This document shows, in pieces, positions 1 to 35,098 of a stretch of DNA of 35,098 nt. Numbering within the stretch: position 1 is the first letter of the stretch; each line of letters starts with the position of its first letter. The translations under genes were made by a program, and so were the position numbers. The notes beneath the pieces are model-generated. The model saw only the letters and a list, made by a program, of their open reading frames with translations, ran no database searches and was not told the DNA's origin. This DNA comes from Slackia sp. (GTDB lineage Bacteria; Actinomycetota; Coriobacteriia; Coriobacteriales; Eggerthellaceae). The stretch is taken from contig JAUNDR010000015.1 in assembly GCA_030525985.1 (NCBI GenBank), positions 1-35,098 of the forward strand, in the 5' to 3' direction.

Positions 1-944
1 GGAACCACCACGGTGGCGTAGTGGTTGTCCTCGTCGATGCTTACGCGGGTGACGCGGGCGGGGCTGAGCGCCTGCGCCACGTATTTCTCGGGGTTCTCAT
101 CCCACTGAATGACGTCGACGCGCTCGTTGCGCAGCTCTTCGACCACCATGCGCACGCGGCTGCCCTTCGGGCCGACGCACGCGCCCACCGGATCGAGATT
201 GCTCTCGCGGCTGGAAACGGCCACCTTGGAGCGGGCGCCCGGCTCGCGCGCGATGGATTTGACCTCGACCATGCCGTCGTAGATCTCGGGCACTTCGAGC
301 TCGAAGAGGCGGCGGATCAGGTCGGGATGGGTGCGCGAGACCACGATCGCGGGGCGCGCCTGGTCGCCGCGCACGCGCGGCTCGAGCGCGTTGGGGTCGC
401 GCACGTCGATGATCAGCACCTTGATGCGCTGGTTGTGGCGATAATGCTCGCCGGCAGGGCGCTCGTTGCGCTCGCCGGGATTGCGCTTCTGGTCGTAATG
501 GGGAAGCTCGGCCTCCACGCCGTCGCGGATCTTGACGATCGTGAAGTCGGGCGTGACCTGCAAAACGGTTCCCGTGACGATATCGCCCACGCGGTCGCTG
601 AACTCTTCGTAGATGCTCTGGCGGCCCGCTTCGCGCACCATGGCGGCGATGACGCCCTTGGCGTTTTGCGCGGCGATGCGGCTCACGTCGTTCGGGGTGA
701 CGTCGCGCTCTTCGAATTCGCTGTATTCGCCGGTCTCTTCATCGGGCTCGCCCACGGGGACCAGCTCGTAAACGTAGATGCGGCCCGTGGTGCGGTCGAT
801 CGTCACGCGCGCGTCGAATTCCAGATCGAGAATATTCTGATAGCTTTTGGCGAGCGAAGCCTCGAGACGCTCGATCAGATAGAACTCGTCGATCTTCTTC
901 TCATGCGCCAAGGCCTGCAAAGCCTCCATAAGCTCGGATGCCAT
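1..944 (-). CDS. nusA: Transcription termination/antitermination factor NusA (3' end missing)
   Basis: NusA binds RNA polymerase and nascent RNA and modulates pausing, intrinsic termination and antitermination. The 314 visible residues show the N-terminal polymerase-binding domain (about 1-115), an S1 RNA-binding domain (about 120-205, starting DIVTGTVLQV) and the beginning of the first KH domain with its GPKG loop at 258-261. The frame runs open off the left edge, so KH2 and the C-terminus lie outside the window. The ATG at 944 is chosen because GAGGAAGGA lies just upstream at good spacing. It follows rimP by 63 bases on the same strand, the usual rimP-nusA order, so the two are probably co-transcribed from the leader described at 1485-1642. 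Assignment is very secure. Confidence 0.97.
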   Translation of the reverse strand, partial: MASELMEALQALAHEKKIDEFYLIERLEASLAKSYQNILDLEFDARVTIDRTTGRIYVYELVPVGEPDEETGEYSEFEERDVTPNDVSRIAAQNAKGVIAAMVREAGRQSIYEEFSDRVGDIVTGTVLQVTPDFTIVKIRDGVEAELPHYDQKRNPGERNERPAGEHYRHNQRIKVLIIDVRDPNALEPRVRGDQARPAIVVSRTHPDLIRRLFELEVPEIYDGMVEVKSIAREPGARSKVAVSSRESNLDPVGACVGPKGSRVRMVVEELRNERVDVIQWDENPEKYVAQALSPARVTRVSIDEDNHYATVVV

Positions 945-1007
945 GATATTCCTTCCTCGTCGTTGCTCGTATTACATGCGCCCTGCTGCCCAGAATGGAC
1001 CTTGGGG

Positions 1008-1484
1008 CTATCGGGAAAAATCGATAACGCCTTTGACGTGCGCTTTCTTGATATCGTTCAAGGGAATGGCGATTTCTTCCCCGTCGATGGAAACCTTCAC
1101 GCAATCGCTTGCTTCGTCGAATCCGCACAAGCGCGCGTTGAATCGGCTGCGGCCGTCGATAGGCGCCGTCGTCATCACGTACACCTCGTCGCCTGCGAAG
1201 CGGGCGAAATGCTCGGGCGTGCGCAGCGGGCGGTCGATGCCGGGAGAGCTCACCTCGAGCGTGTAGGCGCCGGGAAACGGATCGAGCTCGTCCATGACCT
1301 CGTTCACCCATGCCTGGGCGCACGTGATTTCCTCGAAGGAAATGCCCGCGGCCGTGTCGAGATAGACGCGGATCGTCGGGGCCTTGCGCGAGCCGACCAC
1401 CTCGACCGTCACGATTTCGATGCCCTCGGCTTGCGCGCGCGGCTCGAGAGCGGCAAGGATGCCCGCCTCTTTGGATGAAAGCAT
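1008..1484 (-). CDS. rimP: Ribosome maturation factor RimP
   Basis: RimP helps mature the 30S ribosomal subunit. The 158-residue product matches the family length and carries the family signatures VSSPGIDRPL and the C-terminal segment around IKKAHVKGVIDF. Two starts are possible: a GTG at 1505 or the ATG at 1484. The ATG is preferred because AAAGGAGG sits five bases in front of it, while the GTG has no such site. The gene directly precedes nusA on the minus strand. Its upstream region holds a promoter-like pair and a hairpin terminator, so expression of rimP-nusA may be controlled by premature termination. Confidence 0.96.
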   Translation of the reverse strand: MLSSKEAGILAALEPRAQAEGIEIVTVEVVGSRKAPTIRVYLDTAAGISFEEITCAQAWVNEVMDELDPFPGAYTLEVSSPGIDRPLRTPEHFARFAGDEVYVMTTAPIDGRSRFNARLCGFDEASDCVKVSIDGEEIAIPLNDIKKAHVKGVIDFSR

Positions 1485-1523
1485 CTCGTCCTCCTTTCCC
1501 GCCACCTTGAAAGGGGCTTATAC

Positions 1524-1570
1524 AAAAAGAAAGCGGGACCATGCCCACTTTCTCATACGTCAGAAAAAGT
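1524..1570 (-). terminator. Leader terminator with competing antiterminator upstream of rimP-nusA
   Basis: On the minus strand the arms at 1552-1544 and 1537-1529 (GAAAGTGGG / CCCGCTTTC, one G-U pair) form a 9-bp stem with a 6-base loop, followed by TTTTT at 1528-1524: an intrinsic terminator 40 bases before the rimP start. Just upstream, ACTTTTTC (1570-1563) can pair with GAGAAAGT (1554-1547) in an 8-bp helix with one G-U pair. That helix uses the terminator's 5' arm, so the two folds exclude each other. It may instead only end transcription from the HAD gene at 1696. Confidence 0.6.
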
Positions 1571-1613
1571 TGTCGTACAACGCATGAAGCCACGCATGCG
1601 AATACGGTTACTT

Positions 1614-1642
1614 CTTATATCACAGCCGACACGCCCGCGCAA
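1614..1642 (-). promoter_or_regulatory. Predicted promoter for rimP-nusA
   Basis: A minus-strand TTGCGC (1642-1637) and TATAAG (1619-1614) are separated by exactly 17 bases. This would start a leader of about 120 bases that contains the terminator/antiterminator pair at 1524-1570. The -10 box matches consensus in five of six bases; the -35 box is weaker. It is a prediction from sequence only. Confidence 0.45.
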
Positions 1643-1695
1643 GGGCGCAGCATCGACTGCGGGCAATCACCGAACAAAACCCACGAAGCAGCGAA

Positions 1696-2364
1696 TCAAG
1701 ATGCATTCCCTTCGGCGAAGGCAATCAGATGCCGCGCCAGCTCGTCGAAGCGTCGGCAGATGACGTCGGGGCGTCGTTCGCGCAAGATGTCCGTTTCGAA
1801 CATGCCCCACGTCACCGCCGCCGTATAGCAGCCGGCATCGTTTCCCGCCTGAACGTCGAAGGGGCTGTCGCCCACGAACGCGCAGCGTTCAGGCGCGGCG
1901 CCGATCAGGCGGGCGCCCAAAACGACCGGATCGGGGTCGGGCTTGTGCTTCGTGCAATCGTCGGCCCCGACCAGACAGTCGAAATAGTCGGCCACGCCGA
2001 GCACCTCGAGGCCGCGCTGCGCAAGCGGATGCATCTTCGACGTGACCACGCCGAGCGAAAATCCCGCAGAGCGCAACGCGTCGAGCGCCTCGCGCGTTCC
2101 AGGGAAAAGGGAGATGCGCTCGTCGTGGAATTTCTCGTTGAACGCACGATATACGCGCAAAAGCTCGTCATGGACCTCCGCGTCGTCGGCGAAATCCCAC
2201 ATCTGCACCGACAAGGGCTGCCCCACCTTCGCCATGAGGACCTCGTTGGGAATCGTGCGGCCGAGCACGGTGCGGGTCGCATGGCGGAAGCTGTCGAGCA
2301 GCAGGTCATGCGTATCGACGAGCGTGCCGTCGTTGTCGAAGAGCACGGCATTCAAAACAGACAT
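1696..2364 (-). CDS. HAD-family phosphatase (Gph/PpaX-like)
   Basis: A 222-residue haloacid-dehalogenase superfamily hydrolase with cap subdomain, the size of phosphoglycolate phosphatases and PpaX pyrophosphatases. Motif I is FDNDGTLVD with the nucleophile and acid Asp at 10 and 12; motif II is the TS pair at 108-109; motif III is the Lys in KHKPDPDP near 141; motif IV is [14 protein letters not shown] with Asp166 and Asp170. The substrate cannot be read from sequence: phosphoglycolate, pyrophosphate and small sugar phosphates are all possible. The ATG at 2364 has AAAGG upstream. It is divergent from dtd, about 140 bases away. Confidence 0.88.
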
Positions 2365-2503
2365 ATCGAACGAACCTTTCGAAAAGCGGGCCGGAGCGAT
2401 GCCGGCAAAACGGAAAACGAAAAGAAATCCCGTTTATCGTATCATGGGACGCCGTCGAAACAGAAAACCGCCGCAGCGCGACGGCAGAAACGAAGGAGCA
2501 TCC

Positions 2504-2950
2504 ATGAGGGCATTGATTCAGCGCGTATCCCGCGCAAGCGTCGCCATCGAAGGCGGCGCGACGGCAAGCATCGGCAAAGGGTATGCCATCCTGCTCGGCA
2601 TCGGCGAAGACGACACCGAGGAGCACGCCGAAAAGCTCTGGTCGAAGATTTCGAAAATGCGCATCTTCGAAGACGAGAACGGCAAGACCAACGTGAGCCT
2701 GGCGGACGTGCGCGGAGATGTGCTCATCGTGAGCCAATTCACCCTGTACGCCGATTGCAAGCGAGGCAATCGCCCGTCGTTCGCCAAAGCGGCCGCGCCC
2801 GACGAGGCAAACCGCCTCTACGAATATTTCACCGACCTGGCGCGCAAAGACGTCGACCACGTCGAAACGGGATCGTTCGGCGCCATGATGAACGTCGAAC
2901 TCGTCAACGAAGGGCCCTTCACCATCTGGCTTGATACCGATTCCCTGTAG
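2504..2950 (+). CDS. dtd: D-aminoacyl-tRNA deacylase
   Basis: DTD hydrolyses D-aminoacyl-tRNAs (and glycyl-tRNA-Ala), keeping D-amino acids out of proteins. The 148-residue length is standard. The hallmark SQFT motif is at 77-80, GNRPSF at 88-93, and the NEGPFT segment at 135-140 carries the Gly-cisPro pair (137-138) that inserts into the partner subunit's active site. The ATG at 2504 is chosen because AAGGAG lies seven bases upstream and the protein then begins [13 protein letters not shown] as in the family; the open frame upstream is not conserved-looking. Confidence 0.97.
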
Positions 2951-3153
2951 AGAGAAACGTTTCGTCAACGAAAGGCCGCGTCGTTCAACGTCGCGGCAAC
3001 GAAACGCCGTGCGACGAAACCCCATCCGGCACCATGGCGCGGATTCGCGAAACGGGCCGAAAGCGCGGCGATGCGATTCCCCCCATCGCCGCACGCCCTG
3101 CGCAATGGCGCGGCACGGCACGTTCGGCACACGACCATTACGAAAGGAACCGC

Positions 3154-3762
3154 ATGAAAAGCATCCGTCTTTGGGGCACGCTCATCGGCACGGCAGCACT
3201 TGTCGCCGTGGGATTTCTCGGCGCGCGGCTGATCGATAAAGCAAGCGAGCCGTCCATCACGATGAACTCGGAAACCGTGGCGGAGCAGCTCGTCGAATGC
3301 AGCGAGCTTGCCACCATGAAGCTCGAATACCGCGGGCTTATCACCTATGAAGAAGGCGACCTCCCGCTGCTTACGAAAAAGGCTTTCTCCATGATTTACG
3401 ACGCCGATATCCGCGCAGGCGTCGACCTGTCGCAAGCGGAAGTCGACGTGAACGGCGCGAACGTCAAGGTGGAATTGCCCGCCGCAAGCGTGCAAAGCAT
3501 TTCCATCGACCCCGACTCGCTGCAGTTCTACGACCAGCAATATGCGCTTTTGAATTGGCAGAACCGCGATGACACCGCCAAAGCGCTGCAGATGGCGCAA
3601 GACGACGCCGAGGCGAAAGTCGACAGCACCACGATGATAGAAGATGCGCAGAAGCAGGCGGAAACCGTCGTCGAAACGATTCTGCTTCCCTTCACCGAAA
3701 GCGGGAATTACTCCCTGGAAGTAAGCTTCCGCGAACCGGTCGATACGCCGAATGAGGCATAA
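3154..3762 (+). CDS. DUF4230 domain protein, membrane-anchored
   Basis: A 202-residue protein with one N-terminal membrane segment (about 5-24, LWGTLIGTAALVAVGFLGARL) and an extracytoplasmic domain resembling DUF4230. The domain has the order expected for that family: an N-terminal strand block around ELATMKLEYRGLI, a central VDLSQAEVDVNGANVKVELP segment, a helix rich in Gln and Ala, and a C-terminal AETVVETILLPF helix. The molecular role is not known. The ATG is supported by GAAAGGA seven bases upstream. It lies 203 bases after dtd; that gap shows no gene or clear signal. A strong terminator follows. Confidence 0.75.
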   Translation: MKSIRLWGTLIGTAALVAVGFLGARLIDKASEPSITMNSETVAEQLVECSELATMKLEYRGLITYEEGDLPLLTKKAFSMIYDADIRAGVDLSQAEVDVNGANVKVELPAASVQSISIDPDSLQFYDQQYALLNWQNRDDTAKALQMAQDDAEAKVDSTTMIEDAQKQAETVVETILLPFTESGNYSLEVSFREPVDTPNEA

Positions 3763-3858
3763 GGCGCTCCTCGCGAGCCGATACGGGTTTTCCGCAAGCG
3801 CCTCGCGCTCCGCCATCGCATCGTACACGCAGGAAGAACCGGATTCCCCCAGACGCCG

Positions 3859-3895
3859 AAGAGGGTCGGAAACGAAAGTTTCCGACCCTCTTTCC
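3859..3895. terminator. Bidirectional terminator between the DUF4230 and DUF2871 genes
   Basis: A perfect 15-bp stem (3859-3873 with 3878-3892) closes on a GAAA tetraloop. On the plus strand it is followed by a short pyrimidine run, TTTCC. The flanking genes converge on it, so it probably ends transcription from both sides. Confidence 0.8.
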
Positions 3896-3929
3896 GTAAG
3901 GCGCCTTCGAGGCAACCGCGCGCGATTCG

Positions 3930-4352
3930 TTACGCCTGCTCAGCGGCGGCGACGGCCCTCTTCAGAATAACGAGCGTCCACACCAGGCACACGCCGAGCA
4001 CGATATGGCTCAAGCCCGCAATGCCCGCAATGGCGGCATCGGCGCCGGAAGGCAGCGCCGTTCTCAAAACCTCGAACACGCCGCGTACCAGCATCATGAC
4101 CACGGCGGCATTCAGGCCGACCTGATAGCCGATGAGAACCTTGTCCAGACCCTTCTTCTCGCCCGAAAACACCCGAGAGAAAATCGTCAACGCAAGGAAG
4201 AACAGCGTGCCGAGAATCAGGTAGTGAGGATGGATGGTTCCGAGAGCCGTAGCGCCGTCGAAACCATTGAGCTTGGTGAATTCGCGGAAGAACACGCCGC
4301 CGGCAAGCGCCAGCACGGCGTAAACGATCGCGCAGTTCATATATTTCTTCAT
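3930..4352 (-). CDS. DUF2871 family membrane protein
   Basis: A 140-residue integral membrane protein with four predicted helices: about 4-24 (NCAIVYAVLALAGGVFF), 45-62 (LILGTLFFLALTIFSRVF), 76-95 and 107-128. The HPHYLILGTLFF segment and overall length fit DUF2871. Conserved His residues before helix 2 recall heme-associated small membrane proteins, but that is speculative and no function is assigned. The ATG at 4352 has a GGGGG-containing Shine-Dalgarno upstream; the frame extends further but lacks one. The gene is preceded by a promoter with an inverted repeat at 4417-4429. Confidence 0.75.
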   Translation of the reverse strand: MKKYMNCAIVYAVLALAGGVFFREFTKLNGFDGATALGTIHPHYLILGTLFFLALTIFSRVFSGEKKGLDKVLIGYQVGLNAAVVMMLVRGVFEVLRTALPSGADAAIAGIAGLSHIVLGVCLVWTLVILKRAVAAAEQA

Positions 4353-4402
4353 GAGGGACCCCCTTCTTTCCCAGCGATTCTGCTCGCCCGTCGGTTTTCC
4401 CC

Positions 4403-4430
4403 AGTATAACAATTAATGAACATCGTTCAG
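4403..4430 (-). promoter_or_regulatory. Promoter with an inverted-repeat operator candidate for the DUF2871 gene
   Basis: TATACT (4408-4403, minus strand) is a good -10 box, with CTGAAC 16 bases upstream as a weak -35. The perfect 5-3-5 inverted repeat TGAAC-ATC-GTTCA at 4417-4429 lies in the spacer and -35 region, where a bound repressor would block polymerase. Confidence 0.45.
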
Positions 4431-4473
4431 ATTTTCACCATAACATTGGGGCGCCTCAGACGCCCCCGCTTGC

Positions 4474-4501
4474 AAAAAAGCCGCCCCTTACGGAGCGGCT
4501 T
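4474..4501 (-). terminator. Terminator of trpS
   Basis: A minus-strand 10-bp stem (4501-4492 with 4487-4478, one G-U pair) with a 4-base loop is followed by six T residues (4479-4474). It starts 22 bases past the trpS stop codon. Confidence 0.9.
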
Positions 4502-4522
4502 GAAGAAACTGTGCAAGGTGCG

Positions 4523-5572
4523 TTAGTACACCATTCCCATGGCTTCTTGCACTTCGGCAAGCGTCTGGTTCGCGATTTCGTTCGCGCGCTTGTTGCCCTC
4601 GTGGAGAACGTCTTTGACGTAGTCGAGGTCGTTTTCGTACTGTGCGCGGCGTTCACGAATGGGAGCGAAGTACTCGTTGACCGCTTCGGTCACGTATTTC
4701 TTCAACGCGCCCGAACCGCCCATGCCGATTTCTTCCGCGATTTCCACCTCGTCGCGACCCGTGCAGATAGCCGCCGTGGAGATAAGGCCCGAAACGCCGG
4801 GGCGATTCTCGGGGTCGAACGTGATCATGCGCTCGGAGTCGGTCTGGCTTTTCTTGATGCGCTTGGCGGTTTCTTCCGCCGTCATGGAGATGCTGATGGC
4901 GTTGCCGTAAGACTTGCTCATCTTGCGGCCGTCGAGGCCGGGAAGAAGCGGCGTGTCGGAGAGCAGCGCATCCACCTCGGGAAATACCTGGCCGTATCGA
5001 TTATTGAAGCGGCGGGCGATCGTGCGCGTCAGCTCGATATGAGGCAGCTGGTCGCGGCCGACCGGCACCACGTTGCCCTTGCAGAACAAAATGTCGCACG
5101 CCTGATGCACGGGATACGTCAGAAGCAAGCCCGTAAGCTCGTGCCCCGACGCCTCCATTTCGGCTTTCACCGTGGGATTGCGCTGAAGCTCCGCCTCGGT
5201 GACCAAGCTCAAAAACGGCAGCATCAGCTGATTGCACGCCGGCACCGCCGAATGGGTATAGATCATCGTCTTTTCGGGATCGATGCCGCATGCCAGATAA
5301 TCCATCACCATGTTGTAGACGTTGTCCTGGATATGCTCGGTCGTATCGCGGTCGGTGATGACCTGGTAATCAGCGATCAGGACGTTGGTGCGCGCGCCCA
5401 TGTTCTGCAACTCCACGCGTCCTTTCAGCGTTCCGAAATAGTGGCCCAAATGGAGCCTGCCCGTCGGGCGATCGCCCGTGAGCATGGTGTATTTCTCGGG
5501 ATGGGCGGTCAAATCGGCGCGGATTTCGTCGCTGCGCTTCTGGCTTGCCTCGAAACTTCCTTCATTGGCCAT
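4523..5572 (-). CDS. trpS: Tryptophan--tRNA ligase
   Basis: This class I aminoacyl-tRNA synthetase charges tRNA-Trp. The 349-residue product has the Rossmann-fold signature TGRLHLGHYFGTL (HLGH at 41-44) and the KMSKS loop at 217-221, both intact. The start is set at the ATG at 5572: the sequence then begins MANEGSFEASQKRSDEI, and AGGAG lies about 11 bases upstream, somewhat far. The frame is open upstream but looks unconserved. The 258 bases up to the divergent yigZ gene contain no T-box consensus on the trpS side, so tryptophan control by a T-box is not supported. Confidence 0.96.
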   Translation of the reverse strand: MANEGSFEASQKRSDEIRADLTAHPEKYTMLTGDRPTGRLHLGHYFGTLKGRVELQNMGARTNVLIADYQVITDRDTTEHIQDNVYNMVMDYLACGIDPEKTMIYTHSAVPACNQLMLPFLSLVTEAELQRNPTVKAEMEASGHELTGLLLTYPVHQACDILFCKGNVVPVGRDQLPHIELTRTIARRFNNRYGQVFPEVDALLSDTPLLPGLDGRKMSKSYGNAISISMTAEETAKRIKKSQTDSERMITFDPENRPGVSGLISTAAICTGRDEVEIAEEIGMGGSGALKKYVTEAVNEYFAPIRERRAQYENDLDYVKDVLHEGNKRANEIANQTLAEVQEAMGMVY

Positions 5573-5817
5573 GGGGTTCAGCACTCCTATCGATTGAGAA
5601 GCCGCCCGCCGCAAAGGCGACGGCGGCGCATCCACCGTATCGGGTGCCTATGGTATCACGACCGCGCACGAATCCGCGAAGCCGCCCGGCGGCGCAGGCT
5701 TGAAAACGCCGCAAGAAACAAGGCCCGGCACGCACTGGAAGCACGCAAGCGCGTCGCCTGCAAGACGCGGCCGCGCATCGGGTCGCGCGGCGGCGCGGCA
5801 AGACCCGTTCGACGTGC

Positions 5818-5823
5818 TATAGT
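5818..5823 (+). promoter_or_regulatory. Extended -10 box for a possibly leaderless yigZ transcript
   Basis: TGCTATAGT contains the -10 hexamer TATAGT at 5818-5823 with the extended TG. Only seven bases separate it from the ATG at 5831, so transcription would start at or next to the start codon. No Shine-Dalgarno sequence is present. The -35 region is not recognisable. Confidence 0.45.
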
Positions 5824-5830
5824 GAACGCC

Positions 5831-6466
5831 ATGAATTCCTACACCACCATACAAGGCCGCGCGACGGCCGAAATCGAAGAGAAGAAAAGCCGCTTTATCG
5901 CCAGCATCGCCCATGTGGAAACCGAAGAAGAAGCGCTTGCCTTTCTCGAAGAAATTCGCGCCGAAAACCGCATGGCGCGCCACAACGTATACGCCTACGT
6001 GCTGCGCGAAGGCGGCGCAGGCGCCGAGGGGCGCGTTCGCTATTCCGATGACGGAGAACCGCAGAAAACCGCAGGCCTTCCCACTTTGGAAGTCATCCGC
6101 CATGCGGGCCTGACCGATGTGGCCGTCGTGGTCACGCGCTATTTCGGCGGCGTGCTCCTGGGGACGGGCGGGCTCGTGCGCGCCTATACCCAGGCCACGC
6201 AAGCGGGCATCGAAGCGGCGGATATCGTCGTGGTATCGAAATGCGTCGATATCGAAGTGCGCATGGACTACTCGGTATACGACCAGATGGCGCGCCTTGC
6301 TGCCGATTGCGATGCGAAAACGGTCGATGTGCAATATGCCGAAAACGTAACCATGACGCTGCGCATGCTCGACGGCACACAAGGCCCGTTGCTCGCCAAG
6401 ATGACCGAGCTGTTCCGCGGCAAGGAGAGCGTAGAAGTATCGGAGCCTTTCGACGCCATGTTCTAA
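5831..6466 (+). CDS. YigZ/IMPACT family protein
   Basis: A 211-residue protein of the UPF0029/IMPACT family. The N-terminal domain (about 1-125) has the typical EKKSRFIASIAHV start, the YSDDGEPQKTAGLP segment and VVVTRYFGGVLLGTGGLVRAY; the C-terminal domain (about 135-205) is the DUF1949 fold resembling EF-G domain V. Family members have been linked to translation control, but the biochemical role in bacteria is unclear. The start codon lacks a ribosome binding site and lies seven bases after a -10 box, which suggests a leaderless mRNA. The gene is divergent from trpS and converges on the ABC-F gene. Confidence 0.9.
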   Translation: MNSYTTIQGRATAEIEEKKSRFIASIAHVETEEEALAFLEEIRAENRMARHNVYAYVLREGGAGAEGRVRYSDDGEPQKTAGLPTLEVIRHAGLTDVAVVVTRYFGGVLLGTGGLVRAYTQATQAGIEAADIVVVSKCVDIEVRMDYSVYDQMARLAADCDAKTVDVQYAENVTMTLRMLDGTQGPLLAKMTELFRGKESVEVSEPFDAMF

Positions 6467-6497
6467 GCCGAAAAGCCCGATTCGTCTGAAACTGCCG

Positions 6498-6534
6498 GCG
6501 GAAAGGAAGCAGGACGCCTTCCTTTCCGCTTTTT
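6498..6534 (+). terminator. Terminator of yigZ
   Basis: A perfect 12-bp stem (6498-6509 with 6518-6529) with an 8-base loop is followed by TTTTT, 32 bases after the yigZ stop. Confidence 0.9.
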
Positions 6535-6572
6535 CCTGCCCGAAAGCCCGAAGCGACCCCGGGGACGAAAAG

Positions 6573-8405
6573 CTATGCCGCGCCGAGCGTATCCGCCAGC
6601 TCGAGCCACTCGTCCTCGAGCTCCTCTTTCGCCTTGCGCAAATCATCCAGCTCGGACTGCAGCTCGCCCAGATGCACGAAATCCGTCGGATCGGCAGCGT
6701 CCATCTCCGCCTGCTTCTCGTCGACCTTTCTCGATGCGGTCGCCATCTTCTTCTCAAGGCTCGCCAAGCGCTTTTTCATCTCGCGCAGCTCCGCGTTGCT
6801 GAAGGCGGGCGCGGCCGAATCCTGAGCGGGCGACGCCTTCGATTCGGATGCGCCCTGCCCCGTCACATCGGCGAACGTGCGACCCGAGCCGGCTGCGGCA
6901 TCGCGTTCGGCCAGAAGCTCCAGGTATTCGTCCACCCCGCGCGGGCAATGACGGATTTTGCCGTCGATCAGCGCGTATTGGTCATCGGTCACGCGCTCCA
7001 TGAGATAGCGGTCGTGCGTCACCATGACCAGCGTGCCCGCCCACGTATCGAGCAGATCTTCCAGTACGGCGAGCATATCGGTATCAAGGTCGTTGCCCGG
7101 CTCATCCAAAATAAGCACGTTCGGCTCGTCGAGCAGAATCAGCAGCAGCTGCAACCGGCGTTTCTGACCGCCCGACAAATCGCACACGCGCGTGTAAAGA
7201 TGCTTCGAGGAAAAGCCGAGGCGCTCGAGCAGTTTGGCGGGCGTGGTCTCTTTGCCGTCCACCACGACACGCGTGCGATAGCGCGAAAGCACCTCGGTCA
7301 CGCGGTATTCCTCCATCTCTTCGAGCTCGTCCAAACGCTGCGAAAGAACGGCGAATTTCACCGTCTTGCCGATTTTCACGAAGCCCGAATCGGGGGCAAG
7401 CGCGCCCTGCAGGATTTTCAGCAATGTCGTTTTCCCCGCGCCGTTCTCGCCTAGAATGCCGATGCGGTCGCCCGGTCCCACGGTCCAATCCACGTTGTCG
7501 AGCACCGTCTTCTCGCCGAAACGCTCGCTTACGCGCGTGAGCGACACGCACTGCTTGCCCAGGCGCTGCATGGCCATGGCGCGCAGCTCGAGGGTGTTGC
7601 GCACGGGGGGCTCTTCGGCGATGAGCTCCTGGGCGAGCGCCATGTGGAACTTCGGCTTGGTGGAGCGGGCGCGCGCGCCGCGCGAAAGCCACGCCAGCTC
7701 TTTGCGCATGAGGTTCTTGCGCTTCTGTTCGGTTACCCGCGCCACGCGGTCGCGCTCGACGCGCTGCAGCACATAGGCGGAATAGCCGCCCTCGAAAGGG
7801 TCGACCACGCCGTCGTGCACTTCCCACATGGCATTGGCGGCCTCGTCGAGGAACCATCGATCGTGCGTCACCGTGAGCAGGGCGCCCGTCCCCTTCGGCC
7901 AACGCCTGTTCAGGTACGACGCCAGCCAAGCGATGGCGTGCATATCGAGATGGTTCGTCGGCTCGTCGAGCATGAGAACGTCCCAATCGCCGATCAAAAG
8001 CCTCGCAAGGTCCACGCGACGGCGCTGGCCGCCCGAAAGCGTGCCCACCTGCGCATCCCAGTCGATATCGGCGATCAGCGCGGCGATGACCTCGCGCACA
8101 CGCGGATCGCCCGCCCATACGTACTCGGGCGTATCGCCCACTACGGCATGCTCCACCGTATCGGCATCGTCGAGCGCGTCGCGCTGCGACAGCATGCCGA
8201 TGCGCAGTCCGCGCGTATGGCGCACCAGGCCGTCTTCGGGCTCCACCGTGCCGGCAAGCACGCCGAGCAGCGTCGACTTGCCATCGCCGTTGCGGCCCAC
8301 GATACCGATGCGATCGCCTTCGTGGACGCCGAGTGTTACGTTATCGAGAACCTTTTTCGTCGGATATTCGAGATGGACGCCTTCGCATCCGAACAGAAAT
8401 GCCAC
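6573..8405 (-). CDS. ABC-F family ATPase (Uup-like)
   Basis: A 610-residue soluble ABC-F protein with two nucleotide-binding domains and no membrane segments; such proteins act on the ribosome. Domain 1: Walker A GRNGDGKST (about 37-45), signature LSGGQRRRV, Walker B LMLDEPTNHLD. A linker rich in Arg and Lys follows, with SRGARARSTKPKFH. Domain 2: Walker A GENGAGKTT, signature LSGGQKRRL and Walker B LILDEPGNDLD; the GND variant and the C-terminal coiled coil (about 545-605, Glu/Lys-rich) are typical of Uup. The start is the GTG at 8405, giving MAFLFGCEGVHLEYP; a GGGGAAGG element lies about 12 bases upstream, further than usual. A TAGAAT sequence further upstream could be its -10 box. Confidence 0.93.
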   Translation of the reverse strand: MAFLFGCEGVHLEYPTKKVLDNVTLGVHEGDRIGIVGRNGDGKSTLLGVLAGTVEPEDGLVRHTRGLRIGMLSQRDALDDADTVEHAVVGDTPEYVWAGDPRVREVIAALIADIDWDAQVGTLSGGQRRRVDLARLLIGDWDVLMLDEPTNHLDMHAIAWLASYLNRRWPKGTGALLTVTHDRWFLDEAANAMWEVHDGVVDPFEGGYSAYVLQRVERDRVARVTEQKRKNLMRKELAWLSRGARARSTKPKFHMALAQELIAEEPPVRNTLELRAMAMQRLGKQCVSLTRVSERFGEKTVLDNVDWTVGPGDRIGILGENGAGKTTLLKILQGALAPDSGFVKIGKTVKFAVLSQRLDELEEMEEYRVTEVLSRYRTRVVVDGKETTPAKLLERLGFSSKHLYTRVCDLSGGQKRRLQLLLILLDEPNVLILDEPGNDLDTDMLAVLEDLLDTWAGTLVMVTHDRYLMERVTDDQYALIDGKIRHCPRGVDEYLELLAERDAAAGSGRTFADVTGQGASESKASPAQDSAAPAFSNAELREMKKRLASLEKKMATASRKVDEKQAEMDAADPTDFVHLGELQSELDDLRKAKEELEDEWLELADTLGAA

Positions 8406-8498
8406 CTGTGTCGCCGACCTTCCCCATCGTTCGTGTGTCCGCGTTATTCTACCGGTCGAAAATGCCCGCCGCGCCCGAAGCGGCGTGCTCGCGAAACG

Positions 8499-9455
8499 TT
8501 ATTTTTTCTTCAACGATTCCGCCAATGCATCAAGCGATGAATCGCTGAATCCTTCGCTATAGGCACTCGGGATAACCACCGTTCCGCCCGTGCTTTTCAC
8601 GCTTTCGTAAAGCAGATGCATCGTGCGCAAGCGCAGGGCGACATCGTTTTCTTTGTATTGGTCGGCAGCCTCGACCAGCATGGATGAAATGTCTTTCTCC
8701 ACCTCGGCAAGCACCATTCGGGCATTTTTCTCGCGTTCCGCCTGGGCTTCGGCGCTCATAACCTCCTGCAGGCTTTCAGGAATCACGATGTCTCGAATTT
8801 CGACGGAAAGAATCGTGATGCCCCACTGGCTCGTTTTCTCTTCGATAATTTCCTGCAGTTCCTCGTCGAGCTGGTTGCGACGCACCGCCACTTCGGATGC
8901 ACTCGCACGACCGATGGCGTCGCGCAATGCCGTCTGGGCAGCGAGGTTGACCGAGTTATAGTAATTCTCGACCTCAAGCGCAGCCTTTTCAGCATCCCAT
9001 ATCATCCAGAAAAGAACGGCGTCCACGTTGATCGGCACAAGATCGCTCGTTAGCGTGGCTTCGGCCCCGAAGCCCGTTACCATGACACGCTGATCGGCGG
9101 AAAGCGCCACCTGATCGATAAAAGGAATCGTGAAATAGAGGCCGGGACCTTTCGTGCGGCTGAATTTGCCCAGACGCAAAACGACGACTTTTTCCCATTG
9201 CATGGCGATGTGGATAGACATGACGGCGAAAAACGCGACGATCGCTGCAGCGAGAAACACCCATACGATAGGCTCGCCCACCACCATGCATCCGATTGCA
9301 GAAACCGCGCAAAACGCGACGGTGAACACGAATGCCGAAAACGCCATGGCACCGTTTTGGGAGGTTCTCCGGTCGCTACGCGAATTGTATTTCTCGATAG
9401 AATTCGCCGCCCGCTCGCGCCCAAAAGGCGAACGGGCCCTTTTCTCCTCTTTCAT
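8499..9455 (-). CDS. Slipin/stomatin-like SPFH membrane protein
   Basis: A 318-residue SPFH-domain protein. After a basic N-terminus (1-35) come two hydrophobic segments (about 38-58 and 64-84), then the SPFH domain starting QWEKVVVLRLGKFSRTKGPGLYFTIPF, written here in part only: QWEKVVVLRLGKF, and GPGLYFTIPFIDQV. The helix rich in Glu, Ala and Arg (SAEAQAEREKNARMVLAEVEKD in two halves) and the C-terminal region follow, as in bacterial slipins. These oligomerise in the membrane and organise or stabilise other membrane proteins; a partner is not evident. AGGAGG lies eight bases before the ATG. Only 12 bases separate it from the GntR-family gene upstream, so the two form an operon. Confidence 0.92.
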   Translation of the reverse strand: MKEEKRARSPFGRERAANSIEKYNSRSDRRTSQNGAMAFSAFVFTVAFCAVSAIGCMVVGEPIVWVFLAAAIVAFFAVMSIHIAMQWEKVVVLRLGKFSRTKGPGLYFTIPFIDQVALSADQRVMVTGFGAEATLTSDLVPINVDAVLFWMIWDAEKAALEVENYYNSVNLAAQTALRDAIGRASASEVAVRRNQLDEELQEIIEEKTSQWGITILSVEIRDIVIPESLQEVMSAEAQAEREKNARMVLAEVEKDISSMLVEAADQYKENDVALRLRTMHLLYESVKSTGGTVVIPSAYSEGFSDSSLDALAESLKKK

Positions 9456-9467
9456 CCCTTACGCCTC

Positions 9468-9869
9468 CTAACGCAGCCGCGTCTTCATTTCCTTTTTGAT
9501 TTCATGCGCGATATCGAGTATGCGAAGCTGCACCTCATCAAGCGACATGCCCATGGAAAGACAGCGCCTGATGGCATCTTCGAGCACGGTGTCTACCGCC
9601 GACGCCATTTCGTCGTGCAAGCTTTCGGGCGTTTCGCGCACAAACACGCCGCGACCGCGCACCGACGTCACGTATCCCGCATGTTCCAAATCGACGTACG
9701 CCTTGCTGACCGTGTTGTAATTGATGGACAAGTCGGCCGCCAAGCTGCGCACGCTCGGAAGCTGTTCGCCCGGTCGGTAGTATCCGGTCTTGATAAGATA
9801 TATAAGCCTATTACGAAGCTGGAGCCAGACGGGCAATCCTGATGTTTCATCGAGCCTGAATTCGGGCAT
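9468..9869 (-). CDS. GntR-family regulator, YtrA subfamily
   Basis: A 133-residue transcription factor. The N-terminal winged helix-turn-helix (about 12-78) has the GntR signature: GYYRPGEQLPSVRSLA, then SINYNTVSKAYVDLEHAGYV and a wing with RGRGVFV. The C-terminal part is only about 55 residues of helices, the YtrA arrangement, rather than a FCD or UTRA effector domain. YtrA regulators are usually self-regulated and control membrane transport genes; here the only co-transcribed gene is the slipin downstream. The start at 9869 has just a weak GGGA upstream. A minus-strand TACAAT at 9923-9918 could be the -10 box, with a poor -35. Confidence 0.92.
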   Translation of the reverse strand: MPEFRLDETSGLPVWLQLRNRLIYLIKTGYYRPGEQLPSVRSLAADLSINYNTVSKAYVDLEHAGYVTSVRGRGVFVRETPESLHDEMASAVDTVLEDAIRRCLSMGMSLDEVQLRILDIAHEIKKEMKTRLR

Positions 9870-9981
9870 GCATCGTTCCCATCGATAATGTAAGTTCTAT
9901 TGAATGAATTGCCTCCGATTGTAGCGAAAGACGCCACGAACTGCAGGTAAAACGGCCGTTTTGCGCGTTCTCAACGCACAA

Positions 9982-10854
9982 TCAGTGCAGCCCTGCCGAA
10001 ACGATGCACATCCTCAACGCGAACCCGCCGAAAATACAGAGCGCATCCACCAAGGGGAAAGCCCTTTCTATACGCTTTGCGAACAATACGGTTTCGCATG
10101 CCGCAGGAATCGCCAGGCCGCAAAGCACCACGCCGACCACGAACCACGGCAACAACGGATCGCAAAGCAGCAAAGCGAGCGACGACGGAGCCTCCCCGCG
10201 GCCGAATGCCGCCGAAGCAAGAAACGCCACAAGAGCGGCAGCCTCGAACACCAGAACCGCAAGGTGGATACCGTGCATCCTTTTCACATCGTCGCCGAAC
10301 AACCAGCAATCACGCAAAAACGACGCCACGAAAAGACATGACGATACGCCCATGGACATTGCCGAAAGGACGAACAACACGGGAACCAGCCACGTATCCC
10401 AAAATGCCACCGCATAAAGTCCTTGCAAAAACAAGCCCGTATAGGTCATGACCGCCATGGACAAAACCGCACACAAAATCTCGGCAACAACCTTCGCCCG
10501 AGCTCCCACGCATGGAAGATACAGATGATTCGCCGCCGAAAGAAACAAAGAAACCGCCATAAGCGCCGCTAAAACGAACGTTCCGAAAGTCAAATATGTT
10601 TCGTTCGGCCTGAAAAACAATAAGATAAAACGCTCCGGCCTGCCCAGGTCGGCCAAAAGACACACGGCGCCAAGGCAAACGATAACCGCACCTGTCGCAA
10701 AACAGCGATTGCGGCACATCCGAAATGCTGCGGACTCCCTTTGCGTCCGGGCGGACCGTCGATGAAAAAGAATGCTCCAAACCGAAGATACGAACAGCAT
10801 GCCGGCCCCGCACCCGCCCAAAAACAGGTACATGATGATAAACGGCCCGAACAT
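9982..10854 (-). CDS. NrfD/DmsC-like membrane anchor subunit of a molybdoenzyme
   Basis: A 290-residue membrane protein with about eight hydrophobic helices and no heme or Cys motif, matching the NrfD/PsrC/DmsC type of quinol-oxidising anchor. The first helix has MYLFLGGCGAGMLFV, close to the usual family start, and LLADLGRPERF follows helix 2-3, a well-kept NrfD-family loop. Such subunits pass electrons from menaquinol to the ferredoxin subunit. It is the last gene of the four-gene respiratory operon, 47 bases after the chaperone gene, with GGAAGGGG before its ATG. An AAAACGGCCGTTTT palindrome at 9949-9962 lies after the stop but is a poor terminator. Confidence 0.88.
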   Translation of the reverse strand: MFGPFIIMYLFLGGCGAGMLFVSSVWSILFHRRSARTQRESAAFRMCRNRCFATGAVIVCLGAVCLLADLGRPERFILLFFRPNETYLTFGTFVLAALMAVSLFLSAANHLYLPCVGARAKVVAEILCAVLSMAVMTYTGLFLQGLYAVAFWDTWLVPVLFVLSAMSMGVSSCLFVASFLRDCWLFGDDVKRMHGIHLAVLVFEAAALVAFLASAAFGRGEAPSSLALLLCDPLLPWFVVGVVLCGLAIPAACETVLFAKRIERAFPLVDALCIFGGFALRMCIVSAGLH

Positions 10855-10901
10855 GTCGCCCCTTCCTTCGTCAAGATTGCCAATGCGCCGATGCGCCCAG
10901 G

Positions 10902-11603
10902 CTATGGGCGGGTATAAGAGAACGCCCCCGTTTCTTCATCGAAGATTATCCCGAAACGTGCGGCACATGCGCGTTCCAAACCGAAAACAAGCTCTCCCAC
11001 GCCACGATAATAATCGGTTTTCGCATGCTGCTTTACCAAGAAACGCCAAGCGGAAACCCAGGGAAGCATATGCTGTACGAGGAAATCCTCGAAAGCGTCA
11101 AGCGCCTTTCGGGAAGCCTCTCCGTCGCCCGATTCGCCCAAGCGCACCGATTCGCGCATCAGATACGCGCAGAAAGCAAGCATGAGACCAAGCGTATCGT
11201 CGGGCTCATTCGTTTCCTTTGCGCTTTCCAGGCCCCATTCGCGATATAGCGAACGGACGGCAAGGGTGCTTCGGCCAAACATGATCGAATTAGGTTCCGT
11301 GTAATACGACTCGTTAATAGATGCCTCGGGAGCACCCAAGCCGATGAAAAGACGCAGCCATTCGCGCTGCAGCAGAGAAGCCGATTCGACGATATCGCCT
11401 TTCGCTTTCGCGCACCATTCACGCATCAACGACAAACCGACCGTTACCGAGTCGTCCTCTTCCCCGAAGGGGGCCGCATCGAAAAGCCCATCCTCCATGC
11501 ACGTTTCAACCCATCCCCGGTCGGGCTCGACTTGAACCAAACGAGCCGCAAAATCGAAAGCAACGCTTGCCGCAGCAAGCTCTTCGACAGTAAAACGCGA
11601 CAT
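10902..11603 (-). CDS. TorD/DmsD-like molybdoenzyme chaperone
   Basis: A 233-residue helical protein of the TorD family. These cytoplasmic chaperones bind the Tat signal and the apo-catalytic subunit and hold it for cofactor loading. The YTEPNSIMFGRST segment in the middle and the DTLGLMLAFCAYLM helix with a later FLVQHMLPWVSAW helix are the family's conserved parts. The second of two consecutive ATG codons (11603) is preferred: AGGAGG lies five bases upstream, while it touches the first. It is third in the operon, after a hairpin at 11670-11692, and sits before the anchor gene. Confidence 0.88.
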   Translation of the reverse strand: MSRFTVEELAAASVAFDFAARLVQVEPDRGWVETCMEDGLFDAAPFGEEDDSVTVGLSLMREWCAKAKGDIVESASLLQREWLRLFIGLGAPEASINESYYTEPNSIMFGRSTLAVRSLYREWGLESAKETNEPDDTLGLMLAFCAYLMRESVRLGESGDGEASRKALDAFEDFLVQHMLPWVSAWRFLVKQHAKTDYYRGVGELVFGLERACAARFGIIFDEETGAFSYTRP

Positions 11604-11659
11604 CATCCCCTCCTTGTCTGCACTCGGCGACTCGCAATGCAGCAAATGCGCGCAAGTGG

Positions 11660-11692
11660 CAAAATACACGCGGGGCGGAAAACCCGCCCCGC
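11660..11692 (-). terminator. Hairpin between the ferredoxin and chaperone genes
   Basis: A 9-bp GC-only stem (11692-11684 with 11678-11670) with a 5-base loop lies 50 bases after the ferredoxin stop. The next bases are GTGTATTTT, so the T run is delayed. It may be a leaky terminator or an mRNA-stabilising hairpin that lowers expression of the downstream chaperone and anchor genes. Confidence 0.5.
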
Positions 11693-11742
11693 ACCTGTCA
11701 TTCTACCGCGTCGCAACAGCGAACACGACGCCCCCTCGAATG

Positions 11743-12369
11743 CTAGAGCTCTTCCGCGAGATTCACCGTAGCACCAGTTCCCGCACCTGTCTTTTGAGCC
11801 GCAGGGTGGGATTTGATAATGACGTTCGCACCCGTGGTGTTTTCAGGCAAAGGTTCGATTTCCACGTCTCCTTCACCGTATTTGCTCACAAGCTCTTCTT
11901 TGTCGCCCCAATCAAGAGCCCGCATCGGACAAGCCGTCACGCAGATAGGCTTGCCACCCTTGGCAACTTCGGCGCTGCACATATCGCACTTCGTAACCAG
12001 ACCGGACTCCTCCACAAAAGTCGGAACCTCATACGGACACGCCGCAATGCAAGCTTTGCAGCCGATGCATGCTTCGGAATCGATGCTCACGATTCCCGTA
12101 TCGTCGTCCTTTGAAATGGCACCAGTTGCACAATTGCCCAAGCAGGCAGGCACATCGCAATGATTGCATGCCATAGAGATGCGGTAGCTAAATACTCCGT
12201 CGGGAATATACGACCCCGCTTCGTTTCGAGTCCAGGATCCGCCCTGGTAATCATATACGCGACGCCACAAATTATCTGGCGCAAGCTGGTACGTCTCTTT
12301 GCATGCCACCTGGCAAGTTTTGCAACCGGTGCATTTGGAAGAATCAAAATAGAACGCATACTGAGCCAT
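11743..12369 (-). CDS. Four-cluster ferredoxin subunit (DmsB-like) of a molybdoenzyme
   Basis: A 208-residue electron-transfer subunit with four Cys motifs that bind four [4Fe-4S] clusters: CTGCKTCQVAC (Cys 13, 16, 19, 23), CNHCDVPACLGNC, CIGCKACIAACPYE and the split group CDMC with CVTACPMRAL. There is no signal peptide; subunits of this type are carried across the membrane with the Tat-tagged catalytic partner. It starts 15 bases after the catalytic gene and has AAAGGAGG upstream. It would pass electrons from the NrfD-like anchor to the molybdenum subunit. The family is clear; the substrate of the complex is not. Confidence 0.94.
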   Translation of the reverse strand: MAQYAFYFDSSKCTGCKTCQVACKETYQLAPDNLWRRVYDYQGGSWTRNEAGSYIPDGVFSYRISMACNHCDVPACLGNCATGAISKDDDTGIVSIDSEACIGCKACIAACPYEVPTFVEESGLVTKCDMCSAEVAKGGKPICVTACPMRALDWGDKEELVSKYGEGDVEIEPLPENTTGANVIIKSHPAAQKTGAGTGATVNLAEEL

Positions 12370-12384
12370 TTCGTTCGCCTCCTT

Positions 12385-15009
12385 TTATTCCTCGATGCCA
12401 ACCGGCATGACGATGGGGCAATTCTTATCAGGCATAAGCTCGATATCGCCCGTATATTTCTCGACCTGAACCAGCGTACCCGTCCAAGACTGGGAAGCCT
12501 GACCAGAGGATTTCGGTGCCTGCAAGATATTGGGATCGCCGCCAAGGTCGATGCCCGTCTCCTCATCGATGCGAATCCACGCACCATCCTGCAGCGCCAC
12601 GGCACCGGGAACGACGGTGGGCATAACCTTGGCGGGACGTAGAACCTGACCATAAGGACTCGTCATCAGAACGATATCTCCGTTGCTGATACCGCGCGCT
12701 TCGGCATCGACCGTGCTCATGAAGCACTCCTGTGGAAATGCTTCGCGCAAACTAATGACGTTGTCGTTTACGGTATGCGCACGACGCAGCGAATGCGGCG
12801 TCCACAGCAGCAGCGGGAATTCTTCAGTCTGCGTGCCCTGCCCCTGCTCAGGATCTCCGATTTGCCACTTGGCAATGGGGGAAATCGTGCTGAAGCCAAG
12901 AGAATTCACCGTAGCAGCCAATCCAGCAGAATAGATTTCGAACTTGCCTGTAGAGGTGGCAAGGGGATTAGCCTCGGGGTCGTTATAGAAAGCAGCCCAG
13001 GGGTGACTCGTCAAAGCATCGCCCTTGCTCCTCTGGATTTTGTAAAAACCCTTCTCTTTGAATTCGCCGACAGACATGATTCCCTCTTGCGGCTTTCCCT
13101 CAACGCCAAGCTCGTCAATGTCGTCTTGTGTAATCGTCAAAAGAGGCGCATACGACATAGTTTCGTGATCGGTCATATAAGCCGCACCAGCCAACGAGGA
13201 ATACGTGCGTTCGGCGTCCGTCATGGTGTTGACCGCAGCGGGTTCGACATCGAGACGCTTTGCCAGCTCTTCGGCAATATAGCTTTCAGGCTTAGACTCG
13301 TACAAAGGCTCCATGATGCGATCGGCCCAATATACGGTATCCGAGTTATTCATCCAGGCAAGATTGCCTTTCTCCCACCATGTGGCCACGGGAAGCACGA
13401 TGTCGCAATACTGACGAGACGGATCGAAGAACGGATTGGCGCCCCAAACAAAATCAACCTTGCGGAACACCTGAATACCCGCATTCGCGTTCGGAAGCGA
13501 GTTAAGCGAATTCTCGTAACCACCCGCGTAAATAACATGGATATCCAACGGATGCTTTCCGCCCACCCACGAATCGCGGCCGTAGGCGCCGTCGAGAATA
13601 GACTGCCAGCACTCGGAAAAGTCGATTTTCTCCCAGGAACCCGGATCCTCTATATCGCCCCACAGAGGCACGCTCGACAACGATGGCGGCGTCAGGGGAT
13701 TAACCGGATTCTTCTGGGCTCCATTCGAGGAATCGCCGGCCATGCAATACGGCGAGGCCGACATACCCTCATGCAACCCCACCCAAGAAGCGTAGTTGCC
13801 AGGAGTGCCGACACCGTGCATGAATGCAAGCGTGTAAAACGCTTGCGCAAACATCTCACCTGCAGGAATCTTCGTCGTAGACTGACCAGCAAAAAAGTTA
13901 ACCTTCTCAGTCGTTGCGATTTCTTCGGCCAATCGACGAATAGTGGCGGCGGGAACGCCGCAAATCGCCTCGGCCCATTCGGGCGTCTTCGGCTCATGGT
14001 CATAAGTGCCAAGCACGTAATCTTTGAAATTATCTTCCTTCGGAGCGCCTTCGGGCATATGGTCGGCATCGAATCCGATGCAATACTTATCCAAAAATTC
14101 TTGGTTTTGCAGGCTATTTTCGATTTGATGGTACATCATGCCGAGGCAAAATGCCGTATCGGTGCCAGGGATGATGGGCACCCATTCATCGGCAATGGCT
14201 GCCGCCGTCTGATTAAGCCAAGGCTCGACGATGACAATTCTGCCTCCCGCTTCACGGGCGTTCTGCAGCTGATAAGCAGTGTTGCCTCCCTTGTTAGCCA
14301 TCCAGTTATTGCCGAAGTGGAAATGCAACTGGCTTTCCTGAATCGCCAGAGAATCGGGCGCGGCCAGCATGCCGCCCGTCATCATCATCTCGGGAAGGGG
14401 CCACGATCCGAGAGAAACCGTTCCCAGCTCATGATGCATGGCACCGCCCTTTGCGTTAAGCAAGCAGATGACCGGATCAAAATATGTATCGCCGATATCG
14501 CTGTATGCAGCCGCGAGAATAGAACGAGGACCATACGCATCGTATGCTTTCTTCATTTCGTCGGCAATATAGTCAAGAGCCTCTTCCCAGCTTATGCGCT
14601 CCCATTCATCTTTGCCACGCATCTCGCCGTTCGGATTATCGGGACTCCAGCCTTTGCGCTTCATGGGATATTTGATACGTGCGGGCGAAAGCATATTGCC
14701 GACCTGAGCGCGACCACGCGGGCATGCCCTGCGCTGAGGGACTTCGACGCTGTCCTCATCCTGCTCGTCAGTACGGATTTTCAGCGGCACGCCCTCTTCA
14801 ACATAAACTTTCAGCAAGCATCGTGAAGAGCCGCAACTGCAATTGTTCATGCAAGCGCCCGTAAGCCATGTTCCCTTTTCCTCTACAGACTGCCCTTCCT
14901 CGGACCCCGAAGGACTGGGAGCGCAACTACTCAAGCCCACAAGCGATGCAACGCCCGCAGATGCAGCACTCCATTTTACGAAATTGCGTCGAGTCAACGT
15001 AGTATCCAC
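12385..15009 (-). CDS. Tat-exported molybdopterin oxidoreductase catalytic subunit (DmsA-like)
   Basis: An 874-residue bis-MGD enzyme of the DMSO reductase family. The Tat signal LTRRNFVKW is at residues 5-13, followed by a hydrophobic stretch ending LSSC (Cys29), a possible lipobox. The [4Fe-4S] site has Cys53, 57, 64 and 96, plus an extra Cys59. The molybdenum ligand is probably Ser199 in GTVS, by position relative to E. coli DmsA; this is inferred. The GTG at 15009 is preferred to an upstream start because GGGAGG lies just in front and gives a normal Tat N-region. The ferredoxin, chaperone and anchor genes follow. DMSO, TMAO or another acceptor are possible; catechol dehydroxylases of related gut bacteria belong to the same superfamily, so substrate should be left open. 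Confidence 0.92.
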   Translation of the reverse strand: MDTTLTRRNFVKWSAASAGVASLVGLSSCAPSPSGSEEGQSVEEKGTWLTGACMNNCSCGSSRCLLKVYVEEGVPLKIRTDEQDEDSVEVPQRRACPRGRAQVGNMLSPARIKYPMKRKGWSPDNPNGEMRGKDEWERISWEEALDYIADEMKKAYDAYGPRSILAAAYSDIGDTYFDPVICLLNAKGGAMHHELGTVSLGSWPLPEMMMTGGMLAAPDSLAIQESQLHFHFGNNWMANKGGNTAYQLQNAREAGGRIVIVEPWLNQTAAAIADEWVPIIPGTDTAFCLGMMYHQIENSLQNQEFLDKYCIGFDADHMPEGAPKEDNFKDYVLGTYDHEPKTPEWAEAICGVPAATIRRLAEEIATTEKVNFFAGQSTTKIPAGEMFAQAFYTLAFMHGVGTPGNYASWVGLHEGMSASPYCMAGDSSNGAQKNPVNPLTPPSLSSVPLWGDIEDPGSWEKIDFSECWQSILDGAYGRDSWVGGKHPLDIHVIYAGGYENSLNSLPNANAGIQVFRKVDFVWGANPFFDPSRQYCDIVLPVATWWEKGNLAWMNNSDTVYWADRIMEPLYESKPESYIAEELAKRLDVEPAAVNTMTDAERTYSSLAGAAYMTDHETMSYAPLLTITQDDIDELGVEGKPQEGIMSVGEFKEKGFYKIQRSKGDALTSHPWAAFYNDPEANPLATSTGKFEIYSAGLAATVNSLGFSTISPIAKWQIGDPEQGQGTQTEEFPLLLWTPHSLRRAHTVNDNVISLREAFPQECFMSTVDAEARGISNGDIVLMTSPYGQVLRPAKVMPTVVPGAVALQDGAWIRIDEETGIDLGGDPNILQAPKSSGQASQSWTGTLVQVEKYTGDIELMPDKNCPIVMPVGIEE

Positions 15010-15274
15010 GTTTCCTCCCCCCTTCTTGTCTTTCCCGACTGGCAACGCTACCCCGCATGCCGGTTGGGATATTGGATAAACTATCCTATGTGTCTTAAAT
15101 ATCTAGGACAGCTTATTGTCGTGTATTCTATCCATAAGTTCTTCATATATCAATGTCATTTAATTATCTGAATAAAGAATAGAGCTAGGCGAGATACATC
15201 TATTCAGAGAATCTGTACTATGATAGTATGACAGTTACGAAATAGTGAAATTTACGACTTCGAAGGGGGATGCC
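15010..15274. promoter_or_regulatory. AT-rich divergent control region with several inverted repeats
   Basis: The 265 bases between the molybdoenzyme operon and the heme-protein gene are far richer in A and T than their surroundings. They hold GGATA-AAC-TATCC (15074-15086), TATCCTA-N15-TAGGACA (15082-15110, one mismatch), GAATAGA-N15-TCTATTC (15177-15205, perfect), TCTGAATA/TATTCAGA (15167-15174 with 15201-15208) and the 13-base palindrome at 15216-15228. Half-site spacing near two helical turns fits dimeric regulators. Promoters for both genes must lie here, but no pair of boxes is convincing. Confidence 0.6.
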
Positions 15275-15982
15275 GTGAGATTCGTCATAGCAGCCGCAAT
15301 CGCTTTGGCCATCGCTCTCTTCTGCACGAAAACGATTAAAAATACGCCATTCATCCTGTACGCCTGCGCACTTCTTGCCGATGCACTGTATGCTTATGCG
15401 ATTATCGCGGGTGCCAACGGCGGCTTCTGGACGATTTTCCTCCCCTTGATACAACGCTGCACACTCGCTATGGCATTTTTCGCCATCGTCATGCTCACAG
15501 GCGTTTTCAAAGACGGATCGACTGCGAAATCGAAGCTCATGCCCATCAGGCGACAGCTCTCCATCACGGCAGCCATTCTCGCATCGTGTCATGTAGTGTT
15601 TTATGCGCAGACATACATCGCGCAAATCGCAGGCATCGTCAGCGGCAACGCTTCACAATCCGCCCTTGCGGCAAATCTCTTCGTTTCGCTCGGCATCTCC
15701 CTGCTGATCACCGCCCTGCTGGCAATGCTCACTGCCACTTCGTTCGTGGCAGTCAAAACGCGCATGCATGCCGCAACATGGAAGAAAGTGCAGCGTTTCG
15801 CCTATGCTTTTTACGCGCTCGTATTTGTGCATCTCGCAATTATTCTGATGCCGCCTGCGCTCGCAGGTAAAGATGCGGCGCTTGAAAGCATCTGCGCCTA
15901 TACGGCTCTCTTCCTTGCCTACGCCGGCCTGCGCATCCGCCGCTACGTACTCGACGTAAAACGCGCGTATACGACCGCATAG
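15275..15982 (+). CDS. Ferric-reductase-like transmembrane heme protein (MsrQ/YedZ-like)
   Basis: A 235-residue protein with about seven hydrophobic helices. The fourth, RRQLSITAAILASCHVVFY, has the RR-x-L...H pattern of ferric-reductase-like transmembrane (FRD) domains, and the sixth, after WKKVQRFAYAFYALVFVH, repeats the basic-aromatic start and carries a second His; these would ligate heme b. No FAD or NAD domain is attached, as in MsrQ. The GTG at 15275 is chosen because AAGGGGGA lies five bases upstream; an in-frame GTG at 15245 has none. It is divergent from the molybdoenzyme operon and probably shares regulation with it, perhaps in moving electrons between quinones and exported enzymes. 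That role is inference. Confidence 0.75.
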   Translation: MRFVIAAAIALAIALFCTKTIKNTPFILYACALLADALYAYAIIAGANGGFWTIFLPLIQRCTLAMAFFAIVMLTGVFKDGSTAKSKLMPIRRQLSITAAILASCHVVFYAQTYIAQIAGIVSGNASQSALAANLFVSLGISLLITALLAMLTATSFVAVKTRMHAATWKKVQRFAYAFYALVFVHLAIILMPPALAGKDAALESICAYTALFLAYAGLRIRRYVLDVKRAYTTA

Positions 15983-16011
15983 CGGCGCCCACCAGTCACG
16001 AAGCCCCTCCC

Positions 16012-16045
16012 AGAAAACGCAGCCATGATGGCTGCGTTTTCTTTG
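16012..16045. terminator. Bidirectional terminator after the heme-protein gene
   Basis: A perfect 13-bp stem (16012-16024 with 16030-16042) around a 5-base loop has A-rich and T-rich flanks: GTTTTCTTT follows on the plus strand. It lies 29 bases past the stop codon. The next 210 bases up to the transglycosylase gene hold nothing else that I can support. Confidence 0.9.
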
Positions 16046-16256
16046 CAGCGAGGCGGCCCCACAACGAACTTGCACGCCTTCGCGCAAATGACGAACGACG
16101 CAACAGACCCCTCAAAGCCGAGAACGCCCGGTGCCATGCTCGCCCTCCATAGCCGCCCGCCTGTTTCGTCACCGTGCCGGCATCATCGTGTCAACGCAGC
16201 GCCGGCAGCATCGTTCATACTGGTATCGACAACCGAAAACGATGATGGGAGGCGCC

Positions 16257-17036
16257 ATGCGACGTCCCGCATACACCAACGATATCTCTCAGAAAAACAG
16301 GTTCGCTCGCGCGATGCGCAGCCTCGTGAAATGGCTTCTCGTCCTAACGCTTGCAGCCCTTGTGGGAATCTGCGCATATTTCGGCATGCGGGGATACGAC
16401 CTCTACCTTCATGCCTCCCAGAACGAAAGCGTCTCCGAAATGGCAGAGGGCATCCGCTCTCAGCCGGGCTTCGTCGAACTGGAAAACCTTCCGCAAATCT
16501 ATCTGGATGCCGTCGTTTCCGTCGAAGACCACCGCTTTTACCGCCACCCCGGATTCGACGTTCTTGCCACGGGGCGCGCCCTGTTCAACGACCTCAAAGC
16601 GGGCGCAATCGTCGAAGGCGGCTCCACCATCACCCAGCAACTTGCGAAAAACGAATTCTTCACCCAAGAGCAAGTCATCGAACGCAAAATCGCCGAAGTG
16701 TTCATGGCGTTCGACATCGAACGCAGCTTGAGCAAAGACGACATCCTCGAGCTCTACGTCAATTCGATCTATTTCGGCGACGGCTACTACGGAATCGGAC
16801 CCGCCTGCTATGGTTATCTGGGAAAACATGCTTGTGACATGAACGATTGGGAAAGCACGCTTCTCGCAGGAACCCCCAATGCGCCCAGCGTCTACGCGCC
16901 CACGCAGGATTTCGACCTGGCATGCCAGCGTCAGCAGCAGGTTCTGAACCGCATGGTGAAATACGACGCATTGACCCAGGAGCAAGCAAACGCCATCGTC
17001 GCGCAGACCCCGAACGCGCTTGCATCCGCCGTATAG
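16257..17036 (+). CDS. Monofunctional peptidoglycan glycosyltransferase (GT51)
   Basis: A 259-residue enzyme that polymerises lipid II into glycan strands. One membrane anchor (about 22-43) is followed by the GT51 domain: EDHRFYRHPGFD with catalytic Glu90, GGSTITQQLAKN (121-132), RKIAEVFMAFDIER and the ILELYVNSIYFGDGYYGI segment. There is no transpeptidase domain, so it is MtgA-like rather than a full class A penicillin-binding protein. The ATG at 16257 is selected because TGGGAGG lies four bases upstream; the two ATG codons just before it overlap that site. The 252 bases to the next gene contain a palindrome and a GC hairpin described separately. Confidence 0.94.
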   Translation: MRRPAYTNDISQKNRFARAMRSLVKWLLVLTLAALVGICAYFGMRGYDLYLHASQNESVSEMAEGIRSQPGFVELENLPQIYLDAVVSVEDHRFYRHPGFDVLATGRALFNDLKAGAIVEGGSTITQQLAKNEFFTQEQVIERKIAEVFMAFDIERSLSKDDILELYVNSIYFGDGYYGIGPACYGYLGKHACDMNDWESTLLAGTPNAPSVYAPTQDFDLACQRQQQVLNRMVKYDALTQEQANAIVAQTPNALASAV

Positions 17037-17180
17037 CCGCGCAAGAGCAACCGCTCGGCGAACCGCACGCGGCACCTGCCAAAGCGCTTCTTTCCATAGT
17101 TTGATTCTTTCGTCGCGCTCGAAGCACGAAAAGGCGGTACCGTTGCCCGATTTCCCGACAATGACAAAAGCGGTCGCAAA

Positions 17181-17198
17181 CGATTCGGCACCGAATCG
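17181..17198. promoter_or_regulatory. Perfect 18-base palindrome upstream of the aldehyde dehydrogenase gene
   Basis: CGATTCGG-CA-CCGAATCG is a perfect 8-2-8 inverted repeat about 90 bases before the start codon. Its symmetry and place are those expected for a repressor operator. No regulator gene lies next to it. Confidence 0.4.
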
Positions 17199-17236
17199 CC
17201 GACGCCGGGGCCCAACCATCGACGGCGGCGTACCAT

Positions 17237-17263
17237 GAGGCCGGGGCGCAATGCCCCGGCCTC
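17237..17263 (+). other. GC-rich 5' leader hairpin before the aldehyde dehydrogenase gene
   Basis: A perfect 11-bp stem (17237-17247 with 17253-17263) with a 5-base loop ends 25 bases before the start codon and about a dozen bases before the GAAAGG binding site. No T run follows on either strand, so it is not a normal terminator. It may stabilise the mRNA or limit translation. Confidence 0.5.
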
Positions 17264-17288
17264 CGCACCACACGAGAAAGGCCCCGCC

Positions 17289-18671
17289 ATGAGCACTATC
17301 GAAACCATCGAATCCCTCGCCGAACGCCAGAGGGCTTATTTCAAGACAGGCGCCACGATCGACGTCGATTTCCGCGTCGACGCGCTCGTGCGCCTGCGCA
17401 AAGCAATCAAACGCGCCGAGCCGCTCATCATCGAAGCGCTCGCCGCCGATCTGGGAAAATCTTCGCAAGAGAGCTATATGTGCGAAATCGGCCTCACGCT
17501 GTCCGAGCTGCGCCACCAACTCGGCCACGTGCGCGCATGGGCGGCGCCACAGCGCACACGCACCGACATCGCCAACTTCCCCGCAAAAAGCTTCACCATC
17601 GCCGAGCCCTACGGCACCACCCTGGTCATGGCGCCATGGAACTACCCCTTCATGCTGTGCATGGAGCCGCTGATTGCGAGCATCGCCGCAGGCAACTGCT
17701 GCATCGTGAAGCCGAGCGCCTATGCCCCCGCCACCAGCAGCGCGATCGCCGCCATCGTCGAAGACGCCTTCGACCCCGCCCACGTCGCCGTCGTGGAAGG
17801 CGGGCGCGCCGAAAACGCCGCACTGCTCGAGCAGCGCTTCGATTTCATCTTCTTCACCGGCAGCACGACGGTCGGAAAGCTCGTCATGAACAAGGCGTCC
17901 GAGCATCTCACGCCCGTGCTGCTCGAGCTCGGCGGCAAAAGCCCCTGCATCGTGGCGGCCGACGCCGATATCGATCTGGCTGCAAAACGCATCGTGTTCG
18001 GCAAATACCTCAATTGCGGGCAAACCTGCGTCGCGCCCGACTACATACTTGTAGACGAACATGTCTGCGACGCCTTCGTCGAAGCCGTGAAGCGCCACAT
18101 CGTCGCCATGTTCGGAGAACATCCCCTTGAAAACCCCTGGTACGGCCGCATTGTGAACCGCAAGCATTTCGGACGGCTTATCGGACTGATGGAGCCGGAT
18201 AAAATCGCTTTCGGCGGCGCATTCGACACCGAAACGTTGCGAATCGAGCCCACCGTTATAACGAACGTCGCCCTGACCGACGCCGTCATGCAAGAAGAGA
18301 TTTTCGGACCGATCATGCCGATCATCCCCGTAGAAGACATGGAGGAAGCCGAGCGCATCGTCAAATCGATGCCGAAGCCTCTTGCACTCTATCTGTTCAC
18401 CGACGACGCCTCCTTACAAGACCGCTTCCTGCGCTTCGTGCCCTTCGGCGGCGGCTGCATCAACGACACGGTAATGCATATCGCCACTTCGCATATGGGA
18501 TTCGGCGGCGTCGGCGCAAGCGGCATGGGAAGCTACCACGGCAAGAAGAGCTTCGATGCCTTCAGCCACGAGAAAAGCATCCTGAAAAAGGAGACGTGGC
18601 TCGATACGCCGCTGCGCTATCAACCGTATTCGAAGGCGAAAGAAACGCTGGTCCGCGCGCTCCTGCGATAG
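17289..18671 (+). CDS. Aldehyde dehydrogenase, class 3 (fatty-aldehyde type)
   Basis: A 460-residue NAD(P)-dependent aldehyde dehydrogenase oxidising an aldehyde to the acid in the cytoplasm. The catalytic set is complete: Asn118 in APWNYPF, Glu213 in ELGGKSP and the nucleophile Cys247 in NCGQTC; FFTGSTTVGK is the nucleotide-binding turn. The short length and the C-terminal FGGGCINDTVMH and FGGVGASGMGSYHGKKSFDAFSH parts are those of class 3 (YwdH/ALDH3) enzymes, which favour medium- and long-chain or aromatic aldehydes. The ATG at 17289 has GAAAGG seven bases upstream. It stands alone, between a possible operator and a strong terminator. Confidence 0.95.
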   Translation: MSTIETIESLAERQRAYFKTGATIDVDFRVDALVRLRKAIKRAEPLIIEALAADLGKSSQESYMCEIGLTLSELRHQLGHVRAWAAPQRTRTDIANFPAKSFTIAEPYGTTLVMAPWNYPFMLCMEPLIASIAAGNCCIVKPSAYAPATSSAIAAIVEDAFDPAHVAVVEGGRAENAALLEQRFDFIFFTGSTTVGKLVMNKASEHLTPVLLELGGKSPCIVAADADIDLAAKRIVFGKYLNCGQTCVAPDYILVDEHVCDAFVEAVKRHIVAMFGEHPLENPWYGRIVNRKHFGRLIGLMEPDKIAFGGAFDTETLRIEPTVITNVALTDAVMQEEIFGPIMPIIPVEDMEEAERIVKSMPKPLALYLFTDDASLQDRFLRFVPFGGGCINDTVMHIATSHMGFGGVGASGMGSYHGKKSFDAFSHEKSILKKETWLDTPLRYQPYSKAKETLVRALLR

Positions 18672-18686
18672 TCTCCGCACAAGCAC

Positions 18687-18727
18687 GAAAGCGCCGCCGG
18701 ACGACGCGAATCGCCGGCGGCGCTTTC
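18687..18727. terminator. Bidirectional terminator after the aldehyde dehydrogenase gene
   Basis: A perfect 14-bp stem (18687-18700 with 18714-18727), GAAAGCGCCGCCGG with its complement, closes on a 13-base loop that can pair further. TTTC ends the plus-strand arm. The next gene converges. Confidence 0.75.
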
Positions 18728-18736
18728 CGCATATGC

Positions 18737-18762
18737 GCCCCGATACAAAATCGCATCGGGGC
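18737..18762 (-). terminator. Hairpin after the thioesterase gene
   Basis: An 8-bp stem (18737-18744 with 18755-18762, GCCCCGAT/ATCGGGGC) starts ten bases past the thioesterase stop on the minus strand. It has no T run, so termination may depend on the neighbouring hairpin at 18687-18727. Confidence 0.4.
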
Positions 18763-18771
18763 AGCCTGCGT

Positions 18772-19206
18772 CTATTCGGCTTCGACCGCCTCTTGATAGG
18801 CGGCATACAGATCGGGCATGGCGCGCTTCTGGCTCAGCGGCTTGAACGTCTCGCCGTCCACCAGGCAATGCGTGGTACGCCCCGTGCAGCACGGTTTATC
18901 CACACCTACCTGCTGGCCCTCTTTGTACACTTCGTAGGCGTATTCGGTTTTCACCTGAGTAAGCTTCGTCACGCGCGTGCGCACGATGGCGGTATCGCCG
19001 TAGGTCAAAGGCGTGCCGTAGGCAAGCTGCACGTCCACGACAGGCGACATATAGCCCGCGCGCTCCATATCGGCATAGGGAAAGCCCAGCTTCTCAAGAA
19101 ACTCGGAGCGGGCGATTTCGAACCACACCAGATAATTGGCGTGATAGACGATGCCCATGCGGTCGGTTTCGACGTATCTGACTTTGATTCTGCTTTCGGA
19201 AATCAC
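18772..19206 (-). CDS. YbgC/FadM-type acyl-CoA thioesterase (hotdog fold)
   Basis: A 144-residue single-hotdog thioesterase that hydrolyses acyl-CoA thioesters. The 4HBT signature is clear near the N-terminus: VRYVETDRMGIVYHANYLVW, with the catalytic Asp/Glu region and the HANY motif, then FEIARSEFL. The start is set at the GTG at 19206 because AAGGAG lies seven bases upstream and the protein then begins MISESRIKVRYVETD, the family's usual length; an ATG at 19233 is possible but lacks a site. It follows the metA-type gene on the same strand across a strong terminator, so it likely has its own promoter or weak read-through. Confidence 0.9.
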   Translation of the reverse strand: MISESRIKVRYVETDRMGIVYHANYLVWFEIARSEFLEKLGFPYADMERAGYMSPVVDVQLAYGTPLTYGDTAIVRTRVTKLTQVKTEYAYEVYKEGQQVGVDKPCCTGRTTHCLVDGETFKPLSQKRAMPDLYAAYQEAVEAE

Positions 19207-19258
19207 GGGATGCTCCTTCTCTTCTTGCGGCATATTCCGCCATGCGGTCTCGAAAAGA

Positions 19259-19289
19259 AAACGCGGCATCCGCAACGGATACCGCGTTT
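19259..19289 (-). terminator. Terminator of the metA-type gene
   Basis: A 14-bp stem (19289-19276 with 19272-19259, one G-U pair) on a 3-base loop is followed on the minus strand by TTTTCG, 16 bases past the stop codon. Confidence 0.88.
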
Positions 19290-19305
19290 ACCATGCAACT
19301 CGCGC

Positions 19306-20220
19306 CTACAGCGCTTCAAGATCGTAGGGCGTGGTCTGATAGACGTAGTAATTCAGCCAGTTGGTATAGATGAGCTGGCCTTCTGCACGCCACGAAACGA
19401 TCGGATTCTTCGCCGGGTCGTCATCAGGATAGTAGTGCACGGGAACCTTGATATCCAGCCCACGCTCCACATCGCGATCGTATTCGAGCTTCAGCGTATT
19501 GCCGTCGTATTCGGGATGACCGAATACGAAGAAATGCTTGGAATCGATGCTTTTGGCGATCGACACGCCGCATTCATCGGAATACGAGATGACCTCGAGC
19601 TTCTGGTTGGCGACGATATCTTCATAGCGCGTCTCGGAATGGCGCGAATGAGGCATCATCGACACGTCGTTGAAACCGCGCACCAGCGGAGAAGACGGCT
19701 TGATCAGGCGATTCTCGAACACGCCGAAGCATTTCTCGTCGAGATTGCGCTTCGGCACGCCGTAATGGTGATACAGCGCCGCCTGCGCGCCCCAGCAAAC
19801 ATGGAACACGCTGTGCACGTTCGTCAGGCTCCAGTCCATGATTTCGACCAGCTCGGGCCAATAGTCCACCGCTTCGAATTCGAGCGTTTCCACCGGAGCG
19901 CCCGTGATGATCATGCCGTCGTAGCGATAGTCGCGCACCTCGTCGAACGTGCGATAGAACGTTTCGAGGTGATCGGCCGACACGTTTTTCGACTGATGGC
20001 TTGCGATGCGAAGAAGCTCGACCTCGATCTGCAGGGGCGTATTGGAGAGCTTGCGCATGATCTGCGTCTCGGTGACGATCTTAGTGGGCATGAGGTTCAG
20101 CAACAGCACGCGCAGCGGACGGATGTCCTGATGCATCGCGCGATGCTCGGTCATGACGAAGATGTTCTCGCCTTCGAGGATGGATGTCGCCGGCAAGGCG
20201 TCGGGAATTCGAATGGGCAT
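19306..20220 (-). CDS. metA: Homoserine O-acetyltransferase (MetA fold)
   Basis: A 304-residue enzyme that activates the hydroxyl of homoserine, the first committed step to methionine. The nucleophile is Cys142 in [13 protein letters not shown]; the FVFGHPEYD segment holds the His-x-Glu dyad. Residue 111 is Glu ([10 protein letters not shown]). In this family Glu111 goes with acetyl-CoA use and Gly111 with succinyl-CoA, so the product is probably O-acetylhomoserine, although automatic annotation often says succinyltransferase. The ATG at 20220 has AGGAG five bases upstream and makes the numbering fit E. coli MetA exactly. It is divergent from the sulfhydrylase gene that uses this product. Confidence 0.95.
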
Positions 20221-20560
20221 GGTTACTCCTCTTGCGTTTCGCAAAGGCGCGCAACGGCGTCCTTCATGGAAAATGCGTCGAATGCGCTCTATTGTAAGGC
20301 AAGAAATCGCCCGGCTGCATGCAAAGAAATCCGCCGCCGATCGAAACGATGCGGCGCCGTTCGCATGCGCATGACGGCGGAAGAGCGTCCTCCCCGCGGC
20401 AACGGGCGGCGAAGCACTCCTTCGATCGCATAACCCCGTTCGAAAACGACACGGTTTTTCATATTCGAAACACTTTAGTCGGCAAAAGCACGCACCGTGT
20501 CACTATAATGCTCGAAGGACATTCGTTCACCGTCATCAACCGCGATGTTAAGGAGCACCC
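20221..20560. promoter_or_regulatory. Divergent metA/metY control region
   Basis: These 340 bases hold no gene. For metY, TATAAT at 20504-20509 is a perfect -10 box with no good -35, giving a leader of about 45 bases. The 8-base inverted repeat GACACGGT (20448-20455) and ACCGTGTC (20494-20501) has its second half directly against the -10 box, a likely repressor site. For metA, a minus-strand TACAAT occurs at about 20301-20296. The short leaders leave no room for a SAM-I riboswitch, and its motifs are absent. Confidence 0.5.
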
Positions 20561-21841
20561 ATGACCGAGCATATCGGCACCACATGCGTGCAGGGAGGCT
20601 ATCGCCCGGGCGACGCCGAACCGCGCCAGATCCCCATCTATCAGTCCACCACATGGAAATACGACACCTCCGAGCATATGGGCAGGCTGTTCGACCTCGA
20701 AGAGGCGGGCTATTTCTATACGCGCCTGCAAAATCCCACTAACGACTACGTCGCAGCGAAGATCTGCGAGCTCGAAGGCGGCACGGCCGCCATGCTCACC
20801 AGCTCGGGACAGGCCGCCAACTTCTTCGCCATGTTCAATATCGCAGGCGCGGGAGACCATATCGTGGCGAGCTCGGCCATCTACGGCGGCACTTACAACC
20901 TGCTTGCCGTCACGATGAAGCGCATGGGCATCGAAAGCACCTTCGTCTCTCCCGATTGCACGCCCGAAGAACTCGACGCCGCATTCCAGGAAAACACCAA
21001 GGCCGTTTTCGGCGAAACGATCGCCAACCCCGCGCTCGCCGTGCTCGACATTGAAAAGTTCGCGAGCGCCGCGCATGCCCACGGCGTGCCGCTGATCGTT
21101 GACAACACCTTCCCCACGCCCGTGAACTGCCGCCCCTTCGAATGGGGCGCCGACATCGTGACGCATTCCACCACGAAATACATGGACGGCCATGGAGCAG
21201 GCGTCGGCGGCTGCATCGTCGACTCGGGCAAGTTCGACTGGATGGCGCATGCCGACAAGTTCCCGGGACTCACCACGCCCGACGAAAGCTACCACGGCGT
21301 CACCTACGCCGAGCGCTTCGGCAACGAAGGCGCCTTCATCACCAAGGCGACCGCCCAGCTCATGCGCGACCTCGGCAGCATCCAAAGCCCCCAAAACGCA
21401 TTCCTGCTGAACATGGGGCTTGAAAGCCTGCACGTGCGCATGGCGCAGCATTGCAAAAACGGCCAGGCCGTCGCGGAATTCCTGCAGGCGCACCCCAAGG
21501 TGTCCTGGGTGCGTTTCTCGGGTCTTGAAAGCGACCCCTATCACGAGCTTGCGCAGAAATATCTGCCGAACGGCGGATGCGGCGTCGTGAGCTTCGGCGT
21601 CGTCGGCGGACGTCCTGCGGCGGAAAAATTCATGGCGGCGCTCAAGCTGGCTCAGATCGCCACGCATGTCGCCGATGCGCGCACCTGCTGCCTGCATCCG
21701 GCAAGCTCCACCCATCGTCAGATGAACGACGAAGAGCTTGCCGCCGCAGGCATCGGCGCCGATTTGGTACGCATGAGCTGCGGCATCGAATCTACCGAAG
21801 ATTTGATCGCCGACATCGCCCAAGCGCTCGAAACGGTCTAA
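20561..21841 (+). CDS. metY: O-acetylhomoserine sulfhydrylase
   Basis: A 426-residue PLP enzyme of the Cys/Met metabolism family. It makes homocysteine from O-acetylhomoserine and sulfide. The PLP Lys is 206 in THSTTKYMDGHG, Asp181 in LIVDNTF contacts the pyridine nitrogen, and the YTRLQNPT motif (53-60) binds phosphate. The length, the RFGNEGAFI region and the CLHPASSTHRQM segment fit the sulfhydrylase branch rather than cystathionine gamma-synthase (about 380 residues). AAGGAG lies seven bases before the ATG. With the acetyl-specific MetA protein divergent next door, the pair forms the direct sulfhydrylation route. Confidence 0.94.
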   Translation: MTEHIGTTCVQGGYRPGDAEPRQIPIYQSTTWKYDTSEHMGRLFDLEEAGYFYTRLQNPTNDYVAAKICELEGGTAAMLTSSGQAANFFAMFNIAGAGDHIVASSAIYGGTYNLLAVTMKRMGIESTFVSPDCTPEELDAAFQENTKAVFGETIANPALAVLDIEKFASAAHAHGVPLIVDNTFPTPVNCRPFEWGADIVTHSTTKYMDGHGAGVGGCIVDSGKFDWMAHADKFPGLTTPDESYHGVTYAERFGNEGAFITKATAQLMRDLGSIQSPQNAFLLNMGLESLHVRMAQHCKNGQAVAEFLQAHPKVSWVRFSGLESDPYHELAQKYLPNGGCGVVSFGVVGGRPAAEKFMAALKLAQIATHVADARTCCLHPASSTHRQMNDEELAAAGIGADLVRMSCGIESTEDLIADIAQALETV

Positions 21842-21866
21842 AGGCTGTCCCTGGCAAATCCGCTTC

Positions 21867-21907
21867 AAGCCCGCATCTTCGCGCCCGCCGCGAGATGCGG
21901 GCTTTTT
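21867..21907 (+). terminator. Terminator of metY
   Basis: A 12-bp stem (21867-21878 with 21893-21904), with extra pairing in the loop, is followed by a T-rich stretch. It starts 25 bases after the metY stop. Confidence 0.9.
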
Positions 21908-22110
21908 CTATTGCACGATTTTTCACGGCCGTGCGCTTGGTTGAAAATGCGCCTCGACGCACGATACGGCATCCGGCGGAATCGGCACGACCGAGGCGGA
22001 CCGAATCACCCTTCGGCGAATGCGGGACCAAGGCCTCATGCGACCTGCGGCGGAACATGCAGAAACGCCATCCGTTTACCGCTCGTCATCGAATACGCAG
22101 ATGGCGCCGG

Positions 22111-22116
22111 TACAAT
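22111..22116 (+). promoter_or_regulatory. -10 box for a possibly leaderless PAP2 transcript
   Basis: TACAAT at 22111-22116 is followed by seven bases and then the ATG at 22124. There is no Shine-Dalgarno sequence, so the transcript probably starts at the initiation codon. No clear -35 box is seen. Confidence 0.45.
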
Positions 22117-22123
22117 GCCCGTC

Positions 22124-22693
22124 ATGCTTGAAACCATTACGAACATCGATCTCTCCATCCTTCATGCCATCAGGGAATATATCGCCACGCCCGCACTCGA
22201 TGCCCTTATGCCCGTCATCACGTCGCTTGGCAACATGGCATTCGTCTGGCTCATCGTAGCCGTCGCTCTCCTGTGCACGAAACGGTATCGGACCTATGGC
22301 ATCGCCGTCGTCGTCGCAGTGTGCATGACATCGCTTTTCGGCGAGGTATTCATCAAAAATATCGTCGAAAGAGCGCGCCCGTTCCTTGTCGACCCCACGC
22401 TCGACCTCGGGCTTATTCCCCCTCCGTCGACGTTCTCGTTTCCTTCGGGACACACCGGCAGCTCATTCGCCGCCGCAACCGCCCTCTGCCTGATTCCCCT
22501 GCGCCATGCATGGCTGCGCATCGCTCCTTTGCTCGGTGCCTGTCTTATCGCATTTTCCCGTCTGTATCTTTGCGTTCATTTCCCCAGCGACATCTGCGGC
22601 GGCATCATCGTGGGAACGATATGCGGCGTAGCGGCATTCTTCCTCGTGAAGAAAATCGCAGCCTATCGCGCACGGGCAACCGGACGGGCATAA
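22124..22693 (+). CDS. PAP2-family membrane phosphatase
   Basis: A 189-residue integral membrane phosphatase with all three PAP2 motifs: KNIVERARP (Lys78, Arg85, Pro86), PSGHT (107-111, His110) and SRLYLCVHFPSD (Arg146, His152, Asp156). About five or six helices are seen. Likely substrates are undecaprenyl diphosphate, phosphatidic acid or phosphatidylglycerophosphate; sequence alone does not decide. The start at 22124 gives MLETITNIDLSILHAIREY, as is usual for these enzymes; an ATG nine bases upstream overlaps the -10 box and is less likely. It converges on murB across a shared terminator. Confidence 0.93.
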   Translation: MLETITNIDLSILHAIREYIATPALDALMPVITSLGNMAFVWLIVAVALLCTKRYRTYGIAVVVAVCMTSLFGEVFIKNIVERARPFLVDPTLDLGLIPPPSTFSFPSGHTGSSFAAATALCLIPLRHAWLRIAPLLGACLIAFSRLYLCVHFPSDICGGIIVGTICGVAAFFLVKKIAAYRARATGRA

Positions 22694-22730
22694 AAAGGCG
22701 AAATGCCCGAGCATCTCCCATTCGATGCAG

Positions 22731-22774
22731 AAACCCCTCGGAACCGATCGAATCATCGATTCCGAGGGGTTTTC
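22731..22774. terminator. Bidirectional terminator between the PAP2 gene and murB
   Basis: A 13-bp stem (22731-22743 with 22760-22772) surrounds a 16-base loop that contains a second small stem. TTTT ends the plus-strand side. The flanking genes converge. Confidence 0.85.
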
Positions 22775-22811
22775 CGTATAACATCTTTTTCCGATATGGC
22801 AATCGAAAGCG

Positions 22812-23762
22812 CTATCGCCAAATGCGCACTTCGGGCTCGAGACGCACGCCGAAACGTTCCTGCACGCGATTCTGCACGTCTTCGATAAGACGCATCACAT
22901 CGGCCGCCGTAGCGCCGCCTGCATTGACGACGAAGCCCGTGTGCTTTTCCGACACCTGCGCGCCGCCGACGCGATATCCGCGCAGGTCGGAATCCTGAAT
23001 CAGCTTGCCGGCGAAATAGCCCTCGGGACGCTTGAAGGTACTGCCCGCACTCGGCATTTCGAGCGGCTGCTTCTCTTCGCGGCGCGCTTGAAGATCGTCC
23101 ATGCGCGCTTTAATCGCGGCACGCTCGTCCCTTTCAAGCTGCAACACGGCCTCGACCACCACGTAACCCGCCGCATCCATCATGCTGTGCCGATACGACC
23201 AATCCGCCTCATCGCGAGAAACCTTCGCCGTTTCGCCTTCGGGCGTAAGGCACGTCAACTCGACGGCGACGTCTTTGAACTCCCCGCCATAGGCACCCGC
23301 ATTCATGATGGCCGCACCGCCGATCGTACCGGGGATGCCGCTTGCGAACTCGAAACCGGCAAGGCCCGCCGCAAGCGCCGCACGCGCCACGGCCGCATTC
23401 GTCGCACCCGCCTGAACGCGCACCCGATCGCCTTCGACCTCGATGGCCGAAAGGTTGTCGAGCACCTGAAACACCACGCAGCGCAAGCCCTCGTCCGCCA
23501 CGAGCAAATCGCTTCCGTTGCCGATAATGCGATACGGTGCATCCGACACGCGACAGAGACGGATCGCCGCCGCAAGGTCGTCCACCGACCGAGGCGTCAC
23601 GTAAATATCGGCAGGCCCGCCGATGCGAAAGGTCGTATGGTCGGCCATGGGTTCGTTCGTCGAAACATTGCCGTCACCCACGATGTCACCAAGAGCGCGG
23701 GCGAGATCTCTCATATCGACCGCATTCGCTTTCGCCTCGTCATTCGATCGCACAATCGCCAC
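22812..23762 (-). CDS. murB: UDP-N-acetylmuramate dehydrogenase
   Basis: MurB reduces UDP-GlcNAc-enolpyruvate to UDP-MurNAc with NADPH and FAD. The 316 residues include the FAD-binding segments FRIGGPADIYV (45-55), YRIIGNGSDLLV (77-88) and SGIPGTIGGAAIMNAGAYGG (141-160), the SYRHS Tyr-Arg pair (190-191), and the proton donor Ser241 in PSAGSTFKRP. The shape is type II, without the extra loop of the E. coli type. The GTG at 23762 is preferred because GGAAGG stands upstream at usable spacing; the GTG at 23771 overlaps that site. The gap to the ArsC-like gene upstream is 135 bases. Confidence 0.95.
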   Translation of the reverse strand: MAIVRSNDEAKANAVDMRDLARALGDIVGDGNVSTNEPMADHTTFRIGGPADIYVTPRSVDDLAAAIRLCRVSDAPYRIIGNGSDLLVADEGLRCVVFQVLDNLSAIEVEGDRVRVQAGATNAAVARAALAAGLAGFEFASGIPGTIGGAAIMNAGAYGGEFKDVAVELTCLTPEGETAKVSRDEADWSYRHSMMDAAGYVVVEAVLQLERDERAAIKARMDDLQARREEKQPLEMPSAGSTFKRPEGYFAGKLIQDSDLRGYRVGGAQVSEKHTGFVVNAGGATAADVMRLIEDVQNRVQERFGVRLEPEVRIWR

Positions 23763-23897
23763 CGAAACCACCTTCCATCAGAGAAGACGCGCCGACCAAC
23801 GGCGCGCATAGTCCATCCGTCAAACAAACGCCGGCCCGATGCCGCGCTGCGGCGCAGCGCGGCCACAGCGCAAAACCGTGCGGAAAAGCAGCCGACG

Positions 23898-24260
23898 CTA
23901 GGCGCGAAACGCCTCCGCCCACGCCTCTTCCTTAAAGCCTACCAAGACGAAATCGTCGCCCACCGCGATCGGACGCTTCACCAGCATGCCGTCGGTCGCA
24001 AGCGTCTCGAAGCACTCTTCGTCGCTCATACCCGCATCGAGTTTCGCCTTCATGCCGAGTTCGCGGTACTTCATGCCGCTGGTATTGAAAAATCTGCGAA
24101 CGGGCAATCCGCTTTTATCGTGCCATGCCGCCAGTTCCGCAGCCGTCGGGTTCTCCTCGACGATATGCCGGTCGACGTATTCCACGCCATGGTCGTCGAG
24201 CCATTTCTTCGCCTTTTTGCATGTCGTGCATTTCGGATATTCGATGAACAAAACGCCCAT
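23898..24260 (-). CDS. ArsC/Spx-family thioredoxin-fold protein
   Basis: A 120-residue member of the arsenate reductase family. It begins with a beta strand and the Cys11-Thr-Thr-Cys14 motif (YPKCTTCKKAKKWL), and has the RRFFNTSGMKYRELGM and LVKRPIAV segments (the Arg-Pro near 100 is the family's anion site). Proteins with CxxC like this are closer to Spx/YusI-type proteins than to true arsenate reductases, and no arsenic gene is nearby, so a role in thiol redox or stress is more likely. The ATG at 24260 has AAAGGAA six bases upstream. It lies 98 bases after the COG2509 flavoprotein gene on the same strand. Confidence 0.9.
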   Translation of the reverse strand: MGVLFIEYPKCTTCKKAKKWLDDHGVEYVDRHIVEENPTAAELAAWHDKSGLPVRRFFNTSGMKYRELGMKAKLDAGMSDEECFETLATDGMLVKRPIAVGDDFVLVGFKEEAWAEAFRA

Positions 24261-24358
24261 GCCGATTCCTTTCTTCAAGAGAGCTTCTTTCGCTCCTTTA
24301 GCCTGATGCCCCGCTCGCATAGTAATCCGTATTCTCCTGCGGAAAACGGCGCGAAACC

Positions 24359-26062
24359 CTACGAACGGGCCGCCGCCCCATCTTCGTTCAAGCGCGCGAT
24401 CAGCGCCTCCGCTACGCGCAAGCCGTCTACTGCGGCCGACATGATTCCGCCCGCATAGCCGGCGCCTTCGCCGCACGGATAGATGCCCGTTTTCGTCGCC
24501 GATTCCGGGCTCGCCTCCGTACCGTTCGCAAGCAGCGCCTGCATATCCGATTTGTCGCGCACGATGCGCACGGGGCTCGAGCTGCGCGTCTCCACCCCCG
24601 TCATCACCGCATCCTTCGCCGCGAATCCACGCAGCCGCTTGTCGAAAAGCGGCAATGCCGATTCGATCGAACGAGCGACGAACGGCGGAAGCACCTCATG
24701 CAAATCGCACCACGCCACGCCGCGCGCATACGTCGGCTCCACGCCGCCGGCATGCAACCCGTCGCTTCGACGATGCGCCAGAAAATCTCCCACATATTGA
24801 GCAGGAGCCGCATAGGACGACCCCACGGCTTCGTAGGCCGCGCGCTCCATGCGCCGCTGCAGCGCCACGCCCGCCAGCACGTCGTCGCCTTCCAGATCCA
24901 ACTCATCGACTCCCACGAGCACTGCGGCGTTGGCGTTGCGTCCATTGCGCGCGAAACGGCTCATTCCGTTCACGCACACGCCGCCTTCCTCGGATGCCGC
25001 ACAGACCACCTCGCCGCCCGGGCACATGCAAAACGTATAGACGCCGCGACCGTCCTCCAAATGAACGGCGAGCTTGTAATCGGCAGCCCCCAGGGCCGGA
25101 TGCGCGGAGGCCGCACCGTATTGGGCGCGATCGATAAGCTCTTGAGGATGCTCGATGCGCACACCGACGGAAAACGGCTTGCGCTCCATCCGAAGACCCG
25201 CGTCGCGCACGGCCTCGAACGTATCGCGCGCCGAATGCCCGCAGGCAAGGATCAGGAAACGCGCCGGGATCTTCTCGGAAACGCCGCGTGCGACATCGGT
25301 TACCGTGATGGAGTCCAATAGCCCGTCCTTCACATGCATCGCATCGAGCCGCGATGAGAAACGCACCTCGCCGCCGTGTTCCACGATATCCTCGCGCAAG
25401 CGCTTTACCACATCGACAAGCAAATCAGTGCCGATATGGGGCTTCGCCTGCCAAAGAATCTCTTCGGGCGCGCCCGCTTGCGCGAAGATGTGCAGCACAT
25501 CCTTGCAACGGGGATTTTTTATATTCGTCGTCAGCTTGCCATCGGAAAACGTACCCGCCCCGCCTTCGCCGAACTGAATGTTCGATTCGGGGTCGAGCGG
25601 ACCGCCCGCATCGAATCGCGCAACGGAGGCAAGGCGCGCATCGACATCCTGTCCGCGTTCGATGACGAGCGGACGTGCGCCGGCTCTGGCGAGGGTCCAT
25701 GCAGCGAACAATCCAGCAGGGCCCGTTCCCACCACGACGGGGCGCTGCAATGCAGGAGCCTCAAGACGCGAGGGCTCATATCCCGCATAGGGCTTGTGCA
25801 TCCCGACACGCGCGGGCGGCTTGCAGCCTTTTCGGATGATGTCGGCCTCTTCCTCTGCGGAGCATCCGCATTCGAAGGCATATGACGCAACAAAGTGCAC
25901 GTCGTTTTTCTTGCGCGCATCGACGCTGCGCTTCAAAAGGCGCAAAGACCGGATGCTTCCCCGGTCTATTCCGAGAGATCGCGCGATCGCCTTGCGCACG
26001 ATGTCCTCTTTTCCGCCGAGACCCGCATCGAGCGGAAGACGGAGGTTGCTCACCTCAAGCAT
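24359..26062 (-). CDS. FAD-dependent oxidoreductase, COG2509 type
   Basis: A 567-residue flavoprotein of the COG2509 group, whose reaction is not known. The first 100 residues form a small alpha/beta domain (ending near KPYAGYEPSRL), followed by the dinucleotide fold VVVGTGPAGLFAAWTLA at about 110-126, the FGEGGAGTFSDGKL segment, ACGHSARDTFE and the C-terminal FAD contact YPCGEGAGYAGGIMSAAVDG. GGAAGAGGT lies before the ATG. It is 36 bases downstream of a HI0933-type flavoprotein gene, so two unrelated-looking FAD enzymes are probably co-transcribed. Electron donor and substrate are unknown. Confidence 0.9.
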   Translation of the reverse strand: MLEVSNLRLPLDAGLGGKEDIVRKAIARSLGIDRGSIRSLRLLKRSVDARKKNDVHFVASYAFECGCSAEEEADIIRKGCKPPARVGMHKPYAGYEPSRLEAPALQRPVVVGTGPAGLFAAWTLARAGARPLVIERGQDVDARLASVARFDAGGPLDPESNIQFGEGGAGTFSDGKLTTNIKNPRCKDVLHIFAQAGAPEEILWQAKPHIGTDLLVDVVKRLREDIVEHGGEVRFSSRLDAMHVKDGLLDSITVTDVARGVSEKIPARFLILACGHSARDTFEAVRDAGLRMERKPFSVGVRIEHPQELIDRAQYGAASAHPALGAADYKLAVHLEDGRGVYTFCMCPGGEVVCAASEEGGVCVNGMSRFARNGRNANAAVLVGVDELDLEGDDVLAGVALQRRMERAAYEAVGSSYAAPAQYVGDFLAHRRSDGLHAGGVEPTYARGVAWCDLHEVLPPFVARSIESALPLFDKRLRGFAAKDAVMTGVETRSSSPVRIVRDKSDMQALLANGTEASPESATKTGIYPCGEGAGYAGGIMSAAVDGLRVAEALIARLNEDGAAARS

Positions 26063-26098
26063 GAATACCTCTTCCGTAGACGAATGGGCACGACGACG

Positions 26099-27337
26099 CT
26101 ACCGGACGGACGCCGCAGCAACGGCGCGACCCGCCAGCAAGCCGCTCGTCCAAGCCCAATGCAGGTTGTAACCGCCGCAGCGCCCATCGATATCGAGCGC
26201 TTCGCCCACAGCGAAAAGACCCGGATGCTTTTTGCATTGCATCGTTTCGGGGTCGAACTCCTTCACGGCATAGCCTCCGCGCATGACCTGGGCCTGCTTG
26301 GGATCGGCGATGCCCTTCACCGTCAAGCCGAACGACTCGGACACCATGGCGAGCACGACCGCCTCCTGCTCGGCGATAATCGGCTCGTCGGGATCGATCC
26401 CCGCCGCAACCACGACGGCGCGCGCCACACGCGACGGCAGCATTCCCGCCATGATCTGGCACGCCGTACGCGTCGGATGGGCGATCGCCTGATTCCAAAT
26501 GAAATCGACTTTCTGCTGCGGATCGAGGTCGGGCAGCAGGTCGATGAACACCATCTGACCGGGCCGCACATAGCGCGACATATCGAACACGGCGATGCCC
26601 GAAATTCCGTAATCGCGGAAGAGAATCTCTCCATGGGTTTCGGGGCCTTCGTAATCGGATTCGAAATCGGGGTCGACCACGTCCATCCATGCATCGCGCA
26701 AATCTTCAGGTTCGGTATCGAGATAAAGACGGGCGCGCACGCGAATGCCCGAAAGCCCTTTGATGTTGGCGGTATCGGTCTTCAGCCCCACAAGAACAGG
26801 ATGGGTCGGGGCATATTTCACATCGGCGGGAACGAGCCCCTTCGCGGGAGCGCCGCCGACCGCCACGACCACGGCGTCGAAGCGCTCATGCGAGCCATCT
26901 TCAAACGTCACATCCCACGCCGACGACGAATCGGCCGGCCGCACCGAGCGAACCTTCTCGCCGCAGCGCAATTCGACATGAGCCTCATCGAGGCAAAGCC
27001 TCAGCATATCGACGACCGTCGCGGCCTTATTGCTGTAAGGATAGATGCGCCCTTCGTCCTCTTCGAAAGCAAGCAGGCCCGCATCGGAAAAGAAGCGCTG
27101 CACCTCTTCGGAAGGAAGCGCATTCATGACAGCCTGGACGAATTCGGGGCGATTGTAATCATCGCTTATGATGTCGGCGTTTCCGATATTGCAACGCCCG
27201 TTGCCCGTCGCAAGGATTTTCTTTCCAATGCGGTCGGCAGCCTCGAGCACGACGACTTCTTCGACGCCCGCTCGGGCGGCCTCGATGGCGCACACAAGGC
27301 CCGATGCCCCTCCTCCGACGATGGCGACACGCGTCAT
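26099..27337 (-). CDS. NAD(P)/FAD-dependent oxidoreductase, HI0933/BaiN family
   Basis: A 412-residue flavoprotein. The N-terminal fold has IVGGGASGLVCAIEAARAG, followed by KILATGNGRCNIGN and the C-terminal GGYNLHWAWTSGLLAGR, the three blocks that define the HI0933 family. One member, BaiN, reduces bile-acid intermediates, but most are uncharacterised, so no substrate is given. Of two consecutive ATG codons, the second (27337) has the better spacing (seven bases) from AGGAGG; either choice overlaps the stop codon of the Cys-rich gene, a sign of translational coupling. Confidence 0.92.
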   Translation of the reverse strand: MTRVAIVGGGASGLVCAIEAARAGVEEVVVLEAADRIGKKILATGNGRCNIGNADIISDDYNRPEFVQAVMNALPSEEVQRFFSDAGLLAFEEDEGRIYPYSNKAATVVDMLRLCLDEAHVELRCGEKVRSVRPADSSSAWDVTFEDGSHERFDAVVVAVGGAPAKGLVPADVKYAPTHPVLVGLKTDTANIKGLSGIRVRARLYLDTEPEDLRDAWMDVVDPDFESDYEGPETHGEILFRDYGISGIAVFDMSRYVRPGQMVFIDLLPDLDPQQKVDFIWNQAIAHPTRTACQIMAGMLPSRVARAVVVAAGIDPDEPIIAEQEAVVLAMVSESFGLTVKGIADPKQAQVMRGGYAVKEFDPETMQCKKHPGLFAVGEALDIDGRCGGYNLHWAWTSGLLAGRAVAAASVR

Positions 27338-27591
27338 CATCGCACCTCCTTACCTTTGATTACAGGGCCGTTCTTGATGAAGAACGTACACGCCCGGCAG
27401 ATTTCTTTCACAGCAGCCGATCGATCGACCTCGGGATTGTCGAGAATAGCGAATCCTTGGGCCACCTCATGCGTAGGACGGTCGCATGCCGAAAAATTGC
27501 AATCGGGGGGACATGGCTCGCCCGGCACATTATGCGGACAACGACTTTGCATTTCGTCATCGCACCCCCGCAGTTCCCAGCAAAACGCCAC
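27337..27591 (-). CDS. Small Cys-rich protein (CW-type)
   Basis: An 84-residue protein with eight cysteines: FCWELRGC at the start, SRCPHN, CPPDCNFSAC and later ICRACTFF. The CWE-x-x-x-C beginning followed by a CP pair resembles two-CW-type small proteins, and the pattern suggests a bound metal or iron-sulfur cluster; this is a resemblance seen by eye. The start is the GTG at 27591, with GGGAG five bases upstream. Its stop codon overlaps the start of the HI0933-type flavoprotein gene, so it is probably made together with that enzyme and may serve as its electron carrier or regulator. Function unknown. Confidence 0.75.
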   Translation of the reverse strand: MAFCWELRGCDDEMQSRCPHNVPGEPCPPDCNFSACDRPTHEVAQGFAILDNPEVDRSAAVKEICRACTFFIKNGPVIKGKEVR

Positions 27592-27780
27592 GACAGCTCC
27601 CTTCTCGCTGAAAACGCCATGAATCGATGGAATCTCGATGGCGCCGATTTTCTTTGCCCTGCACGGAAGACGGTATGCCGCCCAGACCGGCAGATTCGAA
27701 TCATCGCATGCATCGCATGATACTGCGTTGCCATCGAAGCCGACGCGGCGAGAACCCGACCGACGAAAACGCCGGAAATA

Positions 27781-27805
27781 AAAAACCCAGGCATATGCCT
27801 GGGTT
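27781..27805 (-). terminator. Terminator of the tRNA-Glu gene
   Basis: A perfect 10-bp stem (27805-27796 with 27791-27782) on a 4-base loop is followed by TTATTT on the minus strand, just after the tRNA 3' end. The 188 bases between it and the Cys-rich gene show no gene. Confidence 0.9.
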
Positions 27806-27813
27806 TGAATTCG

Positions 27814-27888
27814 ATGGTGCCCCCAACGAGAATCGAACTCGTGTCTCAGCCTTGAAAGGGCCGCGTCCTGACCTCTAGACTATGGGGA
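27814..27888 (-). tRNA. tRNA-Glu (anticodon TTC)
   Basis: A 75-base cloverleaf on the minus strand. The 5' GTCCCCA pairs with the 3' TGGGGGC in a 7-bp acceptor stem, the anticodon loop is CTTTCAA with TTC, the T arm has GTTCGATTC, and CCA is encoded. It reads GAA and GAG codons. Confidence 0.97.
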
Positions 27889-27908
27889 CTTGCTTAAGCA
27901 GCTTGGAT

Positions 27909-27937
27909 ATTATTGCAAACTACCAATGGCATTGCAA
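27909..27937 (-). promoter_or_regulatory. Promoter of the tRNA-Glu gene
   Basis: TTGCAA (27937-27932) and AATAAT (27914-27909) on the minus strand are 17 bases apart and about 20 bases before the tRNA 5' end. Each box is close to consensus. Confidence 0.65.
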
Positions 27938-28001
27938 CACTTTTTTGAAAAAATTTCCGACTTTTTTGCCAAACGCGATCGATCGGAAGCAAAAGCGTGA
28001 T

Positions 28002-28493
28002 TCAACAGGCAATATCCGCTATCGAAACGTCGCATGCCCTCATCAAATCTTCGAGCGACAACTCGATTTGGTCGCCGATTCGCCCACCCGAGCAAATAAT
28101 GGCATCGTCCGACAACATAGCTGCTTCGTCGATGAAGGTCACGAAGGCCTTCTTCATTCCCAAGGGGCTGCATCCTCCGTGCACATACCCCGTCAAAGAA
28201 AGAAGCTCTCGCGACTTGACCATGACGATGCTTTTCTCATGCGCCGCAGCGGCAGCCTTCTTCAGGTCGAGCTCCATAGCGACAGGCACCATGAACACAT
28301 AATGTTCGCCGCTCTTGCCCACGGTCACCAGAGTCTTGAACACCCTGTCGGGGTCCTGTCCGAGAAAAGCCGCAACCTCGACGCCCGAAAGGGCCTGGGC
28401 GGCATCGTAGACATGATGGCGATAATCGATACCGAGTTTGTCGAGAAGGCGCATCGCGTTCGTTTTCTCAGACTTCTCCTTGCGCGCGCTCAT
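28002..28493 (-). CDS. ybaK: Cys-tRNA(Pro)/Cys-tRNA(Cys) deacylase YbaK/EbsC family
   Basis: A 163-residue editing-domain protein that removes Cys misattached to tRNA-Pro. Family features include the VYDAAQALSGVEVAAFLG segment, VFKTLVTVG with its conserved Lys, YVFMVPVAMELDLKKAAAA and the GGCSPLGMKK turn; IICSGGRIGDQIEL ends the fold. The ATG at 28493 overlaps the upstream stop codon in an ATGA, so it is translationally coupled to the DUF4013 membrane-protein gene; the frame extends much further upstream but is then a shadow of that gene. GGGGCTGG may serve as the binding site. Confidence 0.95.
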   Translation of the reverse strand: MSARKEKSEKTNAMRLLDKLGIDYRHHVYDAAQALSGVEVAAFLGQDPDRVFKTLVTVGKSGEHYVFMVPVAMELDLKKAAAAAHEKSIVMVKSRELLSLTGYVHGGCSPLGMKKAFVTFIDEAAMLSDDAIICSGGRIGDQIELSLEDLMRACDVSIADIAC

Positions 28494-29380
28494 GAAAACC
28501 AGCCCCTTTGAAAAGCGGTCGGCGGCAACGGATCGTCTTGCGACCCCCAGGATGCAACATCGAAACGAGCCGTCCAATATCCAAGGCTGCGATAAACCAA
28601 CGCCTGGATCATTACGCCGCATACGATTGAAAGATAAAAGACCGCCAAAGCGAACACGGCGGCAGCAGCAAGGCCGAGAAGCGCGATACCGTCGAAGCCA
28701 TAAGCGGAAAGTCCCGAAAAATCGGCGATTCCCGCCATGCCGAGAGCGAAAATCATCCCCAAAAACAAAACGACGAACCAAACGATCGACATCGCCGCCC
28801 CTACGACAAGCGTCGCCAAGAAGCTGCAGAAGAATATCTTGATCAGACCCGCCGGGTCGCGCCTGATCATCGACCAGACATGACCGATTTGAAAAGCCGA
28901 GCTCAATGTGTCGTAGATGCTCATGCGCATCAGAGAGACCCAGACGAAGAACTGAACGGCGAATGCCGCCACGATTCCTGCGGCAAACACTCCGAACGAT
29001 CCGAAAAGCGCGGGAAACATAAGAATGCCCGCAAGGTGCCTTCCTCCGAACAAAGCGGAGAGCGCACCGGCCGCCAAGCCGAAAAAGCCCATGCACACGA
29101 ATACGCAAACGCACACGGCCGCCGCGAATGCAAGGCTGACGACCAGCGCGAAAAAGCCCCTTCGATACAAGGCGCCGTCTTCATTGCCGAAAATGCGCTT
29201 CGGCAGCGGATTATCCATCCCCCAGGCGGCATCGCGCGCCCAACCGAGCAGGTAACCCGATACGACCAACGGACCGAATAAAGGAATCAAAGACACTAGT
29301 GCAAGCAAGCATATCTTGCCGAACCACGCATCGCTCGCACGAAGGGCTTGCCAAGAACGAGAAAAGTACCCTTGCTTCAT
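28490..29380 (-). CDS. DUF4013 family integral membrane protein
   Basis: A 296-residue membrane protein of unknown role. The N-terminal part, with GYLLGWARDAAWGMDNPLPK after the first hydrophobic segment, is the characteristic DUF4013 feature. About six hydrophobic segments follow (around 78-100, 118-148, 183-210, 225-262), and the polar C-terminus ends QRGWFS. The ATG at 29380 has GAAAGGGG upstream. The stop overlaps the ybaK start by four bases. The gene lies about 40 bases after the rplJL terminator hairpin and is presumably transcribed separately. Confidence 0.82.
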   Translation of the reverse strand: MKQGYFSRSWQALRASDAWFGKICLLALVSLIPLFGPLVVSGYLLGWARDAAWGMDNPLPKRIFGNEDGALYRRGFFALVVSLAFAAAVCVCVFVCMGFFGLAAGALSALFGGRHLAGILMFPALFGSFGVFAAGIVAAFAVQFFVWVSLMRMSIYDTLSSAFQIGHVWSMIRRDPAGLIKIFFCSFLATLVVGAAMSIVWFVVLFLGMIFALGMAGIADFSGLSAYGFDGIALLGLAAAAVFALAVFYLSIVCGVMIQALVYRSLGYWTARFDVASWGSQDDPLPPTAFQRGWFS

Positions 29381-29419
29381 ACGGCCCCTTTCCGTCGTTT
29401 GCCGATTGACGACTATACA

Positions 29420-29453
29420 ACGAAGGGCCGAGGCGAATGCCCCGACCCTTCGT
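29420..29453 (-). terminator. Terminator of the rplJ-rplL operon
   Basis: A 15-bp stem (29453-29439 with 29434-29420, including G-U pairs) on a 4-base loop lies about 37 bases past the rplL stop. The tail is short in T (TGTATAG). Confidence 0.75.
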
Positions 29454-29489
29454 CCGTAGCAGAAAAGAAATTCGTCTGTTGACGATTTG

Positions 29490-29864
29490 TTACTTCAGGG
29501 TAACAGCAGCGCCAGCCTCTTCCAGCTTGGCCTTGATCTCCTCAGCCTTGTCCTTGGCAACGCCCTCCTGGATGGCCTTGGGAGCACCCTCGACGACCTC
29601 CTTGGCCTCTTTCAGGCCAAGACCGGTGATCTCGCGGACAACCTTGATGACGGCGATCTTGTTGTCGCCGAAGCCCTCGAGGACGACGTCGAACTCGGAC
29701 TTCTCTTCAGCAGCGCCAGCGTCGGCGGCAGGAGCGGCAGCAACAGCCACGGGAGCAGCAGCGGAGACGCCGAAGACGTCCTCGAGCTCCTTGACGAGCT
29801 CGGAGAGCTCCAGGGCGGGCATTTCCTTCAAAGCTTCGATGATCTCTTCACGAGTAACGGCCAT
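29490..29864 (-). CDS. rplL: 50S ribosomal protein L7/L12
   Basis: L7/L12 forms the ribosomal stalk that recruits translation GTPases. The 124 residues have the N-terminal dimerisation helices (1-33), an Ala/Pro-rich hinge (about 34-55) and the C-terminal domain with [20 protein letters not shown] and [18 protein letters not shown]. The ATG at 29864 has GGAG just upstream and gives the standard [15 protein letters not shown] start. It follows rplJ by 87 bases. rpoB does not follow, which is unusual for this operon. Confidence 0.98.
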
Positions 29865-29951
29865 GGTAATGGCTCCTTTCACAACAGGCGCTCTCGAAAC
29901 GATACGCGCCTCGATTTTCACATGTCACGGCTTAAGCCGCTTTATGCAGCA

Positions 29952-30473
29952 TTACGCTGCGGACTTCTGATCCGCGATAGCGGAAACCGCGCGAGCGAAG
30001 TATTCCATCGGGCCATTGCAGACGCGGACCATCTTGACCATGGGGTTGCTGATGGTACCGAGCAGCTTGGCGATGAGCTCCTCGCGGGAAGGAAGGGCTG
30101 CGATAGCCTCGACCTCGGCAGCGCCGTAAGCGACGCCGTCCATCATGCCGCCTTTGATGACCAGGTTCTCGTTCTTCTTCGCAAAGTCCTTGATGGCCTT
30201 GGCGGAAGCGACCGGGTCGCCCGTAGCGAACACGAAAGCGGAAGGACCGGAGAGGATGTCGCCCAGCTCAGGAAGCTCGGCGTTCTCCAAAGCAAGACGC
30301 ATCAGGGTGTTCTTGTAAACGCCCATCTTCGCGTCGGCCTCGCGAATGCTGCGACGGAGAGCCTCCACCTCCTTGACGGTCAGACCACGGTAGTCGATGA
30401 CCCACATGGCGGAAACGCCCTCGAGCTCGGCAGCGATCTTCGCGACGTTCTCGATATTGTGTTTGTTCGGCAT
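29952..30473 (-). CDS. rplJ: 50S ribosomal protein L10
   Basis: L10 anchors the L7/L12 dimers to 23S rRNA and, in many bacteria, represses its own operon by binding the mRNA leader. The 173 residues start MPNKHNIENVAKIAAELEG and have the usual VIDYRGLTVKEVEALRR, VYKNTLMRLALEN and GPSAFVFATGDPVASAK blocks; the C-terminal helix binds L12. AAAAGGAGGTGA lies in front of the ATG. Upstream is the L10 leader RNA and a terminator. The rplK and rplA genes are not upstream, so the operon is a detached rplJL pair. Confidence 0.98.
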   Translation of the reverse strand: MPNKHNIENVAKIAAELEGVSAMWVIDYRGLTVKEVEALRRSIREADAKMGVYKNTLMRLALENAELPELGDILSGPSAFVFATGDPVASAKAIKDFAKKNENLVIKGGMMDGVAYGAAEVEAIAALPSREELIAKLLGTISNPMVKMVRVCNGPMEYFARAVSAIADQKSAA

Positions 30474-30537
30474 ACTGTTCACCTCCTTTTCGTTTTTGCT
30501 CAAATGCTCCGCCTCGATGGTGGGCCTTTTCGCAAAA

Positions 30538-30573
30538 CGAAAAGAAAGACCCCCGGTCGAAGACACGGGGGTC
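30538..30573 (-). terminator. Attenuator terminator in the rplJL leader
   Basis: GACCCCCG (30573-30566) pairs with CGGGGGTC (30555-30548) on the minus strand and is followed by TTTCTTTTC. It lies between the L10 leader and the rplJ start, about 65 bases before the ATG, so it can stop transcription before the operon. Confidence 0.8.
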
Positions 30574-30585
30574 GCACTATCATAT

Positions 30586-30677
30586 GCGCTCCACCTCGGC
30601 TGGCTGCTTTCGCAATTAAATCCATCTGGATGCCTGCTGTCTTCGGTAGCGGAACTATCGTTCACCTGCGTTGTTAA
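30586..30677 (-). ncRNA. Ribosomal protein L10 leader RNA
   Basis: On the minus strand, GACAGCAGG (30641-30633) and GCCGAGGTGG (30600-30591) are the two conserved strands of the L10 leader. Between them lie two small hairpins, ATCC-AGAT-GGAT and a GAAA-capped TGC/GCA stem. AACGCAGGTGAACG precedes the element. L10 or the L10-L12 complex binds this structure for autogenous control. Boundaries are approximate. Confidence 0.82.
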
Positions 30678-30689
30678 ACGCGATGAATT

Positions 30690-30717
30690 ATTTTATGCAA
30701 AACGAGAGAATACGCAA
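30690..30717 (-). promoter_or_regulatory. Predicted rplJL promoter
   Basis: TTGCGT (30717-30712) and TAAAAT (30695-30690) are 16 bases apart on the minus strand, placing the start near 30683 and giving a leader of about 210 bases containing the L10 element and the attenuator. The sequence from 30718 to 30820 shows nothing else. Confidence 0.55.
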
Positions 30718-30820
30718 GCTTTTATTTTCGAATATGAAGAAGTCGTGAAATGCCCCAAGAAAGGCGGCGATACCAGTTTGCCGCGCAATCGATTCGACAT
30801 GCGAAAAGCGAGCGTGAAAC

Positions 30821-30849
30821 AAAAGGCGGGGCGCCGCCGCCCCGCCTTT
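30821..30849 (-). terminator. Terminator of the 636-residue membrane protein gene
   Basis: An 11-bp stem (30849-30839 with 30832-30822) on a 6-base loop is followed by TTTGTTTC on the minus strand, about 20 bases past the stop codon. Confidence 0.88.
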
Positions 30850-30868
30850 CAATCGCTCCGATGGAGAA

Positions 30869-32779
30869 CTAGGATTCAGATGCCTCGGATGCAGCCTTGT
30901 CGGATTCCTCGGTCTTGGCAGAGTCCGCCTCGACGCCGTTCTTCTCGGAATCCGCCGTCGCATCGTCGATTGCTGCGGCTGTTTCCACTATTTCTTGAAC
31001 GATGCTCGTCGGATCGCCTTCGGTGTAGCGGAACGAAATCGCATCGCCCACGCCGTAAGAAACCACATCGATCAAGCCGGGCAACGCGAAGTCGTAGATT
31101 CGCTCGTCGCCTTCCAGGGTCACATAGAAGTGCGAATTGCCCTCGATCACCGCCTGAGCAACGGTCTTGACCGTGCCGCTTGCTTCAGAAGCCTGGCCTT
31201 CGGCAGGCGCATCCGATCCGCCGCCCGCCGCGATCAGCGACATGTAAGACTTCTGCGTATCGGCCACGGTATCGCCCACCGCCACGTTCTGATAGCTCCT
31301 GATGTCGACCATCGCGTACTTCTTCACCAAACCCGCATCGTCTTTCAATGCCATGAAATAGGTGGGGGTGTTGCTCACGTTGATCAAAATCGGGAACGTG
31401 GCCTGATAACGGAGATTTTGGACCTGACCCTCGGCCGACTGCATCGCCGAATCTTCGGTAGCGCCTGCAACCGAATAGAAGTGGCTCTCCGCCGTGCGCT
31501 GGTTGACGAGCACGAAGCCGACAATCGAGTTATCGCCCGTAGCCGACGTTACGCCCGTATACATCCACACGTCGTCGTCTTTCGCCAGGTAGTTATATCC
31601 CAGCGTGCCGTCGGTGCCGGGGGTGGTCTGAACCACGCCGTTCTGACCGAGCCAGCTGTTGAACCAGCCGTCCTTGTACTTGCCCGACCAGTTGTACTGT
31701 TCGATCAGCAGGTTCGCAGGATACACGCGGTCGACCCACTCGGGAACGTCGGACACAGCGAGGTCTTGGCATTCGCCGGTCGAAGCATTCACCAATACCG
31801 CGCGAGAAATCGTCTCGCCGCCGAATAGACCGATTTTGAAGTCGCGGACGGGGCAGATCCACCACGCATTGCCCTCATCGTCGATTTCGAACGACTTCTC
31901 ACCGAACATGTAGAAGGGGTACTTCAACTGGACATAGCGGTCGATATTGCGGGCCAAAGGCTCGCTCTCGGAATACTTGATGGTTTTGTCGCCCTCGAGA
32001 CGCACGACTTCGGCATCCTGGGAGGTCATATCGACAACCACGTAGGCGGGAATGCCCTGCTCGCGATTCTGCAGCCACTTGAACAGGTCGGCATAAGTCA
32101 GGGGGCTCACGCGAACCGGATGGTCCTGGTAGTTGATCTGGCTATACAGGGGCGAAATCTCGAACTGGCTGACCAGATCGGACATCGCGCCCATCGTGCG
32201 ATTGCCCAGAAGCGAAGCGGACGCGCGGTCGATGACGGGAATTTCGTTGTAGTCGACCTCTTGGATATCCTGCGTGAATTCCATATCGGTGGTCTGCAAT
32301 ATGCCCGCGTATTTTTGCGCATTGCCCGGAAAAACGGGGACGGAAAGCAGCGTACCCACGAGCAACAGAACGAAAACACCGACGGGAATGAAGGAAAGCG
32401 CTTTGAAGGTCTTCGCCTTGCCCTTGCTGCTGCTCACCTTCGCCGTGCCGCTCTTGTATGCCCTCGACTTGGCGCGGAAGTACAAAAACGAAGGGAGAAG
32501 GAGAACGACGGCGATGAAGAACCACGTGTCGATGCTGTGGATGTTGATCGGGGGATGGAACCACCAATATGCGACCGCCAACACCAAGACGACGAGCACG
32601 GCAGACACGATGGCCGCCTTCTTGCTCATGCCCTCGAACTTATCCTTCAGATTGCGGAACTCCGCCGTCGAATCGAATTCGACCCTCGGCGGCGCCTGAG
32701 AAGGACCGTTGTCGTCACCCATGCCGAAAGGATCGCCCATTCCGAACATCGTGAAGAACGGATTTTGATTGTCTGACAT
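30869..32779 (-). CDS. Large membrane protein of unknown function
   Basis: A 636-residue protein that I do not recognise. A Met/Gly/Phe-rich cytoplasmic N-terminus (1-50) is followed by three hydrophobic helices at about 54-74, 84-102 and 128-148, then an extracytoplasmic region of about 430 residues with a conserved-looking DYNEIPVIDRASASLLGNR segment, two aromatic blocks (LKYPFYMFGEKSF, WWICPVRDFKIG) and VDRVYPANLLIEQYNWSGKY. A compact beta-rich domain (about 535-600, VKTVAQAVIEGNSHFYVTLE onward) resembles an OB fold. The last 35 residues are acidic and Ser/Ala-rich. No catalytic motif or signal peptidase site is seen. GGAAAGGG lies upstream of the ATG. It follows acnA by 62 bases and has its own terminator. 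Confidence 0.85.
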   Translation of the reverse strand: MSDNQNPFFTMFGMGDPFGMGDDNGPSQAPPRVEFDSTAEFRNLKDKFEGMSKKAAIVSAVLVVLVLAVAYWWFHPPINIHSIDTWFFIAVVLLLPSFLYFRAKSRAYKSGTAKVSSSKGKAKTFKALSFIPVGVFVLLLVGTLLSVPVFPGNAQKYAGILQTTDMEFTQDIQEVDYNEIPVIDRASASLLGNRTMGAMSDLVSQFEISPLYSQINYQDHPVRVSPLTYADLFKWLQNREQGIPAYVVVDMTSQDAEVVRLEGDKTIKYSESEPLARNIDRYVQLKYPFYMFGEKSFEIDDEGNAWWICPVRDFKIGLFGGETISRAVLVNASTGECQDLAVSDVPEWVDRVYPANLLIEQYNWSGKYKDGWFNSWLGQNGVVQTTPGTDGTLGYNYLAKDDDVWMYTGVTSATGDNSIVGFVLVNQRTAESHFYSVAGATEDSAMQSAEGQVQNLRYQATFPILINVSNTPTYFMALKDDAGLVKKYAMVDIRSYQNVAVGDTVADTQKSYMSLIAAGGGSDAPAEGQASEASGTVKTVAQAVIEGNSHFYVTLEGDERIYDFALPGLIDVVSYGVGDAISFRYTEGDPTSIVQEIVETAAAIDDATADSEKNGVEADSAKTEESDKAASEASES

Positions 32780-32804
32780 GTAATCCCTTTCCTGTGTCTG
32801 ATTG

Positions 32805-32841
32805 CACGAAGCGCGGCGAAACCGTCGCGCTTCGTGTTTTT
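32805..32841 (+). terminator. Plus-strand-oriented hairpin between acnA and the membrane protein gene
   Basis: A perfect 11-bp stem (32805-32815 with 32826-32836) is followed by TTTTT only on the plus strand (32837-32841), directly against the acnA stop codon. Both neighbouring genes are on the minus strand, where the tail is GCAATCAG, so the hairpin would stop antisense transcripts better than acnA transcripts. Confidence 0.6.
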
Positions 32842-35098
32842 CTATTCGTCAGCCGCGCTCAAATTGCGCAAGACATATTGAAGGATGCCCCCATGGGCCA
32901 TGTAGGCGCCCTCCGTCGGAGTGTCGACCCTTACTATAGCCTGGAATTCCTTCGTCGAACCATCCTGGCGCAGAGCCGTTACTTTCACAATGCGCGGCTC
33001 GGGAAGACGCGCATCGCCCGCGCCAAAATCGATTCGCTCTATATCGAACGTCTCGGTGCCATCGAGCCCGAGCTGCTCGACGCCCTCTCCCTCCATGAAC
33101 TGGAGAGGGACGATCCCCATGCCGATGAGGTTCGAACGATGAATGCGCTCGAAGCTTTCGGCGAATACCGCCCTCACGCCGAGCAGGAGCGGAGCCTTTG
33201 CGGCCCAGTCGCGCGACGAACCGCTTCCGTACATCTTGCCCGCAAGAACCACGCACGGAGTCCCTTCTTCGCGATAGCGGACGGCCGCATCGAAAATGCT
33301 CGTTATCTCCCCCGTCGTGAAGTCGCGCGTGTATCCCCCGCTTTTGCCGTCGGCGAGCACGTTCGAAAGCTTGACGTTGCCGAAGCCGCCGCGCGCCATC
33401 ACCTCGTGGTTTCCTCGACGCGACCCGTATGTGTTGAACATCTCGGGCGCAACGCCGCGCTCGATCAGATACGCCGCCGCAGGGCTTTCCGCAGGGATGC
33501 TTCCTGCGGGAGAGATATGGTCGGTCGTGATGAAATCGCGCACATTCACGAGAACGCGAGCGCCCTCGATAGGACGCGCGTCATCGAGTTCTCGACCCAT
33601 TCCGTCGAAATACGGAGCTTGGCGCACGTAAGTGGAATCGGCGTCCCAGGCAAAGATATCCCCCGAAGGAACTTCGAGCGCCTTCCAAGCATCGGTTCCG
33701 TCGTAAAGGCCGCGGCCGCCCTCCTCGAAAAGCTGTTCGGTGGCATAGCGCGCAACGACAAGTTCGACTTCTTCGTCGCTCGGCCAGATATCGCGCAGAT
33801 ACACGGGATTGCCCGTCGCATCAAAGCCGAGCGCTTCCGTCTCGAAATCGAAATCCATCGTGCCCGCCATGGCGTAGGCCACCACCAAAGCAGGAGCGCA
33901 CAGATAATTCTGGGAAACGTCAGGCGATATGCGGCCGTCGAAATTACGATTGCCCGACAATACGCTTGTCAACTCTATCTTGTCGGCAACATCGTGCATC
34001 TGGGGCCACAAGGGACCGGAATTGCCGATGCAGCTCATGCAGCCGAAACCGCAGGTGGAAAATCCGAGCTCGGAAAGAGAGTCCGTAAGACCGGCGCGCT
34101 CGAGCAGCAACTGGGTCGCATGGCTGCCGGGAGCCATGACGCGTTTCACCCACGGCTTGGCCTGAAGGCCCGCCTCGCAAGCATGCTTCGCAAGCAAACC
34201 GCACGCAACCATCATGGCGGGATCGGTCGCCGTAGTGCAGCTCGTCACCGCGGCGATGGCGATGGCGCCATGCGTTAGATTGTAATCGCCCTCGGGGAAT
34301 GCCACGGTGCATTCGTCACGGAAATCGAGATCGCGCTGCGCGCACACATCGCGGAAGGCATTGCGCGCAGCCGATGCCGCAAATCGGCTGTGAGGACGGC
34401 TCGGACCTGCAAGGCTCCGCTCGATTTCGGAAAGATCGAGCTCAATGACTTCGCTATAAACGCGATCCTCGCACTCGTTCCACAATCCCTGGATTTTCGC
34501 ATAGCGTTCGATCAAGTCGACCTGTTCGGCCGAACGACCCGTCAAGCGCATGTATTCAAGCGTCCGTTCGTCAAAGGGGAACAACGTGCATGTGCAACCA
34601 TATTCGGGCGTCATATTGGCGATGCACGCACGCTGCGTGGCGGAAAGCGACGAAACACCTTCGCCGAAGCATTCCACGAAACACCCGACGACGCCCTTCT
34701 CGCGAAGAATCTGCGCGAACACGAGCGCCGCATCCATCGCCGAGACGCCTTCGCTCAAAGCACCCTTCAAATGAACGCCGATAACGCGCGGTACAAGCGT
34801 CGTAATCGGCTGGCCGAGCGCAGCCGCTTCGGCCTCGATGCCGCCGACGCCCCACGAAAGAACTCCGATGCCGTTCGCCGTGGTGGTATGGCTATCGGTA
34901 CCTACCACGGTATCGAAATACGCGATATCCCCCTCTTCGTCGGAACGCGTCATGACGCCCGTCGCAAAACGCTCCACATTGATCTGGTGGCAGATTCCCG
35001 CCCCAGGCGCAACGATGCGGACATTTTCGAAAGACTCCTGCGCCCATTTCAGGAAGCGATAGCGTTCGCCATTGCGAGCGAACTCCATCTCCATATTT
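32842..35098 (-). CDS. acnA: Aconitate hydratase A (5' end missing)
   Basis: AcnA interconverts citrate and isocitrate with a [4Fe-4S] cluster. The frame runs off the right edge; roughly 150 N-terminal residues are outside. Visible family blocks are VVGTDSHTTTANGIGVLSWG, GVGGIEAEAAALGQP, the first cluster Cys in TSCT, the CxxC pair in GFGCMSCIGNSGPL, SGNRNFDGR, YGSRRGNHEVM and GSGSSRDWAAKAPLL, so the active site is complete. The usual SCTNTSNP is SCTTATDP here. In an anaerobe the enzyme probably serves glutamate synthesis through an incomplete citric acid cycle. The nearby downstream membrane-protein gene could be reached by read-through. Confidence 0.96.
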   Translation of the reverse strand, partial: NMEMEFARNGERYRFLKWAQESFENVRIVAPGAGICHQINVERFATGVMTRSDEEGDIAYFDTVVGTDSHTTTANGIGVLSWGVGGIEAEAAALGQPITTLVPRVIGVHLKGALSEGVSAMDAALVFAQILREKGVVGCFVECFGEGVSSLSATQRACIANMTPEYGCTCTLFPFDERTLEYMRLTGRSAEQVDLIERYAKIQGLWNECEDRVYSEVIELDLSEIERSLAGPSRPHSRFAASAARNAFRDVCAQRDLDFRDECTVAFPEGDYNLTHGAIAIAAVTSCTTATDPAMMVACGLLAKHACEAGLQAKPWVKRVMAPGSHATQLLLERAGLTDSLSELGFSTCGFGCMSCIGNSGPLWPQMHDVADKIELTSVLSGNRNFDGRISPDVSQNYLCAPALVVAYAMAGTMDFDFETEALGFDATGNPVYLRDIWPSDEEVELVVARYATEQLFEEGGRGLYDGTDAWKALEVPSGDIFAWDADSTYVRQAPYFDGMGRELDDARPIEGARVLVNVRDFITTDHISPAGSIPAESPAAAYLIERGVAPEMFNTYGSRRGNHEVMARGGFGNVKLSNVLADGKSGGYTRDFTTGEITSIFDAAVRYREEGTPCVVLAGKMYGSGSSRDWAAKAPLLLGVRAVFAESFERIHRSNLIGMGIVPLQFMEGEGVEQLGLDGTETFDIERIDFGAGDARLPEPRIVKVTALRQDGSTKEFQAIVRVDTPTEGAYMAHGGILQYVLRNLSAADE

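Follow-up and report, generated by a model that had tools for sequence, protein, structure and literature searches.

The rimP-leader was described in 2010 by Naville and Gautheret, who called it the most ubiquitous attenuator and suggested NusA as its regulator (PMC2965389). It consists of a GGGc...gCCC stem and a T stretch in front of rimP-nusA-infB, has neither a larger conserved element nor a visible antiterminator, and commonly occurs with no tRNA before the operon (PMC2965389). In Bacillus subtilis, the nusA operon is under feedback from its own product: NusA stimulates a terminator in the leader (PMC12288461), an attenuator credited in that source to Mondal et al. 2016. For the gammaproteobacterial rimP leader with tandem terminators and for E. 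coli metY-rimP-nusA, a termination/antitermination pair has been proposed (PMC2965389). More generally, a weak hairpin and an interrupted U tract are typical of NusA- or NusG-dependent terminators (PMC8060035).

The Slackia rimP leader and its relation to described attenuators

We analyzed the region upstream of rimP in a 35,098-nt stretch of Slackia DNA, referred to as the window. All leader features lie on its minus strand, in the intergenic region between the stop codon of a HAD gene (~1696) and the rimP ATG (1484). Transcription is predicted to start at ~1607, giving a leader of ~123 nt, with the following features:

1614-1642, minus: predicted promoter, from sequence; -35-like TTGCGC at 1642-1637, 17 nt, TATAAG at 1619-1614
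1622-1614, minus: extended -10 TGATATAAG, from sequence, TG at 1622-1621
1574-1606, minus: P1, 5' hairpin of the leader, from folding
1563-1570, minus: segment 1, ACTTTTTC, upstream strand of the antiterminator-like competing helix, from comparative pairing and length covariation
1544-1554, minus: segment 2, GAGAAAGTGGG, terminator 5' arm, common to both helices; 1554-1547 is the part used by the competing one
1527-1537, minus: segment 3, CCCGCTTTCTT, terminator 3' arm
1552-1544 with 1537-1529, minus: terminator core, GAAAGTGGG with CCCGCTTTC, 9 bp, extended to 11 by outer A-U and G.U pairs
1543-1538, minus: terminator loop
1524-1528, minus: T5 tract, followed by G1523 and thus an interrupted U tract
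1570-1563 with 1554-1547, minus: competing helix 1:2, 8 bp with one G.U
1490-1497, minus: Shine-Dalgarno sequence AAAGGAGG, from sequence
1008-1484, minus: rimP (NCBIfam RimP models, best E 1.4e-30; PF02576)
1-943, minus: nusA, partial and leaving the window, from position and likeness to nusA of the relative L003

Segment 1 and the 3' arm both pair with segment 2, so helices 1:2 and 2:3 are mutually exclusive. The original prediction had listed a promoter-like TTGCGC-17-TATAAG, a leader of about 120 bases, a 9-bp terminator with T5 and an 8-bp alternative helix (1547-1554 with 1563-1570) that takes the same 5' arm and excludes the terminator; all of its coordinates are right, on the minus strand, and the helix is exactly as stated.

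The hairpin matches the published rimP-leader in each of its defining features. It precedes rimP in a rimP-nusA-infB operon, infB being taken from L003 since the window ends within nusA; in L003, nusA lies directly after rimP, encodes NusA_N, S1 and KH domains, and is followed by infB. Its 5' arm is G-rich and its 3' arm C-rich in the GGGc(...)gCCC manner, reading GGGC...UCCC in the window, where GGG and CCC are retained and the lower-case g is U. The T5 tract (1528-1524) supplies the T stretch, the distance to the start of rimP is ~40-45 nt (rimP-leader range 4-130 nt), and the motif is specific to rimP leaders, as detailed below. From these sequence features we assign the Slackia terminator to the rimP-leader of Naville and Gautheret. 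The L003 operon (nusA 3529-4731, infB from 4766) leaves ~35 nt between the two genes, with no room for ylxR. Slackia NusA ends in a Cys/His-rich tail (CAYVSEDGAHCRNHARPGSRFCGIHADEE), and Pfam gave no match to this tail.

The Slackia form differs from each described system at a different point. The general rimP-leader shares the conserved GGG...CCC terminator and T stretch before rimP-nusA-infB, whereas the Eggerthellaceae form adds the 5' hairpin P1 and then segment 1, which pairs with the 5' arm. The B. subtilis leader shares a terminator of the same operon, and stimulation by NusA, established there according to the account in PMC12288461, would extend to Slackia by analogy. The gammaproteobacterial leaders share the operon, but the antiterminator of the tandem form is part of a second, upstream terminator (CCCg...cGGG), whereas Slackia has a single terminator, whose own 5' arm serves both helices; E. 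coli metY-rimP-nusA carries an upstream tRNA in its transcript, unlike the Slackia leader, the sole tRNA of the window being at 27815-27889. The trp and his attenuators have the same three segments with exclusive 1:2 and 2:3 pairing, but no leader peptide or ligand domain was identified in the Slackia leader. The suggestion that the tRNA-less architecture is a distinct form does not hold, given that tRNA-less rimP-leaders are common (PMC2965389) and that leader control by NusA is established in B. subtilis (PMC12288461). The distinct feature is instead the competing helix, which is lacking from the 2010 description.

On its own, the single Slackia sequence is modest evidence, because terminator matches are common in the window and the leader's fold shows just a moderate advantage over shuffles (z -2.0). 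A consensus scanner calls the leader hairpin a minus-strand terminator (11 pairs), and the same scanner finds 25 matches in 12 kb of the window versus 15.6 +/- 4.4 in shuffles. No Rfam family reaches its gathering cut-off at the leader, the best being L20_leader with 15.5 bits versus 58.7. A second leader-type element, the Rfam L10_leader (RF00557), lies at 30535-30664 on the minus strand of the window, with 44.2 bits just above the cut-off of 44. The decisive evidence is comparative.

Terminator and promoter across Coriobacteriia

Of 138 Eggerthellaceae genomes, 127 yielded a rimP gene, as did 288 of the 298 Coriobacteriia sampled, and we examined the upstream DNA for ~165 of them. Of 137 Eggerthellaceae genomes, 120 contain exactly one match to a terminator pattern made from the Slackia leader, in each case before rimP; a reversed control pattern gave zero matches in the same search. 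By pattern search, the window's own genome also holds one copy. Among 41 leaders from the other families of Coriobacteriia, 39 have a terminator of the same kind, with altered stems such as GAUGUGGGG/CCCCGCAUC and GGAGUGCGGG/CCCGCGCUUCU. Of 119 family leaders scored, 113 retain one particular pair of the stem, a U.G wobble at window positions 1547/1534 (AGUG/CGCU), which is also seen class-wide despite changes in neighboring pairs. Attributing this near-invariant wobble to helix 1:2 was rejected, as families without the helix retain it.

The promoter comparison bears on which transcript the hairpin serves. Upstream of the hairpin, the extended -10 matches seven of eight consensus bases in 97 of 122 relatives and six of eight in another 23, compared with ~5.6 and 40 in shuffles; the -35 is weaker. 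A P1-like hairpin of varying sequence ends a few nucleotides before segment 1 in most genera, and folding of the P1 region gave a mean z of -1.45 over 40 genera, with 70% below -1. In the window a HAD gene does lie upstream on the same strand, which would fit a hairpin that only ends HAD transcripts while rimP starts downstream of it. Among 31 relatives tested, however, a HAD gene precedes rimP in just four, and in many genera the gap from hairpin to rimP is only 18-36 nt. We rejected this explanation, now highly improbable, on neighborhood, spacing and the conserved extended -10; from the same three observations the hairpin is assigned to the rimP leader, as the original prediction had it. 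In one genus (g34; L126 and L128), the leader lacks segment 1, and a tRNA-like sequence lies upstream of rimP, apparently in the opposite orientation.

The competing helix in Eggerthellaceae

Of 122 Eggerthellaceae leaders, 113 have segment 1, with the form [AGU]CU(3-5)C, a few nucleotides upstream of the arm, and in every one of these the pairing with the arm is complete and includes the closing C-G. Permuting U-run length against arm bases gave a mean of 97.3 and a maximum of 107 in 20,000 permutations compared with the observed 113 (p<1e-4, with shared descent ignored), and the same test with one leader per genus gave p<=0.004. At the arm position opposite the closing C, G is present for all 12 four-U segments versus 25 of 88 three-U segments (p 1.8e-6). 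Three arms carry A at the base that would have to be G to close a three-U segment, and each of the three faces a four-U segment. Parsimony on rimP trees placed 9-10 changes in U-run length, with the closing pair kept in each. A phylogenetic sign test limited to supported branches of the rimP tree left one usable independent pair, so shared descent may still account for part of the length covariation. Taken together, these comparisons give good support for a helix 1:2 that is conserved and covaries in length.

Segment 1 could alternatively be a single-stranded site for a protein (the NusA KH/S1 domains, RimP or another factor), with its complementarity to the arm secondary. Flanks such as CAUACUUUCG are indeed conserved outside the paired letters, but U-run length tracks the sequence of the arm, a dependence not required by a fixed protein site, making this quite an unlikely explanation.

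Outside Eggerthellaceae the helix disappears. The longest pairing run is 7.0 bp in Eggerthellaceae versus 5.0 bp in other Coriobacteriia, where it is no better than in shuffles while the terminator is present. Helix 1:2 therefore appears from its distribution to be a family-level addition to an older terminator. The helix is not essential, as the remaining nine of the 122 leaders, from some genera, have no segment 1.

This patchy distribution is also consistent with a fixed attenuator, in which helix 1:2 holds read-through at a constant level and has no sensing role, and no ligand-sized conserved domain was seen beyond P1 and segment 1. We consider a fixed attenuator unlikely: single-copy, rimP-specific conservation extends across family and class, and NusA feedback acts on the rimP-nusA operon in E. 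coli and B. subtilis (PMC12288461, PMC2965389).

Predicted folding order and a proposed model for control by NusA

When the growing Slackia leader was folded, P1 formed first. Helix 1:2 came next, flanked by the paired apical GGG/CCC, and persisted until the 3' arm was nearly complete, when the terminator took over. Masking the final 4 nt of the 3' arm made helix 1:2 the favored structure in 110 of 110 leaders, and with the arm complete the terminator was favored in 110 of 110. The complete terminator is much more stable than helix 1:2 (means of -14.3 versus -4.6 kcal/mol). In these models the exchange of helices falls about where polymerase must decide, which supports a kinetic role without proving it; the support is partial because the shared arm in part produces the flip.

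The reading we favor as probable is a NusA-tuned rimP-leader attenuator in an Eggerthellaceae-specific form, controlling the rimP-nusA-infB operon. We infer a kinetic order of folding in which transcription would begin at ~1607 and P1 would form first. Segment 1 would capture the terminator 5' arm once the arm exits RNA polymerase, and the apical GGG/CCC could pair alongside. This fast-forming helix would keep the base of the terminator open until NusA aids its closure, and termination would need the final 6-8 bp of the terminator to displace segment 1 during a polymerase pause on the short, interrupted U tract. By analogy with the systems above, NusA may be the signal in the Slackia lineage: because NusA helps weak terminator hairpins close, high NusA would be expected to favor termination, and low NusA would permit read-through into rimP-nusA-infB. 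By delaying closure of the terminator base, the helix would make termination more NusA-dependent. The original observation is confirmed and its interpretation supported in part. In folds of the read-through RNA, the predicted partner of freed segment 1 (1570-1563, minus) lies near the Shine-Dalgarno AAAGGAGG (1497-1490, minus), a pairing that could add translation control.

Polymerase pausing offers another use for the same helix. The consensus pause has the form G-11 G-10 ... C-1 / G+1. Helix 1:2 sits 11-12 nt upstream of a pause-like element of this kind (GGG-loop-CCC/G), and in most relatives the end of GAAAGU is likewise 11-12 nt from the CCC/G boundary. It could thus be mainly a pause hairpin of the his-leader type rather than an antiterminator, holding polymerase so that NusA loads before the terminator, and NusA is known to prolong hairpin pauses (PMC12288461). 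The spacing, however, is partly set by the terminator's own GGG/CCC geometry, and a similar GGG...CCCG is retained in Coriobacteriia without helix 1:2, leaving this a rather doubtful reading. We likewise give only a minor chance to helix 1:2 being a true regulated antiterminator in Eggerthellaceae, stabilized by P1 together with a factor or condition other than NusA; if so, this ubiquitous attenuator would act in the family as a two-state switch for rimP-nusA-infB.

The attenuator itself is known, and within the part of the literature covered we found no published description of an antiterminator in actinobacterial rimP leaders, so that the conserved competing helix of Eggerthellaceae is apparently undescribed. 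The literature covered also yielded no transcriptome for Eggerthella or its relatives, and neither RNA ends nor NusA data for the Slackia lineage. In the 2010 description of this widespread leader, no competing structure was seen and the mechanism was left unsettled. Under the preferred reading of a NusA-tuned attenuator, the same terminator with and without a length-covarying helix provides a natural comparison for how a leader terminator becomes NusA-dependent, and it bears on how common gut bacteria regulate an essential operon.
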